In this document: positions 1 through 63,712 of the stretch, piece after piece | How positions within the stretch are numbered: the first letter of the stretch is position 1 | How the letters are laid out: each line of letters opens with the position of its first letter | Assembly: GCA_001787535.1 (NCBI GenBank) | Contig: MFXP01000011.1 | Span: 1-63,712, forward strand | Direction of reading: 5' to 3' | Length of the DNA stretch: 63,712 nucleotides | Source of the DNA: Candidatus Peribacteria bacterium RIFCSPHIGHO2_01_FULL_51_35 | GTDB taxonomy: Bacteria; Patescibacteriota; Gracilibacteria; Peribacterales; Peribacteraceae | Translations under genes and position numbers: made by a program | The notes under the pieces: generated by a model | Seen by the model: the letters and a program-made list of their open reading frames with translations, nothing else | What the model was told of the DNA's origin: nothing | Database searches by the model: none

Positions 1-346
<346 letters not shown>

Positions 347-467
347 ATTTTTCTTTCTCTGTCTTTGACGGCCTTTTAAAGCTGTCATCAGAGTACTGTT
401 CGTGTGTTACAACATGAATATTCTTGAGAATACAATAATCTCATTTTTCTATCGATTTGAATTCAGA

Positions 468-585
468 GTCCTGGTGGTTCTAGCGGCGGGGTCACACCCG
501 ATCCCATTCCGAACTCGGAAGTTAAGCCCGCCCGCGCCGATGGTAGCTGTCCTTGTGACCGCAAGAGTAGGTCGCTGCCGGGACC
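468..585 (+). rRNA. rrf: 5S ribosomal RNA
   Basis: A complete 5S rRNA. The conserved core CCGATCCCATTCCGAACTCG lies near 498-517, and helix I forms between GTCCTGG (469-474) and CCGGGAC (578-584). A further perfect GAATTC/GAATTC pairing (459-464 with 588-593) outside helix I probably forms the precursor processing stem. It is the last gene of the rRNA operon, about 120 bases after the 23S end. Confidence 0.95.
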
Positions 586-641
586 TTGAATTCATACAGA
601 GGAGCCGCCGGCTTTTTGTCGTATGCGAGTACAATTATTGC

Positions 642-1451
642 ATGTTAGAGCGTTTGCAGAAAATTTTATCGGCTCAGGGAATCGCTTCCAGGCGTAAGGC
701 GGAGGAATACATCCAAGCCGGTCTTGTGAAAGTGAATGGTGCAGTTGCGAAGATCGGGGACAAGGCGGATCCAGAAAAAGATCGCATTGAAGTCGACGGC
801 AAAGTTCTGAAAGAACGGCAGGAGATGCTCTATTACTTACTTCATAAACCCGTGAATGTGGTGACGAGCAATATTGAACGTTGGACGAAAGACACGCCAC
901 GCATCCTTACAGAAGGTCAAAAAAGAGCGCAAAAAAGAAAAGGTGCTTCCGGAAAAACGCCCCAGCCGCTCAAAGATGTCACCGTGCGAGATATCCTTCC
1001 GAAGCATCTCCAAGGAAAGATTTTTCCCGTTGGAAGATTGGATAAAGATTCCAGCGGTCTCCTCTTGATGACGAATGACGGCGTGCTTGCGCATCGACTC
1101 ACGCACCCGAAATTCGATCATGAAAAAGAATATGAAGTGGAAGTCATCAATGTGTTTCAAAAAGGAGCCATCGAAAAACTGGAGCAGGGGATGCTGCTGG
1201 ACGGGCGACTTACCAAACCCGCACGCGTCAAAAAAATGAGTCCTTCGAAAATCAGAATAGCGCTGACAGAAGGGCGAAACAGGCAGGTGCGGCGCATGTG
1301 TGAACAAGTGGGTTCTCCTGTAAAAACTCTGCAGCGTGTGCGCATTATGACATTGGAGGATCCTGCCTTAAAAGTCGGTCAGTTAAGGAAATTGACGCAA
1401 TCTGAGGGCTTGCTAATTCTGCAATCTGTTGGTATAAATTATCCTTCCTAA
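642..1451 (+). CDS. rluB: 23S rRNA pseudouridine synthase RluB
   Basis: Predicted RsuA/RluB/RluE-type pseudouridine synthase of 269 residues. An N-terminal S4 RNA-binding domain (residues 1-60, RLQKILSAQGIASRRKAEEY) is followed by the catalytic domain with the motif GRLDKDSSGLLLMTNDG, whose first Asp is the expected nucleophile. A basic insert (about residues 90-115) separates them. The frame stays open upstream into the 5S gene, so the start was placed at the ATG at 642, where the S4 domain begins. In E. coli RluB modifies U2605 of 23S rRNA; the equivalent base is near position 70 of this window, so enzyme and substrate genes are adjacent. RluB is preferred over RsuA because of this context. 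Confidence 0.88.
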   Translation: MLERLQKILSAQGIASRRKAEEYIQAGLVKVNGAVAKIGDKADPEKDRIEVDGKVLKERQEMLYYLLHKPVNVVTSNIERWTKDTPRILTEGQKRAQKRKGASGKTPQPLKDVTVRDILPKHLQGKIFPVGRLDKDSSGLLLMTNDGVLAHRLTHPKFDHEKEYEVEVINVFQKGAIEKLEQGMLLDGRLTKPARVKKMSPSKIRIALTEGRNRQVRRMCEQVGSPVKTLQRVRIMTLEDPALKVGQLRKLTQSEGLLILQSVGINYPS

Positions 1452-1457
1452 AAAGTT

Positions 1458-1808
1458 ATGAATTTCCCTGTCCCCGAAGGCTATTACGACGGTGTCAACG
1501 AAGAGGATAAGCCACATTATCAAGCTATCATTGATGCGCTTGATACGGCAGAGGTCACAGATCCCGTTGAGGCGGCCACTCAAATAAATGCGATGCTTTC
1601 GGGTACCGGCATTGCCCCAGGAGCTTCCGAATCAGCACTTATACGCCATGTGTGGGCTCCTTCGAAACTTGTTAAATTACTTGTTGCAGGAATTAAGGCG
1701 AATCCCGATCAGGCGTTTGTAGATCAGGCTTTGGCAAAAATAAATGAGGCACGGCAAGAAGCGCTGCGAGAATTGCGAATGGGGGTATTTAAGAAAATCG
1801 GAGGATAG
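1458..1808 (+). CDS. small protein of unknown function
   Basis: A 116-residue soluble protein that I do not recognise. It follows rluB after six bases and is probably co-transcribed with it. The sequence starts MNFPVPEGYYDG, has no signal peptide or membrane segment, and looks mostly helical: residues 20-110 are rich in Ala, Leu, Glu and Lys, with a central ALIRHVWAPSKLVKLLVAGI stretch. It has no cysteine and no nucleotide-binding motif. Open frame length, start codon position and codon use support a real gene; no function can be given. Confidence 0.6.
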   Translation: MNFPVPEGYYDGVNEEDKPHYQAIIDALDTAEVTDPVEAATQINAMLSGTGIAPGASESALIRHVWAPSKLVKLLVAGIKANPDQAFVDQALAKINEARQEALRELRMGVFKKIGG

Positions 1809-1855
1809 CAATGATTTTCGGACAATTCACAAACATACAAAATCAAAGTGTTTTG

Positions 1856-1864
1856 TGCTATAAT
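1856..1864 (+). promoter_or_regulatory. extended -10 promoter (TGCTATAAT)
   Basis: TGCTATAAT is a perfect extended -10 element. No good -35 lies 17 bases upstream (ATACAA), which extended -10 promoters tolerate. Transcription would begin near 1871, giving about 23 bases of leader before the remnant start at 1894 and driving the RNase gene beyond it. A second perfect TATAAT lies at 1973-1978, 13 bases before the RNase start. Confidence 0.55.
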
Positions 1865-1893
1865 GATTTGAGCGGCATACTTCGAACACACAT

Positions 1894-1977
1894 ATGAAAA
1901 TTATCCCCCACGGCGCGGCTCAACCCCACTTCGCTCCGCTAGCGCGGAGCTACGAGGGGCTTCGTTCTCTATTATAA
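1894..1977 (+). pseudogene. remnant N-terminus duplicating the RNase gene start
   Basis: A 27-codon frame beginning MKIIPHGAAQ, almost the same ten residues as the start of the beta-CASP protein 98 bases downstream (MRIIPHGAAQ). After codon ten it runs into a GC-rich palindrome (1924-1959) and then a stop. Nearly every codon differs from the downstream copy at the third base although the peptide is conserved, so this is not a recent copy. I read it as the stump of a former paralogue or of an old duplicated 5' end; it could also be an upstream leader peptide. Confidence 0.5.
1924..1959. repeat. GC-rich palindrome in the RNase gene leader
   Basis: Perfect stem GCTCCGC/GCGGAGC (1933-1939 with 1944-1950) with loop TAGC, extended by CCCC/GGGG. 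It lies exactly where the remnant start at 1894 loses similarity to the downstream gene. It has no T-tract, so it is not a typical terminator, and it sits between two -10 boxes. Confidence 0.6.
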
Positions 1978-1991
1978 TTCTCTAAACCGTT

Positions 1992-3389
1992 ATGCGAATA
2001 ATTCCACATGGTGCCGCCCAGGAAGTAACTGGCACGTGCCATGAAATTCAGGTCGGCGATAAGCGCATACTGCTTGATTGCGGGTTATTCCAGGGGCACC
2101 GCGAAGAAGCTGCGGCCAAGAATGCGACATTTGATTTCAATTCACTGGGAAACATCAACGCGTTGGTGCTCTCGCACGCGCATATGGACCACGTGGGACG
2201 CATTCCACTGCTCTACAAGAAAGGATATCGAAAGCCGGTCTTCTGCACCTATGCCACAAAAGATTTGGCCGAAGTGATGCTGATGGACAGCGGATACATC
2301 CAGGAAAAAGACGAAGAATATTTCTGCAAGCACTTGGCTGCTTCCAAAATGAAATGCGATGGTCCGCTCTACAGGCAGCAGGATGCGAAAGATTGCATGC
2401 AAATCTTCCACGGTAAGAATTACGGCGAATGGTTTACGGTCTGCGACGGCATCAAGGCGCAATTTTTGGATGCAGGACATATCATTGGTGCCGCGATGAT
2501 CGTTTTCGAGATTATCGAAAACGGCAAAGCCAGGCGCATCGGCTTCAGCGGAGACCTGGGTAGAGCAATGCTACCCATCATCCGTGATCCCAGTGCCATG
2601 CCGCCCGTGGAAGCGCTGATCTGTGAATCGACGTACGGCAACAAAAAGCACCAGGACATCGGCACGGCAAAGCATGCGCTGCAAGACGTCATCATCCGCA
2701 CGGCGAAGCGCGGCGGCAAAGTTCTCATTCCCGCCTTTTCCCTGGAACGCACCCAGGAAATCGTCTTCGATCTCCATGTGCTCTGGGATGCAAAAGAGAT
2801 TCCCGCACTCCCCATCGTCATCGATTCCCCCCTTGCTTCCAAAGTCACCAGTGTGTTCATGAAACATCCAGAATGCTATGACAAAGAAATGTACGATCGC
2901 TTCCTGGGCAAACAGCACAATCCGTTTCAATTTTCTCTGGTGCGTTACACGGAGACCGTGGAGGAGAGCAAAGCGCTCAACGGAACGCCGGGCCCCATGA
3001 TCATCATGGCGGGTTCCGGCATGTGCGAAGCGGGACGCATTCGCCATCATCTGCGCAACGAGATCGAGGATGCGCGGAACAGCATCGTCGCGGTCGGGTT
3101 CATGGCAGAACATACGCTTGGCAGGAAGATCGTGGATCCGACGATCAAGGACGTGAAAATTTTCGATGAAGTGTTCCAGAAGAAGGCAGAAGTGACGTAC
3201 ATCGATGCGTACTCGGGACATGCCGACATGGCGGATCTCGACCACTACGTGTTCGACATCAAAGGACTCGAAAAAGTCATCCTCGTACACGGGGAAATGC
3301 ACCAGATGCAGCCCTTTGCAGAGCGCATCAAGCATGTGAAAAATATCGATGTGGTGATGCCGAAGAGGGGGGAGATCATCGAGCTCTGA
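1992..3389 (+). CDS. beta-CASP metallo-beta-lactamase RNase
   Basis: A 465-residue RNA-processing hydrolase of the CPSF73/YSH1-like group. The metallo-beta-lactamase fold carries the zinc motif SHAHMDHVGR (residues 61-70) and a later GFSGDLGR. A beta-CASP domain fills the middle, and the C-terminal RMMBL part ends with SGHADMADL and LVHGE. Proteins of this family act as endo- and 5' exonucleases on RNA in the cytoplasm; whether this one does both is not visible. The start at 1992 matches the usual IIPHGAAQEVTG family N-terminus. It has its own promoter region and is followed by a word-repeat hairpin. Confidence 0.88.
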   Translation: MRIIPHGAAQEVTGTCHEIQVGDKRILLDCGLFQGHREEAAAKNATFDFNSLGNINALVLSHAHMDHVGRIPLLYKKGYRKPVFCTYATKDLAEVMLMDSGYIQEKDEEYFCKHLAASKMKCDGPLYRQQDAKDCMQIFHGKNYGEWFTVCDGIKAQFLDAGHIIGAAMIVFEIIENGKARRIGFSGDLGRAMLPIIRDPSAMPPVEALICESTYGNKKHQDIGTAKHALQDVIIRTAKRGGKVLIPAFSLERTQEIVFDLHVLWDAKEIPALPIVIDSPLASKVTSVFMKHPECYDKEMYDRFLGKQHNPFQFSLVRYTETVEESKALNGTPGPMIIMAGSGMCEAGRIRHHLRNEIEDARNSIVAVGFMAEHTLGRKIVDPTIKDVKIFDEVFQKKAEVTYIDAYSGHADMADLDHYVFDIKGLEKVILVHGEMHQMQPFAERIKHVKNIDVVMPKRGEIIEL

Positions 3390-3391
3390 TG

Positions 3392-3454
3392 AATGACCAA
3401 TGACCAAAACTCAATGACCAAGTTGGTCATTGGTCATTGCGTCATTGGTCATTT
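3392..3454. repeat. word-repeat hairpin, AATGACC family, copy 1
   Basis: Left arm AATGACCAATGACCA (3392-3406) is the exact inverse complement of the right arm at 3424-3438. The right arm continues with GCGTCATTGGTCATTT. Three more copies (26081, 49365, 50344) share this right-arm layout. It lies three bases after the RNase stop and just before the ABC permease. Confidence 0.85.
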
Positions 3455-3465
3455 AAGCTGGTTCC

Positions 3466-4302
3466 ATGTCCCGTCCATTCACGATCGCACACTCGCTCCG
3501 CGTTATCCTCGCCATGGGCTGGTCTGATTTTGTGCTGAAATATCGCGGATCTTTTTTTGGATACTTGTGGTCGCTGGCGGCGCCGCTCGTGAAATTTCTG
3601 GTCATCCTCTATGTCTTCGGTCCCTTCATGCGCGATGCCATTCCGGATTATCCGCTCTACCTCTTCCTCGGCATCATTCTGTGGGAACATTTTACGCATA
3701 CCACGATGGGCTGCATGACGATGCTGCATGATAAGAAATCCATCATTCAAAAACTGCGGTTTCCGCGGATCCTCCTCATTTTTTCCGTTGGCTGGACAAA
3801 CTTCATCATCTTCCTGACGCACTTCTGCATTTTCCTGTTCTTCGCGCTGGTGCTCGACATCACTTTTACTTGGACGCGGTTCTCCATGCTGCTCATTTTC
3901 GTCCAGATGACACTGCTTGCACTGGGAGTCGGGATGATGCTTTCTTCGTTCTCGCTGCGCTTCAAAGACATTCCGCATCTCTGGAGCGTCATGACGCAGA
4001 TTCTCTTCTGGCTCACGCCGATCATGTATCCGTACTCCGCAGATCGTCCTTTTTTTGAGGCACTGCTGCAGGTGCCGGGGCTCATGCGCGACATCTCGTG
4101 GGTTAGATTTCTGGATATCTTCGTACGGTTCCAGCCACTCTCCGTCCTCATCCACGACGCCCGTCGCGCAATGATCTTCTCTCCATCTCAGGCACCGAGT
4201 GCGCTGCATGCGCTGGGGTTCACCATCCTCTGTCTCCTACTCTTTTCCATTGGGGTGCTCATCTTCATTCGTCGGAGCCAGTCTTTCCTGCAAGAATACT
4301 AA
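3466..4302 (+). CDS. wzm: ABC-2 type polysaccharide export permease
   Basis: A 278-residue integral membrane protein with about six hydrophobic segments (near residues 30-55, 65-85, 115-145, 150-175, 185-205, 250-272) and the ABC-2 layout of the Wzm/TagG family. These permeases export lipid-linked polysaccharide or teichoic-type polymers across the cytoplasmic membrane. The N-terminal DFVLKYRGSFFGYLW is typical of the family. The ATPase partner starts two bases after its stop, so the two form one operon. The cargo cannot be read from sequence; a wall polymer serving as ligand for the SLH proteins of this window would fit, by inference. Confidence 0.86.
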   Translation: MSRPFTIAHSLRVILAMGWSDFVLKYRGSFFGYLWSLAAPLVKFLVILYVFGPFMRDAIPDYPLYLFLGIILWEHFTHTTMGCMTMLHDKKSIIQKLRFPRILLIFSVGWTNFIIFLTHFCIFLFFALVLDITFTWTRFSMLLIFVQMTLLALGVGMMLSSFSLRFKDIPHLWSVMTQILFWLTPIMYPYSADRPFFEALLQVPGLMRDISWVRFLDIFVRFQPLSVLIHDARRAMIFSPSQAPSALHALGFTILCLLLFSIGVLIFIRRSQSFLQEY

Positions 4303-4304
4303 GG

Positions 4305-5009
4305 ATGGAACCTGTCATCTCTTGTACTGGCATCTCCAAAAGCTTCCAGCGGACACTTGTGCCCATTTCCTTCCTGCAGGATCGCTTCCTTCACCCCTTG
4401 CGGGGAGCGTGGCGCGTACAGGCGCTCAAGGACATCACTTTCGCAGTCGAAAAAGGGGAATGGGTGGGACTCTATGGCCCAAACGGATGCGGCAAAACAA
4501 CTCTTCTTCGCATTCTTGCAGGACTCATGCAGCCCGACAGCGGATCGGTCGATGTGCGAGGAACCATCTCTTCTTACTTCGATTTTTCCGCAGGTTTTCA
4601 CGACGAGCGCAGCGCCGTTGAAAATTTGTATTTCCACGGACTCTTTCGCGGCATGTCTTCTCAAGAAATTCGCTCCATCATCGATGACATCATTGCCTTT
4701 GCAGGCGTGGAATCGCACCAAGACCTTCCCGTGAAATGTTTTTCGACTGGCATGAAGCTCCGCCTGGGCTTTGCCGCCGCCACGCACATGAAGGCGGATG
4801 TGTATTTGATGGATGAAGTCTTGGCCGTGGGAGACAGAGCATTCCAAATACAGTGCTTGGAAAAACTCACAGCCATGAAGGCGACGGGAGCCTCGGCATT
4901 GCTCGTGAGCCATAATTTGCAGCATCTGAAGCGTGTGTGTGATCGGGTTTTGTATCTGGAGGAAGGAGCTCTCACGCACGAAGAGTGCGTGCATGCAGTC
5001 GCTCATTGA
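4305..5009 (+). CDS. wzt: polysaccharide ABC exporter ATP-binding protein
   Basis: A 234-residue ATPase partner of the preceding permease. Walker A is GPNGCGKTT (58-66), the ABC signature is FSTGMKLRL (near 146-154), Walker B is VYLMDE (166-171) and the switch histidine is in LVSH (200-203). It ends soon after the nucleotide-binding domain, so it lacks the C-terminal carbohydrate-recognition domain of O9a-type Wzt and resembles KpsT or TagH. AAGG directly abuts the ATG. A palindrome follows at 5017 and may end the operon. Confidence 0.88.
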   Translation: MEPVISCTGISKSFQRTLVPISFLQDRFLHPLRGAWRVQALKDITFAVEKGEWVGLYGPNGCGKTTLLRILAGLMQPDSGSVDVRGTISSYFDFSAGFHDERSAVENLYFHGLFRGMSSQEIRSIIDDIIAFAGVESHQDLPVKCFSTGMKLRLGFAAATHMKADVYLMDEVLAVGDRAFQIQCLEKLTAMKATGASALLVSHNLQHLKRVCDRVLYLEEGALTHEECVHAVAH

Positions 5010-5016
5010 ATCTCCA

Positions 5017-5043
5017 TAGAGACGCGCGAATCGCGCGTCTCTG
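5017..5043. repeat. GAGACGCGCG palindrome
   Basis: AGAGACGCGCGA is followed at once by TCGCGCGTCTCT, a perfect stem of 12 pairs. The same palindrome recurs at 8472-8500 and 21278-21306. Here it lies eight bases after the exporter ATPase stop. Without a T-tract it is not an obvious intrinsic terminator, though it could stabilise the 3' end of the mRNA. Confidence 0.8.
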
Positions 5044-5099
5044 CGAGTTCAGGATTCTGATCGGTTGGTCATTTTCCTTAATCTCTCTACAATCATCCC

Positions 5100-6068
5100 A
5101 TGGATATCCAGAAGAGTTCTGCGGCAATCCTCAGCCGTCCGGGGACTGCTTTTGCAGGGCTGCCGCAGATGAACATTCCGTGGTTTGAGTCGCCTTTTTT
5201 TGAGGAATTGCTGCAAGAACAGCGTCTTCCAACGCAGGATGAGGCACTCGTGCGATCCTATGCTGAAAATGGATATGTGGTGCTTGATCCTCTTATGGAT
5301 GATCTTGGTGATGTTTCTGAGCGCATTATCAAGGACCTCGCAAAACCGCTCCAAGGAAAATTGCGGCTGCAGGATGCGTGGAAATTTTCCGAGAATGTGA
5401 AAGCCGTTGCCGTGCATCCGAGCATTTTGAAAATCCTCCAGCTTTTTTACCAGCGCGATCCCATTCCGTTCCAGACGCTTAATTTTCCCGTGGGAACCGA
5501 GCAGCACACGCACAGCGACACCGTGCACTTCCACTGCGTGCCGCATCGTTTTATGTGCGGCGTGTGGATGGCGCTGGAGGACATCGATGATGCATCCGGA
5601 CCGCTTCACATCTACCCCGGCAGCCACAAACTGCCTGTGTGGAATTTCCATGATCTGGGGCTTCCGTCCGGGTACGAACACTACGAGCAGTACGAAGAAG
5701 GAATTGCGCAGTATGTGCGTGCTTTGGGGCTGACGAAGAAAAAAGTGCTCCTGAAAAAAGGTCAGATTCTCGTATGGGCTGCCAACCTGCTGCATGGCGG
5801 CGAGCCGATCTTGGAGCCCGGGCGCACGCGCCACAGCCAAGTGACGCATTATTACTTCAGTGATTGCCTCTATTACACGCCCATGCACTCCGATCCCTAC
5901 ATCGGAAAAATGCAGTTGCGCACGATTACCGATATCCGAACGGGCGCTGTTGTACCGAACATGTACAACGGAAAAGTGATTGAGAGTGAGCAGGCATCTT
6001 CCCTGCGGCCTTCGCGAGCAGGCATTGCCCGCCGCGTGCTACGGCGTTTGCGCCGGACGATTGCGTGA
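5100..6068 (+). CDS. phytanoyl-CoA dioxygenase (PhyH) family oxygenase
   Basis: A 322-residue Fe(II)/2-oxoglutarate-type dioxygenase. The iron ligands are the HSD motif (His138, Asp140) and distal His232 in NLLHGGEP; Arg244 in GRTRHSQVTH is placed to bind 2-oxoglutarate. IYPGSHK (171-177) is typical of the PhyH fold. The substrate is unknown. Its position between a polysaccharide exporter and a methyltransferase suggests modification of an envelope glycan or lipid, by inference. The start follows a pyrimidine-rich stretch. The 3' end overlaps the opposing methyltransferase gene by 30 bases. Confidence 0.8.
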   Translation: MDIQKSSAAILSRPGTAFAGLPQMNIPWFESPFFEELLQEQRLPTQDEALVRSYAENGYVVLDPLMDDLGDVSERIIKDLAKPLQGKLRLQDAWKFSENVKAVAVHPSILKILQLFYQRDPIPFQTLNFPVGTEQHTHSDTVHFHCVPHRFMCGVWMALEDIDDASGPLHIYPGSHKLPVWNFHDLGLPSGYEHYEQYEEGIAQYVRALGLTKKKVLLKKGQILVWAANLLHGGEPILEPGRTRHSQVTHYYFSDCLYYTPMHSDPYIGKMQLRTITDIRTGAVVPNMYNGKVIESEQASSLRPSRAGIARRVLRRLRRTIA

Positions 6069-6983
6069 TGCAATCACACGCGCATTTTTGTGGAGTTTCC
6101 GCAGTGGCAATGTCCATCGCCAACTTTTGGAGCGCCGCATGCGCTGCAGGATCATTTCTTTTTCCGCGCACTCGCGCTGCAATCTGCGAACGATGTGTTC
6201 ATGCTCGCCAAGCTTCCCGAGCATTTTATTCCGTTCCTCCTCCATTTTTTCCACATGCCCTTTCAAGGGAGTTTTTCTTTCCAGATCTTGGATCAAAGCC
6301 CGGAATGGTGGTTGTTTTTCAGCAAGGGAAAGCGGAAAAAGAATCCCCAAGCCTTGGAATCCGGGAACCGTGATGAATCGAAGCTGAGCCGCTCTCTCCT
6401 TCAAAAAATCTTCGATTGCCGTGAGCACGCCATTGCGCGGCGTTCCTTCTTCCGTTGCATGAAACGAATGTGCGTTGAACCCTTTTGTGAGTGAAAGATT
6501 TTTATCTCCGGGGACGATGGCTGCGCGCAGGTGGGGATGCAAAAACTCTTTCGGGATTTCTTCCGGTGAATAATACAAATCGCGCCGATCGTACGGCCAA
6601 GCCACATCATGGAGCAGCACAAGAGGAAATTTTCCGGAACGCTTCGCCATTGCTTCTATCAACTTCAGTTCCTGCGTTACGGTGTACCAGTTGTGGTCGC
6701 CATCAATGAGGACTGCGTCGCACGCATCAATTTCTTGCAGTGCTTCGATGCTCCGTTTTTTGTGGAAGCGCACGCGCGGATATTTTCCGAGCAGAGTAGC
6801 GGCATCAAACCACGGGCGGGGATCGATGCACTGCAATTCGTCTCCGTGCTCTTCGCAATATGCAGCAAGTAGGTGCGAATGCTTGCCTTCGCCCATGCCG
6901 ATTTCAATCAATGATCGAGCATTAATAGATCGCAGCAGCGGCTCGATAATGCTTGGGAAGAAGCGGTGCATTGCCGTTAGCAT
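6039..6983 (-). CDS. class I SAM-dependent methyltransferase with C-terminal coiled coil
   Basis: A 314-residue protein. The SAM-binding motif I reads LIEIGMGEGKHSH (residues 25-37), followed by an acidic LQCIDPRP and VLIDGDHNWY, a pattern seen in Methyltransf_24-type and glycan-modifying enzymes. After about residue 225 the sequence becomes a charged coiled coil (EKMEEERNKMLGKLGEHEH) ending RRSKSWRWTLPLRKL, a tail common in surface-glycan glycosyltransferases and methyltransferases. I infer glycan methylation together with the exporter and PhyH genes. It converges on the dioxygenase gene and diverges from the sigma-factor locus. Confidence 0.72.
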   Translation of the reverse strand: MLTAMHRFFPSIIEPLLRSINARSLIEIGMGEGKHSHLLAAYCEEHGDELQCIDPRPWFDAATLLGKYPRVRFHKKRSIEALQEIDACDAVLIDGDHNWYTVTQELKLIEAMAKRSGKFPLVLLHDVAWPYDRRDLYYSPEEIPKEFLHPHLRAAIVPGDKNLSLTKGFNAHSFHATEEGTPRNGVLTAIEDFLKERAAQLRFITVPGFQGLGILFPLSLAEKQPPFRALIQDLERKTPLKGHVEKMEEERNKMLGKLGEHEHIVRRLQRECAEKEMILQRMRRSKSWRWTLPLRKLHKNARVIASRNRPAQTP

Positions 6984-7004
6984 AGCGGATGCGTTGGCTT
7001 TGCG

Positions 7005-7752
7005 ATGAGAGTTTTGAGCATCAAGATTCCAACTATTTGCAATTCCATAAAAATAGAGCAGTATTTTCCAATGTTGGATGAATTTCCCACAGCAGCTTCG
7101 GTGATTGATAAATCACAAGTAATTGAGGAGTGCACTCTTATTACCGGAGAAACGTTGGAGCAGTACAGGCAGAATGTGCTCAGCTATCTCTGCAAGAGAA
7201 CCGGCAACTTTCATATTGCTGAGGAATTAACACAAGAGGTCCTGTTTGCAGTTTGGGAGCTGAGATATACATATGATGGAAGCTACCCATTAATTAAGCT
7301 GCTTCTTGGTGTGGCTAGCAATGTATATTTGGGCTTTCGCGAGGGAGATACATGTCAAAAACGATGTCATCCTGTTTTTGGGAAACCGATTTCAATGCAT
7401 CATAATCTAGACAACAAATCAGAAGGCCACGATCCAATTGACCCCATTGATCATCGTGTGATTTTGCCCGAAAAAATAGCAATGCTACGAGAGAAAGTGG
7501 GGGACTGTTCTTTCCTATGTTGAAACAAAGGAAAAAAGTGGAACTCGCGCAGAAAAACGGCGCTTCATGTATTTAAAGTTACGATATTTTCAAAATCTAA
7601 GCTGTGATGCGATAGCGGAGCAATGCCGCGCTAAAACTGCTGCCGCTGTGGACAGGGCGGTGAGACGGGCAAAAAAGACATTACTTGAACATGATTTCTC
7701 TTTTGATGATGAGCGAAATCAGAAAAAAGCAGTTACAAATTCAAATCATTAG
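7005..7752 (+). pseudogene. sigma-70 family (ECF-like) factor, frameshifted
   Basis: Two adjoining frames together encode one ECF-like sigma factor. The first part (7005-7523) holds a region 2-like stretch, YRQNVLSYLCKRTGNFHIAEELTQEV; the second (visible from about 7504, ATG at 7567) holds a region 4 helix-turn-helix, FQNLSCDAIAEQCRAKT. Joined at the five-G run 7499-7503 they read ...REKVG then TVLSYVETKEKSG, so one extra G explains the split. It may be a true pseudogene, an assembly error or programmed slippage. The start could also be the ATG at 7071. The last 20 bases overlap the opposing HD gene. Confidence 0.66.
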
Positions 7753-8326
7753 CAACTGCCTTCATTGCCTGTATCGTAACATCGATGAACTCATCCAGTG
7801 GAATATTCAGCAGCGTCTCGCATTGTTTGATCTGTTCACGATCCACTTGCGCTGCGAATCCTTTGTCTTTCATTTTCTTTTTCACGCTGCTCACTTCCAC
7901 ATCTGCGATTTTTTTGCTGGGGCGCACCAGCGTCACAGCGATGATGAAACCCGTGAGTTCATCCACGCAGTACAGGCATTTTCGAAGCATGCTGTCCAGT
8001 GGATAGGCTGCACCGTACTTGGATGCATAGTGCGCGCGAATATCACCGAGTAATTCCTGCGGCGCTTGGATTGTCGCGAGTAGTTTTTCCAGCGGCTCGC
8101 CGCAGTGTTTCTCGTAATCTTTTTCCAGCATGTCCCAATCCAAATCATGCAGCATGCCGGCAACGCGCCAGGTTTGCGCGTCTCCGCCAAACTTCTTCGC
8201 CAGAGCCTCCATGGCTGAGCCCGTGGCTAATAGATGCGCTTTTGTCTGCTTGGCATGTTCCGCGATAAGACCGTGAGCAGCAGGCAGGAGATGGCCGTAT
8301 TGAACGTGCTCGAGGAGGTTTGTCAT
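7733..8326 (-). CDS. HD-domain phosphohydrolase-like protein
   Basis: A 197-residue cytosolic protein with an HD-type metal motif, MLHDLDWDMLEKDYEKH, near the middle and a preceding conserved histidine in KAHLLATGSAMEALA. Proteins like this hydrolyse phosphate mono- or diesters of nucleotides; the substrate is unknown. I placed the start at 8326 (MTNLLEHVQ), which follows a pyrimidine-rich tract; the ATG at 8344 is also in frame. The gene converges on the broken sigma factor with a 20-base overlap, and two palindromes separate it from lysS. Confidence 0.7.
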   Translation of the reverse strand: MTNLLEHVQYGHLLPAAHGLIAEHAKQTKAHLLATGSAMEALAKKFGGDAQTWRVAGMLHDLDWDMLEKDYEKHCGEPLEKLLATIQAPQELLGDIRAHYASKYGAAYPLDSMLRKCLYCVDELTGFIIAVTLVRPSKKIADVEVSSVKKKMKDKGFAAQVDREQIKQCETLLNIPLDEFIDVTIQAMKAVANDLNL

Positions 8327-8373
8327 GCGATGAGAGTAGCACATGGCTCGATTTTGTGTGTTTCCATTCGTCA

Positions 8374-8433
8374 GTAGAGACGTGCCGGTTTACCCGTCCG
8401 AAGCCTTGGTGAAGGAGGGCGGCACGTCTCTAC
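8374..8433. repeat. GTAGAGACGTGCCG palindrome with CPR-type inner stem
   Basis: GTAGAGACGTGCC (8374-8386) pairs with GGCACGTCTCTAC (8421-8433). The loop holds an inner inverted pair around CCCGTCCGAAGCC and GAAGGAGGGC. The inner element resembles palindromes that I recall as common in CPR genomes; that resemblance is from memory, not a search. Confidence 0.75.
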
Positions 8434-8471
8434 AAACACAATGAACATATTGCAAAAACGAAAGAGCATCC

Positions 8472-8500
8472 GTAGAGACGCGCGATTCGCGCGTCTCTAC
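8472..8500. repeat. GTAGAGACGCGCG palindrome supplying the lysS stop
   Basis: A near-perfect 29-base palindrome, GTAGAGACGCGCG and its inverse around ATT. Its right edge contains the TAG stop codon of lysS (8497-8499, minus strand), so the element forms the end of that gene. The same palindrome occurs at 21278-21306. Confidence 0.85.
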
Positions 8501-10086
8501 AAAAGAACGATATTTTCCAATCGCTGTACGACTTCTTTGCGATCGAAAGTAGAGAGGAACCACCCCATCTGCGGTCCGCTCTCGCGCCCGATAAAACTGA
8601 GGTACAGCGGCGCGAAGATTTTTTTCGCTTCGATACCGGTTTCTGTTTTTACGGCGTGAATCACTGCGTGAATATCTTCGCCTTTCCATGATTCCAATTT
8701 TTCCAAACGTTCGCGGAGAATCGATAACGCTTTTTTCTGCTCATCATCGAGAACGAGATCTTCCGGAGGATCTTTCAAAATTCTGTAGTGATACTGTTCC
8801 GGTGCGTGTTCATCCAACCACAACTTCACGTACGCGGCGCGCTCTTCCAAAGCACTCAATTCTTCCTTGGAAAGAGGGGATCCCTTCAGGTTTGCCGCTT
8901 CCTCCTCGATCTTCAAATGTGGCATCTGGATGACGAAACTGAGGATCGTGAACCGCATCTGCCACAGAGGTTTTTCGGATTTTGGAAACGCAAGCTGTGC
9001 CAGTTGGAACAGCCGCGCGAAATCCAACTGTTCCGGTTTCGGATTCGCTGCGAGTTCGGACAGGCGATCATATTCATCGAACAGCAACGGCAGCGTGGTT
9101 CCTTGCGGATCAAAATCGAACGGCTGATTCGGTTGCTTGCGGATCATCAGCAATTTCAAAAGATACGGCGGCATCAGATCTGCAATTTCTTTCGCCGATA
9201 CTCCTATGCCTTTGCTTGCGCTCATTTTTTTGCCACCAACGTTTAAGAATTCGTACGGAATATCAAACGGATTCGGATACTTGAAAATTTCTTCGGAAAT
9301 GCGTTCACCAATTTGTCGCGAACCTCCGGCCGCAGAGTGATCTTTTCCCGCACCTTCTATATTCACGTTCATCACCTTCCATTTGGCCGGCCACTCCACT
9401 TTCCACGGCAGTTTGGCGCGCCCATCAAACGGGCTCACCTGTCCTTGATTTCCGCATCCCTTAGCCCATTTTACGAGGTTCGGTTTGCAATCGTATGTCA
9501 CTGTTTTTCCATCCCAACCCGTCACCTGCGTTGTTCCCACTTTGCCGCATTTCTCGCAGATCACTTGGAGCGGATACCAATCATCGGGTTTGTTGCTGCC
9601 GCTCACAACTTTATAAATCTCACGGATTTCTTTCGCATGATCCAATGCAAGTTGAATGACTTCATTAAATTTTCCTGCTTCGTAGAGTGGCTTCAGCGTG
9701 TAGTACTCAATGGGTAATTTCAAACGATCAACGACCTCTTTCAGTTCATTGCCAAACACCATGGGAAAATTTTCTGCGGAAGCATCATGCGAGGGAACAG
9801 TGAAGAGCGGTTGTCCCAAATATTTTTCAAATGCTGCTCGATCTAAAAATGGCGGAAGCTCATCGCACGGATCATAATCATTCAACTCGAAGAGGAATTT
9901 GTGTGCGATCTTCTTCTCTTCCAGCGCTTGCGCAATCAGTCCATGCAGCACGATGCCTCGCAGTGATCCGACATGCACGCGCCCGGAGAGTGTCTTTTCA
10001 TCGCGGATGATCAGCGGCTCGCCTGCGGCGATCTGCTTAGCAAAGCGCGTTTCTATATCTTTGATGATGTAATCCAGCCACACCAT
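8497..10086 (-). CDS. lysS: lysyl-tRNA synthetase, class I
   Basis: A 529-residue class I LysRS, the archaeal-type enzyme that charges tRNA-Lys, unrelated to the class II enzyme of most bacteria. The HIGH-type motif is SGRVHVGSLRG (34-44) and the KMSKS-type motif is KKMSASKGIG (about residue 285). A zinc-type cysteine set (ICEKCGKVGT and a later CKPNLVKWAKGCG) lies between them. The stop codon is supplied by the palindrome at 8472. A TTCATA-N17-CATACT promoter lies eight bases upstream of the ATG, suggesting a leaderless message. Confidence 0.9.
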   Translation of the reverse strand: MVWLDYIIKDIETRFAKQIAAGEPLIIRDEKTLSGRVHVGSLRGIVLHGLIAQALEEKKIAHKFLFELNDYDPCDELPPFLDRAAFEKYLGQPLFTVPSHDASAENFPMVFGNELKEVVDRLKLPIEYYTLKPLYEAGKFNEVIQLALDHAKEIREIYKVVSGSNKPDDWYPLQVICEKCGKVGTTQVTGWDGKTVTYDCKPNLVKWAKGCGNQGQVSPFDGRAKLPWKVEWPAKWKVMNVNIEGAGKDHSAAGGSRQIGERISEEIFKYPNPFDIPYEFLNVGGKKMSASKGIGVSAKEIADLMPPYLLKLLMIRKQPNQPFDFDPQGTTLPLLFDEYDRLSELAANPKPEQLDFARLFQLAQLAFPKSEKPLWQMRFTILSFVIQMPHLKIEEEAANLKGSPLSKEELSALEERAAYVKLWLDEHAPEQYHYRILKDPPEDLVLDDEQKKALSILRERLEKLESWKGEDIHAVIHAVKTETGIEAKKIFAPLYLSFIGRESGPQMGWFLSTFDRKEVVQRLENIVLL

Positions 10087-10094
10087 ATAGAAGG

Positions 10095-10123
10095 AGTATG
10101 AAGGAAGAAGAGGAAATTATGAA
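10095..10123 (-). promoter_or_regulatory. putative promoter of lysS
   Basis: On the minus strand TTCATA (10118-10123) and CATACT (10095-10100) are 17 bases apart. The -10 box ends eight bases before the lysS ATG, the spacing seen for the leaderless genes of this window. Both boxes are imperfect, so this is tentative. Confidence 0.35.
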
Positions 10124-10172
10124 TGGATGATCGGTTGTGTGCTGTTTAAGGTATTGCAAGCGAGGATGATCG

Positions 10173-10391
10173 ATGTACGATGATTATATGGAATCAAACG
10201 AATCAAGCGTTACAGATCCGTTGCGTGCCATAACCCGTATTCTTGCTTGGGACATGGAACGGCGAGAGAGCATTACCGGTAAGCCATATCAGCCGTATCG
10301 GAAACCAGACGACGGACCGGTTTTAATAACCCCTCCATTAACTGCTGTCTATCGCATTCTTGAGTGGGACGAGGAAAAACGAAAGCAGTAG
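10173..10391 (+). CDS. 72-residue protein with internal duplication
   Basis: A small, highly charged protein not assigned to any family. Two similar segments occur: LRAITRILAWDMERRE (residues 18-33) and LTAVYRILEWDEEKRK (56-71), an internal repeat of about 16 residues joined by a Pro-rich linker. A weak GAGG lies upstream of the ATG; the ATG at 10188 (MESNESS) is an alternative. It sits alone between lysS and the ribosomal operon. No function is proposed. Confidence 0.5.
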   Translation: MYDDYMESNESSVTDPLRAITRILAWDMERRESITGKPYQPYRKPDDGPVLITPPLTAVYRILEWDEEKRKQ

Positions 10392-10423
10392 AAAAATCTG
10401 TAAATAAGGAGGCAAGGATGCCC

Positions 10424-10452
10424 TTGACGCCCTTTTCCGCTTCCCATAAAGT
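10424..10452 (+). promoter_or_regulatory. putative promoter of the ribosomal protein operon
   Basis: TTGACG (10424-10429) and TAAAGT (10447-10452) are 17 bases apart, 68 bases upstream of rplC. The leader contains a small hairpin, TTTCGC-ATTC-GCGAAA (10478-10493). The -10 is only a partial match to TATAAT. Confidence 0.5.
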
Positions 10453-10520
10453 CTCCCGGCTTACGTTCTAGTGCGCCTTTCGCATTCGCGAAATAAGCGT
10501 GCCAGATGAACCTCTAAGGT

Positions 10521-11150
10521 ATGTCAGGACTCATTGCCCGCAAAGTCGGCATGTCTCGCATGTTTCTCCCAACCGGGGAAGCTGTTGCAGTGACGTACCT
10601 GGAGTGCGAACCGAATGTCATCGTTCGTTTGAAAACAAAGGAAAAGGACGGTTATAACGCCGTAGTGCTCGGAATCGGTGCAAAGCCGTGGAAGTCGCGC
10701 AAAGGTAAGGAGAATGTCCGTTACAGGCTTCAAAAGGAATGGCAGCTGGATAGTTTGGATGGCATGGAGCCAGGAAAGAAGGTAACAGCCGAACTGCTGC
10801 CTGTCGATACGATGGTCTCCATCATTGCTGTTAGCAAAGGAAAAGGATTCCAAGGCGTCATGCGTCGCCACCACTTCTCCGGCGGTCCTGCCACGCACGG
10901 AAGCCACTTCAAGCGTGAACCGGGTTCCGTGGGAATGCGTGCCCAACCGGGCAGAATCCTGAAAGGACACAAAATGGCAGGACGCATGGGAGGAGACCAA
11001 ATCACGTTGCAACATCGCCCTGTTGTAGTGGTGGATGCCGCAAAAGGAATCATCGGCATCAAAGGTCCGGTTCCCGGTCCGAACGGTGCGCATGTGTTCT
11101 TGACGGTGGAAGCTGCAACGCCTGAAAAAGATTCTTCCGGTAAAAAATAG
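10521..11150 (+). CDS. rplC: 50S ribosomal protein L3
   Basis: 209-residue L3 (uL3), normal for the family. It binds 23S rRNA near the peptidyl-transferase centre through the loop GSVGMRAQPGRILKGHKMAG (about residues 132-151). The start MSGLIARKVGMSRMF fits the family. It is the first gene of the operon: rpsJ (S10), which usually precedes rplC, is not here and must lie elsewhere or be missing. A Ser/Lys tail ends the protein. Confidence 0.97.
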   Translation: MSGLIARKVGMSRMFLPTGEAVAVTYLECEPNVIVRLKTKEKDGYNAVVLGIGAKPWKSRKGKENVRYRLQKEWQLDSLDGMEPGKKVTAELLPVDTMVSIIAVSKGKGFQGVMRRHHFSGGPATHGSHFKREPGSVGMRAQPGRILKGHKMAGRMGGDQITLQHRPVVVVDAAKGIIGIKGPVPGPNGAHVFLTVEAATPEKDSSGKK

Positions 11151-11174
11151 TTCGTACCTCACTACAAGTAATTT

Positions 11175-11927
11175 ATGAACATCGACCTCTACACAGCATC
11201 GGGCACCAAGAAGGGGACACTGTCCCTTCCCGCGAGCTTGTTCGAAGCGCCCATTAAAAAAGCGTTGATGCACCAGGCGCTCATTCGCCAGCAGAGCAAT
11301 CGTCGCTCTGCCATCGCCCATGCAAAGACACGCGGAGAAGTGGTAGGTTCCACGAAAAAAGTCTACGCACAGAAGCACACGGGACGCGCTCGTCGCGGTC
11401 CCATCCGCAGCCCGCTCCTCCGTGGAGGTGGCAAAGCATTCGGTCCCCGCAACAATGCGAATTTCATCAAGGACATGCCAAAATCCATGCGTCGTGCCGC
11501 ACTGCTTTCTTGCTTCTCTGCAAAGGCAAAAGAAGGAGCCATCATCGGACTCGAAAGCTATCCGGACACGATGAAAACCAAAGATGCCATGGGACTTCTG
11601 AAAAAATTGCCGGTGCAGATCGGACGCAGGATTCTTGTGGTTTGTGCGGAGCCGGAGAAAACTCTTCACCTCTCCACGCGCAACATCCCGAACGTGACAG
11701 TCGTGTATGCGGCGTACTTGAATCCGGAGGATGTCCTCGTCTCGCGTCACATCATCTTCTTGGAAGCTGCCGTGAAGAAGGCAGAGGAACTCTGGGGCGC
11801 GGTGAAAGAGAGAGCGCCGAAGGTTTCCGTTCAAAAAGAAGTCATCGAGAGGAAACCAATGAAACCAAAGAGTCCAATGAAGCCTGCTGCCAAGAAATCT
11901 TCCCCTAAAGCTAAACCCCAACCCTAA
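11175..11927 (+). CDS. rplD: 50S ribosomal protein L4
   Basis: 250-residue L4 (uL4), which lines the peptide exit tunnel. The tunnel loop RARRGPIRSPLLRGGGKAFG is near residues 73-92. The final 40 residues are a basic Pro/Lys/Ser tail (KPMKPKSPMKPAAKKSS) not present in a typical 205-residue L4, and the third of four ribosomal proteins here with tails of this kind. No Shine-Dalgarno is visible in the 24-base gap after rplC. Confidence 0.96.
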   Translation: MNIDLYTASGTKKGTLSLPASLFEAPIKKALMHQALIRQQSNRRSAIAHAKTRGEVVGSTKKVYAQKHTGRARRGPIRSPLLRGGGKAFGPRNNANFIKDMPKSMRRAALLSCFSAKAKEGAIIGLESYPDTMKTKDAMGLLKKLPVQIGRRILVVCAEPEKTLHLSTRNIPNVTVVYAAYLNPEDVLVSRHIIFLEAAVKKAEELWGAVKERAPKVSVQKEVIERKPMKPKSPMKPAAKKSSPKAKPQP

Positions 11928-11936
11928 CCCTCAATC

Positions 11937-12242
11937 ATGGATCTCACTCGCGTCATCCTCGGCCCCGTCGTCACGGAGAAATCCGAACGTTTGAAGACAG
12001 GCGACAAACGCATGTACACGTTCCGTGTGGCCAATGGCGCAACGAAGATCGATGTGAAGAAAGCACTCCATCAATTCTACGATTTCGAAGCGGTCTCCGT
12101 GCGCATGATCCGCGTGCAGTCCAAAGAGCGCGCATTCGGCAAAGGCGCAAAGATGGAGAAGCGACAGAGTTTTAAGAAAGCAGTCGTCACCGCATCCCCC
12201 AAAAGCAAACCCCTTGATCTCGCTCACTTCAAAACAGCATGA
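11937..12242 (+). CDS. rplW: 50S ribosomal protein L23
   Basis: 101-residue L23 (uL23), which sits at the tunnel exit and docks trigger factor and SRP. The core includes VTEKSERLKTGDKRMYTFRV and KALHQFYDFEAVSVRMIRV. It ends in ATGA, overlapping the start of the next, unrelated gene by four bases. Confidence 0.95.
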   Translation: MDLTRVILGPVVTEKSERLKTGDKRMYTFRVANGATKIDVKKALHQFYDFEAVSVRMIRVQSKERAFGKGAKMEKRQSFKKAVVTASPKSKPLDLAHFKTA

Positions 12243-12574
12243 ATACTCCCACTGCGTCACAACAGGCTTTAGCCATTACGGATCGCTCGCTCGCGGCAGT
12301 CGCTACGTTTTCTGATAAGCATCGCAATGGCAAAATCCCTTTAATCGGACGGGATTATATGGTGGCGCCGTCTGCTGTCGTTGCTGTCTTTGATCATGAT
12401 TGGAACAGTCGATGCAGGGTAATAGATGGTGTTCCCGTCCCCACAATCCAAGTCTGTACAGAAGGTGTTTTTACTCTCGTGGATACCAATCAAGCAGATT
12501 TTGTTGCCCATTATAATGCGGTGCTTGCAGATCCCGAAAAAATTTCATTGTATCGTTCCGCTATTTGTTCCTGA
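12239..12574 (+). CDS. orphan gene inserted between rplW and rplB
   Basis: A 111-residue protein that I do not recognise, translationally coupled to rplW by an ATGA overlap. In most bacteria rplB follows rplW directly, so this is an insertion in the operon. The sequence is soluble, with a hydrophobic middle (RDYMVAPSAVVAVFDHDWN) and three cysteines spread along it (about residues 59, 72 and 110). Its codon use (TTT, ATT and other AT-ending codons) differs from the ribosomal neighbours. No signal peptide, helix-turn-helix or catalytic motif is evident. Confidence 0.65.
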   Translation: MNTPTASQQALAITDRSLAAVATFSDKHRNGKIPLIGRDYMVAPSAVVAVFDHDWNSRCRVIDGVPVPTIQVCTEGVFTLVDTNQADFVAHYNAVLADPEKISLYRSAICS

Positions 12575-12579
12575 TTCTC

Positions 12580-13425
12580 ATGCCACTCAAGAAGCCCAAA
12601 CCAACGACACCTGCACGACGTCAAATGACGATCGCGGACTTCTCTGGCCTCACAAAAAAGGAGCCGGAAAAGACGCTCGTGTACGGCAAGCAACGCACCA
12701 GTGGTCGCAACAATGCAGGTCGCGTCTCTATCCGCCACAGAGGCGGGGGACACAAGCGGCTCATGCGTATGGTGGATCTCCGCCAGACGACAAAACTCGG
12801 CATTCCCGGAAAAGTCGTTGCGATCGAGTACGATCCCAACCGCACGGCGCGCATTGCTCTGGTTCATTACATCGATGGCGAGAAGAAATATTTGCTGGCA
12901 CCGGAAGGACTGAAGGTCGACGACCAAGTCGTCACCGGCAAACGCACGAAAGTGAAATTGGGAAACCGCATGGAACTTCAGCACATCCCCGTGGGGTACA
13001 AAATCCACAATGTGGAACTGCAGTTGGGACGCGGCGGGCAGATTGTCCGTTCCGCAGGAACCTCCGCCGTCCTCGTCGGCTTCGACGGTGACTACGCCAT
13101 CATCCAGCTCCCGAGCACGGAAATCCGCAAAGTTCGCAAAGAATGTGCAGCGAGCATCGGCACCGTCAGCAATCCGGAACACAACCTTATCACCATTGGT
13201 AAAGCGGGACGCATGCGCTGGATGGGCAGAAAGCCGCAAGTCCTTGGTAAATCCATGAACGCCGTGGATCATCCGCACGGAGGAGGCGAAGGACACAGCC
13301 CCATCGGTTTGACGGGACCCAAAACACCATGGGGAAAGAAGGCATTGGGCGTGAAAACACGACGCAAAAAGAAATCCATGGATCTCTTCGTCCGACGCAG
13401 ACTCCGCAAGAAAAAGAAGAAATAG
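12580..13425 (+). CDS. rplB: 50S ribosomal protein L2
   Basis: 281-residue L2 (uL2), needed for subunit joining and peptidyl transfer. It has the [11 protein letters not shown] motif and the catalytic-region loop [14 protein letters not shown], including the conserved histidine. I start at the ATG at 12580 ([14 protein letters not shown]), which matches the family N-terminus; an ATG five codons earlier overlaps the previous gene. A 154-base spacer with a word-repeat hairpin follows. Confidence 0.97.
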
Positions 13426-13479
13426 AGCTTCCTCATGCCACTTATGTCATATCTCTCTGCTATCATTGGCTCCCAAACG

Positions 13480-13550
13480 AAAAGTGCAAAATGCAAAGTG
13501 CAAAGTGCCAAACACGCACTTCGAACTTGGCACATGGCACTTTGCACTTC
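13480..13550. repeat. word-repeat hairpin, AAAGTGC family
   Basis: Between rplB and rpsS. The left arm is made of GCAAA(A/G)TGC words (13487-13509) and the right arm is their inverse complement (GGCACATGGCACTTTGCACTT, 13529-13549). It is the only copy of this word family in the window, but its architecture matches the other families. Confidence 0.8.
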
Positions 13551-13579
13551 CTCTCTGGGTCTCTAAGTCCCTCACCCCT

Positions 13580-13900
13580 ATGTCTCGCTCCCTCAAAAAA
13601 GGCCCCCACATCGATGCCAAACTTCTTCGCAAGGTGATGATGGCAATTGAAAAGCAGGAGAAGAAGATCATCAAGACGTGGGCACGCGATTGCGACATTC
13701 CGCCCGAGTTCGTGGGATTCACCTTCGCGGTTCATAACGGCAAAGAGTTCACGCCCGTGTATGTCACGGAGCAGATGGTGGGACACAAGCTGGGTGAATT
13801 CTCCTGGACGACGAAATTCAAAGGTCACGGCGGCAAAGCGGCAACCACTGTCGCTCCCGTAACAGGCGCTCCCGCCGCTCCGACACCCGCTCCCAAATAA
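13580..13900 (+). CDS. rpsS: 30S ribosomal protein S19
   Basis: 106-residue S19 (uS19), part of the 30S head near the decoding A site. I start at the ATG at 13580, giving the canonical [16 protein letters not shown]; the longer open frame upstream only reads through the hairpin. The core [20 protein letters not shown] and GHKLGEFS motifs are present. The last 15 residues are an Ala/Pro tail. The start is preceded by a pyrimidine-rich run instead of a Shine-Dalgarno. Confidence 0.96.
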
Positions 13901-13903
13901 GCC

Positions 13904-14350
13904 ATGAAAGCCTATCTCTCTTCCGTCCGCATCGCGCCCAAGAAAGCAAACCTCATCGCCAAGATGGTGAGAGGCATGTCGGTGCCCGTTGCCGTGGAAG
14001 CGCTCCGCAGGACGAACAAGAAAGCGGCGCGCATCGTGGAGACCTTGCTCCGCTCCGCCATCGCGAACACGTCCCATAACGACAAGCAAGATCCGCAAAT
14101 GCTCATCATCAAAACCATCGTCGTGAACCAAGCGCAGGCGTACCACCGAGGCATCCCCAAGGCGCGCGGACAGGTACGGCCGATCCGCAAATACTTATCG
14201 CACATCTCCCTTGTATTGGGTTTCCCGGAGATAGAAGAAAGCGGCGAAAAGATTCAGAAGAATCAGAGGAATCAGAAGAAATCTTCTTCTATCAAAAATA
14301 AGAAATCCTCTGAATCTTCTGCATCTTCTGATTCCTCTGCTTCCTCATAA
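13904..14350 (+). CDS. rplV: 50S ribosomal protein L22 with repeat-encoded tail
   Basis: 148-residue L22 (uL22), whose beta-hairpin lines the exit tunnel. The normal domain covers residues 1-109 (from MKAYLSSVRIAPKKANLIA to KYLSHISLVLG). The remaining 39 residues are an Asn/Gln/Lys-rich then Ser-rich tail encoded entirely by an inverted word repeat (14250-14347). A similar tail occurs in L29. The next gene starts two bases after the stop. Confidence 0.94.
   Translation: MKAYLSSVRIAPKKANLIAKMVRGMSVPVAVEALRRTNKKAARIVETLLRSAIANTSHNDKQDPQMLIIKTIVVNQAQAYHRGIPKARGQVRPIRKYLSHISLVLGFPEIEESGEKIQKNQRNQKKSSSIKNKKSSESSASSDSSASS
14250..14347. repeat. word-repeat hairpin inside the rplV coding region
   Basis: Words of the type GAATCAGAAG make the left arm (14250-14279) and their complements CTTCTGATTCCTCTG the right arm (14314-14346). 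Translated in frame the left arm gives QKNQRNQKK and the right arm SSESSASSDSSASS, so the repeat has become the protein's C-terminal tail. Confidence 0.85.
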
Positions 14351-14352
14351 TT

Positions 14353-15024
14353 ATGGGTCAAAAAGTTAACCCCAACGGCTTCCGCCTCGGCATCACGCAC
14401 ATGTGGCCCTCCACATGGTTTGCGCGCGGCAAGAAATACCGCGATCTCTTCCTGCAAGATGTGGAGATAAAGCGTCACATTCGTACCAAGCTCAAGGATG
14501 CCGGTCTCAGCGATCTTTTCATTGAGCGTGCGAAGAAAACGACCGTCACCATCCACACCAGCAAGCCGGGTGTCATCATCGGCAAGCAAGGTGCGGCAAT
14601 CGAAGATCTGCGCAAGGAACTGGAGCGCATGTTCGGAGGTTCCTTCGAAGTGGTGATCAAGGAAATCCGCACGCCGGATGCCGACGCAGAAATCATCGCA
14701 GAGACCATCCAAGGACAAATCCAGCGCCGCATGCCGTATCGCCGCGCAGTGAAAATGTCGATCGAAAAAGCCATGCAAGCCGGAGCCATCGGCATCAAAG
14801 TGACGGTGTCTGGACGCTTGAATGGCGCGGAAATCGCCCGCGATGACCTTTTCAAGGACGGCAACGTTCCGCTTCAGACATTGCGCGCAAATATTCAGCA
14901 CGCCAAGCGCCACGCCATCACCAAGTTCGGAACCATCGGCATCCAGGTGTGGGTCTATAAAGGAATGGTCTTTAAGAAAGTCGCACAAGTGCAATCGTCC
15001 GCTCTCACATCACTCCCTTCTTAA
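14353..15024 (+). CDS. rpsC: 30S ribosomal protein S3
   Basis: 223-residue S3 (uS3), part of the mRNA entry helicase of the 30S. It has the KH domain motif GVIIGKQGAAIEDLRKEL (about residues 75-92) and the C-terminal domain with SGRLNGAEIARDD. Slightly shorter than E. coli S3 (233). The start GQKVNPNGFRLGI matches the family. Confidence 0.97.
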   Translation: MGQKVNPNGFRLGITHMWPSTWFARGKKYRDLFLQDVEIKRHIRTKLKDAGLSDLFIERAKKTTVTIHTSKPGVIIGKQGAAIEDLRKELERMFGGSFEVVIKEIRTPDADAEIIAETIQGQIQRRMPYRRAVKMSIEKAMQAGAIGIKVTVSGRLNGAEIARDDLFKDGNVPLQTLRANIQHAKRHAITKFGTIGIQVWVYKGMVFKKVAQVQSSALTSLPS

Positions 15025-15444
15025 ATGTTAGAACCCAAGAAACTCAAACGGCGCAAGCAACACCGCTACCGGGGATCCTTCTCCGGCACGGCGCAACGCG
15101 GAGCCACCTTGGCATTCGGTTCCGTGGGACTCAAATCCCAAGAAATCTGCGAACTCACGGCGCGCCAAATAGAAGCAGCGCGTCGCGCGATGACGCACAG
15201 CGTGCAACGCGGCGGCAAGATTTGGATCCGCGTGTTCCCCCACACCCCCGTCACGCGCAAAGCGGCCGAGGTGCCGATGGGAGCAGGCAAGGGATCGGTG
15301 GAGTACTACTCGCTTGTCGTGAAACCGGGCACCATGATCTTCGAGATCGACGGACTCCCGGAGAAAGACGCGCGCGAAGCACTCCGGCTTGCCGGCCACA
15401 AACTGCCTTTTAAAACGAAAGTCGTTACCCGCATCGCCGCCTAA
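15025..15444 (+). CDS. rplP: 50S ribosomal protein L16
   Basis: 139-residue L16 (uL16), which helps position tRNAs in the A site. The family motif FGSVGLKSQEICELTARQIE is at residues 31-50, and a basic N-terminus (LKRRKQHRYRGSFSG) precedes it. The ATG follows the rpsC stop with no gap. Confidence 0.97.
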   Translation: MLEPKKLKRRKQHRYRGSFSGTAQRGATLAFGSVGLKSQEICELTARQIEAARRAMTHSVQRGGKIWIRVFPHTPVTRKAAEVPMGAGKGSVEYYSLVVKPGTMIFEIDGLPEKDAREALRLAGHKLPFKTKVVTRIAA

Positions 15445-15447
15445 CTC

Positions 15448-15780
15448 ATGGCAACCATCCTCACCACCAAGGAGCTCCGCAATATGACTCGTGAAGATCT
15501 TCTCAAAGATGTCACGGCGCAGCGCGGCCTGGTCGCAAGACTCAACATGGGTATTCGTTTGCAGAAAGAGAAGGACACGGCGAAGTACCGCAGGGAGAAG
15601 CGTGCGCTGGCGCGGATGATGACGATCCTTACGGAGAAGAATCAGATGATTCAGACGAATCAGAAGAAACAGAAGAATGGATCCTCTGAATCATCTGATT
15701 CTTCTGATTCCTCCGTATCCGCTTCGACGAAGAAACCATTGAAGAAAACAACCAAGAAATCTACACTATCCGCCCTATGA
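15448..15780 (+). CDS. rpmC: 50S ribosomal protein L29 with repeat-encoded tail
   Basis: 110-residue L29 (uL29); typical L29 has 60-70. The helical core ends near residue 61 (RRMMTILTEK). The remaining residues are encoded partly by an inverted word repeat (15634-15715) and read NQMIQTNQKKQKNG then SSESSDSSDSS, followed by a Lys/Thr-rich end. The same kind of tail occurs in L22. It overlaps rpsQ by four bases (ATGA). Confidence 0.93.
   Translation: MATILTTKELRNMTREDLLKDVTAQRGLVARLNMGIRLQKEKDTAKYRREKRALARMMTILTEKNQMIQTNQKKQKNGSSESSDSSDSSVSASTKKPLKKTTKKSTLSAL
15634..15715. repeat. word-repeat hairpin inside the rpmC coding region
   Basis: Left arm of GAATCAGATGATTCAGACG-type words, right arm of the complementary TCTGATTCTTCTGATTC words, around a GGATCC centre near 15680. 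It belongs to the same word family as the repeat inside rplV and is translated in the equivalent frame. Confidence 0.82.
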
Positions 15781-16112
15781 GAACCAAGAAAGGTGTCATC
15801 ACTTCGGCAAAAATGACAGGCACGGTCACCGTGATCGTCCATCGCGCGGTTGTGCATCCGCTCTACCAAAAGCGCTACCGCATGAGCAAAAAGTTCCTGG
15901 CTGATACCAACAGCCACGATCTGTGGGTGGGAGATGAAGTTGTCATTACGGAGTGCCGCCCACTCAGCAAACGAAAGTGTTTCAAGGTGACGGAAATCCT
16001 CAAGAAAGCGGCGCGTGTCAGCGAGCTGAAGGAAGAGAGTTCCTTGGAAGGATTGATTACGAAAAAGAAAGAGGAAAAAGAATCGAAAGAAGTTTCCCCT
16101 GCAAAATCATGA
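15777..16112 (+). CDS. rpsQ: 30S ribosomal protein S17
   Basis: 111-residue S17 (uS17), an OB-fold protein of the 30S body. The core [20 protein letters not shown] and [21 protein letters not shown] match the family. Typical S17 has 80-90 residues; the extra 25 C-terminal residues are charged ([16 protein letters not shown]). ATGA overlaps join it to rpmC upstream and rplN downstream. Confidence 0.95.
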
Positions 16113-16477
16113 TCCAAGTGCAAACCATGTTGAATGTGGCGGATAACACGGGCGCAAAGAGCGTCATGTGTATCAAAGTGCTTGGAGGCAGCCGTCGCAG
16201 GTACGCCGGCATTGGTGATGTCATTGTCGTCGCCGTGAAAGAAGCATCTCCTCGGGGTACCGTGAAGAGAAAAACCGTGGAGCGTGCAGTGGTTGTCCGC
16301 GTTCGCGCGGTGACACGCCGCAAAGACGGCAGCGCCATCCGTTTCGATGACGACGCCTGCGTCATCATCCAGAAAGATGGTCTGCCAAAAGGAACACGCG
16401 TCTTCGGACCCGTGGCACGTGAACTGCGCGTAAAGGGTTACCAGAAGATTATTTCCCAAGCCCCCGACGTTCTATGA
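16109..16477 (+). CDS. rplN: 50S ribosomal protein L14
   Basis: 122-residue L14 (uL14), which forms an intersubunit bridge. I start at the ATG at 16109, giving [20 protein letters not shown], the canonical N-terminus; an upstream in-frame extension only reads through rpsQ. Overlaps rpsQ and rplX by ATGA. Confidence 0.97.
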
Positions 16478-17013
16478 AACTGCATACGGGCGACACCGTC
16501 CTCGTCATCAGCGGCAAAGATAAGGGCAAAACGGGGGCAATCCTCCGCGTGCTGCCGGATCAAAACAAGATCGTTGTGACGGGTATAAACATGCGCACGC
16601 GCCACTTTAAAAAGACCCCCCAGCAGCCGGGCAGAAAAATCCGCTACGAGGCATCGCTCTCCGCCAGCAATGTCATGGCCATCGATCCGAAAACCAAAAA
16701 GCCGACACGCATCGGTTTCAAAGTCGATGAAAAAGGAAACAAGAAGCGCATTGCAAAAATCAGTGGAGAAGCAATTGCACACGTCAACGTTCCAAAACAG
16801 GCGAAAAAGAAAGCGGAGGCGGGCGCCGCAGTGAAAGAGATCGAAAAAGAGATCAAAGAGGAACAGAAGGCAAAGGGTTCCCCGTTCTGGAAGAAGATGG
16901 GCTTCGGATCCGCCATGGAAGGAGCCCAGCTCGCAGAGACGCCACGCAGTAAAGAAGATCAATCCATTCCCGCACAGGAAATGCACGTCCGTAAAGGTGC
17001 AAGAGGTTCCTAA
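16474..17013 (+). CDS. rplX: 50S ribosomal protein L24, long form
   Basis: 179-residue L24 (uL24), an assembly initiator protein. The KOW motif is at residues 5-25 ([21 protein letters not shown]) and the core ends near residue 105. About 70 extra residues form a Lys/Glu-rich helix ([19 protein letters not shown]) and a polar tail ending HVRKGARGS. It is the longest tail on a ribosomal protein in the window. A spacer with a word-repeat hairpin follows. Confidence 0.94.
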
Positions 17014-17055
17014 ATCCCATGACCATCACTCTCTCTATTACCGGCTCAGTAAAAG

Positions 17056-17120
17056 GTTTGCTTGTTAACTCGTTTGCTTGTTTGCTGGATAATCGAGCAA
17101 ACCAGCAAACCAGCAAACAG
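17056..17120. repeat. word-repeat hairpin, GTTTGCT family, copy 1
   Basis: GTTTGCTTG and GTTTGCTGG words (17056-17089) face GAGCAAACCAGCAAACCAGC (17095-17114) on the other arm. A second copy lies at 30362-30486 after rpoA. It lies between rplX and rplE. Confidence 0.82.
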
Positions 17121-17145
17121 TTTTCATTTCCATCGATTGCTTAAT

Positions 17146-17772
17146 ATGGCGTACGCCACTTTACACGAAAGGCTTAGGGGACCCATCCAGAAATCTCTTC
17201 AGGAGAAATTGGGTATCAAGAATCCGCATGCTCTTCCGATGATCGAAAAGATCATCGTGAACGTCGGGATCAATAAATCGAAAATGGACAGCAAGGAAAT
17301 GCTGGAATACATCAACGAGACGCTCAAGTTGATCACTGGACAGAAACCCGTGCAGCGCAAAACAAACAAAGCCATCTCCAACTTCAAAACCCGCGTGGGT
17401 CTTGTCGTCGGCACCATGGTCACGCTCCGCGGCAAGCACATGGAAGAATTTTTGGACAGACTCGTCAGCTATGTGCTGCCACGCATCCGCGACTTTCGCG
17501 GACTCCCAACCAAACTCGATGGTCGCGGTAACTATGCCATCGGCCTGAAAGACCACACGATCTTCCCGGAAGTGCCTGCCGTGGAAGCGGGAAAAATCTT
17601 CGGCATGCAGATCCAGCTGACAACCACCGCCAAGGATGATGCCGCAGCGCGCGCACTGCTCAAGGAAATCGGCATGCCCTTCGCCCCGGAGCGCGCAAAG
17701 AAACCCGGTTCTTCCGTTGAATCCAAAGCCAAAGCAAGCGATACTGATTCGTCTTCCGCACCCACCAAGTAA
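17146..17772 (+). CDS. rplE: 50S ribosomal protein L5
   Basis: 208-residue L5 (uL5), which contacts 5S rRNA and the P-site tRNA. Core motifs [29 protein letters not shown] and [20 protein letters not shown] are present. I start at the ATG at 17146 ([12 protein letters not shown]); a longer frame reads through the word repeat. About 28 C-terminal residues beyond the family length are a Ser/Lys-rich tail. Confidence 0.96.
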
Positions 17773-17774
17773 CC

Positions 17775-17999
17775 ATGGCACGCCTTGCACTCAAATTGAA
17801 GCAGAAACGGCAGAAGGAGGAATACCTTCATGCGATAGCGTCGGGCAAGAAACCGAAGTTCCCCACACGCGTCTACAACCGCTGCAAACTCTGCGGTCGT
17901 CAGCACGGCTACATGCGTTTCTTCGGCATCTGCCGCATTTGCTTCCGTGAACTTGCCTGCAATGGCGAGGTTCCGGGTGTCACCAAATCTTCCTGGTAA
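17775..17999 (+). CDS. rpsN: 30S ribosomal protein S14, zinc type
   Basis: 74-residue S14 (uS14) of the zinc-binding class. The ligands are CKLC and CRIC, spaced by 12 residues. The N-terminus ([17 protein letters not shown]) is about 13 residues longer than in the common 61-residue form. Two bases separate it from rplE. Confidence 0.95.
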
Positions 18000-18003
18000 A
18001 TTT

Positions 18004-18237
18004 ATGAATCATCTCTCTCCTTCATTGGCAGAAGCAGCAGAAGCACGACGTAGCAGTCCTGCTTTTACGCCAGCAGATTCAGAGTTACCAATCGATCAAT
18101 CTGTCTCTGAAAAATTAAATGAAGTTCTGAACGGAATGCGTCTCAGGAAAATAAATAAATTGCGCAAGCACCAACTGACCGTTGCAGCAACAGATCAGCA
18201 AGTACTAAATTCCATCATTCAAGAGCACATTCAATAA
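18004..18237 (+). CDS. orphan gene inserted between rpsN and rpsH
   Basis: A 77-residue soluble, probably helical protein with no recognised family. It starts at the ATG at 18004 (MNHLSPSLAEAAEARR), four bases after rpsN, and ends two bases before rpsH, so it must be co-transcribed with them. A Lys/Arg-rich middle (GMRLRKINKLRKHQL) could bind RNA, but this is only suggested by charge. rpsN and rpsH are normally adjacent. Codon use is more AT-rich than in the flanking genes. Confidence 0.6.
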   Translation: MNHLSPSLAEAAEARRSSPAFTPADSELPIDQSVSEKLNEVLNGMRLRKINKLRKHQLTVAATDQQVLNSIIQEHIQ

Positions 18238-18239
18238 CC

Positions 18240-18632
18240 ATGTCCACTGTCGTCAACGACCCCATCGGCGATTTCCTCACTCGCATCCGCAATGCGCAGA
18301 AAGCAAACAGAGCTTCCTGCCGCGCCCCGTGGTCGCGTATCAAAGAAGATCTTATGAAACTCCTGAAGAAGGAAGGTTGGATCGCGAACTATGAAGTAAC
18401 GGGGGAGAAGCCCATGCAGGAGATAGAAGTCACATTCGCAACCGACAAGCCTGCGCTCACGCTCAAGCGCGTGAGCACGCCCGGACGCCGCTCCTACATG
18501 GGATTTGCGGATCTTAAACCCGTCATGCGTGGATTCGGTGTCGCAGTGCTTACGACAAGCCATGGCCTCATGACCGACAAAGAAGCCAAGAAAAAGAAAG
18601 TCGGCGGAGAGGTGTTATGTACTATCTATTAA
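18240..18632 (+). CDS. rpsH: 30S ribosomal protein S8
   Basis: 130-residue S8 (uS8), a primary 16S rRNA binder. It has the family start NDPIGDFLTRIRNAQKA and the C-terminal LTTSHGLMTDKEAKKKKVGG signature. It is followed by a 112-base spacer with a hairpin. Confidence 0.96.
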   Translation: MSTVVNDPIGDFLTRIRNAQKANRASCRAPWSRIKEDLMKLLKKEGWIANYEVTGEKPMQEIEVTFATDKPALTLKRVSTPGRRSYMGFADLKPVMRGFGVAVLTTSHGLMTDKEAKKKKVGGEVLCTIY

Positions 18633-18667
18633 TGATTATGAATACCATTTTCCAATTCATTGGCAGC

Positions 18668-18713
18668 TGTAAGACTCAAGCTATAAGCTTAAAGCTTATG
18701 TCTTACATCTTGT
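18668..18713. repeat. word-repeat hairpin, TAAGACT family, copy 1
   Basis: GTAAGACTCAAGCTATAAGC is followed by its approximate inverse, GCTTATGTCTTACATCTTG, around AAGCTTAAAGCTT-like centre bases. A longer relative lies at 60016-60087. It separates rpsH from rplF. Confidence 0.75.
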
Positions 18714-18744
18714 CTGTTAATCAATCATTTCCATCCGCTTTTTC

Positions 18745-19299
18745 ATGTCAAGAATAGGAAGAAAACCAGTGGCTCTCCCCGGCGGCGTTGAAGCAACGCT
18801 CAAGGGCACCGTTGTGACTGTCAAAGGTCCGAAGGGCGAACTGACCTACTCCACTCTGCCAGAGGTCACCGTTGCCATCGACGGTCAAACCGTCACCGTG
18901 ACGCGCAAGGATGACAGCGACAAGTCGCGCGCACGACACGGTCTCACACGCATGCTCATCCACAACATGGCGATTGGCGTGAGTGCCGGGTACGAAAAGA
19001 AACTGGAGATCATCGGGGTAGGTTACAAAGCGCAATTGAAAGGAAAAGTGCTTGTGCTCAACCTTGGTCATTCCCATCCCATCAACTTTGATATTCCCGC
19101 GGGAATCGAGATCGCTCAAGATGAGAAGAACAAGAATATCATTGCGATCAAAGGCATCTCCAAAGAACTGGTCGGCCAAGTGGCCGCCGACATCCGCACG
19201 CTGCGTCCGCCGGAGCCGTACAAGGGCAAAGGTGTCCGCTACGTGGGTGAACATGTCCGCCGCAAAGCAGGTAAAGCAGCAGTCGCCAAAGCTGCATAA
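18745..19299 (+). CDS. rplF: 50S ribosomal protein L6
   Basis: 184-residue L6 (uL6), two tandem L6 domains near the factor-binding site. It has SRIGRKPVALPGGVEATLKG at the N-terminus and the C-terminal signature RPPEPYKGKGVRYVGEHVRR. Length is normal. The ATG is preceded by a pyrimidine-rich stretch, not a Shine-Dalgarno. Confidence 0.97.
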   Translation: MSRIGRKPVALPGGVEATLKGTVVTVKGPKGELTYSTLPEVTVAIDGQTVTVTRKDDSDKSRARHGLTRMLIHNMAIGVSAGYEKKLEIIGVGYKAQLKGKVLVLNLGHSHPINFDIPAGIEIAQDEKNKNIIAIKGISKELVGQVAADIRTLRPPEPYKGKGVRYVGEHVRRKAGKAAVAKAA

Positions 19300-19304
19300 T
19301 CCCT

Positions 19305-19649
19305 ATGTCCAAACTTAAATCTTATCTCCGGCAAGCTCGCAAGCGCAGAATCCGCGCGAAGGTTCGCGGGACGAAAGATCGTCCGCGTCTCTCCGTGTAT
19401 CGTTCCCTGCGACAACTCACCGTGCAACTCATTGATGATGACGCAGGCAAGACGATCCTCGCTGCCAGCACGAAAGAAGCCAAAGCCAAGCTTACGAAGG
19501 ACGGTGCCAAGAAATTGGGCGCACTGGTGGCGAAGAAAGCAAAAGACGCAAAGATCACCGCTGTTATTTTTGATCGAAATGCATACAAGTACCATGGCCG
19601 CGTTCAGGCCTTGGCCGATGCCGCCCGGGAAGGCGGATTACAATTCTAA
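19305..19649 (+). CDS. rplR: 50S ribosomal protein L18
   Basis: 114-residue L18 (uL18), the 5S rRNA binder. It has RRIRAKVRGTKDRPRLSVYR, VIFDRNAYKYHGRVQALADA and the final REGGLQF. Five bases after rplF. A TTGTTATA-family hairpin follows. Confidence 0.96.
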   Translation: MSKLKSYLRQARKRRIRAKVRGTKDRPRLSVYRSLRQLTVQLIDDDAGKTILAASTKEAKAKLTKDGAKKLGALVAKKAKDAKITAVIFDRNAYKYHGRVQALADAAREGGLQF

Positions 19650-19657
19650 TTCTTTCC

Positions 19658-19730
19658 GTTGTTATATTGTTATATGGCTATATTGTTCGCAAGCGAGGCT
19701 CGACATCATCAACAATATGACAATATAACC
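19658..19730. repeat. word-repeat hairpin, TTGTTATA family, copy 1
   Basis: GTTGTTATATTGTTATA on the left arm and AACAATATGACAATATAAC on the right. The left arm ends with TATTGTTCGCAAGCGAG, a core shared by all four copies of this family (23050, 51155, 52332). Located between rplR and rpsE. Confidence 0.87.
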
Positions 19731-19755
19731 TTTCGTACTTCTATTCATCTCCCTC

Positions 19756-20367
19756 ATGTCTGCAAAAACCTCCCGACCGGATCGAAAGCGCGGTGACCGT
19801 GGTCGCCGTGAACCCAGTGAGTTCGCAGAAGCGACGCTCAGCGTAGACCGTGTCACGCGTGTGGTGAAAGGCGGACGACGCATGCGTTTCCGCGCCATTG
19901 TCGTCATCGGCAACCGCAAAGGAAAAGTGGGACTGGGAACAGGCAAGGCTGCGGAAGTGCAAGCTGCTGTGAAGAAGGCTGCATCCGCTGCGAAGCGCGC
20001 GATGATCCGTATTCCGCTGGTGAAAGGAAGCATCCCGCACCCCGTCGACCTCAAATTCAAGGCCGCACGAATCCGCTTGATTCCGGCCGTGGACGGCACG
20101 GGAATCATCGCCGGTGGCGCACTGCGTGTGATCTTGGATCACGCAGGCGTGAAGAATGTGCTGAGCAAACGCTACGGAACACGCAACAAACTCGTGAACG
20201 CTCAGGCCACCATGCTTGCGTTGGGGAAGCTGCGCTTCACAGGCAAAGAAACACCCGAGGAAGCACCAAAAGCCCCCGAGGCTCCACCCGTGGATCCCGG
20301 CAGTGCACAAGTGCGTGTCGTGAAGAAAGGGGATGTATCGCATGAGGGAACGCTGAAATCCAAGTAG
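19756..20367 (+). CDS. rpsE: 30S ribosomal protein S5
   Basis: 203-residue S5 (uS5), which controls decoding fidelity and mRNA unwinding. Core motifs are VDRVTRVVKGGRRMRFRAIV, GNRKGKVGLGTGKAAEV and RVILDHAGVKNVLSKRYGT. The C-terminal 35 residues are a Pro/Glu-rich tail. In most bacteria rpmD (L30) and rplO follow at once; here rpmD is absent and three other genes intervene. Confidence 0.96.
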   Translation: MSAKTSRPDRKRGDRGRREPSEFAEATLSVDRVTRVVKGGRRMRFRAIVVIGNRKGKVGLGTGKAAEVQAAVKKAASAAKRAMIRIPLVKGSIPHPVDLKFKAARIRLIPAVDGTGIIAGGALRVILDHAGVKNVLSKRYGTRNKLVNAQATMLALGKLRFTGKETPEEAPKAPEAPPVDPGSAQVRVVKKGDVSHEGTLKSK

Positions 20368-20392
20368 GCTGATTGTCTCTTGCTAAGAATTA

Positions 20393-20421
20393 TTGACTTT
20401 CCTCTTTCAAGATTCGACAAT
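20393..20421 (+). promoter_or_regulatory. promoter of the 95-residue orphan gene
   Basis: TTGACT (20393-20398) and GACAAT (20416-20421) are 17 bases apart. The -10 ends eight bases before the ATG at 20430, predicting a leaderless message. The promoter lies inside the ribosomal operon, so the orphan and pfpI genes can be transcribed separately. Confidence 0.5.
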
Positions 20422-20429
20422 GCTTCTTG

Positions 20430-20714
20430 ATGGAAAGCAGACAAGTTCTTCCCGCAATTATATTGGCAATTGGGTGGAATAATGCAGAAGAATTATTTTT
20501 TGATGTGCGTGAAGGCAATCTTTCAGGAAGTATTTTTCAAATACTGGAGGAGATCCGTACAGTGATCAACGAAACCAGCTTTGTCACAGGTTGTGGTCAG
20601 GAAGCTCTGTATATCAATAGAGAGTCAACGCAAGAAACTTTGAATAAATTGGGAGCATACATTGCTACAAGAGTGAACATGCTTGTCTGGATTGAATCCG
20701 AAGATTCGCTATGA
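20430..20714 (+). CDS. orphan gene between rpsE and the PfpI gene
   Basis: A 94-residue soluble protein that I do not recognise. It starts at ATG 20430 (a TTG one codon earlier is in frame) and overlaps the next gene by ATGA, so the two are coupled. The sequence has an ordered mix of strands and helices (VLPAIILAIGWNNAEELFF, IFQILEEIRTVI) with two Trp and one Cys. No catalytic motif is evident. AT-rich codons set it apart from rpsE. Confidence 0.6.
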   Translation: MESRQVLPAIILAIGWNNAEELFFDVREGNLSGSIFQILEEIRTVINETSFVTGCGQEALYINRESTQETLNKLGAYIATRVNMLVWIESEDSL

Positions 20715-21223
20715 AAAAATCTCTTATTATCATTGCGCAGGAAGGATTTCAAGATAAAGAACTTGAGGGAACCAGAAATGGATTGGAAGCCGCAGGATTT
20801 TCGATCATTCTCGCGAGCACGAAGAAAGGAGAGTGCCGAGGAAAATTCGGAAGTGTGGAACAAGCAGAGATCGCTCTGAAAGATGTGAATGTTTCCGATT
20901 ACGATCGCATTGCATTCATAGGCGGACCCGGCGCGGCTGTTCTTAAAGATGATCTGCAGGCTCTCCGCATTGCTCAAGAAACGGTAAAGGCAAAGAAGCC
21001 GCTGGGTGCCATTTGCATCGCCCCGACGATCTTGGCTGCTGCGGGTGTTCTCAAAGGAAAACAAGCGACGGGATGGGATGATGGAGAGGGAACGCAGATT
21101 CGGTTCCTCGAGGCATCGGGTGCAATCTTCACCGGTGAATCCGTCACGAAGGATGGATTGATTGTGACGGGAAATGGACCGGAGGCGGCGGAGGAATTTG
21201 GAAGAGTGTTTGCGGGTTTGTAG
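20711..21223 (+). CDS. DJ-1/PfpI family protein
   Basis: 170-residue protein of the DJ-1/PfpI superfamily, which includes peptidases, deglycases and chaperones. The nucleophile elbow is GAICIAPTILA with Cys102, and an oxyanion-type FIGGPGAA lies at 69-76. Glu17 (QDKELEG) is placed like the conserved Glu that tunes the cysteine. The exact activity cannot be told from sequence. It is translationally coupled to the 95-residue orphan. Its TAG stop lies inside the palindrome at 21220. Confidence 0.82.
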   Translation: MKKSLIIIAQEGFQDKELEGTRNGLEAAGFSIILASTKKGECRGKFGSVEQAEIALKDVNVSDYDRIAFIGGPGAAVLKDDLQALRIAQETVKAKKPLGAICIAPTILAAAGVLKGKQATGWDDGEGTQIRFLEASGAIFTGESVTKDGLIVTGNGPEAAEEFGRVFAGL

Positions 21224-21247
21224 AGCCGCGACATGTCGCGGCTCTAC
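21220..21247. repeat. GTAGAGCCGCGA palindrome supplying the pfpI stop
   Basis: GTAGAGCCGCGACA is followed at once by TGTCGCGGCTCTAC, a perfect 28-base palindrome. The TAG at 21221-21223 is the stop codon of the PfpI gene. It is a sequence variant of the GTAGAGACG family. Confidence 0.87.
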
Positions 21248-21277
21248 AAACAACGAATGAAAATATGATCGTCGTCG

Positions 21278-21306
21278 TAGAGACGCGCGATTCGCGCGTC
21301 TCTACG
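21278..21306. repeat. GTAGAGACGCGCG palindrome
   Basis: Same sequence as the palindrome at 8472-8500. It lies 30 bases after the previous palindrome and just before the 3' end of the SLH-CAP gene on the other strand, so the two may act as a bidirectional 3' boundary. Confidence 0.85.
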
Positions 21307-21321
21307 GATGCTCTCTTAGCG

Positions 21322-22467
21322 TTAATTTTTGGTTCCTCCAAAATGCTGCACCCAATACCCACTGGAAATACCAATACCAATGTCCGTGAAGAATGGATGC
21401 AGAATGGCTTTGCGGTGCTCCGTGGAAGCCATCCAAGCAGCGACCACATCAGCGGCTTTCTTTTGACCACGCGCCAAGTTTTCCGCCAGTGCATAGGTGC
21501 GGCGACAATCTTTTGCAGTGGTGCAGGTGGCACGAAGGAACCGGTCGTAGTAGCCGGACGCTTCAATGCGTTTACGGAATGTTTCGCCGGCAAGCCCCAC
21601 GTGACTGAAGAAATTTTTCTGTGCCATATCTTCGGCGTAGTGCTGAGCGGAGTTCTGCAAATTGATGTTTGCCTGCAACGGAAGCAGTCCCGCTTTCGCA
21701 CGCTGCTCATTTACGAGTGTGAGAACTTCCGTGCGAAGATCGCTGATGCGCAGTCCCGTAAAGAGATCCAAAATGCGGAACTCAGAAACAGGAGCGCGCG
21801 CAGGGGCAGTTCCCGTGCCATGAATGATCGTCACTTCATCCTGCAGGTTGGAGATGGTGAGGTACGGTTTGGGCACGGCGGCGGCATGGCGCGCATCGGA
21901 AAGAACGGTGAGAGGCGGGAAATTGGTTCCGCGCGCATTCAGTAATTTTTGAATCGCATTCGATACTTCCTTGTGCGTCAGGAATTTCCCCGGCTCGAAC
22001 TTTGGCGACGGCTCACTCCGTGGAAACAGTTGATAGGCGTAGGCAATGCCCGCGAACGATGCATACCACGAATCGGACGGAATATCGGTGTAGCGATGGA
22101 CGACGTACTGCGGCAAGCCGAAGGTGTAGGTCATCATTTTCACAAATTCCGCGCGATTGATGGTCTGATTTGGACGGAGCCGACGCAGCGGATCCGCCTG
22201 CACGATGCGGAACCTTTCGGCTGCCAGCATGTAGGGTTCGTACCAGGCGCCGCTCTGGATATCCGCAAAGCGTCCGTTGTTTTTGAGTGCGGGAACGGCG
22301 GGCAAGCGGGTGAGCAGGAGCACCATGGTGGCTTCTGCACGGGTGACGTACGGGGTTTCAAACTCCGACGCGCGACTCTGCGAGAAGGCCAGCGCCAAGA
22401 GGAGAAGCAGCGCCAGAACGCAGGGAACTGCCGTGATGAATCTGAAGGTGGGTGTGTTTCGAGCCAA
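21322..22467 (-). CDS. secreted SLH and CAP-domain protein
   Basis: A 381-residue surface protein encoded against the ribosomal operon. I start at the TTG at 22467 because a strong promoter (TTGATA-N17-TATAAT) lies inside the longer open frame and ends six bases before it; this gives the clean signal peptide ARNTPTFRFITAVPCVLALL. Two S-layer homology repeats follow (NRAEFVKMMTYTFGLPQYVV is typical), then a CAP/SCP domain with HYAEDMAQKNFFSH, ALAENLARG and STEHRKAILHPFFTDIGIG. SLH domains anchor proteins to cell-wall polymers; CAP domains are secreted with varied roles. It breaks the rpsE-rplO neighbourhood. Confidence 0.82.
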   Translation of the reverse strand: MARNTPTFRFITAVPCVLALLLLLALAFSQSRASEFETPYVTRAEATMVLLLTRLPAVPALKNNGRFADIQSGAWYEPYMLAAERFRIVQADPLRRLRPNQTINRAEFVKMMTYTFGLPQYVVHRYTDIPSDSWYASFAGIAYAYQLFPRSEPSPKFEPGKFLTHKEVSNAIQKLLNARGTNFPPLTVLSDARHAAAVPKPYLTISNLQDEVTIIHGTGTAPARAPVSEFRILDLFTGLRISDLRTEVLTLVNEQRAKAGLLPLQANINLQNSAQHYAEDMAQKNFFSHVGLAGETFRKRIEASGYYDRFLRATCTTAKDCRRTYALAENLARGQKKAADVVAAWMASTEHRKAILHPFFTDIGIGISSGYWVQHFGGTKN

Positions 22468-22473
22468 CGTCTT

Positions 22474-22502
22474 ATTATAGCTTAAAACGGCGTTTTTATC
22501 AA
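22474..22502 (-). promoter_or_regulatory. strong promoter of the SLH-CAP gene
   Basis: Minus strand TTGATA (22497-22502) and a perfect TATAAT (22474-22479) are 17 bases apart. The -10 is six bases from the TTG start at 22467, so transcription should begin at the start codon itself. Confidence 0.75.
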
Positions 22503-22610
22503 TTGCAGAGCCATTTGCGCCGCTCTCCATCAACCGCCGAACTGCCGAAAAGGTCTTTACGGGAAGCCCTGTTCTCTTTAAGATACAGCTCTCTCGCTCG
22601 CGTTTTTCTC

Positions 22611-23048
22611 ATGCTTCACACGCTCAAACCCAACCCCGGCAGCACGCACCGTCGCAGACGGGTCGCCCGTGGCAACAGTGCCGGCGGCGGCACCACGGCA
22701 GGTCGCGGCACCAAAGGCCAACATGCGCGCACGGGCAAAGGATATCGTTTCGGGTTCGAAGGAGGACAAGTTCCTCTCATTCGTCGTCAGCCGAAGCTCG
22801 GTGGATTCACGAATCCCAACCGTGTGGATTACGAAGTCTTGAACGTGGATACGTTGGAGGAAAAACTCAGTCCTGGCACCTATGATGCCGACGCCCTTCG
22901 CGGCATCGGACTGTTGTCCTCAAACAAGCCTGTTAAACTTTTGGGACGCGGAGCGCTCACGAAGAAATTTGAACTGAAGATCGATGCAATCTCCGGAACT
23001 GCGAAACAGGCGGTGGAGAAGGCCGGAGGCACGGTAAAATTGCTATAG
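22611..23048 (+). CDS. rplO: 50S ribosomal protein L15
   Basis: 145-residue L15 (uL15), a late 50S assembly protein. It has GSTHRRRRVARGNSAGGGT and GRGTKGQHARTGKGYRFGFE. Start at the ATG at 22611 (MLHTLKPNPGS); a longer frame upstream reads through the promoter region of the opposing gene. Preceded by pyrimidine-rich sequence, followed by a TTGTTATA-family hairpin. Confidence 0.96.
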   Translation: MLHTLKPNPGSTHRRRRVARGNSAGGGTTAGRGTKGQHARTGKGYRFGFEGGQVPLIRRQPKLGGFTNPNRVDYEVLNVDTLEEKLSPGTYDADALRGIGLLSSNKPVKLLGRGALTKKFELKIDAISGTAKQAVEKAGGTVKLL

Positions 23049-23049
23049 T

Positions 23050-23124
23050 GTTTTATTGTTATATTGTTCGCAAGCGTGTTTATGAGTTCCTCCTCCTCTC
23101 ACCTAGCAATATAACAATATAACA
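23050..23124. repeat. word-repeat hairpin, TTGTTATA family, copy 2
   Basis: TTTTATTGTTATATTG and the core TATTGTTCGCAAGCG on the left, AGCAATATAACAATATAACA on the right. Located between rplO and secY. Confidence 0.87.
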
Positions 23125-23158
23125 TTCCGAATTCTCTTCTTACTCTCCCACTCCATTC

Positions 23159-24436
23159 GTGTTTACATATCTACTTCAACTCTGGCGGTCTGAAGATTTG
23201 CGCAAACGCATCCTCATCACGCTCGGTCTGCTGCTCATCTATCGCATTGTCGCACACATTGCCATTCCGGGTGCGGACCCGTTCGCTCTTCGCCAATTTT
23301 TGGACTCGCGCAGCGCCACGGGCGCCATCGGTATCTTCGCTGCACTTACGGGAGGCGCGCTCGATAATTTTTCGATCGTGCTGTTGGGTCTTTCACCCTA
23401 TATCAATGCGTCCATCATCATCCAGCTCTGTACGGTGATCTTCCCGAAACTGGAAGCGATTTCCAAGGAAGGAGCACAGGGACAGCAACAGCTCAACCGC
23501 TACACGCGTTTTCTCACACTGCCGCTCGCATTCCTCCAGAGTTACGGGTTCCTCATCCTCCTCAGTCAAGGCGGCGTGAACTTGGTCGACCTCAGTTTTC
23601 CGAACGTCCTTGCTCCCATGCTCTTCGTCACGACAGGTTCGCTGTTCATCATGTGGCTGGGAGAATTGATGACGGAAAAAGGCATCGGGAATGGCATTTC
23701 CATGATCATCTTCGCCGGCATCGTTTCGGGCATTCCTTCGACCGTGAGCGCGCTGCTCATCGCGGGGCAAGGCAAGATGGGTGCCTTTTACCTGTTCGCC
23801 ATCGTCTCCGTCGCACTGCTCGTCATGGTGGTGCTGTTCACAGATGCACATCGTCTCATCCCCATCACCTACGCGAACCAAGGGGCGGGACGCGGCGTGC
23901 AAGGAAATATTCCCATTCGTTTGAACCAAGCGGGCATGATCCCGATCATCTTTGCGATTTCATTGATCACGTTCCCGGCCATCATTGCGCAGTTCCTGCA
24001 GACGGCTCCGCGCTTCGCGCCGGTCGTGCGCTTCATCAATGAGTACATGAACTCGCAGAACCCCAGCATGCTCTACATCATCCTCTACTTCCTGCTCGTC
24101 CTTGGCTTCACATTCTTCTACGTGTCCGTCACGTTCAAGCCGGAGGAAGTGGCAGAGACCATCCAGAAGAGGGGAGGCTTCATCCCCGGCGTTCGCCCCG
24201 GCGCCCAAACTGCAGCTCTCCTCGCAAAAACCAGCAATCGCATGAACCTCTGGGGAGGCACCTTCCTCGGCATCGTTGCGATCATTCCTCTGCTCTTCAC
24301 GAAGTACTCCACGCTCAGCGCGTCCGACCTCATCATCTCCGGTTCGGGTCTTATCATCATCGTGGGTGTCGTGATGGAATTGATCCGCCAGATCAATGCG
24401 CAGCTTTTGGCTCACGACTACGAAAAACTCGTGTAG
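23159..24436 (+). CDS. secY: preprotein translocase subunit SecY
   Basis: 425-residue channel subunit of the Sec translocon, with ten hydrophobic transmembrane segments (first near residues 17-37, last near 395-415). The plug region and cytoplasmic loops are conserved, including IPIRLNQAGMIPIIFA and KRGGFIPGVRPG. It starts with GTG at 23159 after a pyrimidine-rich leader (CTCTTCTTACTCTCCCAC). All the exported proteins of this window depend on it, except possibly the Tat-type protease. Located in the standard position after rplO. Confidence 0.96.
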   Translation: MFTYLLQLWRSEDLRKRILITLGLLLIYRIVAHIAIPGADPFALRQFLDSRSATGAIGIFAALTGGALDNFSIVLLGLSPYINASIIIQLCTVIFPKLEAISKEGAQGQQQLNRYTRFLTLPLAFLQSYGFLILLSQGGVNLVDLSFPNVLAPMLFVTTGSLFIMWLGELMTEKGIGNGISMIIFAGIVSGIPSTVSALLIAGQGKMGAFYLFAIVSVALLVMVVLFTDAHRLIPITYANQGAGRGVQGNIPIRLNQAGMIPIIFAISLITFPAIIAQFLQTAPRFAPVVRFINEYMNSQNPSMLYIILYFLLVLGFTFFYVSVTFKPEEVAETIQKRGGFIPGVRPGAQTAALLAKTSNRMNLWGGTFLGIVAIIPLLFTKYSTLSASDLIISGSGLIIIVGVVMELIRQINAQLLAHDYEKLV

Positions 24437-24486
24437 TGATGGCATCTTCTTGTGTGGATAATACGCAGGCGCTACGGTAGCTCCCA

Positions 24487-24960
24487 ATGCCTTTCACGGA
24501 ATCCGTCGGCAAACCCTTAGATATCCAATTTGATGAACTCGGGAAGTTTTTGGAAGGGCGTTCTCCCTATACAACGGCGAATGCTATTGTTTCACAGATC
24601 CGCTATCAAATTGACTCCTCAGAGGCTTTCCATAGGCACCCGCATCTTTTTTATACAAAAACAGGAGAGAAGGGTGTGCCATCCCATGCGGTTTCCAAAG
24701 CAGGCAGGCACGATTACTTTCAAATCTTGCCTTCCGATGCCATTCATCCTACCCGGCAGCGTTTAGAAGGGGTTGAACTAACAGTGTTGCTGCGTTCTGC
24801 GGAGATGTCATTGAACCGCTTTGCGCTCTTTCTTCAGACCGGCACATGTTTTCAAAATAGGCAGTCGGCAGAAGAACATGTGGAAACAGTTCTCAAAAGC
24901 CTTCCTGAAAAAGAAGGTGCAACTCTGCGCGCACGTTTTGAAGATTTGAGAAATGCATGA
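24487..24960 (+). CDS. orphan gene between secY and adk
   Basis: 157-residue soluble protein without a recognised family, 50 bases after secY. It contains seven histidines, several in a short stretch (AFHRHPHLFY, residues 49-58), and one cysteine, but no clear metal-site pattern. The middle (QILPSDAIHPTRQRLEGVELT) is moderately hydrophobic and the end is helical. secY and adk are normally adjacent, so this is an inserted gene. It ends ten bases before the four-helix-bundle gene on the other strand. Confidence 0.6.
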   Translation: MPFTESVGKPLDIQFDELGKFLEGRSPYTTANAIVSQIRYQIDSSEAFHRHPHLFYTKTGEKGVPSHAVSKAGRHDYFQILPSDAIHPTRQRLEGVELTVLLRSAEMSLNRFALFLQTGTCFQNRQSAEEHVETVLKSLPEKEGATLRARFEDLRNA

Positions 24961-24970
24961 TTACGAAAAA

Positions 24971-25420
24971 TTAATGTAGAACCGGGGAAGGTACGGTAGG
25001 TCTGGTAGGTACGGTAAGTAAGGTAGGGGAAGTGCTTTTGATAGATCGTAAGGGTTTCAAAGAGGCGGACAATCGGTAGATTAAATAGGAAACCTTATTC
25101 ACCATTTCCAGAGCTGCCGAATATTCTTTGTCTGTGAGATACTTCAAATCATGTGCGAGTTCTAAAAAATTATCCACTTCTGCAGCAGAAGCGTACGCAC
25201 GATCGTAATACAATTTTTTGTGCGGCTTCGTTGGCATGCGCGATCCTTCTGCCAATTGAGCGCCCACAGAGCTTGCTGCGTCACGAAGTTGGCTGATAAC
25301 ACCATACCGTTCCTCTCGTGGAAAATGATTGGTGATTTGATACACAAAAATTGTTAATCGATGTGCTTCTTGCCAAGCGCGTAACGCTCTAAATCCACTT
25401 TTATACGTGAGAGGTTGCAT
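24971..25420 (-). CDS. four-helix-bundle protein (23S rRNA intervening-sequence family)
   Basis: A 149-residue protein of the family often annotated as four helix bundle or S23 protein, first known from open frames inside intervening sequences of 23S rRNA. The core runs from YKSGFRALRAWQEAHRLT through QLRDAASSVGAQLAEGS to YLIYRLSASLKPL. The related Avd protein of diversity-generating retroelements has the same fold. I start at ATG 25420 (MQPLTYKSG); ATG 25462 is possible. The last 20 residues (PTLLTVPTRPTVPSP) are encoded by the left arm of an inverted word repeat. The gene opposes the operon and lies between the two arms of that repeat. Confidence 0.82.
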   Translation of the reverse strand: MQPLTYKSGFRALRAWQEAHRLTIFVYQITNHFPREERYGVISQLRDAASSVGAQLAEGSRMPTKPHKKLYYDRAYASAAEVDNFLELAHDLKYLTDKEYSAALEMVNKVSYLIYRLSASLKPLRSIKSTSPTLLTVPTRPTVPSPVLH

Positions 25421-25517
25421 GTGTACGAATGTACACCTTCTCTTTTCAACAAGCAAGAGCAATTCCTTTTCCCTACCAGACCTACCTTACTTACCTTACC
25501 TACCTTACTATTCCCCC
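24982..25517. repeat. inverted word-repeat arms (GGTAGGTAC family) enclosing the four-helix-bundle gene
   Basis: Left arm 24982-25032 is built from GGTACGGTAGGT, GGTAAGTAAGGTAGG words. The right arm 25467-25517 holds their complements (CCTACCAGACCTACCTTAC and following). Matching words such as AAGGTAGGTCTGGTAGG occur in both. The 434 bases between the arms hold only the four-helix-bundle gene. A gene-free hairpin of the same family is at 31754-31856. Confidence 0.8.
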
Positions 25518-26078
25518 ATGGATCTCGTCTTTTTTGGTATCCAAGGATCGGGAAAAGGAACACAAGCGAAACGTCTTGCGACTGAGTTTGGCTATGACAT
25601 TTTTGAAGCAGGTGGTGAGCTCCGAAAAATTGCAGCATCCGGATCGGAGCTTGGGATGAAGGTGAAGTCGTATATCGATCAAGGTCATCTCGTGCCACAT
25701 GAAATTATCATGCAGGTGGTGAAAGAAGCGATAGCTGCCAGACCTGCATCGCAGCAGATTTTGTTCGATGGCATTCCACGCGATGCGGATCAGAAAAAAG
25801 ATTTCGATGCGATCATGAAAGAAGTCGGCCGTGATTTTCGATGCATTCATCTTCTGCTGGATCCGGAAGAAGGACTGCAGCGCATCTTCGGGCGTGCGAA
25901 GGCGGAAGGACGTGCGGATGACAGCAATGAAGAAATTATCCGCAGGCGCATGAAAACATTTACCGAAAAGACCATGCCGGTGATTGAAGAATATAAGAGG
26001 GCAGGGAAGGTGATAGAGGTGGATGGACAAGGAACGGTGGAAGAGATCTATGGGGAACTGAAGAAAACCATCGCGTGA
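25518..26078 (+). CDS. adk: adenylate kinase
   Basis: 186-residue short-form adenylate kinase, which interconverts ATP, ADP and AMP in the cytosol. P-loop GIQGSGKGTQAK (residues 7-18), AMP-binding DGIPRDADQKKDFD (family: GFPRT), and the LID stub RAKAEGRADDSNEEIIRRR. It lacks the zinc LID. I start at the ATG at 25518; it is immediately preceded by the right arm of the word repeat, ending in CCCCC. Confidence 0.93.
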   Translation: MDLVFFGIQGSGKGTQAKRLATEFGYDIFEAGGELRKIAASGSELGMKVKSYIDQGHLVPHEIIMQVVKEAIAARPASQQILFDGIPRDADQKKDFDAIMKEVGRDFRCIHLLLDPEEGLQRIFGRAKAEGRADDSNEEIIRRRMKTFTEKTMPVIEEYKRAGKVIEVDGQGTVEEIYGELKKTIA

Positions 26079-26080
26079 GG

Positions 26081-26155
26081 AATGACCAATGACCATAGAC
26101 CATAGACCAACTGTGAATTTTTCTTGGTCATTGGTCATTGCGTCATTGGTCATTT
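26081..26155. repeat. word-repeat hairpin, AATGACC family, copy 2
   Basis: AATGACCAATGACCA on the left and TGGTCATTGGTCATTGCGTC then ATTGGTCATT on the right. The left arm also contains two CATAGAC words that break the pattern. Located two bases after adk and before map. Confidence 0.87.
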
Positions 26156-26166
26156 AATATGTCCCT

Positions 26167-26916
26167 GTGTCACAATTTCAGATTTTTTCACAGGCAGAAA
26201 TAGAATCCCTGCGCAAAGCAGGAAAGATCCTCGCGGCGTGTTTGAAACATTGCGCCGCCGCCGTGAAGCCGGGCATGACGACAAAGGAATTGGATAAGAT
26301 CGCGGAGGAATTTATTGTGTCGCACAACGGTGCGCGTCCTGCGTTCAAAGGTTATCGCAATTACAGGTACACACTCTGCACATCCGTGAATGATGAATGT
26401 GTGCACGGTCTTCCCTCTATTCGCGCCCTGAAAGACGGCGACATCATCGCCATAGACAGCGGCGTTATTGTGGATGATCTCTACACCGATGCCTGCGTGA
26501 GTGTGGGAGTCGGGAAGATTGATGCAAAGACGCAGCAATTTTTGGATGTGACGAAGCAAACACTGGAGATGGCATGCGATCTTGTCGCTCCCGGTGTTCA
26601 CATTGGCGATCTGTCCGCTTGCATCCAAAAGAACGTGGAAATGCATGGGTACAGTTGCGTGCGATCCCTTACGGGTCATGGTCTTGGCAAAACGTTGCAT
26701 CAATTCCCGGATATCCCAAATACGGGCGAAAAGGGGACGGGACCGGTGCTTCCGGTGGGAACGCTGATCGCCATCGAACCCATTACAGCCATGGGCAAAG
26801 GAGGTATACGCGATGGAAACGATGGTTGGACAATCTTAACGGCGGATGGCTCTTTTTCAGCCCATTTTGAGCATACGGTTCTTGTAACGAGCGAGGGTCG
26901 GGAGATAATTGCCTAA
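26167..26916 (+). CDS. map: methionine aminopeptidase, type I
   Basis: 249-residue Map, which removes the initiator methionine from nascent proteins. Metal-ligand motifs are present: IAIDSGVIVDDLYTDACVS (two Asp), LTGHGLGKTLHQFPDIPN (His), IAIEPI (Glu) and FEHTVLV (Glu). It starts with GTG at 26167 (MSQFQIFSQAEIESLRKAG). In the usual place after adk. Confidence 0.95.
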   Translation: MSQFQIFSQAEIESLRKAGKILAACLKHCAAAVKPGMTTKELDKIAEEFIVSHNGARPAFKGYRNYRYTLCTSVNDECVHGLPSIRALKDGDIIAIDSGVIVDDLYTDACVSVGVGKIDAKTQQFLDVTKQTLEMACDLVAPGVHIGDLSACIQKNVEMHGYSCVRSLTGHGLGKTLHQFPDIPNTGEKGTGPVLPVGTLIAIEPITAMGKGGIRDGNDGWTILTADGSFSAHFEHTVLVTSEGREIIA

Positions 26917-27023
26917 AAGTGGTCAGGATGGCATAGGAATGTGTATTAATGATATTTATAAAACATTATTAAAAATATTCAACACAATTTATCTTCCCTC
27001 CAAGTTATTCGCACCTGGCAGGC

Positions 27024-27052
27024 TTGCTGATGCGAAGTTCGCTCTGTAGGAT
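27024..27052 (+). promoter_or_regulatory. putative internal promoter upstream of infA
   Basis: TTGCTG (27024-27029) and TAGGAT (27047-27052) are 17 bases apart, 18 bases before the infA GTG. The 154-base gap after map also holds an AT-rich stretch (26941-26990) with no gene. Moderate box quality. Confidence 0.4.
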
Positions 27053-27070
27053 GCCACGGCTCACTTCCTT

Positions 27071-27376
27071 GTGTCCAAAGACGTCATTGAACTCATCGGC
27101 GTCGTGGAAGAAACATTTCCGAACGCAACCTTCCGCGTTCGCGTGACCAGTGAACAAGCGAAAGATCATGAATTACATTGTCACTTGGCCGGGCGCATGC
27201 GGGTTCACAGAGTCCGCATTCTCCCCGGAGATCGTGTGAAGATTGAAATGACACCGTACGACCTCAAGAAAGGACGCATCGTCTACCGTTTCCTTCCGGG
27301 CGCGATCATCCCAAATCCCAATGCTCCTCCTGCACCTCCGCAGGAAGAGACCCCTTCCCTCGGCACTGCCGCTTAA
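27071..27376 (+). CDS. infA: translation initiation factor IF-1
   Basis: 101-residue IF-1, an S1-fold protein occupying the 30S A site during initiation. The core [20 protein letters not shown] and [15 protein letters not shown] are typical. About 25 extra C-terminal residues are Pro-rich ([15 protein letters not shown]). GTG start with pyrimidine-rich CACTTCCTT just upstream. Confidence 0.95.
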
Positions 27377-27381
27377 TTCCC

Positions 27382-27498
27382 ATGAAAGTCCGCGCTTCCT
27401 GCAAACGTATCTGCACCGAGTGTCGCTTGATTATCCGCAAGCGCACGCGCCGTATCGTATGCCCAAAAAATCCCAAGCATAAGCAACGCCAGGGGTAA
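27382..27498 (+). CDS. rpmJ: 50S ribosomal protein L36
   Basis: 38-residue L36 (bL36), located five bases after infA as in most bacteria. It begins [15 protein letters not shown] and ends [12 protein letters not shown]. The zinc ligands Cys11, Cys14, Cys27 and His33 match the family. Cys7 is an additional cysteine. It is too short for standard minimum-length gene scans. Confidence 0.96.
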
Positions 27499-27500
27499 CG

Positions 27501-27649
27501 AACAATGGACAACTGACAATGGACAATTAATTCTTTCTTCCTCATGACTCTTCCGATCACATCTTCCTCTCAGCCTCACCATGGCACGCCTTCCGCATTG
27601 TCCATTGTCCCTGCCTGTCCGGCAGGCAGGCATTGTCCATTTTCAATTC
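27501..27649. repeat. word-repeat hairpin, GACAATGG family, copy 1, with nested palindrome
   Basis: AACAATGGACAACTGACAAT and GGACAATT on the left (27501-27528), GCATTGTCCATTGTCCC and CATTGTCCATTTTCAATTC on the right (27595-27649). The right arm is split by the palindrome CCTGCCTGTCCGGCAGGCAG (27611-27630). It fills the rpmJ-rpsM spacer. Confidence 0.82.
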
Positions 27650-27656
27650 GCTAATC

Positions 27657-28037
27657 ATGCTTCGTATCTCTGGAGTCGTTCTACCGGGTAACAAGCGCAT
27701 TGAGATCGCCCTCACGGCCATTAAAGGCATCGGGCGACCTCTGTCCAAGAGGATCCTCACGGAACTCAGTTTAAATTTAGATACGAAGGCAGATGCACTC
27801 ACGGAACCGGAACAGGCACGGCTTCGCTCCCGCGTCGAAAAAGAACTGACGGAAGGCGAGCTCGTCCGCAAGGTGTCCATGGACATCAAGCGACTCCAAG
27901 ACATTGGCACCTGGCGCGGTTACAGACATCGCAGGAAACTCCCCGTTCGTGGCCAAACGTCCCGCCGCAATGCACGCACCAAGCGTGGCAAGAAGAAGAC
28001 AGGCGGATCCGGACGCACCGTTCTCACCAAGACTTAA
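27657..28037 (+). CDS. rpsM: 30S ribosomal protein S13
   Basis: 126-residue S13 (uS13), in the 30S head contacting the P-site tRNA and L5. Starts at ATG 27657 (MLRISGVVLPGNKRIEIALT). Helix-two-turn-helix KGIGRPLSKRILTEL and the C-terminal basic tail RGYRHRRKLPVRGQTSRRN are conserved. Confidence 0.96.
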   Translation: MLRISGVVLPGNKRIEIALTAIKGIGRPLSKRILTELSLNLDTKADALTEPEQARLRSRVEKELTEGELVRKVSMDIKRLQDIGTWRGYRHRRKLPVRGQTSRRNARTKRGKKKTGGSGRTVLTKT

Positions 28038-28039
28038 CC

Positions 28040-28065
28040 CCTCATCGCGGGTCGAAGACCCGCTC
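28040..28065. repeat. short palindrome GCGGGTCGAAGACCCGC
   Basis: A 7-bp stem (GCGGGTC/GACCCGC) with loop GAA just after rpsM, followed by TCTAC as in the GTAGAG palindrome family. Possibly a processing or attenuation hairpin between rpsM and rpsK. Confidence 0.55.
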
Positions 28066-28076
28066 TACAAATTATT

Positions 28077-28523
28077 ATGGCTGATTCACCTCTCGATCTA
28101 CTGGCAGGACCCGACGCAGCTGAAACTCCCGAAGCAGGAGGGAAGAAGCCTGCGCGAAAAAAGAAAGTGAAGCGCACGGTTCCCATTGCACGCGTCTGCA
28201 TCCATGCCGGTGAAAACAACACCATCGTCACCTTTACAGATCCGCAAGGAAACGTGCTGGCGGGAGCCAGCTGCGGCAGCGCAGGGTTCAAAGGAACCAG
28301 GAAATCGACGCCGTACGCAGCCAAAGTCGCAGCCGAGACCGCCGCCCTCAAAGCCAAGATCTACGGCGTCGAAACCATCAATGTAGAAGTGAGGGGCCTC
28401 GGACCCGGACGCGAACAGGCCATCCGCGGTCTGCAAGGAGCAGGACTCAACTTGGACGCGATTATCGATGTCACTCCCATCGCGCATGGTGGATGTAGGC
28501 CTGCAGGACGACGACGTGTGTAA
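28077..28523 (+). CDS. rpsK: 30S ribosomal protein S11
   Basis: 148-residue S11 (uS11), on the 30S platform at the mRNA exit. The core from [17 protein letters not shown] to the C-terminal [12 protein letters not shown] is conserved. An N-terminal extension of about 30 residues ([18 protein letters not shown]) is longer than usual. Its TAA stop overlaps the first base of the following word repeat. Confidence 0.96.
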
Positions 28524-28656
28524 TGGACAACTGACAATGAACAATTGACAATTTTTTCTCTCATGAATATCTCTCTTCTCACCTCGGGCAACTCTCAGCA
28601 CTCACACAAGTGCGCGCAAAGCGCGTTGTCAGTTGTCCATTGTCCATTTTCAATTC
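28522..28656. repeat. word-repeat hairpin, GACAATGG family, copy 2
   Basis: AATGGACAACTGACAATGAA and CAATTGACAATT on the left (28522-28552), TTGTCAGTTGTCCATTGTCC and ATTTTCAATTC on the right (28626-28656). The loop is about 70 bases. It fills the rpsK-rpsD spacer. Confidence 0.85.
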
Positions 28657-28657
28657 T

Positions 28658-29275
28658 ATGAAGTATACCGGTCCCAAAGCACGGAAAGTTCGTCGTCACG
28701 GCGTGAACATCTACTACGCCGACAAGTACGACAAGGTCTTGCAGCGAAAACCCTACGGTCCCGGCAAAGGGCCGAAATCGCAACAGAGCAGGCTTTCGGA
28801 ATACGGTCAGCAGCTCAAGGAGAAACAGAAAGCGCGCGACATGTTCGGCCTTTCCGAGAAACAATTCAGCAACCTCTACGCCGTCGCTTCCCGCATGACG
28901 GGACAAACGGGTGATATCCTCAAGCGTTTCCTGGAGGAACGTTTGGACAATGTCATCTTCCGTGCAGGTCTTTCCATGACGCGCATGCAGTCCCGCCAAA
29001 TGGTGGGACATGGACTCTTTACGGTGGATGGCGTGCGCGTCACACGTCCTTCGTACAGGGTTCGCGTCGGCCAAGTCATCACCGTGCGCGCACAGAGCAG
29101 GAGTTCCCCCGTCTTCCCGCCCATCGTCACTGCGCATGACAAATACATGCCGCCATCCTGGCTGAAAGTGGATACTGCGAACTTGAAGATAGAAGTCTCG
29201 GGAGAGCCCGACCAAAAAGACATGGACCAGTCCATCGACATGCGACAGATCATTGAGTTCTACTCACGTAATTAA
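28658..29275 (+). CDS. rpsD: 30S ribosomal protein S4
   Basis: 205-residue S4 (uS4), a 16S rRNA assembly starter with an S4 domain (RLDNVIFRAGLSMTRMQSRQ). Start at ATG 28658 (MKYTGPKARKVRRHG). N-terminal zinc cysteines are absent, as in the zinc-free class. It sits between rpsK and rpoA as usual. Confidence 0.96.
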   Translation: MKYTGPKARKVRRHGVNIYYADKYDKVLQRKPYGPGKGPKSQQSRLSEYGQQLKEKQKARDMFGLSEKQFSNLYAVASRMTGQTGDILKRFLEERLDNVIFRAGLSMTRMQSRQMVGHGLFTVDGVRVTRPSYRVRVGQVITVRAQSRSSPVFPPIVTAHDKYMPPSWLKVDTANLKIEVSGEPDQKDMDQSIDMRQIIEFYSRN

Positions 29276-29283
29276 TCTTTAAA

Positions 29284-29324
29284 AAGATCGACCGTCCGCC
29301 TAGGCGGACGGATCGATCTCTACG
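29284..29324 (+). terminator. hairpin after rpsD
   Basis: GATCGACCGTCCGCC (29286-29300) pairs with GGCGGACGGATCGATC (29303-29318) around TA. No clear T-run follows, so it may be a processing or mRNA-stability hairpin; termination before rpoA would be partial at most. Confidence 0.4.
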
Positions 29325-29357
29325 AACAATTTCAATCATTCTTTTCTCTCCTCTTGT

Positions 29358-30353
29358 ATGCACATCATTCAGGAAGAAATCGGACTCCCGCAGTTCTCGG
29401 TCACTCCCGTGAAAAAAGGGGATACCTCGCACGTGATCTTCACAATTGCGCCGCTTCCACCGGGATATGCAACGACGCTGGGCAACGGGTTGCGCCGCGT
29501 TTTGCTCAGCAGCTTGCCGGGTGCAGCGGTCACTTCCATCCGCATCCACGGTGTGCAGCACGAGTACACCACCATCAAAGGCGTGCGCGAATCGGTGATG
29601 GACGTCTCACTCAACTTGAAGTTGCTGCGGATCCGCAAGCACGGCAAAGAACCCGAAGTGATCACGTTGGAAGCGAAGGGCCCCAAGAAAGTGACGGCCG
29701 CGGACTTAAAAATTTCTTCGGACATGGAGGTCATGAATCCGGATCTGGAGATCCTTAATTTGGAGAAAGGCGCGTCCATCGACATGCAGATCACCATCGA
29801 AAAAGGCGTGGGCTACGTATCCGCATCCGAACGTAACAAGAAGCAGAACGAACCGGGACTCATCTATGTCGACGCCATCTACGGTCCCGTCATCCGCGTC
29901 CGCTACGATGTGGAGGCTGCCCGCGTGGGTCAGCGAACGGACCTGGAAAAGCTCACCATGGATGTGCAGACGAACGGATCGCTCTCCGCAGAGGAAGCCA
30001 TGCAGTTCGCATCGCAATTGCTCCAGAGCTACTTCGGCTACTTCGGCAGCGACAAGAAAGCCGTGGAGCCGGAATTCGTGGCGGATTTCTCCCGCGCCGT
30101 TCCCGAACAAGTGGATGACGCCGCGCATGCGCCGGTAAAGGAGAGCTACACCCCCATCGAGATCCTCAACTTTTCGCCTCGTACGCTCAATGCCCTCATC
30201 AATGCGGGCGTGGGCAGCATCGAACAGCTGACGAAATGCAGCGAAGCCACCCTCAGCAACTTCCGCGGCTTTGGCGCCAAAGCGTTGGATGAAGTGAAGA
30301 AAACGCTTGGGGACCGAGGACTGAAATTGGCAGACGATAACCTCGAAAGTTAG
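29358..30353 (+). CDS. rpoA: RNA polymerase subunit alpha
   Basis: 331-residue alpha subunit. The N-terminal dimerisation domain includes LGNGLRRVLLSSLPGAAV and covers about 1-230. The C-terminal DNA- and activator-binding domain is intact (PIEILNFSPRTLNALINAG, GFGAKALDEVKKTLGDRG). A pyrimidine tract (CTTTTCTCTCCTCTTGT) replaces a Shine-Dalgarno. Confidence 0.96.
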   Translation: MHIIQEEIGLPQFSVTPVKKGDTSHVIFTIAPLPPGYATTLGNGLRRVLLSSLPGAAVTSIRIHGVQHEYTTIKGVRESVMDVSLNLKLLRIRKHGKEPEVITLEAKGPKKVTAADLKISSDMEVMNPDLEILNLEKGASIDMQITIEKGVGYVSASERNKKQNEPGLIYVDAIYGPVIRVRYDVEAARVGQRTDLEKLTMDVQTNGSLSAEEAMQFASQLLQSYFGYFGSDKKAVEPEFVADFSRAVPEQVDDAAHAPVKESYTPIEILNFSPRTLNALINAGVGSIEQLTKCSEATLSNFRGFGAKALDEVKKTLGDRGLKLADDNLES

Positions 30354-30361
30354 CCTGCGGG

Positions 30362-30486
30362 CAAGTTTGCTGGTTTGCTCGTTTGCTGGATTTTCGCCCC
30401 CAAAGGATTGTAATTTCCTCTTAATCGCTGCACACTCTTACCTCCCAAAACGAGCAAACCAAGTAACAAGCAAACTAGCAAACGAA
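30362..30486. repeat. word-repeat hairpin, GTTTGCT family, copy 2
   Basis: GTTTGCTGGTTTGCTCGTTT (30365-30384) on the left, GAGCAAACCAAGTAACAAGC and AAACTAGCAAACG on the right (30452-30485), with a 60-base loop. It separates rpoA from rplQ. Confidence 0.83.
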
Positions 30487-30515
30487 TCTCTGACCGCCAT
30501 CTGAATTAGATCATC

Positions 30516-30932
30516 ATGCGCCACCGTCACTCGAAATTACGGCTCCGCCAAAAACCCGCTCACGCGAGGCTCCTCAAGCGGAACTTGGTGACGTCACTCC
30601 TGCTCTACGAAACCATTCGCACGACGAAGAAACGCGCCGAAGTGATGCAGCCGATTGTCGACCGCATCATCAATCGCGCGAAGAAGAACGAACCGCGCGA
30701 GGCCATCCGCTACGTGAACTTGTACGTTGCGGACAAGAACGCCTGCAAAAAAGTGATGGAAGTGTTCATCAAGCGCTACGCAAATCGCACATCGGGGCTC
30801 ACGCGCATGGTGCCTGCGGGCGCTCGTAAAGGAGATGGTGCAAAATTAGTTGATCTGATGTTTGTGGAGGGAGCTGAAGTCACCGTTGCACCAAAAACTC
30901 CGAAGAAGCCTGCTGCTCCCAAGAAAAAATAA
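30516..30932 (+). CDS. rplQ: 50S ribosomal protein L17
   Basis: 138-residue L17 (bL17) near the exit tunnel. MRHRHSKLRLRQKPAHARLL and the NLVTSLLLYETIRTTKKRAE motif are diagnostic. A short Pro/Lys-rich tail (TPKKPAAPKKK) ends it. Its stop overlaps the rplM start (TAATG). Confidence 0.96.
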   Translation: MRHRHSKLRLRQKPAHARLLKRNLVTSLLLYETIRTTKKRAEVMQPIVDRIINRAKKNEPREAIRYVNLYVADKNACKKVMEVFIKRYANRTSGLTRMVPAGARKGDGAKLVDLMFVEGAEVTVAPKTPKKPAAPKKK

Positions 30933-31357
30933 TGAAGACCTCACACGTTCCCGCACCGGCACCTCTCTGGCATCTCGTGGATGCCGAAGGACAGACGCTG
31001 GGTCGTCTTGCCGCCCGCGTGGCAACGGTGCTGCGTGGCAAACACCGCGCAAGTTTCTCTCCGCATCTGCTCTGTGGCGATCATGTCGTCATCGTGAATG
31101 CTTCCAAGCTTGCGTTCCAACCCAGTAAGTTCCGCCGGAAGACGTACATCGACCATACCGGCTACCCCGGAGGACTCTCCCGCACACCGCTCAAAAAAAT
31201 GATGGAAGAAAAGCCGGAGCAAGTGATCATCCGCGCCGTGCGCGGCATGCTCCCGTACAATCGTCTCAAGCCTCTCATGCTCAAACGCTTGCACGTCTAT
31301 AAAGATGATAAGCATGCGTATGCCGCACAGAAGCCTGTTTCCCTTACCCTGCCTTAA
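30932..31357 (+). CDS. rplM: 50S ribosomal protein L13
   Basis: 141-residue L13 (uL13). It contains WHLVDAEGQTLGRLAARVAT, HLLCGDHVVIVNASK and the GMLPYNRLKPLMLKRLHVYK signature. One-base overlap with rplQ, two bases before rpsI. Confidence 0.96.
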   Translation: MKTSHVPAPAPLWHLVDAEGQTLGRLAARVATVLRGKHRASFSPHLLCGDHVVIVNASKLAFQPSKFRRKTYIDHTGYPGGLSRTPLKKMMEEKPEQVIIRAVRGMLPYNRLKPLMLKRLHVYKDDKHAYAAQKPVSLTLP

Positions 31358-31359
31358 TT

Positions 31360-31752
31360 GTGACTCCCCAGTACCACTACAGTGCCGGCAAACGAAAAAC
31401 CTCCATCGCCCGCGTCAAACTCACGCCCGGCGGTTCCGGAGAAGTGCTTGTGAATGGCAAGAAGATCAAAGACTACTTCCATGGCATCCAGATAGAGAAT
31501 GCGGTGGCACCGCTGGTGCTGACAGGTCAGAAAAGTTCTTACACGGTCGAAGCGATGATCCAAGGTGGCGGCAAATCCTCCCAAAGTGATGCGCTGCGCC
31601 ATGGTATCAGTCGATGCTTGCTGCTCATCAACCCCGACCATCGCCATGACTTAAAACGCGCAGGGTTCCTCCGCCGCGACGCGCGCATCAAGGAACGAAA
31701 GAAGCCGGGTCTCAAGCGCGCGAGACGTGCGCCGCAATTCTCGAAACGTTAA
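31360..31752 (+). CDS. rpsI: 30S ribosomal protein S9
   Basis: 130-residue S9 (uS9), whose C-terminal tail touches the P-site tRNA. YHYSAGKRKTSIARVKLTPG and the terminal ARRAPQFSKR are canonical. GTG start at 31360. Last gene of the ribosomal run; a GGTAGG-family hairpin follows. Confidence 0.96.
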   Translation: MTPQYHYSAGKRKTSIARVKLTPGGSGEVLVNGKKIKDYFHGIQIENAVAPLVLTGQKSSYTVEAMIQGGGKSSQSDALRHGISRCLLLINPDHRHDLKRAGFLRRDARIKERKKPGLKRARRAPQFSKR

Positions 31753-31753
31753 A

Positions 31754-31856
31754 AAGGTCAGGTAAGTCCGGTAGGTATGGTAGGTCAGGTAGGTTTTTCG
31801 GCTGCATCAAAATTGCCCCTACCTTACATACCTTACTTACCATACCTACCTTACAA
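31754..31856. repeat. word-repeat hairpin, GGTAGG family, gene-free copy
   Basis: AAGGTCAGGTAAGTCCGGTA and following words (31754-31794) face CCTACCTTACATACCTTACT and following words (31818-31855). It is the same word family as the arms around the four-helix-bundle gene at 24982-25517, but with a loop of about 25 bases and no gene. Confidence 0.85.
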
Positions 31857-31870
31857 TCCGATCAAGCTTG

Positions 31871-32236
31871 TTACGCCTCGACCGTGATGGCCATTTTGAC
31901 GTAGTACAAACTCTTCCCATCCTCGGTGTCGAGAATGAATTTGGCGTCGAGTTCACTGAGTTGCATGATGGTCTGGCACATTTTCAAGAGCATCTGCGGA
32001 GGCAAACTGATGCCCGATTCCAGACACGTGGCACAGAGTCCTGCGGCATCCTTGGAGCGAAGGTACGGTTCGCCGTAATCCACAATGACGGAGTACAGAC
32101 TCTCCTGCACGTTCACGACGAAGCGCTCAATGTATGGCTCCAAGTCATCGACGGGGATCTCGTGCACTTCCGGAAGAGCCTCCAAGATGTCCAGGTCACT
32201 GTGGATGGCATGAGCGATACAAGCGTCGATTGTCAT
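31871..32236 (-). CDS. 121-residue protein of unknown function
   Basis: A soluble protein I do not recognise. It is acidic and helical (DILEALPEVHEIPVDDLEPY), with three Cys, two of them in GLCATCLESG, which alone does not make a zinc site. It has a good promoter of its own (TTGAAT-N17-TATCAT with extended TGC). It converges on the rpsI end and is followed by the word-repeat hairpin. Confidence 0.62.
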   Translation of the reverse strand: MTIDACIAHAIHSDLDILEALPEVHEIPVDDLEPYIERFVVNVQESLYSVIVDYGEPYLRSKDAAGLCATCLESGISLPPQMLLKMCQTIMQLSELDAKFILDTEDGKSLYYVKMAITVEA

Positions 32237-32268
32237 AGTGTGTTTGGGTGTGTTTGAGAAATCCTATT

Positions 32269-32297
32269 ATGATAGCAAAAATAGCCGAATTATTCAA
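32269..32297 (-). promoter_or_regulatory. promoter of the 121-residue gene
   Basis: Minus strand TTGAAT (32292-32297), 17 bases, TATCAT (32269-32274), with TGC directly before the -10 (extended -10). Predicted leader of about 26 bases, so this gene is not leaderless. Confidence 0.55.
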
Positions 32298-32332
32298 GTG
32301 TTTTAATGTGAATCCTACTTCACCTGTGTTTG

Positions 32333-32683
32333 CTATTTCGACAAGTTCTTCAGCATTGCCACAACGGTCTTTTCGAGTACAGGAAGCCCTTTTTCTATTG
32401 TGTCCCAGATTGTTGTGAGGTCGATTTCAGAGTAATCATGAACGATAATATTGCGCATGCCAATGATTTGCTTCCATGGGATTTCTGCGTATTGCCCCTT
32501 CATGGATGAAGGGAGCTTTGCTGCCGCTTCCCCTACAATGGAAAACTGGCGAATAACGGCATCTTGCGTCTTTTCATCTTTAAAAAACAGATCCCTGCTT
32601 TCTTTGGTATAGGCTCTGATCTTTCCAATTGCAGAGACAATGTCGTGGAGATAGACGCCATAATCTTTCTTTGCCGCCTTCAT
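32333..32683 (-). CDS. hepT: HepT-type toxin (HEPN RNase)
   Basis: 116-residue HEPN-domain protein (DUF86). The active-site motif R-x4-H-x-Y is intact: RNIIVHDY, with Arg77, His82 and Tyr84. In studied HepT-MntA pairs HepT is the toxin, an RNase, and MntA blocks it by AMPylating the tyrosine of this motif. It follows the mntA gene with a four-base overlap, so both belong to one operon on the minus strand. Confidence 0.85.
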   Translation of the reverse strand: MKAAKKDYGVYLHDIVSAIGKIRAYTKESRDLFFKDEKTQDAVIRQFSIVGEAAAKLPSSMKGQYAEIPWKQIIGMRNIIVHDYSEIDLTTIWDTIEKGLPVLEKTVVAMLKNLSK

Positions 32684-32967
32684 AAAGAACGGGCTTCGGC
32701 AAAAATGCGATCTCGCAGCATCGGTTTGATGGAACGTGCCGGAACCACATCAACCTTTCGCTTGAGAGCATCCTCCAGATCAATCTTCAGTCCGGAGAGA
32801 TCAAAAAGACTCATCCCTTCCGGCAGATCAATAAGAAGATCGACGTCACTTGTTTTGCGCTGCTCACCACGCGCGAAAGATCCGAAAATGCGCACATTGC
32901 TCACGCCATATTCTTGTGTGATTTTAAGAACGATGGGGCGCAGCTTCGCTATCGTGGACGGGCTCAT
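32680..32967 (-). CDS. mntA: MntA-type nucleotidyltransferase antitoxin
   Basis: About 95-residue minimal nucleotidyltransferase. The motif GSFARGEQRKTSDVDLLID carries the GS and the D-x-D metal pair. I start at MSPSTIAKLRPIVL (32967), the typical family N-terminus; in-frame ATGs at 33000 and 33015 would add 11 or 16 basic residues. It precedes hepT, overlapping by ATGA, giving a type VII toxin-antitoxin pair. It lies about 90 bases from an insertion sequence, fitting a mobile accessory patch. Confidence 0.83.
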   Translation of the reverse strand: MSPSTIAKLRPIVLKITQEYGVSNVRIFGSFARGEQRKTSDVDLLIDLPEGMSLFDLSGLKIDLEDALKRKVDVVPARSIKPMLRDRIFAEARSL

Positions 32968-33056
32968 CCTTTTTGCCTTTGTTGATCGTTTCGTGCGCAT
33001 GAGATGAGATCTCATTTTACCATATTGAGATCAAGGGCGCATCAAAGGGCTTCCTG

Positions 33057-33889
33057 GGGACTAGACCAGAAGTGAGTTGATTTTTCTTGTGAGAAGGGCG
33101 GAAAGAACAGAAACTCTGGTCTGGTATTCTCGAATATTGTAGCGAAACATCACTTCGGAAAGGAATTGTGGAAGAGAATTTCGGGGAATACCTCGGTAGA
33201 TGTGCCATGACAGAGGCTTCAGGTGCCCCCAAATGCCTTCCTGCGTATTCGTGTGCACGAAGGTTGCTTGGCTGTTTGTGAACTCTCGCGCATGGCAGAC
33301 AGTCATGTGATTGGAGAGCCCGAGATATCCAAGCCATTCATCGGTGAAGACAAGTCCGTTGGGATCGCTGTGGCGCTCCACGAGAGGAATGAGTGTGTCT
33401 CCTCTACGATCCGGAACAACTTGCAGCAAGCATTGCTTGAGCTGCCTGGAAACACCGCCGAGAACCCACTGCGTTGTGGAAATCGTTTCATCCCACTCTG
33501 ATGCCCCGGCAAATACGTGGGTTCCAAGCTCTTTACGAGCAGACGGAATGTTCTGTTCAATTTTTGCGCCGTCTTTCGATTCACCTCCATCGTACGGGCA
33601 AGATCTGCTGCAGATTCTCCTGCACGCTTGCAGAAGCACCGAGTTGCATGATCCCACTGTGCATCGCTTAGGTGGCTGCCGCTTTTGAATGTCCGTGTTC
33701 GCTGCGTGAAAATCTTCCTGCAGAGCAGGCACTGATATCGCTGTCTTCGACGAGCATCATTGCCAAACTTTCGAACATCGCTGATACCGCAGAAGCGGCA
33801 AAAAATAGTTGGTGCAGGCATTTTGGAGAGAAGAAGGCTTGTACAAGCCCATTCTCACATATTCATCAACTCATTTCTGGTCTGCTCCC
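33057..33889 (-). mobile_element. IS1595-like insertion sequence, 833 bp
   Basis: Ends are matched inverted repeats: GGGACTAGACCAGAAGTGAG at the left and the inverse complement of CTCATTTCTGGTCTGCTCCC at the right, about 22 of 25 positions identical. An exact 8-bp direct repeat, GCTTCCTG, flanks it (33049-33056 and 33890-33897). An 8-bp target duplication is the known habit of IS1595-type elements. It contains one transposase, broken by a frameshift. Insertion was between mntA and the subtilisin gene, harming neither. Confidence 0.88.
33061..33821 (-). pseudogene. IS1595-family transposase, frameshifted
   Basis: The first frame (from 33821) encodes a zinc ribbon, CRFCGISDVRKFG and CLLCRKIF, and a helix-turn-helix (DLARTMEVNRKTAQKLNRTF). 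The DDE catalytic part continues in another frame from about 33534: GASEWDETI, GLVFTDEWLGYL and HTNTQEGIWGHLK. The switch falls near GTAAAGAG (minus strand, about 33530-33537), a -1 change. The element is probably inactive, unless slippage restores the frame. Confidence 0.8.
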
Positions 33890-33902
33890 GCTTCCTGTTT
33901 TC

Positions 33903-35165
33903 TTAAAAGCTCTTCACATTCAACACCGGTTCCGCGAAGACATCCGGATCGCCTACGAATCCGCCGGAACCGCTTTGAACTGATCCTGCTGCAATAAGGG
34001 CATTGCGCACGGCGGCAACTCCTGCCGCATCCGTCGGCTTGCCGCTCACTGCGATGTACAGAGCGGCAGCGCCTGCTGCATGCGGACTGGCCATACTGGT
34101 GCCGCTAATGGTGGCGTAGGAGGAGCCTTTCCATGTCGAGCGGATACAGACGCCGGGAGCGGCAATGTCCACGACGGCGCCGAAGTTGCTGAAGTTCGCA
34201 AACGAATCATCGACATCCGATCGGCACGTTGCCGGCGCTCCGCCACCCGGCAGACCGTTGAAATCCGCGATGGCGGACACGGCGAGAACATCCGGGTGAT
34301 TGGCAGGGGAGAAAGTGGCCGCATCTTTGGCGGAATTTCCCGCAGCCACCACAACGGTGACGCCGGCTGCAACGGCGCGGCTGATGGCCAAGTCCATGGC
34401 TGCGCTCACGCACTCGCAACCCAAGCTCATGTTTGCGACTTCGATGCTCGCGGCATTGGCAGTGACGTAGTCGATGCCGGCAACGACATCGGACAGCAAC
34501 CCCGATCCGTTTCTGTCCAACACTTTCACGGACCAAATGCGCGCCCCCGGGGCTACGCCCACGACGCCGACGGTGTTGTCTTTTGCGGCAGCCGTTCCTG
34601 CGACATGCGTGCCGTGCCCGTTGCGGTCATCCGAACTCAGTTCACGCGTGAATCGCACTTGTTTGAACACATTCAAATCCGGGTGGCTCTTCTGCACGCC
34701 CGTATCAATGATGGCGATATCGGCGTTCACGCGCTCATCCACACCATTGATCATTGCCGTGGGGCTCACATCTGCGTCGATGCGATCAATGCCCGTCGGA
34801 AGTGTTTGTGGAGGAGAGGTATGTGAAAATGCGTAGACCACTCTGTCCGGTTCCACCAGTGCAACATCGGGATCATTCCTCAGCGCCAACACCGTTGCAT
34901 CACTCAGCTTGCCTGCAAATCCTTTGATGGAAGTGAACTGCAGCTGCGTATTTCTGACACCGAATTTTTTCATGGTTGCCTCCATGCCACCTGCGCTCAT
35001 TTCCTTATTTTTGAAGAGCACGATGAATCGTCCCGCTGCGGATTCCTCCGCGACGGGCAAGGTATCGACATAGTCCATCGGCAGTTCATCCGCGTGCACG
35101 ACACTCAGCACCGTGCAGAGCGAAGAGAGGGCGGCAATGGTCCGGACAAAATATGAGGAGCGCAT
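33903..35165 (-). CDS. secreted subtilisin-like serine protease
   Basis: A 420-residue S8 peptidase. I start at ATG 35165, giving the signal peptide RSSYFVRTIAALSSLCTVLS ending near VHADE. An I9-type propeptide follows (AGRFIVLFKNKEM to VEPDRVVYAF). The catalytic triad is in IAIIDTGV (Asp), NGHGTHVAGT (His) and GTSMASPHAAG (Ser), with the oxyanion Asn in AAGNSAKD. No membrane anchor or sorting signal follows, so it is probably released or loosely bound. The IS sits 13 bases beyond its stop. Confidence 0.9.
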   Translation of the reverse strand: MRSSYFVRTIAALSSLCTVLSVVHADELPMDYVDTLPVAEESAAGRFIVLFKNKEMSAGGMEATMKKFGVRNTQLQFTSIKGFAGKLSDATVLALRNDPDVALVEPDRVVYAFSHTSPPQTLPTGIDRIDADVSPTAMINGVDERVNADIAIIDTGVQKSHPDLNVFKQVRFTRELSSDDRNGHGTHVAGTAAAKDNTVGVVGVAPGARIWSVKVLDRNGSGLLSDVVAGIDYVTANAASIEVANMSLGCECVSAAMDLAISRAVAAGVTVVVAAGNSAKDAATFSPANHPDVLAVSAIADFNGLPGGGAPATCRSDVDDSFANFSNFGAVVDIAAPGVCIRSTWKGSSYATISGTSMASPHAAGAAALYIAVSGKPTDAAGVAAVRNALIAAGSVQSGSGGFVGDPDVFAEPVLNVKSF

Positions 35166-35379
35166 ACAAAGGTGAAGAAAAATAGTGAAGACGTTTAGTG
35201 TAGCGGAAGATTGTGCGCAAAGGAATTGTTCGCAAGGCAAGAGGTACCATGGGATAATAGCGCAGTACGAAGCGATAAATATTTCCTCTGAACAACAAAA
35301 GTGTGCGACAGCCAAATGCTTGTAACATTCGTCGAAGCATTGATACCATTCCCCCCTTTTTCTGTGTGGTTATTGCATC

Positions 35380-35943
35380 ATGGAAGCATCACTTCATCTC
35401 CGGGAACGGTTCACTCGCGCCTACGAGGAGTATGCCGGAGGCATCAGAAGATTTTGCATGCAGCAGGGGGCGGAGCCCGCGGATGCCGAAGAATTTGTGC
35501 AGGAAGCGTTTCTCCGCACATGGGAGTACCTCTCGTCCGGCAAAGAAGTGATCCACTTAAAAACATTTTTGTTCCAAGTGGCGCAGCACGTCATGTTCGA
35601 CGAAGCGCGACGCAGGCAGCGGAAGAAAGAACTGTCCTTGGATGCATTGCAAGAAGCGGGGTTTGACCCCGGTCACGATGACACGGCGACGATGCAGAAA
35701 CGCTTGGAAGCAAAGACCATCCTGACGAAAACGGATGTGGAAAAAGAGTACAAAATACTCGTCATGCGCTACCTCCACGGATTTCCCGTGCATCACATCG
35801 CATCCATCGTCGGGCAAACCCCCAATACTGTTGCAGTCCGATTGCATCGAGCTGTCAAACGGCTGTCACGCGTGTCAATACCCGGTTTGCATTTACTTGC
35901 CGTTAAATCGTCAGCAGAAGCTCCGAAAAAAACGATCAACTGA
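35380..35943 (+). CDS. ECF-type RNA polymerase sigma factor
   Basis: 187-residue sigma factor with region 2 (RFCMQQGAEPADAEEFVQEAF, then TFLFQVAQHVMFDEARRR) and region 4 (HHIASIVGQTPNTVAVRLHR). No anti-sigma factor is adjacent. About 100 bases downstream begins the 1720-residue repeat protein, with a possible ECF-type promoter in between, so this sigma factor may control it. An intact counterpart to the frameshifted factor at 7005. Confidence 0.88.
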   Translation: MEASLHLRERFTRAYEEYAGGIRRFCMQQGAEPADAEEFVQEAFLRTWEYLSSGKEVIHLKTFLFQVAQHVMFDEARRRQRKKELSLDALQEAGFDPGHDDTATMQKRLEAKTILTKTDVEKEYKILVMRYLHGFPVHHIASIVGQTPNTVAVRLHRAVKRLSRVSIPGLHLLAVKSSAEAPKKTIN

Positions 35944-35981
35944 ATAAACATCAGATATTCTCAAGAAGGCAAGTGATGTTT

Positions 35982-36008
35982 TGTAATGCTTTTCCTGTAG
36001 GGGGCGTC
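35982..36008 (+). promoter_or_regulatory. possible ECF-type promoter of the giant repeat protein
   Basis: TGTAATG (35982-35988), 16 bases, CGTC (36005-36008): the layout of many ECF promoters, whose -10 is often CGTC. No sigma70-type promoter is evident here. Predicted start is about 36015, 27 bases before the ATG. Based on pattern only. Confidence 0.35.
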
Positions 36009-36041
36009 TAAGGGGAACTTATTTTTTCTCCAGCACTTCTT

Positions 36042-39000
36042 ATGCCTACTGTGCATCGGTCCTCACGGGCCAGGACACACAAGAAAAAGAAACAGCAGAA
36101 GTTTCTATCCCTCTCCCTTCGGAGCGTCCTCTCGGCAAGCGTTATCGCTGTGATGATTCTGTGGGTGAATGGCACGGCTTCCGCAAACCAGTTCAGCGCT
36201 ATTACAACGGTCGCGAACACCATTGTTTCGGCCATTTTGAGCCCGAGCTCTCTCTTCACGACGACTGTGAGTCAAACCTCCGTCGGTCCCGTGAACCAGA
36301 GTGCCACGTACAACGGCTCTGCCGGAACAACCTCTGGCGTTTCCGGAACTCTCGATGCAAGCAACACAGCAGCGGTGAATCAATTGGAGACGGCCGTCGG
36401 TTCCACGAACCAGGACGGTTCCATTGATGGCACGGCTCTGTCCGATGTCCTTGTGGATGTCGCTGCGGATTCCACCGTCACGGCCACGGTCGGTCAGACG
36501 GCCACAGGTCCCGCGAACCAAGATGCCACGGGCACGAGCGACGGTTCCACGGATGTCGCAAGCACCCTGGGTGTCGATTCGACGAATGACCTTGTCGTCG
36601 ACCAGGAGGCGGACACGGGGCTCATCAATCAAGCCGGTAACATCGCAGCCCTCGCGGGTTCGGATGTCGACCAGGTGCTTGATGCAGGTTCCACGGGAAC
36701 GTCCACGGTCGCCCAGGCTTCCACGGGCGGTCCGGCAAACCAGGATGTCACGAACGTGACGGTTCTGGAGACGGTTCTCAACGCAGTGCAAAACATTCTC
36801 ACATTCAACATCGTCACGATCGATCAGGATTGCGTCGGCACCTGCAACCAGACAGCCGATGTGGACGTGGATGCACTCACGCTCGCGGAACAAACCCTCA
36901 CGGGTGACGCCACGGCGGTGAACACGCTCACGCAGAGCAATACGGGCGGATCCACGAATCAAGGCATGGGCAACGACTCCTCGGTGAGCTCTCTACTCTC
37001 CGCACTGCAAGACATCCTGACGGGCAATACCGTCGGTGTGACGCAGACGGGCACGGGCGGACCTGCAAACCAGGATATGGCTTTGGACGGAACGGCTGCC
37101 GCAGCGATGGGTCAAACCGTCGACGGCAATGCCGTGACGGTGGATGAGCTCACGCAGTCCACTGTGGGCGGTGCTTCGAACCAAGATCTCGCCAATGCCG
37201 GTTCGGCAGTCGATGTGATCCTCGCCGGGCAGGCGGGTTCCGCACTGAACACGGTGCTTGCCAGCCAGGACAATGGCGACGGCAGCACGAACCAGAACAT
37301 GGATCTCGGCTTTGACGCCGCCATCGGAGGACTCCAGGTGATCGATGGTGACGCAGTGGCCGTAAGCGACCTCACGCAAGCCAATGTCGGCGGCGCGGGA
37401 AACCAGAACGGCGCAAATGATCTTCTCGCCAGCGACACCATCGTCGCAGGCCAGGAACTGCTCGCCGGCAACACTATCGATGCAAGCCAAGACAACGGTG
37501 CAGGAGACTCGAACATGGACATCGCTTCGGATGTTTCTTCCCTCACGGAAGGCACCCAGGTTGTTTCCGGTCCGGCTCTTGCTGTCACGACGGCCGTCCA
37601 GGCCAATGTCGGCGGCAATGCGAACCAAGATTTTGCAAATGCAGGCATTGCGTCGGATGTGATCGTTGCGAGCCAAGCGCTCGGATCCGCCAATGACGTG
37701 GATGTCGACCAAGACAACGGCGATGGCAACGGCAACTTTACAGCGGGTGTCGCCGCTCTTGCGGGCGTCGCGGGTGTGCAGGCGGTGGAAGGAACAGCTG
37801 CCTCCGTGAACCTCATCGGTCAGGCTGTCGTTGGTGGCGATGGCAACCAAACACTCGACAACGCTTCCCTCGCTGCGGACGTCATCGTCGCGGGCCAGGG
37901 AATGGATGCCACGAACAGCGTGGACGTCGACCAGGACAACGGCACGGGTAACGGCAACTTCGAAGCCGGCGTGGACGTGGTGGCGGATGCAGACGGTGTG
38001 CAGGCGATCGAAGGCACAGCGGTCTCGGTGAATGCACTGGGACAGGCAGTTGTCGGCGGTGCAGGCAACCAGGGTCTCGCAAATGATTCCACAGCAGCGA
38101 ACGTCATCGTTGGCGCGCAAGACTTGCTTGCGGGCAGCGATGTCGACGTTTCACAAAGCAATGATTCCGGCAACGGCAACTTCGATGCGGGAGTCGGCGC
38201 AGTGGCCGATGCGGACGGCGTGCAAGCCATCGGCGGCACGGCTGTCTCCACAACCCTCGCGGGTCAGGCGGTCGTCGGCGGTTCTGCAAATCAAGACATG
38301 GATCTGTCCTCTGTCGCTGCCGACACGATCGTCGGCGGACAGGGTGTGACGGCAGGACATGCGATCGATATTGATCAGAATAACGCTTCCGGCAATGCGA
38401 ACTTCGGCTCGGACATCCTCGCGGATGCGGATGCCGATGGTACGCAGGTCATCACGGGTCCGGCAGTCGCTTCCACGACGGCCGTCCAGGCCGGTATCGG
38501 CGGTGACGTGAACCAAGATATGGATAACTCGACCACAGCGGCCGATGTCATCGTCGCGGGCCAGGAAATCCTCGCCGGCAGCGAAGTGGACTCAGACCAG
38601 ACGAATGGGAGCGGCAATGCAAACATGGATGCCGGCGTCACGATCCTTTCCGATGCAGATGGCGAACAGGTGGTTGTCGGTTCGGCGATTGCGGCTAACG
38701 ATCTCTCCCAAGTGGGAGTCGGTGGCAGCGCCAACCAGACCATGGCAAACGATTCCACGGCTGCGGATGTCATCCTTGCGGGACAAGCGGTCTTCGGCGG
38801 CAGTGCCGTCGAGATGGACCAAGTGAACGCGGATGGCAACGCAAACATGGACATGGATCTTCTCGCCGACGCAGACGCGGACGGCGTGCAGGTTGCGGTG
38901 GGTACGGCCGTCTCCGCCAGCGAGCTCGACCAGACGAATGTCGGTGGAGACGCGAACCAAACCATGGATCATGACAGCGACGTCGCGTCCGTCACGGCTC

Positions 39001-41204
39001 TGGACCAAGCGGCTGTTGCTGTGAACGAAGCGAGCCTCTCGGAAGATAACGGTGCAGGCAGCGCAAACATGGACATGGTTGCGGCCATGGATAGCGACGC
39101 AAACGCCACGCAAGTGGGCACGTCCGTCGCCTTGGACAGCGCCACGTTGGAGCAGGCGAACGTCGGAGGCCAGGCAAACCAGAACCTCACCAGCAACACG
39201 CCTTCCACGGCGGTCACGACCGGTGAGCAGGCAGTTGTCGCTGCGAACGGTGCGGAGATGAATCAAGACAACGACGGCGGTTCCGCAAACATGCTCGCAG
39301 ACGCGGACTTGGACAGCGGGGCAACCGGTGCACAAGTGTTGACTTCCGTTGCCGCAGATGTGGTGACGGCGGATCAATCCAACGTCGGAGGCCAGGCAAA
39401 CCAAACCGCGGACTTGGACAGCGCATCCACGGCGGTCACGTTGGGTGACCAGACAATCGTGGGCGCGAACGGCGCACTCGTGAACCAGGACAATGATGAC
39501 GGCAACGGCAACCTCACGGCACTCCTGGACATGGATGCGGACGCCGCGGGTGAGCAAGTCGTCACGTCGGTTGCCACCGGCACGACGGATGTCGACCAGA
39601 CGAATGCAAGCGGCAATGCCAACCAGGGCGCCGCCAGCGACGGCACGTCCACGGCGGTGGGTGCCGGAAACCAGGAAATCACAGCTCTCAATGACGCCGA
39701 TATCGACCAGGACACGGACACGACGCTGGGTGCAGGGGCACAAGCTGCGGATATCACGACCGAAGCGGACGCCACGGGTGGTCAGACAGTCGTCTCCGCT
39801 TCAGGCAACGACCAGGATCTCGATCAGACGAACGGCAGTGGCCAAGCGAACCAGGACGGCAGCAACACGGCTGACGCTCTCTCGCTTGCAGAAGCCAACC
39901 AAGAGATTGCGGCTGTGAATGACATCGACCTCGATCAAGACATCGATCTCACCGCAGGTGCCGGTGCACAATCCACGACGATCATCGCCGATGCAGATGC
40001 ATCCGGCACACAGACAACGGTCGCTGCCTCCGACAACGAGCAGGATCTGGATCAAGTGAACGCGGGAGGCTCTGCAAACCAGACGGGCAGCAATGACGGC
40101 TCCGCCGTTGCAGTTGCCGATGCGGGCTCGTCACAGACCATCACAGCTTTGAACGACATCGACGTCGATCAAGATTTGGATGCCACGAGCGCCGCAGGCG
40201 CACAGTCCGCTCTCATCACGCCGACGGCCACGGCCACGGGTGATCAGACGACGGTGGCGGCTTCCGGTAACGATCAGGGTCTCACGCAAGCAAACGACGG
40301 TGGTGCTGCGAACCAGGACGGTAGCAACACAGGGGCTGCCACGACGGTTGCGGATGCAGACCAGGACATCTCCGCTACGAACACGGTGAACCTCATCCAA
40401 GATGCGGATGCCACGAACGCCGCAGTCGCACAAGCTGCCATCGTCTCGCCGACTTCGACTGCAGGCGGCAGCCAGACGGTGGGTGGAACATCCGGCAACA
40501 CGCAAGATGTGAACCAAGCAGTGGATGACGGCTCCGGCAACCAGACCGGTTCGAACGATGGCGAAGCGACAACGGTCGCCTCGGGCGAACAGGATGTCGA
40601 CGCTTCCACGACCACGAACATTCTTCAAGACTGTGACGTGAGCTTCGGCGCTTGCGCACAGTTCGTCGACCTCGCTCCGGGATCGGACGCATCTGCGACG
40701 CAAACACTGGAGGCAGGTTCCACGAACGATCAGACGGTGAACCAGGCAGTGGAAGATGGAACGGGTAACCAGGATGCTTCCAACACCGGTTCCGCCACCA
40801 CGATCGCAGATGCGGATCAAGATACTTCCTCTTCCACAGACACGACGGTCGTCCAGACCTGCACGCTGACGGGTGGTGCATGCGCCCAGTACACGGGCGG
40901 CACGCCAACGTCGTCCACCACGGCTGAACAGGAGATCACGGCAACGTCTGCCAATGACTCCGAGATCAACCAAGATCTGGACAGCGATGCTTCCGGAAAC
41001 CAAGATGCGGATTCCGACACCAGCGCCCTCACGGACATCTCCGCTGTGCAGAACGCTCTCTCGGACACGAACACGAGCGTGACGCAGACTTCGGGTGCCG
41101 GCGGCAACCAGGCAGCCACGGTCAATGGTTCTTCGAACACGACCTCCACCATGACACTCACCGGAGGTTCCTCGAACACAACCACGATCAATCAGAACCA
41201 GTAG
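36042..41204 (+). CDS. giant curlin-like repeat protein (1720 residues)
   Basis: A secreted fibrous protein. A basic N-terminus (RTHKKKKQQK) and a hydrophobic segment (SVLSASVIAVMILWVNG) form a long signal peptide cleaved near ASA-NQ. The rest is a tandem array with a period of about 75 residues made of three shorter units, each with Q-x-x-x-G-x-x-N-Q or DQDNGxGNxN. The spacing of Gln, Gly and Asn recalls curlin repeats, which fold as beta-solenoids and form amyloid. No Lys or Arg occurs after Arg27, so about 1690 residues lack positive charge. Cysteine pairs appear only in three units (DCVGTC, DCDVSFGAC, TCTLTGGAC). No wall anchor is visible. Confidence 0.8.
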   Translation: MPTVHRSSRARTHKKKKQQKFLSLSLRSVLSASVIAVMILWVNGTASANQFSAITTVANTIVSAILSPSSLFTTTVSQTSVGPVNQSATYNGSAGTTSGVSGTLDASNTAAVNQLETAVGSTNQDGSIDGTALSDVLVDVAADSTVTATVGQTATGPANQDATGTSDGSTDVASTLGVDSTNDLVVDQEADTGLINQAGNIAALAGSDVDQVLDAGSTGTSTVAQASTGGPANQDVTNVTVLETVLNAVQNILTFNIVTIDQDCVGTCNQTADVDVDALTLAEQTLTGDATAVNTLTQSNTGGSTNQGMGNDSSVSSLLSALQDILTGNTVGVTQTGTGGPANQDMALDGTAAAAMGQTVDGNAVTVDELTQSTVGGASNQDLANAGSAVDVILAGQAGSALNTVLASQDNGDGSTNQNMDLGFDAAIGGLQVIDGDAVAVSDLTQANVGGAGNQNGANDLLASDTIVAGQELLAGNTIDASQDNGAGDSNMDIASDVSSLTEGTQVVSGPALAVTTAVQANVGGNANQDFANAGIASDVIVASQALGSANDVDVDQDNGDGNGNFTAGVAALAGVAGVQAVEGTAASVNLIGQAVVGGDGNQTLDNASLAADVIVAGQGMDATNSVDVDQDNGTGNGNFEAGVDVVADADGVQAIEGTAVSVNALGQAVVGGAGNQGLANDSTAANVIVGAQDLLAGSDVDVSQSNDSGNGNFDAGVGAVADADGVQAIGGTAVSTTLAGQAVVGGSANQDMDLSSVAADTIVGGQGVTAGHAIDIDQNNASGNANFGSDILADADADGTQVITGPAVASTTAVQAGIGGDVNQDMDNSTTAADVIVAGQEILAGSEVDSDQTNGSGNANMDAGVTILSDADGEQVVVGSAIAANDLSQVGVGGSANQTMANDSTAADVILAGQAVFGGSAVEMDQVNADGNANMDMDLLADADADGVQVAVGTAVSASELDQTNVGGDANQTMDHDSDVASVTALDQAAVAVNEASLSEDNGAGSANMDMVAAMDSDANATQVGTSVALDSATLEQANVGGQANQNLTSNTPSTAVTTGEQAVVAANGAEMNQDNDGGSANMLADADLDSGATGAQVLTSVAADVVTADQSNVGGQANQTADLDSASTAVTLGDQTIVGANGALVNQDNDDGNGNLTALLDMDADAAGEQVVTSVATGTTDVDQTNASGNANQGAASDGTSTAVGAGNQEITALNDADIDQDTDTTLGAGAQAADITTEADATGGQTVVSASGNDQDLDQTNGSGQANQDGSNTADALSLAEANQEIAAVNDIDLDQDIDLTAGAGAQSTTIIADADASGTQTTVAASDNEQDLDQVNAGGSANQTGSNDGSAVAVADAGSSQTITALNDIDVDQDLDATSAAGAQSALITPTATATGDQTTVAASGNDQGLTQANDGGAANQDGSNTGAATTVADADQDISATNTVNLIQDADATNAAVAQAAIVSPTSTAGGSQTVGGTSGNTQDVNQAVDDGSGNQTGSNDGEATTVASGEQDVDASTTTNILQDCDVSFGACAQFVDLAPGSDASATQTLEAGSTNDQTVNQAVEDGTGNQDASNTGSATTIADADQDTSSSTDTTVVQTCTLTGGACAQYTGGTPTSSTTAEQEITATSANDSEINQDLDSDASGNQDADSDTSALTDISAVQNALSDTNTSVTQTSGAGGNQAATVNGSSNTTSTMTLTGGSSNTTTINQNQ

Positions 41205-41228
41205 GCACGGACAGAAGTCCGAATAAAG

Positions 41229-41254
41229 GGAGGAGCGCACAGCTCCTCCTTTTT
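41229..41254 (+). terminator. intrinsic terminator of the giant repeat protein
   Basis: GGAGGAGC (41229-41236) and GCTCCTCC (41242-41249) form an 8-bp stem with loop GCACA, followed by TTTTT. It lies 25 bases after the stop codon and is one of the few classical terminators in the window. Confidence 0.88.
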
Positions 41255-41379
41255 GTATGGATCCTTTCGTCGGTGGAAATAAAGAGTACGCTCCCCGCAT
41301 GACCGGACGTACAAGTCATCACGTTCGAAGGTATACGGCACGAACAAAAGCTCTCGGACTGTCTCCAGCCCAGACGCTT

Positions 41380-41398
41380 CCCCGCGCTTGTCGCGGGG
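41380..41398. repeat. CCCCGCG hairpin upstream of the small secreted protein
   Basis: CCCCGCG-CTTGT-CGCGGGG followed by TT. A related hairpin, CCCCGC-TCTC-GCGGGG followed by TTT, lies at 41743-41758, so the small gene at 41439 is framed by two similar hairpins. Confidence 0.6.
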
Positions 41399-41438
41399 TT
41401 GCGCGTGGGCTTCCCACAATCTTTCCCCATTTCTCCCT

Positions 41439-41729
41439 ATGAAGCGCTCCATCGCTTCTCTTGCGGCACTCGGGATGCTTCTCCCGACGCTCGCCGTGGC
41501 CGCGGCTCCGATTCTCTTCCACGTCGATCTCTGCGATCGCACGGTGAAGATAAACGGCCGCGCCTTCCTGCCATTCGTGCAGGATTCGGTCTTGTGCGAC
41601 GGCGAAGATGACAGCTTCACGCTGCCATTTTCCGTGCGCCGGCTCTGTGCGGACAAGATCACCGTCTTTGACGGCGACGACGACGTGACGAGCCAGTACA
41701 CGGATCTATATTGCGCTCCTGTTGAGTGA
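41439..41729 (+). CDS. small secreted protein (96 residues)
   Basis: A short exported protein starting at ATG 41439 with the signal peptide KRSIASLAALGMLLPTLAVA. The mature part of about 75 residues has four Cys, enough for two disulfides, and is acidic (LCDGEDDSFTL, VFDGDDDVTSQ). The acidic stretches might bind calcium, but no EF-hand is complete. Family unknown. It lies between two CCCCGC hairpins. Confidence 0.7.
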   Translation: MKRSIASLAALGMLLPTLAVAAAPILFHVDLCDRTVKINGRAFLPFVQDSVLCDGEDDSFTLPFSVRRLCADKITVFDGDDDVTSQYTDLYCAPVE

Positions 41730-41742
41730 GGACGCACGCTCG

Positions 41743-41758
41743 CCCCGCTCTCGCGGGG
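41743..41758 (+). terminator. short hairpin after the small secreted protein
   Basis: CCCCGC (41743-41748), loop TCTC, GCGGGG (41753-41758), then TTT. Weak T-tract. A stronger terminator follows at 41788. Confidence 0.55.
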
Positions 41759-41787
41759 TTTGCATCCACCCATCGGCATCATTCCAT

Positions 41788-41818
41788 AAAGAGAGAGGCC
41801 GCAAAACCTCTCTTTTTT
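41788..41818 (+). terminator. intrinsic terminator
   Basis: AAAGAGAGAGG (41788-41798) pairs with CCTCTCTTTTTT (41807-41818) around CCGCAAAA, ending in seven T. It ends the small secreted protein transcript. Confidence 0.82.
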
Positions 41819-41911
41819 TGAACATTTTCTTTTTAATTGAATTCTGATTACATTGGTCGACGAGTTTTTTCTTTTCTTGTGGTAAGTCTTTCCTTACGAG
41901 CTCCTTTGGGA

Positions 41912-42021
41912 AAGAACCGAAGCAACACCAAACACCAAGAGACCGTCCAAGGGATCAAGTTTCTAATTTCGTGCTTGGTACCTTGGTTCTTTCATTGATG
42001 TTTGGTGCTGCTTTCGTTCTT
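41912..42021. repeat. word-repeat hairpin, ACCAAACACC family
   Basis: AAGAACCGAAGCAACACCAA and ACACCAAG on the left, CTTGGTACCTTGGTTCTTTC and GATGTTTGGTGCTGCTTTCG on the right. The 322-base stretch 41821-42142 holds no gene; this hairpin and the following terminator are all that I see in it. Confidence 0.75.
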
Positions 42022-42103
42022 ATCAACAGGTTGCCGAACGAAGCTCCTCGATCAAAATCACGCATACAGACTGCGATCTTTAGGAAGCAAAACTCAAAGG
42101 ATC

Positions 42104-42129
42104 AAAAAAAGCCGCCCTCGTGGGCGGCT
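42104..42129 (-). terminator. terminator of the 112-residue membrane protein
   Basis: Read on the minus strand: AGCCGCCC (42129-42122), loop, GGGCGGCT (42117-42110), then seven T. It lies 14 bases after the stop codon at 42143. Confidence 0.88.
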
Positions 42130-42142
42130 GGAAGGATCAATC

Positions 42143-42481
42143 TTAATTCTGTTCTTCTTCCGCAGGAACATTTTTGCCAACTTCCAATGCATCTTCTGGG
42201 AGTCCGTAATGGAGGAGGCATTTCTTCAGGAAGGATTCGTAATCACTGCGAAGATACATATTTTTCTCCGCCATTTGTGCATACGTTTTCTCCTCCTTCG
42301 TTCCCTTGGCAAGTTCCGCTTTGGATTTCAGAAGTGTGCGTGCATCCACGGATGCCTGCACGGCGCAACTGCGATACATCACCGCCGGACGGATCTGGAA
42401 CCAGTAGAAGAAAAATATGACCAGCAGGAGAACGATCAATCCTTTGCGGGTGCGGAGGGTGCGACCAATGCGTGCGAGCAT
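42143..42481 (-). CDS. small single-pass membrane protein
   Basis: 112 residues with a basic N-terminus (LARIGRTLRTRKG) and one membrane segment (LIVLLLVIFFFYWFQI, residues 15-30), then an outside domain of about 80 residues with two Cys and many charged residues. The basic start predicts the C-terminal part outside the cell. Family unknown. It has a clear terminator and is divergent from the SLH protein at 42682. Confidence 0.68.
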   Translation of the reverse strand: MLARIGRTLRTRKGLIVLLLVIFFFYWFQIRPAVMYRSCAVQASVDARTLLKSKAELAKGTKEEKTYAQMAEKNMYLRSDYESFLKKCLLHYGLPEDALEVGKNVPAEEEQN

Positions 42482-42645
42482 AGTGAAGAGGGGTAAAGAA
42501 GGACCCGCTTGGAAACTGCGCGGGTGACAGACGGTACCGTGTGCAACTATGATATGTCAATAACACTGGACATTTGTCTACTGATCAAAAAACGGCATTT
42601 CGACAGATATAGGCTTTTAGCCCTGATTTAAGCCATTTATCGTTT

Positions 42646-42675
42646 TTGACATGAACATGATTTTGTATTTATAAT
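42646..42675 (+). promoter_or_regulatory. consensus promoter with start codon at the transcription start
   Basis: TTGACA (42646-42651) and TATAAT (42670-42675), both perfect, 18 bases apart. The ATG of the SLH protein is at 42682, six bases after the -10, where transcription itself should begin. This is the clearest leaderless case in the window. Confidence 0.85.
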
Positions 42676-42681
42676 GCCGTC

Positions 42682-44022
42682 ATGGTTCGCTGGAGTTTCA
42701 TCATTCTCTCAGCTGTTTTTTCCCTATCGTGGGTGCAGCCGGCATTCGCACAGTACGTTTCCCTTCAGGAATTTGCACTACATGATTTTGATAAGGATAT
42801 TTTGAAAAAATTGGGATTCGAAATCGGCGTTGTGGTGTATTACAGCGAAATGGCGTCCATCAATTCCGAACAAATCACGGAACGCAAGCACCACGAACGC
42901 ATCGGCTGCAATCCTTTTCTCGTGATGAAGGAAGGGCAAGTGCTAGAAAAGGGATACAACTGCCGATCCTTTTTTTGCGCTGGATATTTGAAAGGGCCCA
43001 AGCAATGCATAAATGAAGCCGGTGAACCCATGGGCGGCGTTGTGGAAATCAATCGACGCTTGAGCTTGATGGAGATACCGATTGTCGATACTTTTTTTGA
43101 GACGTTCGTCGAGGAAGAGAAAACCGATGCCATGCGGTTGCGCATGAAGGAACTTGATTCCGTGCGTTGCAGACCATTCTACCTTCGCATGTTCGATATC
43201 CTCGTGGGGGAAGGCTACGCCTGCGATGAAGTGGGAGCATTTCCGTATTTTTCACCTGCAAATGTCTGTACAGATGATTGGCGAGATGCCAAGGATACAT
43301 TTACTTGTCGCATTCCAGAACGCACCGATGAATTCGGTATTCGTTTGACTGCCATTGAACTGCGCGGCGAAGGAACCGCAAGCAGCGCACTGTCGGAATG
43401 GGCTTCCGTTTCATCGGAATCGAGTTCTTCTTCCGGCATGGGTGTCATCACCTTCTTTCCCGATGTCATCGCAGGACAATATGGTTTCACCGCCATCATG
43501 GATCTCCTGCGTCGCGGCGTCATTCAAGGGTACGACGACGGACTCTTTCGTCCCAAGGCGACGGTGAACCGGGCGGAATTCGTGAAGATGCTGATGGCGG
43601 GTTTGCACCCGGAGGAAGCGCAAAGGGAAACCGATTGTTTTCCGGATGTGACGGATCAATGGTTCAGCGGATACGTCTGCGCCGCGAAACGTTTGGGGTG
43701 GGTGTCCGGGTACCGGGACGGCATGTACCGTCCGGAACAAACCATCCGTCGTGACGAGGGTCTCAAGATCGTTGTTGCTTCACTGGGACATGCGCTCGAT
43801 AGCGCCGCTCCGCTGCCGCCGGATGTGGCGGATGAAACATGGTTCACGCCGTATGCGCGGAAAGCGATGGAACTCCGTTTGATTTTGGAACCCACATTCC
43901 GTCCCATGCTCCTGGCCACACGCGCCGACGCAGCGGTCTGGATGTACCGAGCACTCCAGGCGCTGGGGGCAGCGCAGAGTTCCCTTTCAACGACTTCCGA
44001 AAACTCTTCTATAAATCCGTAA
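42682..44022 (+). CDS. secreted protein with three SLH domains
   Basis: 446-residue surface protein. Signal peptide VRWSFIILSAVFSLSWVQPAFA with cleavage near AFA-QY. Residues 24-235 form a Cys-containing domain not recognised (about ten Cys). After a Ser-rich linker (SSESSSSSGMG), three S-layer homology repeats complete the protein: FPDVIAGQYGFTAI with GYDDGLFRPKATVNRAEFVK, then FPDVTDQWFSGYV with YRDGMYRPEQTIRRDE, then a weaker third. SLH repeats bind a pyruvylated or similar wall polymer. The start abuts a perfect promoter. Confidence 0.87.
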   Translation: MVRWSFIILSAVFSLSWVQPAFAQYVSLQEFALHDFDKDILKKLGFEIGVVVYYSEMASINSEQITERKHHERIGCNPFLVMKEGQVLEKGYNCRSFFCAGYLKGPKQCINEAGEPMGGVVEINRRLSLMEIPIVDTFFETFVEEEKTDAMRLRMKELDSVRCRPFYLRMFDILVGEGYACDEVGAFPYFSPANVCTDDWRDAKDTFTCRIPERTDEFGIRLTAIELRGEGTASSALSEWASVSSESSSSSGMGVITFFPDVIAGQYGFTAIMDLLRRGVIQGYDDGLFRPKATVNRAEFVKMLMAGLHPEEAQRETDCFPDVTDQWFSGYVCAAKRLGWVSGYRDGMYRPEQTIRRDEGLKIVVASLGHALDSAAPLPPDVADETWFTPYARKAMELRLILEPTFRPMLLATRADAAVWMYRALQALGAAQSSLSTTSENSSINP

Positions 44023-44218
44023 GGATTACATACAAGTGTCAATGTCAGATCCCCGGGAAGCGACTGCGTCAAGATAAGAGATTTTGGCTTATGATTGCCA
44101 AAAATTGAAAATGCCGACGAAGAGAATTGATCATACTCCGTGATTGACACAATCTTCCAAACACGAGATCCTCACCCCCTTCATTCCGTTTTTTTCTTGC
44201 TCGCTTCCCCTCGTTCGT

Positions 44219-46366
44219 ATGACTGCTCGCTTCTTCTCCCGTTTTGACGTCATCATCGCATTCGTATTTTTCCTTCTTACAACGTGGATTCTCGGCGGCG
44301 CAACTCTTTCCGCGTTTGCAGCCGGGGAAACATGCAACGGACTCGCAGCGACCATCGTGGGAACCGCAGGCAACGATAACTTGAACGGCACTTCGGGCGA
44401 TGACGTCATCGTTGGCCTGGGCGGCAATGACGGCATCAACGGCAACGGCGGCAACGACACGATCTGCGGCAATGAAGGCAACGATGACATCAACGGCGAC
44501 AATGGTGACGACTACATCGAAGGCGGCGACGGTGAAGATGATATCAAAGGCGACAACGACGAAGACACGATCTTTGGCGGTGCGGGCAATGATGAGCTCG
44601 ACGGCGGCAATGAAGATGACACGCTCTGCGGCGACGCAGGCAATGACAAGCTCGAAGGCAAAAATCACAACGATATCCTCTGTGGCGGCGACGGCGATGA
44701 CACGCTGGAGGGTGGTACCGGCGATGACAAACTGGATGGCGGAGCAGGGACGGACACTCTAAAAGGAGAAATCGGTTCTGCCGATGCTTGCCATCAAGGT
44801 GAAACCAATTCCGGCTGTGAATCAACCAGCGGCTCTCCGTTGGCCGACTGCCCCGCGAGCGGCGGCGGAAGCAGCACATCCAGCGTGAGTTCCTCTTCTT
44901 CCTCAGATTCCTCCAGCAGCGAAGGCGGCAGTTCCGCATCATCCGAATCTTCCAGCAGTTCCTCCAGCGTCGTGTCCTCCTCTTCCTCCTCCGACGGGAC
45001 GCCCACATGCAGAGGACAGGTGGCAACGATCTACGTTCAGGAAGGCGTGATCGTTGGCGGCGACGATAATGGTGATGCGTATGAAGGAGCGTTGGAAGGC
45101 AGTTCAGGAAATGATGTCATTGTTGGAACTTCCGGTGTGGACAACATCGATGGGGAAGTGGGAGACGATGTTATTTGCGGCCTGGGAGGCAATGATGATG
45201 TGGAAGGCGGATTGGGCGATGATGAAATCGATGGCGGTGAAGGCGATGACACACTCAACGGTGAATTGGACAATGACACGGTCTGCGGCGGAGCCGGCGA
45301 TGACACGCTGCTCGGCAGCTTGGGCGATGACACGCTCTGTGGCGATGCCGGCAATGATGTCCTGGATGGCGACATTGGCGATGACAAGCTGGATGGCGGA
45401 GCGGACACGGATGAATTGGACGGCGGGCTCGGCACCGATGCGTGCCACCAGGGCGAATCAAACTCGGGATGCGAATCCACCAGCGCCTCTCCGCTCGCGG
45501 AGTGCCCCGCTACCGGCAGCAGCTCCTCCTCCACGGCAGGCTCAGATGGCTCTTCCAGCACCGGCGGTTCCGATGGTTCCGCCTCCAGCAGTTCTTCCGA
45601 GAATGGCGGAGGAGGTTCCGAGGGTTCCAGTGTTTCTTCCTCGGGAGATTCCAGTTCCACGGGTGATAACGGAGGGGGCGGTGAAGACGGTGGAGGGGGC
45701 GGCAGCCTTGATTTGACGGGAACCAATGGCGAAGGAGGACACCGAGGACACCGGTTGAACGTCGTCCTGGGCGTCGTCAACGCACTGGTGGCATGGAACT
45801 TGCAAGATCAGGTCAATCGTTTCAATGGAATTCCCACGGGAGGGTTCGGCGGCGTGGCTCCGGGAGCCTTTGGCGGTCGACCGGGTTCGGCTCTGACGGA
45901 TGAAGAACAGAATGTCATCTGCAGTCTTAAAAAGGCGCTTCCAAGCGTCATATCGAGCATCATGATGGATTGGATCGTGGCATATCTGTCGAATCTGGTG
46001 AACGGCAATGTTGCGCTGATCATCGACGAACTCTCGGACCCCGATGCATGTAAGAATGACCCGGTGACGCCCCTTGCTCAGAAATCCACCCCCAAGCCTT
46101 TTGCCATTTCCGGAGACGGATACCCCGTTTCTTCCAACGAGATTTTCAACACGTGCCTGCGCGGCGAGCGTCTGACGGTGGCGGAGGTGCGCTACAATCC
46201 GGAAAATCCGGATCATCTCTCCTGCGGTGACTTTACGCACGAGAAAGGTGTGTGGTACCACCCGGACTATCACGTGTATTTCACCTGGGACAAGACCACG
46301 AAAAAGCTTGGGGTTCCGGACGGATTCTACGCGTACGCGTTGCCGTATAACGTCGTTCAAAAATAA
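44219..46366 (+). CDS. RTX-repeat surface protein
   Basis: 715 residues from ATG 44219. A signal segment (VIIAFVFFLLTTWILGGATL) precedes two blocks of calcium-binding nonapeptides (GGxGxDxxx; for example GGNDTICGNEGND), each followed by a QGETNSGCESTSGSPL or QGESNSGCESTSASPL element and a Ser-rich linker. The two halves are clearly a duplication. The last 230 residues are a separate domain with hydrophobic helices and CSLKKALPSVISSIM. RTX repeats fold on binding calcium outside the cell. An unusual trait is the cysteines inside the repeats (ICGNE, LCGDA). No type I secretion genes are seen, so Sec export is assumed. Confidence 0.84.
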   Translation: MTARFFSRFDVIIAFVFFLLTTWILGGATLSAFAAGETCNGLAATIVGTAGNDNLNGTSGDDVIVGLGGNDGINGNGGNDTICGNEGNDDINGDNGDDYIEGGDGEDDIKGDNDEDTIFGGAGNDELDGGNEDDTLCGDAGNDKLEGKNHNDILCGGDGDDTLEGGTGDDKLDGGAGTDTLKGEIGSADACHQGETNSGCESTSGSPLADCPASGGGSSTSSVSSSSSSDSSSSEGGSSASSESSSSSSSVVSSSSSSDGTPTCRGQVATIYVQEGVIVGGDDNGDAYEGALEGSSGNDVIVGTSGVDNIDGEVGDDVICGLGGNDDVEGGLGDDEIDGGEGDDTLNGELDNDTVCGGAGDDTLLGSLGDDTLCGDAGNDVLDGDIGDDKLDGGADTDELDGGLGTDACHQGESNSGCESTSASPLAECPATGSSSSSTAGSDGSSSTGGSDGSASSSSSENGGGGSEGSSVSSSGDSSSTGDNGGGGEDGGGGGSLDLTGTNGEGGHRGHRLNVVLGVVNALVAWNLQDQVNRFNGIPTGGFGGVAPGAFGGRPGSALTDEEQNVICSLKKALPSVISSIMMDWIVAYLSNLVNGNVALIIDELSDPDACKNDPVTPLAQKSTPKPFAISGDGYPVSSNEIFNTCLRGERLTVAEVRYNPENPDHLSCGDFTHEKGVWYHPDYHVYFTWDKTTKKLGVPDGFYAYALPYNVVQK

Positions 46367-46375
46367 CCCAATATT

Positions 46376-46433
46376 GTCGTAGGGGCTTGGCGTGGTTCGA
46401 TATCGCTCACCACAAGCGCCAAGCCCCTACGAC
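46376..46433. repeat. GTAGGGGCTTGGCG palindrome
   Basis: GTCGTAGGGGCTTGGCG pairs with CGCCAAGCCCCTACGAC. Loop GTGG-TTCGATATCGCT-CCAC is itself partly self-complementary. It lies between the convergent RTX and M23 genes and can act as a shared 3' boundary. Confidence 0.82.
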
Positions 46434-46442
46434 GTAATCGTC

Positions 46443-47540
46443 TTACCGTGCGCTCACAGCCGTGCCGGCGTGGTTTTGAATGAATCGAATGGGGTGCACG
46501 GTGAATCGTTCTACATTCTTACCGGAGGGAATTGCAGATGGCCAGTAGGGAGTGTGCACGGTCTTTCCTTCTTGTTTGCGGTCTATCTGCAGGTGCAGGT
46601 GCGGGGCAGTCGTGTTCCCTGTCATGCCGACATATCCTACGATTTGTCCCGGTTTCACCGTGTCTCCTTCTTTCACGTTCAGGCGGCTGAAATGTCCATA
46701 GATGGAGTAGAACGTTTCTCCATTCGTGCGGTGCTCCACGACAACAAACAGCCCCAAGCCTTTGCCGGTATCGATGCGATGCACTTTCCCTCCCGCAACG
46801 CTCCCGACGGGCGTACCCAATGCCAGCTTGATGTCCACGCCCGGGTGCACGGCGCTGAATTCCGATGCGTCCAGATCATATTTCCCAAAATAACGCGTGG
46901 AATACACAAGTTTTGCAGTGATGTCCGGCACGTGCTCTGCGCGCGCAAGCAGAAGCGTCTGCATGGGCTGTGTCAGAACATCCAAATCGTAGGCAGGCAC
47001 GTTCACAAAATCCGCGCGATTCATTTCCTGAAATGTTCTGCCCCATTCTGCCGGCGTTTCCATGATGCCCCAGTTTGGGACTTTGGTGACAGGGAATACC
47101 GCATGCTCAAACGATGGAAACGCATCACTCTTCGGCATGATCGCTTCCGCAGGGAGACTCACGACTGCCCGTGGAACGATGATTGTTTCCGCGGGTGCCG
47201 CGGATTTCATTTGCTCCGTTTGATTTGTAAGCCGAGGGGATCCTGCAAGCGGTTGCGACGGGTCCGCGGACTCGATCTTTTTTGAGAGCAGAACAGGCTC
47301 CTTTTTCCGCACAGTCGAAACAAGAGGCTTCTGCTGCATCCTTATTTTTCGTTCCATGCTGTTTCGCGGCCGCATGTGCGAGAGGATCATGGCGGTCTTC
47401 GGTTCGGCATCACTCAGGCCAATGCTGACACCAAAAATGATGCCAAACGATCCTGCAATGAGGATCCTGCCATGCGATTCCCACACGCGATGCAGGAGCC
47501 AGGTCAGGCGCTGGAGGTATGTGTGTATGTGTTGGAACAT
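46443..47540 (-). CDS. M23-family murein endopeptidase, membrane-anchored
   Basis: 365 residues. A membrane segment near residues 28-45 (ILIAGSFGIIFGVSIGL), a low-complexity linker of about 150 residues, then an M23 (LytM) domain with the zinc residues in HPGVDIKLALG and HLHLQID. M23 enzymes cut peptide bridges in peptidoglycan, so it may remodel the wall. A TTTACA-N17-TATAAT promoter ends eight bases before the ATG, predicting a leaderless message. Confidence 0.87.
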   Translation of the reverse strand: MFQHIHTYLQRLTWLLHRVWESHGRILIAGSFGIIFGVSIGLSDAEPKTAMILSHMRPRNSMERKIRMQQKPLVSTVRKKEPVLLSKKIESADPSQPLAGSPRLTNQTEQMKSAAPAETIIVPRAVVSLPAEAIMPKSDAFPSFEHAVFPVTKVPNWGIMETPAEWGRTFQEMNRADFVNVPAYDLDVLTQPMQTLLLARAEHVPDITAKLVYSTRYFGKYDLDASEFSAVHPGVDIKLALGTPVGSVAGGKVHRIDTGKGLGLFVVVEHRTNGETFYSIYGHFSRLNVKEGDTVKPGQIVGYVGMTGNTTAPHLHLQIDRKQEGKTVHTPYWPSAIPSGKNVERFTVHPIRFIQNHAGTAVSAR

Positions 47541-47548
47541 TTCATATT

Positions 47549-47577
47549 ATTATACAATAAAATAGATTTATTGTAAA
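47549..47577 (-). promoter_or_regulatory. promoter of the M23 peptidase gene
   Basis: Minus strand TTTACA (47572-47577) and TATAAT (47549-47554), 17 bases apart; the ATG (47540) is eight bases beyond the -10. Confidence 0.72.
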
Positions 47578-47638
47578 TAACACTCTCAGCTCACGGAAGC
47601 GCTAGAATTGGCATTGAGCCCTTACCCAAGCCATTCCT

Positions 47639-47791
47639 ATGAAGCATATCCTCCTCACGTTCAGTAGCCTCGCTTTTCTCATCGGTGTATCTCCTTTTGG
47701 ACCTCTTCCTCGGCTCTGCGGCGAACCTTTCACATCGCATGGTGTCGGATTCATTTGGGATGATATTCCGCTGCGTGTCTGTATTTTATAA
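47639..47791 (+). CDS. 50-residue exported peptide
   Basis: A short open frame beginning MKHILLTFSSLAFLIGVSPF, a convincing signal peptide, with a 25-30 residue mature part containing two Cys (LCGEPF and RVCIL). A pyrimidine-rich CCATTCCT precedes the ATG. It is too short for many gene finders. A hairpin, AAGGATT...AATCCTT, follows at 47791-47818. The remaining 47819-48039 holds only small hairpins. Confidence 0.5.
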   Translation: MKHILLTFSSLAFLIGVSPFGPLPRLCGEPFTSHGVGFIWDDIPLRVCIL

Positions 47792-48039
47792 GGATTCCGC
47801 GCTCACGGAAAATCCTTGAAAATTCTGTCACAATTTTCTTTGTGACACGTCATTGATGGTGACTATCCTCTTAAAGACCTCTGAACATTATCGAAAGATA
47901 TCGTTCATGCCTTGAGAGGGTAGCCGTATCCGAGCACGAAAGGAAAACCTACGGTTTTCCTCTCGTGGACTCTCCTTTCCCTCAAATGTATCGCTCCAGC
48001 GCGGCAGAGCCGCGCTTCGCGATTATTTTTTAATATAAG

Positions 48040-48115
48040 TGGAGCCGACGACCGGAATTGAACCGGTGACCCACGGTTTACGATACCGTTGCTCTACCAG
48101 CTGAGCTACGTCGGC
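48040..48115 (-). tRNA. tRNA-Thr (CGT)
   Basis: A complete 76-base tRNA on the minus strand: acceptor GCCGACG/CGTCGGC, D-arm with AGCTGGTAGAG, anticodon loop ATCGTAA giving anticodon CGT (codon ACG), T-arm with GGTTCAATTCC, and an encoded CCA end. A 13-base copy of its 5' end (GCCGACGTAGCTC) recurs at 48191-48203. Confidence 0.95.
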
Positions 48116-48190
48116 ATACCTAAGAAAAAATGATCGATCCAGCCAGCTGCCTGCCCGTCCGAAGTTCCGCAGGAGCGGAACGAAGGCGGG

Positions 48191-48203
48191 AGCTACGTCG
48201 GCT
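48191..48203 (-). repeat. partial copy of the tRNA-Thr 5' end
   Basis: GAGCTACGTCGGC on the plus strand repeats 48103-48115, the first 13 bases of the tRNA gene. The 75 bases between hold a GC-rich imperfect palindrome (48155-48190). It may be a trace of a rearrangement or insertion at the tRNA. Confidence 0.6.
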
Positions 48204-48255
48204 TGAGAGCGTCAGTTTAAGGCTTTCCTTTGCCAGGGACAAGGCTCTTCTGGGC

Positions 48256-48264
48256 TGATATAAT
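48256..48264 (+). promoter_or_regulatory. extended -10 promoter of dprA
   Basis: TGATATAAT is a perfect extended -10. GGGACA lies 17 bases upstream. The dprA ATG at 48274 starts nine bases after the box, so the leader is at most about three bases. Confidence 0.6.
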
Positions 48265-48273
48265 CGTCCTCTC

Positions 48274-49356
48274 ATGCACGAAGCAGCTCTCACTTGGTCC
48301 TGGCTTAATGTTCTTACAAAAGAGCGCCAAGATGCCATCTTGGGAGTTTTTGGATCCCTGGAAGAAGGGCTCAAGCACCTCAATGCGGAATTGTTAAAAG
48401 GCTTGGGTTGCCGCCAGGAAACAATCGAAAAAACATTGGTGCGCTTCGAGGAATTTGATGTCCAGGCATATGCCGCACAATTGGAAAAAGCGGGCATCCG
48501 TTTCCTCTCGCTTGCGGATGCATCCTATCCGGAGAAGCTCCGGGAGATAGGGGATCCGCCTCCGTTCCTGTATTTCAAAGGTGATCTCACGATTTTGAAC
48601 CAGCCGTGCATCGCCATGGTCGGCACGCGGGCTATGAGTGCAATGGGGCAGCGTGTGACGGAACTATTTGTGCCGGCATTGGTGCGCGCAGGACTCACGA
48701 CCGTGAGCGGCTTGGCACTCGGGGTCGACGCAATGGTTGCAAAGGAAACACTGGATGCCGGAGGTCGAACCGTGGCAGCGCTTGGGCATGGACTCTCCAG
48801 CATCTATCCGCAGAGCAATGCGCGCTTGGCGGAAGAAATTCTTCAGAAAGGTGGCTTGCTGGTCTCTGAATTCCCTTTGGATGCAACGCCGGATAAGTAT
48901 ACGTTCCCGTCTCGCAATCGCATTATTGCAGGATTATCCTTGGGAACCATCGTCTTGGAAGCCCCGCGCGAGAGCGGATCCATCATCACTGCGGAACTTG
49001 CCTTGGATTACGGCCGCGATGTGTTCGCTGTTCCCGGTCCGGTCTTTGATGCGAATTACGAAGGCTGCAATGAACTCATTGCAAAAGGACATGCCAAGCT
49101 CGTGTCTTCTGCCGATGATGTCCTGCGTGAACTCGGTGTGATTGCTCCCAAAGCAGAAGCTTCGAAAAGTCTGTACGCACCGCAAAATAAAGACGAAGAA
49201 GCGCTGCTCACTGTCCTTACAACCATGCCGCAAAAAGTGGATGATCTCATTGCGCGTGCCAAATTGCAGCCCGGCACCGTCACTGCAACGCTCACGATGT
49301 TGGAGCTTGCCGGAGCAGCAAGGAATGTGGGGCAGGGACAGTGGATACGGATATAA
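48274..49356 (+). CDS. dprA: DNA-processing protein DprA
   Basis: 360-residue DprA, which loads RecA on incoming single strands in natural transformation. The Rossmann-type core has MVGTRAMSAMG, SGLALGVDAMV and GTIVLEAPRESGSIITAELA. An N-terminal helical domain and a C-terminal winged helix (near 300-360) complete the standard three-domain form. The motif FPSRNRIIAGLS is conserved. Presence fits DNA uptake, common in CPR bacteria; no com genes are in this window. Confidence 0.93.
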   Translation: MHEAALTWSWLNVLTKERQDAILGVFGSLEEGLKHLNAELLKGLGCRQETIEKTLVRFEEFDVQAYAAQLEKAGIRFLSLADASYPEKLREIGDPPPFLYFKGDLTILNQPCIAMVGTRAMSAMGQRVTELFVPALVRAGLTTVSGLALGVDAMVAKETLDAGGRTVAALGHGLSSIYPQSNARLAEEILQKGGLLVSEFPLDATPDKYTFPSRNRIIAGLSLGTIVLEAPRESGSIITAELALDYGRDVFAVPGPVFDANYEGCNELIAKGHAKLVSSADDVLRELGVIAPKAEASKSLYAPQNKDEEALLTVLTTMPQKVDDLIARAKLQPGTVTATLTMLELAGAARNVGQGQWIRI

Positions 49357-49364
49357 TCCTTGAT

Positions 49365-49427
49365 GAATGACCAAATCCCAATGACCAATGTCATTCCGGT
49401 CATTGGTCATTGCGTCATTGGTCATTT
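49365..49427. repeat. word-repeat hairpin, AATGACC family, copy 3
   Basis: AATGACCAAATCCCAATGAC on the left; GGTCATTGGTCATTGCGTCA then TTGGTCATTTT on the right. Lies between dprA and the membrane protein. Confidence 0.87.
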
Positions 49428-49495
49428 TCTTATGTAGATCTCTATTCTCCGCTTTTCATAAGGCTACAATCACCCAAACCCTTCCCCCTTCTCCT

Positions 49496-50326
49496 ATGGT
49501 CGCCCCTCTCGGGAAACTTCTGTCAGAAACATGGTCTTTTGTTCAGGCACATGCCAAAACCATCCTCATTGGAGCCGTTGTCTTCGGGCTCGTGCTCGGT
49601 GGCATTCAGTTCGCCTTTGCCGGCGTGCTCGGTTACCAAGCCGAAGGGGTGATGCAAAATATGGGGATCAATACCGAACGCATGGAAGATCTGGCGGAAC
49701 GCATGGAAGCGGGGGATGAAGCTGCACTGGGAGAGATGATGGGTGAGTTGGAAGGCCTGCAGACAATGACAAAAGGGCAAGCAGCAGGATTTTTCTTTGG
49801 ATTCTTGAAGAACATGGGTCCCGGCATTTTGCTTCTGTGGATCATCAGTCTTGCCGTGTATGTTCTCTCATCAACATTCTATTTCCTCATTGCCTTGAAA
49901 AAAGGAAAAGACATAGGAGCCCTGTTCCAAAACAGCGTCCAACTTTTTCTGCCCATGCTTGGGCTGCACTTGTGGGTCTTCCTGCGCACGTTCGCGTGGA
50001 TTCCCGTCATCGGTGTGATCACGTTAATCATTTTGGGTCCGCGATTCGTTCTCAGCCCCGTCCTGCTGGTGCAAGAGGAAAAAGGCGTGTTTGAGAGTGC
50101 ACGGATCAGCTACAAAAAGACGTCCGGGTACTGGGGAAAGATTTTTGGCAACATGTTCGTTGCCGGCTTGTTCATAGGTCTCATTTCGATGGCGCTCTCC
50201 ATGGCTCTGTTTATAACGGGTCCTCTGGCTTTGCTCCTCATACCTATCCTTTCGCAAGTCATGTGCGCATTCCTCATCGTCTTCATGACAAAGCTCTCTT
50301 TGGGAATCTTGCAGAGTGGAAAGTAA
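49496..50326 (+). CDS. polytopic membrane protein of unknown function
   Basis: 276 residues from ATG 49496, after the pyrimidine tract CCCTTCCCCCTTCTCCT. About five hydrophobic segments (residues 22-42, 110-135, 140-160, 180-200, 235-270). A helical outside or cytosolic insert (NTERMEDLAERMEAGDEAAL) lies between the first and second. The pattern of two conserved helices around VLLVQEEKGVFESARISY resembles general YciC/DUF-type membrane proteins, but I cannot name a family with confidence. Confidence 0.72.
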   Translation: MVAPLGKLLSETWSFVQAHAKTILIGAVVFGLVLGGIQFAFAGVLGYQAEGVMQNMGINTERMEDLAERMEAGDEAALGEMMGELEGLQTMTKGQAAGFFFGFLKNMGPGILLLWIISLAVYVLSSTFYFLIALKKGKDIGALFQNSVQLFLPMLGLHLWVFLRTFAWIPVIGVITLIILGPRFVLSPVLLVQEEKGVFESARISYKKTSGYWGKIFGNMFVAGLFIGLISMALSMALFITGPLALLLIPILSQVMCAFLIVFMTKLSLGILQSGK

Positions 50327-50343
50327 TGCAGGTCACATGATAT

Positions 50344-50412
50344 GAATGACCATAGACCAATGACCAATGTGAATCCATTCTGGTCATTGGTCGTTGCGTC
50401 ATTGGTCATTTT
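50344..50412. repeat. word-repeat hairpin, AATGACC family, copy 4
   Basis: AATGACCATAGACCAATGAC on the left; TGGTCATTGGTCGTTGCGTC then ATTGGTCATTTTT on the right. The right arm contains the TGA stop codon of tpiA on the minus strand (50406-50408). Confidence 0.87.
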
Positions 50413-51125
50413 TCAGATGCAATCTTTACTATCTCCCGGAACTCCTCCGGTTTCAGCGAGGCTCCTCCAACCAGTCCTCCGTCGATGTTCGGCTGTGCCA
50501 AGAGTTCTTTGACATTCGATGCCTTCATGGATCCGCCGTAGAGGAGTCGGATGTGATCGCGAAGATCTTTGGGCAGCAACGATCGGATGAATGCATGCAT
50601 TTCCTCCGCATCCGCACTTGTGGCTGCGGGCCTGTTCGGATCGCCTCGGGAGATTGCCCACACGGGTTCATACGCAATGATGCAGTCGTTCGTGAGCTTG
50701 AGTGGTTTCACCTGTCTCTCAATCACTGCTTTGCTTTTGCCTGCATCACGCTCGGTTTCCGTCTCGCCGATGCAGATGATGGGAATCAGTGCATGTGTGA
50801 TTGCAGCCGCCGCTTGTTCCGCGACAAAAGCATCCGATTCCAGATGGAATGCGCGTCGATCGGAATGACCGCAGAGGACATATCGGCATCCCAGCGCCTG
50901 TACCATCTGCATGCTCACATCACCCGTGAATGCGCCTGTCTGCTCCGGCCGGCCGGATTGTGCACCTGTTGTCAGTCCTGCTTTTGCGCAGGCTTGAAGA
51001 TCCAGATGTGTGGGGAAAACAACGACTTCGATCTTTTCTTGTGGTCGGTACGGCGAATCCTTTGCATCCCAACCTTTGGGTGGGGGATTCATCTTCCAGT
51101 TCGCTGCGATCAAATATTTTCTCAT
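50406..51125 (-). CDS. tpiA: triosephosphate isomerase
   Basis: 239-residue TIM, interconverting dihydroxyacetone phosphate and glyceraldehyde 3-phosphate. NWKMN (9-13), the electrophile His in LCGHSDRRAFH, the catalytic Glu in IAYEPVWAIS and the phosphate loops YGGSMKASN and GLVGGASL are all present. Slightly shorter than usual (about 250). Its stop codon lies in a word-repeat arm. Divergent from rpiB across a TTGTTATA hairpin. Confidence 0.95.
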   Translation of the reverse strand: MRKYLIAANWKMNPPPKGWDAKDSPYRPQEKIEVVVFPTHLDLQACAKAGLTTGAQSGRPEQTGAFTGDVSMQMVQALGCRYVLCGHSDRRAFHLESDAFVAEQAAAAITHALIPIICIGETETERDAGKSKAVIERQVKPLKLTNDCIIAYEPVWAISRGDPNRPAATSADAEEMHAFIRSLLPKDLRDHIRLLYGGSMKASNVKELLAQPNIDGGLVGGASLKPEEFREIVKIASEK

Positions 51126-51154
51126 AGGTTGATGAGCAGAGTGAATATCCGGAA

Positions 51155-51243
51155 GGTTATATTGCTAAATTGTCATATTGTTCGCAAGCGAGACTTTATC
51201 ATTCTGTCATAAACAATATAGCAATTTAACAATATAACAATTT
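51155..51243. repeat. word-repeat hairpin, TTGTTATA family, copy 3
   Basis: GGTTATATTGCTAAATTGTC and the core CATATTGTTCGCAAGCGAG on the left, ACAATATAGCAATTTAACAA and TATAACAATTT on the right. It fills the divergent tpiA-rpiB spacer. Confidence 0.87.
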
Positions 51244-51260
51244 ATCGGTACTCTATTTCC

Positions 51261-51698
51261 ATGAAACAGCTAAAAAGAGTCGTTCTGGCCACCGATCATG
51301 CTGGTTTCATGCTGAAAGAAGCGGTGAAAAAGCATTTGATTGCAAAGGGTATCGACGTGATTGATGAAGGAGCGTTCTCGGAAGAACCCGTGGATTATCC
51401 GGAGATTATTCGACGCGGTTGTGCCGTCGTCCTGGAGCAAAACATCCCCGGCATTGTGTTTGGCGGCAGCGGCATCGGCGAGAGCATTGCTGCGAACAAA
51501 GTGCATGGCATACGCGCGGCGCGTTGCTGTTCACAGGAAGACGCCAAACTCTGTCGCGCACATAATGATGCGAATGTTATGAGCTTGGGTGGGCGTGTGC
51601 TCAAGGAAAAGGAAGCACTCGCGATGGTGGATGTGTTTCTCACAACGGAGTTTGAAGGCGGACGGCACTTGAAACGCATTCAAGATTTGGAACCATGA
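51261..51698 (+). CDS. rpiB: ribose-5-phosphate isomerase B
   Basis: 145-residue RpiB. ATDHAGFMLKEAV (Asp-His substrate site), VFGGSGIGESIAANK and the catalytic-loop Cys region ARCCSQEDAKLCRAHNDANV are typical. It interconverts ribose 5-phosphate and ribulose 5-phosphate. Overlaps rpe by ATGA, so the two enzymes of the non-oxidative pentose phosphate branch are coupled. Confidence 0.94.
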   Translation: MKQLKRVVLATDHAGFMLKEAVKKHLIAKGIDVIDEGAFSEEPVDYPEIIRRGCAVVLEQNIPGIVFGGSGIGESIAANKVHGIRAARCCSQEDAKLCRAHNDANVMSLGGRVLKEKEALAMVDVFLTTEFEGGRHLKRIQDLEP

Positions 51699-52330
51699 AG
51701 ATACTTATCACTGCATCCATCTTGGCGGCAGACTTGGGACATCTCCAAGAGGAGATCGAATCCGTGGAAAAAGCGGGAGCGGATTGGATTCAAGTGGATG
51801 TGATGGACGGGCATTTTGTGCCGAACGTCAGTTTTGATGCATCGGATCTCAAAGGCATCCGGACAAAACTTCCCTTGGATATTCATCTGATGGTGACGAA
51901 CCCTGCAGAACGCATTGATGCATTTGTGAACCTGGGTGCAAAGCACATCACGTTCCATGCGGAGGCTGTCCCGAAGGAAAAAGATCAGATCGCTCTTGTG
52001 AAAATGATCCGTGATAAAGGCTGCACCGCAGGCATCGCCATCAACCCCGAGACGCATCAGGATGCCATCCACACGATGGATCTCGACATGGTCCTGTGTA
52101 TGACGGTGCATCCCGGGTTCAGCGGCCAAAAATTTATTGCCGATGTTCTTCCAAAGATGAAAGAAATCCGGCAGCAGCACCCCGATGTCATGATACAAGT
52201 GGACGGCGGCATTGACGAAAAAACTGCTCCGCTCTGCATAGCCGCCGGTGCGACCAATCTTGTATCAGCCAGTGCAATCTTCCAGGCGAAGGACAGAGCG
52301 AAGATGATTGCAAAGCTTCGAGAGACTTAA
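51695..52330 (+). CDS. rpe: ribulose-phosphate 3-epimerase
   Basis: 211-residue TIM-barrel epimerase converting ribulose 5-phosphate to xylulose 5-phosphate. Motifs VDVMDGHFVPN, DIHLMVTNP, VHPGFSGQKF and VDGGIDEKTA carry the metal ligands and catalytic Asp residues. It completes a three-gene carbon block with tpiA and rpiB. Confidence 0.95.
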   Translation: MKILITASILAADLGHLQEEIESVEKAGADWIQVDVMDGHFVPNVSFDASDLKGIRTKLPLDIHLMVTNPAERIDAFVNLGAKHITFHAEAVPKEKDQIALVKMIRDKGCTAGIAINPETHQDAIHTMDLDMVLCMTVHPGFSGQKFIADVLPKMKEIRQQHPDVMIQVDGGIDEKTAPLCIAAGATNLVSASAIFQAKDRAKMIAKLRET

Positions 52331-52331
52331 A

Positions 52332-52429
52332 AAATTGTTATATTGTTACATTGTTATATTGCTCGCAAGCGATGCTGGATCAGTTTGTCATTTTTCTATT
52401 AACAATAGAACAATATAACAATATAACAC
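52332..52429. repeat. word-repeat hairpin, TTGTTATA family, copy 4
   Basis: ATTGTTATATTGTTACATTG and TTATATTGCTCGCAAGCGA on the left, AACAATAGAACAATATAACA and ATATAACACTC on the right, with a 38-base loop. Between rpe and the lipoprotein gene. Confidence 0.87.
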
Positions 52430-52434
52430 TCAGC

Positions 52435-52887
52435 ATGAGAAAGATTGCACTTCTCTTCACAGTATTTTTATTTTTCTCAGCCTGCACATCTGAGTCCGTA
52501 TCGGGAACTCCCATCAAGTTGATTTCTCCCGAGGGAACCGTGCACACCTTCTCCGTGGAAATAGCCGACGATGCTGAAGAGCGGGCGCAGGGGCTTATGC
52601 ACCGGGAATCGATTGCTGAGGATGCAGGTATGCTTTTCCTTTTTGAAGAGCCGCAAGTGCTCTCCTTCTGGATGAAAAATACGTTGATCCCGCTCGATAT
52701 TCTCTTCTTCGATGAAAATGGTTCTTTCGTCTCCTCTGCAACCATGGTTCCCTGCGAAAAGGATCCTTGTCCGCTTACATCATCAAAAATACCTGCCAGT
52801 GCGGCGCTGGAAGTTCGTGCGGGAACGGCGAAAAAACTCGGCGTGACGAAAGGCTGGCAGTACGCGGACCCCAGGATGAAGCGGTGA
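52435..52887 (+). CDS. DUF192 lipoprotein
   Basis: 150 residues from ATG 52435. A lipoprotein signal (KIALLFTVFLFFSACTS, lipid-linked Cys near residue 17) is followed by a DUF192 domain: EERAQGLMHRESIAEDAGML, SFWMKNTLIPLDILFF and the C-terminal VRAGTAKKLG. The role of DUF192 is not established. I start at MRKIALLF; a longer frame reads through the word repeat. Confidence 0.85.
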   Translation: MRKIALLFTVFLFFSACTSESVSGTPIKLISPEGTVHTFSVEIADDAEERAQGLMHRESIAEDAGMLFLFEEPQVLSFWMKNTLIPLDILFFDENGSFVSSATMVPCEKDPCPLTSSKIPASAALEVRAGTAKKLGVTKGWQYADPRMKR

Positions 52888-53808
52888 TTATCTGCGCCCT
52901 TTTTTTGCAGTTTGCTGCGGTTGTTTGTTTTGATAAACGCTCTTTAAAAATTTAAATGCGGCAGGATCTCTTTGTGTAACAAGTGCTGGCGGATATTTGT
53001 CATTCTTTCCGAAAGAAAACTGCGAAAGCATTGCCCAGTATTCATTAATGTCGTGCATTTGGCGTGACAAATCGCGATCAGCATCCCATGCCATTCGGCC
53101 ATTCTGATGGCAGCGCTTCCATTCTTCGTGCTGTTCTGGGCTGAAGCCTAAGTTCATTATGGCATGGGCAAATTCATGGTAACAAACATTCTGCCCATAA
53201 AAGCGATTACCGGGGAGATTCAGCAAATTTGCTTCACATACTGCAGTAACGACTTGCCCTTTTACGGCACCTAGCCCTCGAACTCTGTCATATGGTTCTC
53301 CGCTGAGAGAAATTTTCCCTTGCCACTGTCTGAATTCGGGGAGTGTTGTAATGGAATCTGTCTTCGGAACAATAGCAATTTGAGCGACGTTTCCAGCTTC
53401 TTCAGAGCCTTCTGGAGAAAGGCGTGCAATAATTTCTGGATCCGCTTCCTTTAGCATCATTTCAACTGCATTTACTGCGTTTTTTATCGCTTGCTTGTGA
53501 ACAGTCTGCGGTGCTTTAACGAGTATGCCTTGTGAGGTTATCTCACTTTGAGTGTAGTAATTTTTTTGCCAATCTACAGCTTCAACTGGCCATTCTTTTT
53601 TTTCTTTGGAAGCGCCTTTTGCTGGAGCCTTCCTTTCTGCTGCTCTACTGGCATTTGCTGCACCTACTCCAAAAGCCAATAATCCTGCCGCTCCCACCCG
53701 AATCATTTGGCGGCGGCTCATTTCAACATTATCCAAAAAAGGAGGTGCCTGCTTATCTGCAGCATTCTCTTGGAGTTCTCCTTCCATGGGATGGGATTCT
53801 TCATCCAT
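52888..53808 (-). CDS. putative Tat-exported zinc metalloprotease
   Basis: 306 residues. A hydrophobic segment preceded by SRRQM (MSRRQMIRVGAAGLLAFGVG, residues 30-49) resembles a Tat signal. The zinc motif is YHEFAHAIMNLG (HExxH), with a likely third ligand in INEYWAMLSQFSF; this spacing recalls the catalytic domain of anthrax lethal factor-type zincins. The first 28 residues are acidic and would be cytosolic. The substrate is unknown. Its ATG is eight bases after a TAACAT -10 box (TTGACA-N17-TAACAT). Confidence 0.72.
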   Translation of the reverse strand: MDEESHPMEGELQENAADKQAPPFLDNVEMSRRQMIRVGAAGLLAFGVGAANASRAAERKAPAKGASKEKKEWPVEAVDWQKNYYTQSEITSQGILVKAPQTVHKQAIKNAVNAVEMMLKEADPEIIARLSPEGSEEAGNVAQIAIVPKTDSITTLPEFRQWQGKISLSGEPYDRVRGLGAVKGQVVTAVCEANLLNLPGNRFYGQNVCYHEFAHAIMNLGFSPEQHEEWKRCHQNGRMAWDADRDLSRQMHDINEYWAMLSQFSFGKNDKYPPALVTQRDPAAFKFLKSVYQNKQPQQTAKKGRR

Positions 53809-53816
53809 AGAACAAA

Positions 53817-53845
53817 ATGTTACATTACATTCAAAGGGCTGTCAA
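53817..53845 (-). promoter_or_regulatory. promoter of the zinc protease gene
   Basis: Minus strand perfect TTGACA (53840-53845), 17 bases, TAACAT (53817-53822), then eight bases to the ATG at 53808: another likely leaderless message. Confidence 0.65.
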
Positions 53846-53863
53846 TTATTCTGTACACATTAC

Positions 53864-56800
53864 CTATTTCTTGCGGCGTCTTCGCATCCAACCCAGACCC
53901 GCCGCCGCACCGGCCGCCATCGCGACGACGGCTGCGGGACCGGTGTCATCCAATGGTCGATCCAAGGGAATGGGAATGACGGAAGCAACGGGGGGTTCTC
54001 TGTAGAGGGGAGGACCTTGCGGAGTCGGCAATGGGAACTCGGGCATGCCGGGCAGGAGCGGCAGCGGAATAATGTCCGAAGGCGGCTCGGCGGCAAAACT
54101 TTCCCTGCGGCACATACTGTTGCAGCCATCACCGTTTTGGCGGTTGGCGTCATCGCACTGTTCGGAAGAATCCAGCACGTTGTCGCCGCAGCGCGCGTTG
54201 GAACAATTGGTGCGACAGCGGTTGGGCAATTGATCACTGTTTGCATCGCCGTTGTCACACTCTTCTCCCGAGTCGACGGTTCCATTGCCGCAGAAGAGCG
54301 AGAAGAAGCGGCAGTCCTCTCCACAGCGGTACGGAAGATTCCTGTCGTGGAGCGAGGGTTCGCACTGCTCACCTTGCATCTTCTGGAGGACGCCGTCGCC
54401 GCAGCGGCCAAGTTCCAGCAAGCATTTGGAGGAGCAGCCATCGAAGTCGCGGCTGTTGCCGTCGTCACATTCTTCACCTCTGGTCATTGCGCCGTCACCG
54501 CAACGCGGTTGTACGCCGGGTTCCAACGCGCACCGTCCGGAGCAGCCGTCGCCGTCGCGCAGGTTGCCATCATCACAGCTTTCCCCGGCGGTCTTCACGC
54601 CATCGCCGCAGAGGTTATTCACGAACTGACAACTTGGGGAGCAGCCGTCGGCGGCGCTCGCGTTGCCATCATCACACTGCTCTCCTGCCTGCACTCTGCC
54701 GTCGCCACAACCCGGCCGCTCGTTCTGGCATCCCGCCGCGCATCCATCGCCGTCGAAGTTGTTGCCATCGTCGCAATCTTCTCCCGCGGTCACCACAAAG
54801 TCACCGCAGCGCGGCGTTGTCGTGACGGTACAGAAGTTGCACCCGTCGCCTGTAAACACGTTGCCGTCATCGCACTGTTCACCTGCCTGCAGAATGGCAT
54901 CGCCACAGCGGCCGGTTTCCCTCTGACACGTGAAGGAGCAGCCATCCAGATCGCGCACATTGCCATCATCACACGCTTCCCCGGCAGTCACGATGTTGTC
55001 ACCGCAGCGCGGGTTTGTCGTAATCAGTCTGCAACGGTTATCGCAACCGTCACGGTCGAACAAGTTTCCATCGTCGCACTGTTCGCCGGCATCCAACCGA
55101 CCGTCTCCGCAGCGCGGTGTTGTCACCGTGCGGCAACCGGAAGAACAGCTGTCATTATCGCGTATGTTGCCATCGTCGCACTGTTCACCCGCGTCGATCC
55201 TGCCGTCGCCACAGACGGGACGGGAGCTGACACTGGAGGATCGGCTCGATGAGAGCGGAGTGGATGACTGGAATATTTGTACGCTGGATCCTCCCGAAGA
55301 TGCTTTGCTAGAACTCTTGCTGGAACCGGTGGAACTTGCGGAAGAGCCCGGAGGCGGGGGCGGAGTAGTACCGCCGGAACTGCCTCCCGAGCTGCGCGAT
55401 GAGCTGAGGCTGGAACTCTGGGAACTTTCGCTGGAACCAACAGAGGATCGTGAAGAAGAACTCACAGAAGAACCCACGGAACCCGGAGTGGATGACACGC
55501 CGGAGCTCTTCGAAGAAGCAATACAAGCGGATGGGAAACAAGCGATGAGTCCCGGTTCACACACGTTATTGATACATTCGACATCACGACATTTTTTTGC
55601 ACAAGAACCATCCCCTTGGAGTTCGCAGGGTCCCGGACACACGGGTTTGCAATCTCTATCCGTCACGCATCGTGGTGCAGAGGAGGACGAGAACGAACTG
55701 CTTCTACTACTGCTGCTGGAACTACTCGTGGACGAACGGCTGTTGGAGAGTGAGGACGATGATCTGCTGCTGAACGAACTGAGAGAACTCGACCGCACGG
55801 AACCAATGGAACTGCCCGAAGGTGTGGGAGGAGGTGGCGGTTGAGGATTCGGTGGTGGCGGCGTTGGTGCGGGTGGGGGAGTGATGCCACCGTCGCCGCC
55901 TTGGGCTCCTCCCTGTGCGCCGCCAAGAGCACCGCCCAAACCTCCACCACCACCTCCCGGAGGACCTCCGCCGCCACCCGGGCCGGGGCCACCGCCTCCA
56001 CCCGGACCGGGGCCACCGTCCGGCGCAGGACAATGTGCAACAATTGCTTTTGCACGACAGCACTCAACATTTTTTCCGCATTCCGCTGCGACGAGCCCCC
56101 CCCTACAATCATCAAAAAAATCAGCAGCTCTTATTCCGGCGGCTTCATCCACCAAACAGCCACAGATGCCTTCCACAACACAAGCTTGGTTGGCTCCGCA
56201 TTTTCCTGCAAAATGCAGAAAAAGTGCGGGACGATCTCTGGCGGCGGGGCATTTAAGTTCACATACTTCCGTTACTCTTCCTTTAAGATCCGGATCACCC
56301 GCAAACAACTCTCTGACTTCCTGAGGTGCTGCACAGATCTCACACTTTGCTACTTCTCCTACCATTTTCAAAACAAGTCTTTTTCCATCTGCATCTTTTT
56401 GTGGGCAAAGGCATGCCTTACCTGCATTGAGTCCAGCATCAGGATGTGCCGGAGGCCCCACAGGAAGGGGCAGTTCTTTCAATGGTAGCTCGCATTCCAG
56501 AACTTGGCAGCCATCTCGGGAATCCACCGGATCTTTTATGAGGTAGCCCAGCTTGTCCTTTAGTGCTTTTTCGTCGAGCACCGGACAGCACGCATCTTCG
56601 ACTTTGCCGGCCATGCGTTCCAGATGACCCGCAACAAGAGGCCGAACCTTTTTGGGTTTTTCTTTTGTGCTTATACATACGGGAGCGCTGCAAGTGTCAG
56701 GTATCTTTGGAGGAACAACCTTACTTGGGATTTTGTCCGGGGGGAAAGGCGGTGTTTCCATCGTAAAGCCCAGTCGCCCATAAATTACTTTTAAGTCATT

Positions 56801-59113
56801 AAAGAAAGCAGGACAAGCAATGGCGACGCACATGGTGGTCTTAGATGGATCCGCTTTTCCAGCCATCATTGCATCTAAAACTTTTTCAAACACACCCTTT
56901 ATTTTTTCAGTATCAGTGCCCTTGGCGGCCTCCGATGCAACTGCTTTATCCAAAGCATCTTTTTTGGCAGCCGCTGCAGCCACACTTTTTTCAGCGGCCG
57001 CTGCCGCTTCCTCTGCAGCCTTTTTAGCCGCAGCAAAAGCATCCTCTGCTGCTTTTGCCGCAGCAGTTTTTTTGACAACATCTTCTTCTGCAGTTGCCAA
57101 AGCTTTCTTGGAAGCCTCATGAGCAGCTGTCGCCTTCGTAACTGCAAATTTGGACGGACCAAGGATTATATTTAAGGCATCCTCCGCAGTGCGCAGAGCC
57201 AGTTGCGCATTCGCGACAGCTGTTTGAGCGGCAAATTGCAAAGCAGGAGGTGCATTTTTTAAAGCCGCTTCCGCTGCAGCAAGAGCTTGCTTCGCAAGAT
57301 CCACAGCCCTTGCTGCGGGGGTTAATGCGAGAAGATTGGCGAGGTCACGCTCTGCAGCAGCTTTTGCCGCAGCAGCCTTTGTTACCTCTGCCCGCAAAGG
57401 AGCAACTTTCGCAATTGCAGTATCTCTAGCCTTCGCCAGTTTCTCTGCATTCTCTTTAGCAATTTCCGCAGCTTTATTTTTTTCTTCCACCTCTTTTGCG
57501 GTTACGGTTTTCCCTGCTGCTTTTGCAGCATCTGCTGCTTTTTGTATCGCTGCGGGAACGCCAGGTGATTCTGCAACGCTTTTTCCCACACCGGGAGGTA
57601 AGCCGGCATCTTTTGCAGCTGCTTCCACCATATCTGCAAAGTTCCCTTCCTTAAATTCCCCGCCCGGACATTCACATGTGCACATTTCGCCCGCAGCCAT
57701 TGCCTTCTTTGGCGTACCGCCCATTGCTATACAAGCTTCTTTTGTCACCTCTTTTACAGGAGTTACTACCGGACCCCCTTGTGCTCTCAACGTAGATTTA
57801 TTAATAGCAGCAGTTGTTCCTGATGCCTCCGTCACACGTAATACGTCGCACACTTCCGAATCTTTCCACGGTTGATAGTCATTCGGATCCAAAGGTGAAC
57901 CGAGAGGCAGTACATCTGAGCAGTCTTTGCAATAACAAACCGGATCGGTTTTATCTGCAAATCCATCCGGAGGAACGTTGTCATCTTTGTCATTATTGCT
58001 GCACTGAGGGAATTTGCATTTTGTTGTGCAGCAGCGATCCGATCCTTCTGCAGAGCATGTTTCTGAACCGTTATCTGCGCCTTCATCGCATTCTTCGGGA
58101 CTTTCTATTGTGCCATTGCCGCAGGTGTCAGAGCATTGCAGCGGGCCGTCAGTCAAACTTCCCTGACTGTTATCGAAAGGAGAATCAAGATCGCCAAGAT
58201 CTACACATGTATCTTCGGTAGAGAGGCTACTCGTGAGACAACAAAAACCAATTTTTTCTTGGAACCCGAGAACGAACGTAAAGCCACTAGGTTTGCAGAA
58301 TTCCTCGCAAGCATTGGTGCTTGTTTTTCCGCCCCTGCTTTCACATGTCTCACCTTGTCCCAGCTGCGCTGGCTCACAGAAAGGATTTTGGCTCTGGCGG
58401 TTGCAGACGAAGCAGTCACTTCCTCCGCCAGGAGGTGGAGGTGGGGGTTCGGGTGGTGGTTGAGGAGGCGGTTGTGGGTTAGGTTGGGGAGGAGGTTGGG
58501 GAGGCGGCTGCGGGGGTGGCTGAGGATTTGGTTGAGGCGGAGGCTGAGGATTTGGCTGCGGGGGTGGCTGAGGATTTGGTTGAGGTGGTGGAGTGCCACC
58601 TCCTCCTATCGGAATAACTACATTCTGTACGAAAGCATTGCACGATCCGCATGACTCTTGCGCGCCGCAGACGTTTGCCAAAGCAGCGGTAATAGCCTCT
58701 TCGCTTCCCGCTCCTAGCGCTCCCTGGACTGAGTTTCTCCAATTGTCCAGATTCGTTTTTGCCGCGTTATATTCCTCTATCGTTCCATTATCGGCAATGA
58801 TAACAGCCATGATATCTATCAATTCTTTTTCCTTTTTTATACAGCAGAAAGTAGGCGTAGATGCACTGACAGGATTATTGTTGCAGTCCTGCTTTGAGAA
58901 ATCGCACTGGCAGGCCTGAAGGGTTTCTCCTGTGTCCGGATCTGTAATCTCCTCGCACTTGGTAATATTGTGGCAATCACCAGCCTGTCCTGACTGTGCA
59001 AGGGGCGCTTGTATTGGTTGCTTAGGAAAATATTTTTCTCCCAAAAAGAAGGCCGCTACAAAGACAGCAAGAGCCGCAATGGCCAGCTGTGTGATGTAGT
59101 TGCGGGATCCCAT
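53864..59113 (-). CDS. giant cysteine-rich surface protein with DUF4215 repeats and sorting tail
   Basis: About 1749 residues from ATG 59113. N-terminal membrane segment (YITQLAIAALAVFVAAFFLG), Cys-rich region, a Pro/Gln linker near 171-228, further Cys-rich domains, an Ala-rich coiled coil (about 518-744), more Cys domains, Gly/Pro and Ser-rich linkers, then about eleven DUF4215 repeats (pattern CGDGxxxxGEQCDDGN, about 1299-1644). The C-terminus is PLDDTG, a hydrophobic helix and RRRRKK, like a sortase signal with LDDTG in place of LPxTG. Probably a wall-attached, disulfide-stabilised fibre. Function unknown. Confidence 0.85.
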   Translation of the reverse strand: MGSRNYITQLAIAALAVFVAAFFLGEKYFPKQPIQAPLAQSGQAGDCHNITKCEEITDPDTGETLQACQCDFSKQDCNNNPVSASTPTFCCIKKEKELIDIMAVIIADNGTIEEYNAAKTNLDNWRNSVQGALGAGSEEAITAALANVCGAQESCGSCNAFVQNVVIPIGGGGTPPPQPNPQPPPQPNPQPPPQPNPQPPPQPPPQPPPQPNPQPPPQPPPEPPPPPPGGGSDCFVCNRQSQNPFCEPAQLGQGETCESRGGKTSTNACEEFCKPSGFTFVLGFQEKIGFCCLTSSLSTEDTCVDLGDLDSPFDNSQGSLTDGPLQCSDTCGNGTIESPEECDEGADNGSETCSAEGSDRCCTTKCKFPQCSNNDKDDNVPPDGFADKTDPVCYCKDCSDVLPLGSPLDPNDYQPWKDSEVCDVLRVTEASGTTAAINKSTLRAQGGPVVTPVKEVTKEACIAMGGTPKKAMAAGEMCTCECPGGEFKEGNFADMVEAAAKDAGLPPGVGKSVAESPGVPAAIQKAADAAKAAGKTVTAKEVEEKNKAAEIAKENAEKLAKARDTAIAKVAPLRAEVTKAAAAKAAAERDLANLLALTPAARAVDLAKQALAAAEAALKNAPPALQFAAQTAVANAQLALRTAEDALNIILGPSKFAVTKATAAHEASKKALATAEEDVVKKTAAAKAAEDAFAAAKKAAEEAAAAAEKSVAAAAAKKDALDKAVASEAAKGTDTEKIKGVFEKVLDAMMAGKADPSKTTMCVAIACPAFFNDLKVIYGRLGFTMETPPFPPDKIPSKVVPPKIPDTCSAPVCISTKEKPKKVRPLVAGHLERMAGKVEDACCPVLDEKALKDKLGYLIKDPVDSRDGCQVLECELPLKELPLPVGPPAHPDAGLNAGKACLCPQKDADGKRLVLKMVGEVAKCEICAAPQEVRELFAGDPDLKGRVTEVCELKCPAARDRPALFLHFAGKCGANQACVVEGICGCLVDEAAGIRAADFFDDCRGGLVAAECGKNVECCRAKAIVAHCPAPDGGPGPGGGGGPGPGGGGGPPGGGGGGLGGALGGAQGGAQGGDGGITPPPAPTPPPPNPQPPPPPTPSGSSIGSVRSSSLSSFSSRSSSSLSNSRSSTSSSSSSSRSSSFSSSSAPRCVTDRDCKPVCPGPCELQGDGSCAKKCRDVECINNVCEPGLIACFPSACIASSKSSGVSSTPGSVGSSVSSSSRSSVGSSESSQSSSLSSSRSSGGSSGGTTPPPPPGSSASSTGSSKSSSKASSGGSSVQIFQSSTPLSSSRSSSVSSRPVCGDGRIDAGEQCDDGNIRDNDSCSSGCRTVTTPRCGDGRLDAGEQCDDGNLFDRDGCDNRCRLITTNPRCGDNIVTAGEACDDGNVRDLDGCSFTCQRETGRCGDAILQAGEQCDDGNVFTGDGCNFCTVTTTPRCGDFVVTAGEDCDDGNNFDGDGCAAGCQNERPGCGDGRVQAGEQCDDGNASAADGCSPSCQFVNNLCGDGVKTAGESCDDGNLRDGDGCSGRCALEPGVQPRCGDGAMTRGEECDDGNSRDFDGCSSKCLLELGRCGDGVLQKMQGEQCEPSLHDRNLPYRCGEDCRFFSLFCGNGTVDSGEECDNGDANSDQLPNRCRTNCSNARCGDNVLDSSEQCDDANRQNGDGCNSMCRRESFAAEPPSDIIPLPLLPGMPEFPLPTPQGPPLYREPPVASVIPIPLDRPLDDTGPAAVVAMAAGAAAGLGWMRRRRKK

Positions 59114-59271
59114 AAGGATAATCTTCGCAACACTACCAAATTGACTTCCAAAGAGACATGACTCTCTGCTTGCTACAGAGGATGTTCTCTTGTCTTCTAG
59201 TAAATGAAGGATGCTGTGCGTCAAGTGTCTCGCTTTGCGGGTATCGGCGGGTTCCCGTACGCTACGCGTGC

Positions 59272-60012
59272 ATGTCGCGTGGACATAAAGTTTGGCTCGT
59301 TATTTTTCTTCTTCTCCTGGTGGCTGCCGGCGTGGGATTGTACCTCTACCGTTCCGGATATTTTGTGCCAGCACCTGTTCCGCCGGAAGAGCAGGTCATT
59401 GCGCCGGAGATTACGAGCACGGCGGAGATCGAACAGTACACCGGAGGGAAGGCAATTCCTGTCGCCGACCCTTCACGAACAGTGCCGCCCATTGATCCCG
59501 ATGATCATATCCGCGGCTCTGCAAATGCGGAGATCAGCATGGTGGAATACACGAACGTGAACAATCCCTATGCCTCACTCATCCATGCGGATCTCATTAA
59601 AATTCTTGCAGCGAACGATGACGTGAACTGGGTGTTTCGACAGTATCCGCGGACATCGAATGCAGCGGATTTGCTTGCGGCAGAAGCCACAGAATGCGTT
59701 GCTTCCGTCTCGGGCAATGATGTCTTTTGGCGTTACTTGGACGCACTGCTCGTGCGCAAGAATTTTTCCAGAGAAACATTGCTCAGTACGGGCATTGGTG
59801 TGGGTGTAAGCCGCACAGAATTTGAATCATGCTTGAATGACGGCACCAAGAGAGATTATGTGATCTTGGATAAGCGCGATGCTCAGGTGAAGGGGAAGAT
59901 TTTTGTCACGCCGACGTTCGTCTTCATCGACAATCGGACAGGAGAGACGCGCATCGCAGAGGGGTTGAACACCTCTGCGTATTTCCAGGAGATCATCCGT
60001 GTGATGCGATAG
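59272..60012 (+). CDS. DsbA/thioredoxin-fold protein lacking its CxxC
   Basis: 246 residues from ATG 59272. An N-terminal membrane anchor (VWLVIFLLLLVAAGVGLYLY) precedes a DsbA-like fold: ISMVEYTNVNNPYASLIHADL, VNWVFRQYPRT, ATECVASVSGNDVFWRYLDAL and the cis-Pro loop VTPTFVFID. Where family members have CPxC the sequence reads NPYA, so both catalytic cysteines are gone. It cannot act as a thiol oxidase by the usual mechanism; a binding or chaperone role is inferred. It sits between two genes for cysteine-rich secreted proteins. Confidence 0.83.
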   Translation: MSRGHKVWLVIFLLLLVAAGVGLYLYRSGYFVPAPVPPEEQVIAPEITSTAEIEQYTGGKAIPVADPSRTVPPIDPDDHIRGSANAEISMVEYTNVNNPYASLIHADLIKILAANDDVNWVFRQYPRTSNAADLLAAEATECVASVSGNDVFWRYLDALLVRKNFSRETLLSTGIGVGVSRTEFESCLNDGTKRDYVILDKRDAQVKGKIFVTPTFVFIDNRTGETRIAEGLNTSAYFQEIIRVMR

Positions 60013-60015
60013 CGA

Positions 60016-60087
60016 GACGTAAGACTCAAGATGTAAGACATAAGACGAATATATTTTTCTTGTGTCTTGCGTCTTATGTCTTTTTTC
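60016..60087. repeat. word-repeat hairpin, TAAGACT family, copy 2
   Basis: ACGTAAGACTCAAGATGTAA and GACATAAGACG on the left, TGTGTCTTGCGTCTTATGTC on the right, with a 15-base T-rich loop. Lies between the convergent Dsb-like and Cys-rich protein genes; its right edge touches the stop codon of the latter. Confidence 0.83.
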
Positions 60088-61363
60088 AATCACCCAGGCA
60101 GCGCATGCAGGGAAATCCTGCAGGGACGCAGTGCAGTTTTCGTGCTTCGCAATAGGCATTGCCTCCCAAGAGGCACGCAAATTTGTCACAGGTTCCTCCC
60201 GCGGCAGCAGGAGACCATGTCTGCCTACTACCGGGCGAGAAGTTTGCAACGAGCCCGATGACATAGTGGAAGAAGTTTCGAACGGGAGAAGGGTTTGGCT
60301 GGGGAACTGGCACCGGCGGCGGTTGTGGCGGCGTTTCCGACACACAGCAATCCGCATTACATGCATCCGATCCGCAGGCGGGATCCTGAAAACAGCATTC
60401 CGCAGGAAATTCACAGACGTCGTTGCCGCAGGTTGGCCCCGAAAGAGGTGGCGGGAGAAAGATAGGAGGTGGAACGCTCGAAGTTTCCGGTGGCACGGGC
60501 GGAGGAGGCGGATTATCTTGAGGAATGTCTTCTCCGATGGGAGGCTCCTCGGAAGTTTCATCCGGAGGAGGCACAGTCTCCGTCGCATTGCAGAAGAAAA
60601 AACAACTGATGGGATCACCAAACGTTGCCGCCGGGAAGTCCCCGCAAGTCATGCCTTCCTGATAGTTTTCCCAGAGCGTGATATCAATCGGCGTGCCGCA
60701 CGTGGTTCCGAAGTTGCATCCATGACAGTAGATGGGATCCAAACTCTGGCAGGCGTCGCCCGTGCCGTTTTGATCAGTGTCTTCTTGATCGGGATTCGGC
60801 GACCAGGGACAGTTGTCTTCCGTATCACACATGTTGTCGGCATCTGTATCCTCTCCGTTCTCGCAGACGGGAGGAGGTTCTTCCTCATGAGGGGGAACGG
60901 GTGCGGGCACCGGGACGGGAGTTGGAACGGGAATAGGTGTTGGGATTGGAATGCTGCAATCAGCGGGACAGGTGAATGGCGTCTCGATAATGTGACAAAT
61001 TCCATCGCCACAGGTGCGTCCCTGGCAATCCATGAAGCACGGCAGCGCGCATCCCAGGCATTCCATTTCTTCGCAAATGTTGTCGCCGCAGAAAGGGGGT
61101 CTGGTGCAATCTTCCGGGCAGTTGCCTTCCGTTTCCTCCATTTGGCAAATGCCGTTGCCGCAGAACATGGGAGGAAAGGGAAAGTTCATGGCAGGATCGA
61201 CTACTCCACCCGCGGTATTGATACTTTGCGTCATGTTTTCCACGGCAACCGCATGCATGTATTCATTCGATGCGGGTTGTTGCACCGTGAGAATGACAAA
61301 ACTCAGCACGAGACCCAACCCAATGCCAACGACGGTTTTTCCGAAGAAATTTCCCAGAGTCAT
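60086..61363 (-). CDS. membrane-anchored cysteine-rich protein with TSP3-like repeat
   Basis: 425 residues. N-terminal membrane segment (VVGIGLGLVLSFVILTV), then short Cys motifs of the type CGNGICQMEETEGNCPEDC and CGDGICHIIETPFTCPADC, a Pro/Val linker, a thrombospondin type 3-like calcium segment (DTDADNMCDTEDNCPWSPNP), further Cys motifs, and a final Cys-rich domain. More than 35 Cys in all. It resembles in style the giant protein at 53864 and probably forms many disulfides outside the cell. Function unknown. Confidence 0.78.
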   Translation of the reverse strand: MTLGNFFGKTVVGIGLGLVLSFVILTVQQPASNEYMHAVAVENMTQSINTAGGVVDPAMNFPFPPMFCGNGICQMEETEGNCPEDCTRPPFCGDNICEEMECLGCALPCFMDCQGRTCGDGICHIIETPFTCPADCSIPIPTPIPVPTPVPVPAPVPPHEEEPPPVCENGEDTDADNMCDTEDNCPWSPNPDQEDTDQNGTGDACQSLDPIYCHGCNFGTTCGTPIDITLWENYQEGMTCGDFPAATFGDPISCFFFCNATETVPPPDETSEEPPIGEDIPQDNPPPPPVPPETSSVPPPIFLPPPLSGPTCGNDVCEFPAECCFQDPACGSDACNADCCVSETPPQPPPVPVPQPNPSPVRNFFHYVIGLVANFSPGSRQTWSPAAAGGTCDKFACLLGGNAYCEARKLHCVPAGFPCMRCLGD

Positions 61364-61447
61364 TGGGGGAGATACTACTCTGCGGCAGGGGTGTTTGCGA
61401 GAACGCCCCTTCGTGGGCGCGGTTGTTTGGTTTTATGTGCGATTGCC

Positions 61448-61486
61448 GCAGCCGCGAAGCCTGCCTGCCGGTAGGCAGGGGCTGCG
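61448..61486. repeat. nested GC-rich hairpin after purC
   Basis: Outer stem GCCGCAGCC/GGCTGCGGC and inner stem CCTGCCTGCC/GGTAGGCAGG. The inner palindrome resembles one at 27611-27630. A smaller hairpin, GCCCC-TTCGT-GGGC, lies near 61408. This is probably the 3' boundary for purC. Confidence 0.7.
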
Positions 61487-61487
61487 G

Positions 61488-62480
61488 CTAGGCATGAATT
61501 ATGTATTCTGCGAGGTTCTTTTCGATCCGCGCCGGCACATCCGGATCCGTGGGCAACGTGAACGGTTCTCCCGTCACGCGTTCGGCAAGATCGATGTATT
61601 TTTGCGCGAGCATCAGACGAATGTCATCGGTGATTGCGGGCTTAGGTTTGCCGTAATCAAACCCTTGCTCGCGCAGCCACAGGCGGAAAAATTCTTTGTC
61701 CAAACTTTCGGGTTCCTCCCCGCGCGCGTGGCGTTCCTCATAGGTGTCTGCTTTCCAGTAGCGTGAGGAATCGGGCGTGTGGACTTCATCCGCAATCGTG
61801 AGGACACCGTCCGCGTCGTAGCCCATTTCGTACTTGGTATCGACGAGGATCAACCCGCGTTTGGCGGCGATTTCCTGTCCTCTCTTGAAGAGTGCGAATG
61901 CCTTCTTTTCAATCTCTGCCCATTGCTGCTTTGTCGCGAGTCCGCGTTCCATAATCCCTGCCGGATCGATCAATTCGTCTTCCTCCGCCTTCGTCGTGGG
62001 TGTGATGATGACTTCTTTGAATTTCTGGTTCTTCACCATGCCTTCGGGGAGCAGATTCCCGCAGAAGTTCCGTATTCCTTTGTTGTAGTTCACCCAGGCC
62101 GAAGTGCCGGTGGATCCTGTAAGGTATCCGCGCACGACGATCTCCACTTTCAGCATGTCAAGGTTCTTTACGACCATAACATTCGGGTCCGGCACGGACA
62201 GCACATGGGTCGGCATCACATCCTCTATTTGGCCGAACCACCAGGCGCTGATGTGCGTAAGAACCTGCCCTTTCAAGGGAATAGTGCACCATAGAATATC
62301 AAAAGCGGACTGCCTGTCGGTTGTGATGAGGATGCGCTCCCTTTTGTTTGGCATGTAGACATCACGCACTTTGCCTGTGTATTTCTTCCCCAAGCCGGCA
62401 AAATCCGTCTTTTCGAGGGTGGTGTTGAGGAACGGCCGGAGCGCGTCTGCGGAAATCATGCGTGCCCGGAGAATACTCAT
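61488..62480 (-). CDS. purC: SAICAR synthetase
   Basis: 330-residue phosphoribosylaminoimidazole-succinocarboxamide synthase of purine synthesis, which ligates aspartate to CAIR using ATP. GKVRDVYMPNKRERILITTD, VVRGYLTGSTGTSAW, DTKYEMGYDADG and EVHTPDSSRYW are diagnostic. No other pur genes are near, so it acts as a single gene here. Length is in the long (300-330) class. Confidence 0.95.
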   Translation of the reverse strand: MSILRARMISADALRPFLNTTLEKTDFAGLGKKYTGKVRDVYMPNKRERILITTDRQSAFDILWCTIPLKGQVLTHISAWWFGQIEDVMPTHVLSVPDPNVMVVKNLDMLKVEIVVRGYLTGSTGTSAWVNYNKGIRNFCGNLLPEGMVKNQKFKEVIITPTTKAEEDELIDPAGIMERGLATKQQWAEIEKKAFALFKRGQEIAAKRGLILVDTKYEMGYDADGVLTIADEVHTPDSSRYWKADTYEERHARGEEPESLDKEFFRLWLREQGFDYGKPKPAITDDIRLMLAQKYIDLAERVTGEPFTLPTDPDVPARIEKNLAEYIIHA

Positions 62481-62547
62481 TTTTCAGGCGGTTTCCCATG
62501 CCTTTTTCGAGATCGGAAAGACAATAAAATTTGACAAAAAACCGCTC

Positions 62548-62576
62548 TTCACAGAAATCCTCATTTCCGCTATACT
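62548..62576 (+). promoter_or_regulatory. promoter of the right-end repeat protein
   Basis: TTCACA (62548-62553), 17 bases, TATACT (62571-62576). Transcription would start near 62583, leaving about 20 bases to the ATG at 62604. An isolated perfect TTGACA at 62531 is too far from the -10 to be used. Confidence 0.55.
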
Positions 62577-62603
62577 AATAAGAAATCTCACACAAACATC
62601 CAC

Positions 62604-63712
62604 ATGAGCCTGAGGCTCCCTCCTCCGTCGCCGTCACATGAGCCTGAACCGCAGGGGCCGGGCATGGAGACGATTCGCACTTTCCTGGCGAAAGGGGAGA
62701 AACCCGCCGTGGATTTTGCCACGAGCGAAGACCGAAGGGCATGGATCCATGCCACGTTGGAACGTTTGGGATATGAGTACCTGTCCCGGGAGGAAAAAGG
62801 CTTGGTTCGACAGTACCTCATAACCGTCACCGGATACTCGCGTGCACAGGTGGAACGGTTGATCCGAACGCATCGCAACCAGGGAAGTGAAATCACTGTC
62901 CAAAAAACTCGCTCCAGCCGGATCTTTGCGAATGCCATCTCCATCAGCCGGTCCCCGGCCGCGCTCGTCACCGCGATGTTCCTGTTGCTCGTCCTCACGC
63001 AATCGCGTTCGGAATCCAGATTGCCCGCGTCACTCGTTTTTTTGAACGAAGATGCGACGGACGTTTCGGATGATGGATCGAACGGCCAGAAAAAACCTCC
63101 ATCCGGAGATGCACTTGTTGCGAGCGTCCTTCCCACAGGGCAAGGATCCGCTTCTGTTGCTCCGCTCTACACGCAAACGAATGAAATCGTCACGCTGCCT
63201 TCCGGCGCCAGAGTGGTGCGACGCCGGCTCATTGCTCCTGCGGAACCGAGGAAGGCGGTGCAGAAGACTTCTGTTCTGAAACGATCACCACTGACGGCGG
63301 CCGCCCAACGCATCATCGACATCTTCGGTCCCGGACGGGACGGACAAGTGCTGATGTACGAGAACGGTGTCGCCGTATGGAAGAATGTTCCGAAGACGAC
63401 GATCCTGCGCGGCAGCGCGCCCACGGATAACGACAGCAATGGCCGCCGTCCTACGGAAGCGCGCGGCGATGAAGGACGAAGATTCGGCGGCGGCGGAACC
63501 AATCCGAACAGTGACGGACGAATCGAAACGCACGACCATGAAACGGACCCGACGGGTGGCATCTTGAACATCAATGCCGCTATGAGAGGCGTGCTTGCTG
63601 CGTCCCGCGGCGGGACGGGATTTGGCAGTTACTCCACGGGCGATCTGCTCGTTGGCAATGCGGGAGGAGGGCTGAATGCATTGGGCGTGGGTGCGAATGG
63701 ACAAGTGCTCAG
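62604..63712 (+). CDS. HTH-membrane-repeat fusion protein (partial, runs off the window)
   Basis: At least 369 residues, open to the window edge. Residues 37-97 (EDRRAWIHATLERLGYEYLS to TGYSRAQVERLIRTHRNQ) resemble the N-terminal helical DNA-binding segment of IS-type integrases. A membrane segment follows (ALVTAMFLLLVLT, about 125-137), then a charged, low-complexity stretch and the start of a Gly-rich beta-repeat region (RGGTGFGSYSTGDLLVGNAG) like phage tail-fibre or adhesin repeats. The arrangement predicts a cytosolic DNA-binding-like head joined to an exported fibre. Family unknown. Confidence 0.65.
   Translation, partial: MSLRLPPPSPSHEPEPQGPGMETIRTFLAKGEKPAVDFATSEDRRAWIHATLERLGYEYLSREEKGLVRQYLITVTGYSRAQVERLIRTHRNQGSEITVQKTRSSRIFANAISISRSPAALVTAMFLLLVLTQSRSESRLPASLVFLNEDATDVSDDGSNGQKKPPSGDALVASVLPTGQGSASVAPLYTQTNEIVTLPSGARVVRRRLIAPAEPRKAVQKTSVLKRSPLTAAAQRIIDIFGPGRDGQVLMYENGVAVWKNVPKTTILRGSAPTDNDSNGRRPTEARGDEGRRFGGGGTNPNSDGRIETHDHETDPTGGILNINAAMRGVLAASRGGTGFGSYSTGDLLVGNAGGGLNALGVGANGQVL

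Follow-up and report, generated by a model that had tools for sequence, protein, structure and literature searches.

The window, the whole stretch of DNA that was analysed (63,712 nucleotides), holds between secY and adk a gene of the S23 family, the proteins encoded in 23S rRNA intervening sequences (IVS), together with two inverted arms built of tandem short words. The interval is organised as follows.

23159-24436, forward strand: secY.
24487-24960, forward strand: ORF157, a lineage-specific frame of 157 aa between secY and the S23 unit.
24971-25420, reverse strand: S23 (23S_rRNA_IVP) four-helix-bundle gene, 149 aa (PF05635, TIGR02436, predicted model).
About 24985-25030, forward strand: 5′ arm, tandem 9-nt words GGTAGGTAC/GGTAGGTCT/GGTAAGTAA, G-rich when read inward.
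25421-25436, reverse strand: near-perfect 16-bp palindrome GTGTACATTCGTACAC (GTGTACNNNNGTACAC), abutting the S23 ATG on its upstream side.
About 25471-25509, reverse strand: 3′ arm, the same words reverse-complemented (CCTACCAGACCTACCTTACTTACCTTACCTACCTTAC).
25518-26078, forward strand: adk.

The S23 product matches PF05635 23S_rRNA_IVP in Pfam (1.9e-27) and the TIGR02436 four helix bundle protein in NCBIfam (1.4e-23), with a weak match to the Avd equivalog HMM (1.5e-6). As the original prediction had claimed, this is the sole gene enclosed by the arms and it opposes secY-adk-map; its reading frame extends across the 5′ arm. The unit, a PF05635 frame flanked by complementary inverted ends as in a 23S rRNA IVS, lies between ORF157, which follows secY, and adk, and not inside a 23S rRNA gene. 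ORF157 has no family matches, and a tblastn search of 29 further adk loci did not detect it. The 9-nt word of the unit is GGTAGGTAA with variants, and the arms are inverted, 24-nt pairs in two registers being 96% and 88% complementary. A 17-mer that had been reported as common to both arms is exact on the complement of the right arm and has one mismatch in the left, 15 nt being exactly in common. The palindrome at the ATG is conserved in six further units (L031, L091, L094, L099, L108, and L127), of which four lie at secY-adk and two at other places, with other words, and is a possible autoregulatory operator or a start-site, translation-blocking hairpin.

The S23 protein of the window is predicted to fold as a four-helix bundle (pLDDT 91), the best PDB match being 2gsc, followed by 2rld and then by Avd, alone (4dwl) and in the ribonucleoprotein (RNP) of a diversity-generating retroelement (DGR; 8ub7), with a Foldseek probability of 1.00 and E of 0.013-0.015 for Avd. 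Since 2gsc and 2rld have five chains each, the S23 protein is probably a homopentameric ring. No catalytic or nuclease motif is known in the protein and no transposase is encoded in the unit.

Arms of this kind accompany S23 genes very widely. The window genome (G000) has 12 PF05635 genes and, by eye, 10 of them have inverted word arms, each locus with a word of its own; the two that do not are L012, which is Avd-like and lies beside the only reverse transcriptase (RT) of the genome, and L009, a divergent copy. The family is present in 43 of 59 genomes of relatives, with up to 21 copies each, and 117 of 140 distinct loci in G000 and these relatives have arms above the 99th percentile of dinucleotide shuffles, the other 23 without detectable arms being in part Avd-like genes of DGRs and otherwise decayed or below the score threshold. 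In the G000 sample of about 460 kb (the window and 20 further stretches), only 0.9% of random 315-bp intervals have equally complementary flanks, and an unbiased scan of this sample for inverted word pairs spaced 220-1300 nt returned six pairs around S23 genes, four that arise from separate neighbouring gene-free hairpins, and one attributable to noise. Hence the association of arms and gene is not due to chance. For the scan of genomes across phyla, alignment A1 proved too diverse and a tighter protein set was substituted, so that the cross-phylum sample from GTDB genomes represents one protein subfamily; arms were found at 57 of its 80 loci (Patescibacteria, Bacteroidota, Synergistaceae, Anaerolineaceae, Omnitrophota, and Victivallales), mostly with TAG every 7-8 nt, and at 3 of 151 shifted controls. 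These two surveys bear out the expectation that homologues in related genomes would be regularly armed. Heptamer arms also occur at most of 14 cyanobacterial plasmid loci (AGGGAAC, TAGGGAG, TTAGCTT, AGGTGAC, CAGGAGT). In general an arm repeats a 7-9-nt word some four to six times, the word being usually G- and purine-rich inward, and in every S23 subfamily the gene has an arm on either side. Units are found inside operons in either orientation.

The words are related to the protein that they enclose. Over 181 units (362 arms) the period is 7 in 190 arms, 9 in 62, and 8 in 48, while shuffled arms give 1-4 arms per period. Protein distance correlates with arm word similarity (Mantel rho −0.27, 0 of 500 permutations; rho −0.06 for the distal-flank control), and nearest protein neighbours have the same word period in 76% of cases versus 47% expected (0 of 5000 permutations). 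Protein clusters are characterised by TAGNNNN, GAGGANNCA (9 nt), AATTGAC/AATGNNA, GTTTCTC/GGTTTNN, GGTAGGTAA (9 nt, secY-adk), GTTAAATTG (8 nt), and AGCTTTG. Cluster mates lie mostly at unrelated genomic sites (in the GAGGA class, 113 of 120 pairs have no flanking protein in common), from which it follows that the words move along with the gene and not with the locus; the exception is the orthologous secY-adk cluster. Cross-phylum tests of word versus protein distance have little power, the near-subfamily word permutation giving p = 0.04 and the enrichment of TAG every 7-8 nt among related proteins being stronger. Read from the sequences, co-inheritance of word and protein shows joint travel and does not by itself mean contact.

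The same words also form hairpins that contain no gene. The original prediction placed one of the window-unit family near 31754-31856 and others, of different word families, over the window; the former was found with the same words at 31770-31850, and about 12-16 more are spread over the window. Together they include the following.

3392-3453: AATGACC family.
14260-14343: 9-nt words GAATCAGAG, of a class with S23 carriers in relatives (L025, L030).
15635-15705: 9-nt words AGAAGAATC.
23049-23124: GTTATATTG family (words of S23 locus L008), in the rplO-secY interval, with CGCAAGCG adjoining the 5′ arm.
26081-26154: AATGACC words, those of the arms of G000 S23 locus L011, between adk and map.
28522-28641: GACAATT-like family (arms of S23 locus L007).
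31770-31850: word family of the window unit (GGTAGGTATGGTAGGTCAGGTA), after rpsI.
49366-49426: AATGACC family.
50345-50403: AATGACC family.
51156-51238: GTTATATTG family.
52336-52428: GTTATATTG family.
60021-60082: AAGACTCAAG family (arms of S23 locus L002).

Some copies of the 8-nt-word family (GTTATATTG/GTTAAATTG), gene-bearing as well as gene-free, have beside the 5′ arm a small palindrome that reads CGCAAGCG or CGCAGAGCG (L161, L167, and window 23049-23124, 51156-51238, and 52336-52428).

About 40 word hairpins were counted in the 460 kb of G000, and copies within one family have arm variants in common and differ in their loops. The ten resident word sets of G000 match a mean of 3.1 gene-free hairpins each, against 0.38 for 106 word sets from other genomes (p = 1.4e-6). 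Nine of 12 hairpins in G033 are matched best, or nearly so, by its own genes (p = 0.0009), and those of G003, where nine arm sets were used for 21 S23 genes, match its own words weakly (p = 0.07). These are dispersed inverted-repeat elements that match the flanks of a resident gene, as in REPIN/RAYT systems. Densities per 100 kb are 8.7 in G000 (12 S23 genes), 16.2 in G033 (21), and 10.0 in G003 (21), with a range of 4-16 in sampled S23-bearing genomes and one 20-kb sample that had none. No word hairpin was found in 166 kb from five S23-free genomes, where the pooled density of S23-bearing genomes predicts about 13; one of them, G006, has a gene-free hairpin outside this sample, at secY-adk (L092).

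The comparison of secY-adk junctions with and without the unit that had been proposed was made at 30 adk loci, that of the window included. Seven have an S23 gene with arms, its words being of the GGTAAG type and the unit divergent from adk in every case, two have gene-free hairpins of other word families (L092, L095), L083 has one-sided words, and seven have a spacing of 2-41 bp and no repeat. Within the seven orthologues, each arm matches its own partner more closely than it matches others (permutation p = 0.02), most clearly where the word has changed. Judged by sequence comparison, the secY-adk unit is old and has been kept vertically, in the same place and orientation in seven genera. The window copy is therefore not a recent insertion, and some units are stable and perhaps useful; the window copy is an old unit belonging to a class that is mobile elsewhere.

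The evidence for mobility comes from cyanobacterial plasmids. Trichormus and Scytonema have a unit at a site in the trb operon that is empty, with 98% flank identity, in Nostoc linckia and Tolypothrix; judged by length, four more records are empty there as well. The sequence is AAAAAGTAATTAACAAAT at the empty site and AAAAAGTAAT-[arms+S23]-GTAATTAACAAAT at the filled one, so that a target duplication of 5-8 bp is probable, GTAAT being an exact duplication of 5 bp and GTAATTAA one of 7-8 bp with one mismatch, consistently in three alleles. At the exact trb insertion point there is a gene-free CAGGAGT hairpin in Brasilonema and a truncated remnant in Nostoc C052, and in Aulosira the trb-site unit is present at 82.5% with unrelated flanks. 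L282 and L277 have arms plus gene in common as one block between unrelated flanks, and at one orthologous junction a gene-free hairpin (L289) stands opposite the S23-bearing one (L277). Five more comparisons involve filled and empty or gene-free sites (TraM, nrdB-nrdA, a recombinase, and the L282 and L272 sites), where junctions and duplications are blurred by divergence, the duplication being readable only at the one 98% pair. As for a transposable element, the units are present or absent at orthologous sites, with boundaries at the arms, the picture at secY-adk being coarser. Heptamer-armed units also lie between cas6 and cas4 of CRISPR loci in L275 (type I-D) and L279. The 23S_rRNA_IVP genes in cas or conjugation operons, including the surveyed CRISPR link, may be inserted passengers.

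The S23 unit is probably a mobile hairpin element that consists of inverted word arms and one gene of the S23/Avd fold, with words specific to the protein subfamily. There is strong support for an autonomous unit, since arms recur in several phyla, words track subfamilies, hairpins match resident genes and are absent from sampled S23-free genomes, and one and the same site can be filled, empty, or occupied by a gene-free hairpin. We infer that the S23 protein recognises the words and mobilises the unit. An oligomeric ring would bind successive words in the single-stranded or hairpin form of its own arms, protein and arms would together be what is copied or moved, and both complete and gene-free hairpins would be served in trans. 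A staggered cut, which would be made by an enzyme encoded outside the unit, is suggested by the probable target duplication. If rRNA intervening sequences are a guide, the arm duplex is probably removed from operon transcripts by RNase III, as predicted from the arms, and insertions would thereby be tolerable.

The main rival, which we regard as unlikely though well ahead of the other alternatives, is that S23 is a word-binding regulator of the CsrA or TRAP kind, the hairpins being its regulatory or RNA-processing sites, its own arms autoregulatory, and the unit itself not mobile. Such a role would suit a unit kept vertically in seven genera at secY-adk with a better arm match within genomes (p = 0.02), a conserved palindrome at the ATG, and a protein lacking a nuclease motif, and heptamer repeats elsewhere have been proposed as regulator sites (PMC4679880). 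It does not account for sites that have or lack the unit at 98% flank identity, copies of the unit between unrelated flanks, a gene-free hairpin at an orthologous site, two-sided arms in every subfamily, or the same words at non-orthologous loci.

Two further readings are both improbable. In one, a RAYT/Y1 transposase or the RT of a retroelement moves them and S23 is a passenger, as might be supposed from the eight Y1_Tnp matches and one RT in G000, a correlation of S23 with Y1 counts over 59 genomes (rho 0.47), and the fact that the relative Avd acts with an RT. However, 12 of 43 S23-bearing genomes have neither, so that units and hairpins do not require Y1 or RT, and six such genomes contain 22 word hairpins in 432 kb (5.1 per 100 kb), which weakened this origin when it was tested; S23-free G005, G006, and G008 have Y1 or RT and no hairpins in the sampled stretches, and only S23 genes lie between arms in the unbiased pair scan. 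In the other, equally improbable, word hairpins exist first and the gene enters their loops as a homing-like passenger, without moving with the arms. The L289 and L277 pair and the variable loops of gene-free copies could be read in this way, but the empty sites at 98% flank identity have no hairpin at all, arms plus gene form one block common to L282 and L277, whose flanks are unrelated, and words track the protein rather than the place. Some genomes have many heptanucleotide repeats, for which polymerase slippage has been suggested (PMC4692102), yet ordinary slippage-prone microsatellites that are inverted and associated with S23 by chance are a very remote prospect, being contradicted by the inverted symmetry, the 0.9% background, the restriction to S23 genes, and the protein-specific words.

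Among known systems, the closest to a mobile S23 unit are the rRNA intervening sequences. The 23S rRNA IVS of Coxiella has a 28-bp terminal stem and, immediately ahead of the start of its S23 frame, tandem GACAGAT heptamers, and its excision by RNase III has been shown in vitro (PMC4990558). Both kinds have a PF05635 protein and a single ORF within inverted complementary ends; unlike the IVS, S23 units reside in protein operons, intergenic DNA, and plasmids rather than rRNA, with several units per genome, words of each subfamily's own, and many gene-free copies outside rRNA. We conclude that the S23 unit is the rRNA intervening sequence generalised beyond rRNA. REPIN/RAYT systems resemble it in their dispersed miniature inverted-repeat elements, matched to one resident gene that has the same flanking sequences, and in the co-inheritance of protein and repeat (PMC3116915). 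They differ in that the S23 unit encodes a PF05635 protein with the fold of 2gsc, 2rld, and Avd, a four-helix bundle without the HuH chemistry of a Y1 transposase, and has arms of tandem 7-9-mers in place of a single palindromic REP with its conserved tetranucleotide foot, a gene inside the element, and many gene copies per genome. Of the original prediction of an autonomous unit with gene-free derivatives and a REP/RAYT-like logic, recurrence, word matching, and site states uphold the unit and its derivatives; the comparison holds as logic and not as membership, there being no Y1 HuH protein. Avd of DGRs has a homologous fold (4dwl; 8ub7 in the RNP), but the window unit has no adjacent RT with template and variable repeats (TR, VR), and the only RT of G000, on C16, lies beside L012, the Avd-like gene without word arms.

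Intergenic tandem heptamers of cyanobacteria form the arms of L275-L284 (AGGGAAC, TAGGGAG), and we take the heptamer arms of the cyanobacterial plasmid S23 loci to be the repeat kind described as STRR. The resemblance extends to the period of 7, the intergenic position, the placement between operon genes, the scatter over phyla, and some inverted pairs, whereas the window unit has 9-mers and belongs to another phylum. Heptamer repeats such as GGGAATC/GGGGA(T/C)T (PMC4692102) and TAACTGA (PMC4679880) have been discussed as slippage, quadruplexes, or regulators without a link to S23 (PMC4692102, PMC4679880). Searches of the open-licence literature found no paper linking S23 genes to word arms outside rRNA, and a mobile unit of S23 gene plus arms outside rRNA genes seems not to have been described previously. 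More tentatively, and with the balance slightly against it, S23 proteins could define a widespread, unrecognised class of mobile element with a word code, in which oligomeric four-helix-bundle proteins without relationship to known transposases each recognise their own tandem 7-9-mer and spread it in the form of hairpins; this class could be the source of a large part of those heptamer repeats, STRR among them, that bacterial genomes contain without explanation, with rRNA IVS as a special case and Avd as a domesticated or sister branch. If true, this would provide a source and a cognate protein for heptamer repeats that have been known for decades and used in strain typing, explain the four-helix-bundle/S23 genes annotated in several phyla, connect intergenic hairpins with rRNA intervening sequences and with DGR Avd, and supply a protein-DNA or protein-RNA word code that is readable from sequence and testable at the bench.

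Other repeats and genes were observed alongside. A second family of dispersed hairpins in G000 is 60-160 nt long (AACCCTCTCTCTGTCTCTCTCCCTA...GACGTCATT), one copy lying just downstream of the arm-less S23 gene L009, and was found at these places.

L174: 8855-8967.
L181: 6172-6293.
L182: 2187-2247 and 14760-14868.
L186: 7877-7998.
L187: 11522-11633, 15092-15213, and 19141-19299.
L188: 12570-12677.

Near-perfect palindromes with a GTAGAG foot, like GTAG-tagged REPs, occur at window 8472-8500, 21216-21251, and 21276-21306 and elsewhere, and, together with the eight Y1_Tnp matches of G000, indicate that classical REP/RAYT may coexist with the word hairpins. On its reverse strand the window also has a HepT-like toxin gene and, next to it on the upstream side, a nucleotidyltransferase-like ORF, a pair of MntA/HepT type (32333-33015). 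An IS1-like transposase in two overlapping frames, apparently frameshifted, is present at 33061-33821.

Follow-up and report, generated by a model that had tools for sequence, protein, structure and literature searches.

How can a protein run for almost 1,700 residues without a single lysine or arginine (K/R), and what is such a protein for? The question is raised by an open frame in the 63,712-nucleotide stretch of Candidatus Peribacteria bacterium RIFCSPHIGHO2_01_FULL_51_35 (contig MFXP01000011.1) that was analysed here as a whole and is called the window. The product was originally predicted to be curlin-like and extremely acidic, perhaps forming an extracellular fibre, amyloid-like or bridged by calcium, that would be used for host contact. 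It is most likely a secreted surface fibre resembling functional amyloids. The reading that we prefer, with a probability of roughly 0.6, is that of a fibre subunit exported by Sec to the surface or the surroundings of the cell, which would have a stacked-beta fold, be controlled by a sigma factor and have had its K/R removed by selection. The features discussed below are given in Table 1.

Table 1. Features of the fibre gene and its neighbours, in window positions.
Feature	Position	Strand	Remarks
Secreted subtilase with I9 propeptide	33903..35315	-	divergent; Pfam Peptidase_S8 1.5e-41
ECF-type RNA polymerase sigma factor gene	35380..35943	+	98 bp upstream of fibre gene
Fibre gene	36042..41204	+	1720-aa K/R-free Q/N/G repeat protein
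N-terminal export signal, residues 1-49	36042..36188	+	by reading the sequence
N-side Cys module QDCVGTCNQT, residues 262-271	36825..36854	+	C-x3-C
Main repeat array, residues 271-1195	36852..39626	+	half repeats of 37 aa in pairs, 74 aa per unit
C-terminal ~76-aa repeats, residues 1196-1577	39627..40772	+	no large gaps when aligned to relatives
C-side Cys module 1, QDCDVSFGACAQF, residues 1529-1541	40626..40664	+	C-x6-C
C-side Cys module 2, QTCTLTGGACAQY, residues 1605-1617	40854..40892	+	
SLH-domain surface protein	42682..44022	+	Pfam SLH 2.6e-20
RTX calcium-binding repeat protein	44144..46366	+	Pfam HemolysinCabind 2e-40; recurs at G071, G049
M23 peptidase	46443..47540	-	Pfam Peptidase_M23 9.6e-25; recurs at G049, G071

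Translation confirmed that the frame is open and gives 1720 residues, among which A, G, T and D are frequent, so that the composition is of low complexity. There are nine K/R in total, at positions 6, 9, 11, 14-17, 20 and 27, followed by the longest K/R-free stretch of the protein, 1693 residues. The original prediction was thus right on this point, and by implication also in that the protein is invisible to trypsin-based proteomics. The predicted acidity holds as well: counted from residue 50, the mature chain of ~161 kDa has 225 D+E, a net charge of about -225 and a computed pI of 4.05, which is the floor of the program. Histidine is found at positions 5, 13, 773 and 977. With the base composition of the gene's own codon positions, 111 K/R would be expected in the mature chain as compared to 0 observed (log10 P = -48). 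Read in its two other forward frames, the gene holds 382 and 418 K/R, so the absence cannot be put down to the DNA as such, and an artefact of base composition was ruled out since these frames are Arg-rich.

Whole-protein searches of the blast type gave no match outside the window's own genome, and there was no match to the fibre in Pfam (0 families at E 0.1), NCBIfam or the PDB sequences. As whole-protein queries were insufficient, the relatives were found with a profile of the in-register 74-aa unit; one built from mixed relatives varied too much to scan contigs with. The fibre profile matched in 8 of the 353 genomes of the class, all eight of them within the family of the window genome, and in 379 sampled genomes of the phylum it had no match outside this family. 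No viral relative of the fibre was found. Long relatives are encoded in G049 (1755 aa; Candidatus Peribacteraceae STB_185, JAQTSK010000003), with 41% identity to the window fibre, in G068 (1084 aa; MAG USDE_maxbin.105, JAKQEM010000039) and in G071 (2618 aa). The fibres of G046 (1123 aa) and G013 (987 aa) are of a second type, with units around INAGSxNNIGVNQVGG. A profile of the C-terminal region joins these two to the window fibre (2e-19 and 2.6e-12), and judged from this profile the two types are homologous.

Some shorter or fragmentary relatives were also observed. A second protein in G068 (L023:7419-8681, +), a 420-aa open frame, is divergent from the long fibre and has no K/R in its last ~290 residues; it may serve as a minor subunit or one that nucleates, in the manner of CsgB or FapB. 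The 4.1-kb contig C50 of G040 (L122), which has N gaps, carries pieces of one more fibre that is almost free of K/R, and the frame breaks in them may be assembly faults. The short relative in G009 (L123:1737-2350, +) has Arg-rich loops between its Cys (QECDRARRGNCNQ) and is the exception to the K/R exclusion.

The alignment of the window and G049 fibres has 661 identical and 955 differing positions, and none of the 955 holds a K/R, even though 12.5% of the one-step non-synonymous changes from these codons would lead to one. The G049 fibre has zero K/R beyond residue 64, the G068 fibre 1 in 1009 residues, the G071 fibre 9 in 2556, and those of G046 and G013 one each, so the exclusion is common to five or six fibres. 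As far as sequence comparison goes, this shows that the purge over ~1,690 residues is kept by purifying selection on what would be the exported chain. The D+E content drifts from 9 to 16% among the fibres while K/R stay absent, which implies that what is conserved is the lack of positive charge and not a fixed negative charge. Nor does the fold need to forbid K/R, because FapC, unlike the window fibre, uses Lys in the stacking of its layers (PMC12392863), and Arg is present in the Cys loops of the G009 relative.

The RTX and Cys-rich secreted proteins of the neighbourhood have K/R-free runs of 124-523 aa, which makes the fibres the extreme of a trend among the exported proteins of the family. 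Taken one step further, the exclusion would be the mere tail of a general K/R poverty in the secreted low-complexity proteins of the lineage, and serve no purpose. This we find rather improbable, given that the window RTX protein contains 3.8% K/R, a rate at which 0 in 1671 residues has a probability of ~1e-28, and given the 955 substitutions free of K/R. A further giant exported protein, a 1786-aa Cys-rich repeat protein with ten DUF4215 / myxo_disulf_rpt stretches, is encoded at window 53864-59224 (-).

The repeats of the window fibre were predicted to have a period of about 75 residues. Within residues ~271-1195 the period is exactly 74, made up of 2 x 37, and only further on is it ~76. Self-identity was highest at lag 74 (0.35), followed by 148 and, as third, 37 (0.21-0.22), and in 500 residue shuffles it never exceeded 0.141 at lags 20-99. 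The skeleton ...Q..(N)..Q.N.GG.ANQ is invariant. TRF found no tandem repeat at the DNA level in the gene, which rules out a recent tandem duplication as the origin of the repeats and indicates that the copies are old and kept by selection on the protein. A short tail follows the ~76-aa units, and the protein ends in ...SSNTTTINQNQ. At the other end, by eye, all 9 of 9 K/R (residues 6-27) lie in a basic n-region, followed by the hydrophobic SVLSASVIAVMILWV and a cleavage-like site between TASA and NQ.

Structure prediction had been proposed as a check. Residues 604-825 were modelled with AlphaFold2 (AF2). Together with six in-register blocks of the same protein they gave an all-beta structure with a break every 37 residues. 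With the protein's own blocks only, the pLDDT was 78.8, other models going down to 33; when the relatives L050 and L051 were added (14 rows) it rose to 89.0, with a pTM of 0.69 and all 5 of 5 models above 70. The predicted structure is thus not disordered. In Foldseek the top match for both AF2 models, and the sole match below 0.001, was FapC (9u4u), with E 6.1e-5 and 5.2e-5, but the superposition on FapC was poor (TM 0.10-0.28, VIA Z 2.4-3.5). VIA-align scored the SufD beta-helix at Z 4.1 (93 residues, 3.0 A), FapC at Z 3.5 (87 residues, 4.3 A) and the CsgA fibril at Z 3.4 (70 residues, 7.3 A); these scores are ties. AF2 is prone to give solenoids for repeat sequences, and the description of this one as a parallel solenoid is taken from the secondary structure and the matches to beta-helices. 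Going by the model, the fold is most likely a stacked beta-solenoid with one layer of ~37 aa per half repeat, a reading that does not extend to a Greek-key fold in common with FapC, and this giant secreted protein of a tiny, uncultured bacterium probably forms a rigid stacked beta fibre on the cell surface.

A composition that is low in complexity and rich in A/G/T/D, together with the acidity of all the relatives, would also fit a largely disordered polyanion, a coat of mucin or polyelectrolyte type in which the composition matters and not the fold. Such a coat is very unlikely in view of the confident beta prediction and of the strict Q/N/G register, with 17 invariant columns in 14 aligned blocks from three species. 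Furthermore, the D+E content of the G049 fibre is down to 9% and its Q/N/G pattern is intact. Bridging of the chains by calcium, as suggested in the original prediction, found little support: DxDxDG occurs twice in the window fibre, once in the G068 fibre and not in those of G049 and G071, and with a D+E content that varies as described above and no conserved acidic Ca-binding motif in the repeats, the idea was dropped.

The Cys of the window fibre are found in pairs near both ends only, at 264/268, 1531/1538 and 1607/1614. The N-side motif Q-x-C-x3-C-x-Q is in a similar place in the G049, G068 and G071 fibres and also occurs in a small G013 protein. These three relatives retain both Q-x-C-x3-C and C-x6-C modules, and in C-side module 1 CDV...GACAQ is identical across the four long fibres. 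As the modules flank the array in all four, they could be end caps, and the protein would then be a monomeric adhesin or stalk, a single rod of about 20 nm (~45 layers of ~4.8 A) which does not polymerise. The large and variable length of the fibres (1084-2618 aa) is like that of rod-like adhesins, and an accessory amyloid exporter was not found. We nevertheless regard the single rod as unlikely, though a serious contender, since the chemistry of the Q/N/G repeats matches that of functional amyloids, and since no SLH, LPXTG or C-terminal transmembrane anchor could be read in the protein, although sortases are encoded in the window genome. Anchoring by a sortase or by SLH was rejected on the same ground, that is, no C-terminal LPXTG with a transmembrane segment and no SLH match.

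The locus is an island of surface proteins. The sigma gene upstream of the fibre gene (Pfam Sigma70_r2 4e-10, r4_2 2e-8; NCBIfam sigma70-ECF 5.6e-20) has counterparts upstream of the fibres in G049, G071, G013 and G046, which with the window makes five genomes, and is 41-44% identical to the sigmas of the other fibre loci. In G046 one gene, with a weak DUF5667 match, sits between the two, and the G068 fibre has no sigma gene directly upstream. There are only 4-8 such sigma genes per genome, the main sigma factor not counted, and a repeated adjacency to the fibre is therefore unlikely to be due to chance. It is probable from this adjacency that the fibre gene is under the control of the ECF sigma, and a search by eye and regex for a promoter motif common to the fibre genes gave nothing convincing. 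Other sigma genes (L092:6861-8847, -; L094:1324-2963, -; L087:2620-3981, +) are followed by a large gene of 378-495 aa, the one in L087 with a weak DUF5667 match. These large genes may encode anti-sigma partners, and the window sigma has none.

The subtilase recurs near the G049 and G071 fibres (69% and 35% identity by tblastn), and so does the SLH gene (42-49% identity by tblastn), which in G013 and G046 is found beside a short Cys-module protein. These short proteins (L080:7805-8926, -, and L029:1276-2340, -) are 373 and ~354 aa long and adjoin the SLH-domain gene, the G013 copy containing QTCGSNCTQ. A perfect TTGACA-18-TATAAT promoter is located at window 42646-42675 (+), immediately ahead of the SLH gene (42682), which suggests that this gene is transcribed separately from the fibre gene.

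In the reading that we prefer, the fibre subunit would be transcribed with the help of the ECF sigma encoded just upstream, as seems probable, and exported through Sec, and cleavage of the signal would leave a chain of about 1670 residues. The mature chain would then fold into a parallel solenoid with one layer per 37-aa half repeat, ~45 layers in all, in which the conserved Q, N and G would line the turns and inner ladders while Asp and small polar residues face outward. The ends are probably stapled by disulfides in the Cys-pair modules. Purifying selection would strip the exported chain of Lys and Arg, the likeliest gains being that so long a polymer passes SecYEG smoothly and that trypsin-like proteases outside the cell do not cut it. 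The passage of Arg through SecYEG has been found to be rate limiting and Arg to be selected against in secreted proteins, Lys being far less harmful (PMC9110029), and a chain of ~1700 residues would be the most affected by this cost. The Sec argument thus predicts a loss of Arg more than of Lys, yet neither remains, and this speaks against the preferred reading as it stands. It also suggests a second pressure, for example from trypsin-like proteases. Easier export through Sec and resistance to such proteases are both possible benefits of the exclusion, singly or together.

Proteobacteria have well-described functional amyloids; for Patescibacteria, a search of one open-access library gave no paper that deals with surface fibres of amyloid type. 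Being unseen by trypsin-based proteomics, such fibres may be missing from existing metaproteomes. The fibre family offers a natural test of whether positive charge limits the Sec transport of long chains, and of whether the loss of trypsin sites protects surface fibres.

The likeness to curli lies in a secreted protein with imperfect Q/N/G-rich repeats and a weak structural match to CsgA/CsgB. The predicted curlin-like spacing is a loose description: Q, N and G recur, the Q spacings within 37 residues being 16-12-9 and 14-14-9, and the window fibre gave 0 matches to the curlin regex S-x5-Q-x-G-x-G-N-x-A-x3-Q. As a statement on family the prediction found no support. Curlin_rpt (PF07012) matched neither the protein nor any of 59 genomes, that of the window among them, the E. 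coli positive control being matched, and CsgG (PF03783), which four control genomes have, is absent in the six fibre-holding genomes. One layer takes 37 aa (period 37/74) as compared to ~22 aa in curli. Curlin identity was rejected on the Pfam model, the motif, the period and the CsgG exporter, and in spite of the signal peptide, the repeats and the weak VIA superposition on the CsgA fibril, with Z 3.4 at an rmsd of 7 A, a true CsgA-like subunit has next to no probability.

The amyloid-like part of the original prediction fared better, in that a secreted beta-rich repeat protein had FapC as its top Foldseek match twice, but it is weakened by the poor superposition. To our knowledge an outer membrane is not to be expected in the Patescibacteria lineage of the window. 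Fap systems have been reported from Proteobacteria only, with an outer-membrane pore. The minimal Fap repeat G-x4-N-x3-G-x6-N (PMC3792158) has 0 matches in 7 of 7 fibres, and by its sequence the fibre would not be classed as Fap; the fibres of G046 and G013, however, each have three copies of a FapC-like short core, N-phi-G-phi-N-x3-G, where 0.03-0.04 would be expected.

Two further systems share single traits with the fibre. The right-handed beta-helix of SufB/SufD has an arrangement in common with the fibre model, 92-93 residues over six predicted layers being superposed at 2.7-3.0 A, but it belongs to an enzyme-assembly protein with no relation in sequence. The archaeal sheath (SH) proteins (PMC11576556) are, from their description, amyloid-like surface material with disulfides, as we read the fibre to be, but their core consists of two sheets of six antiparallel strands and not of repeated 37-aa layers.

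Among the known systems Pseudomonas FapC (PDB 9u4u; PMC12392863) is close in architecture, with its imperfect repeats of ~37-39 aa, Asn/Gln ladders and turn Gly, traits which on the fibre side are predicted. In FapC each repeat makes one cross-beta layer (PMC12392863), and the same is predicted for the window fibre, which differs in having no long linkers and ~45 predicted layers as compared to 3 (up to 16). It is conceivable, if somewhat doubtful, that the fibres are a new class of functional amyloid of candidate-phylum bacteria, with giant subunits, dozens of 37-aa layers and an ECF sigma of their own, in which complete K/R removal is the design rule by which a very long chain prone to amyloid passes SecYEG and survives outside the cell without a dedicated exporter.
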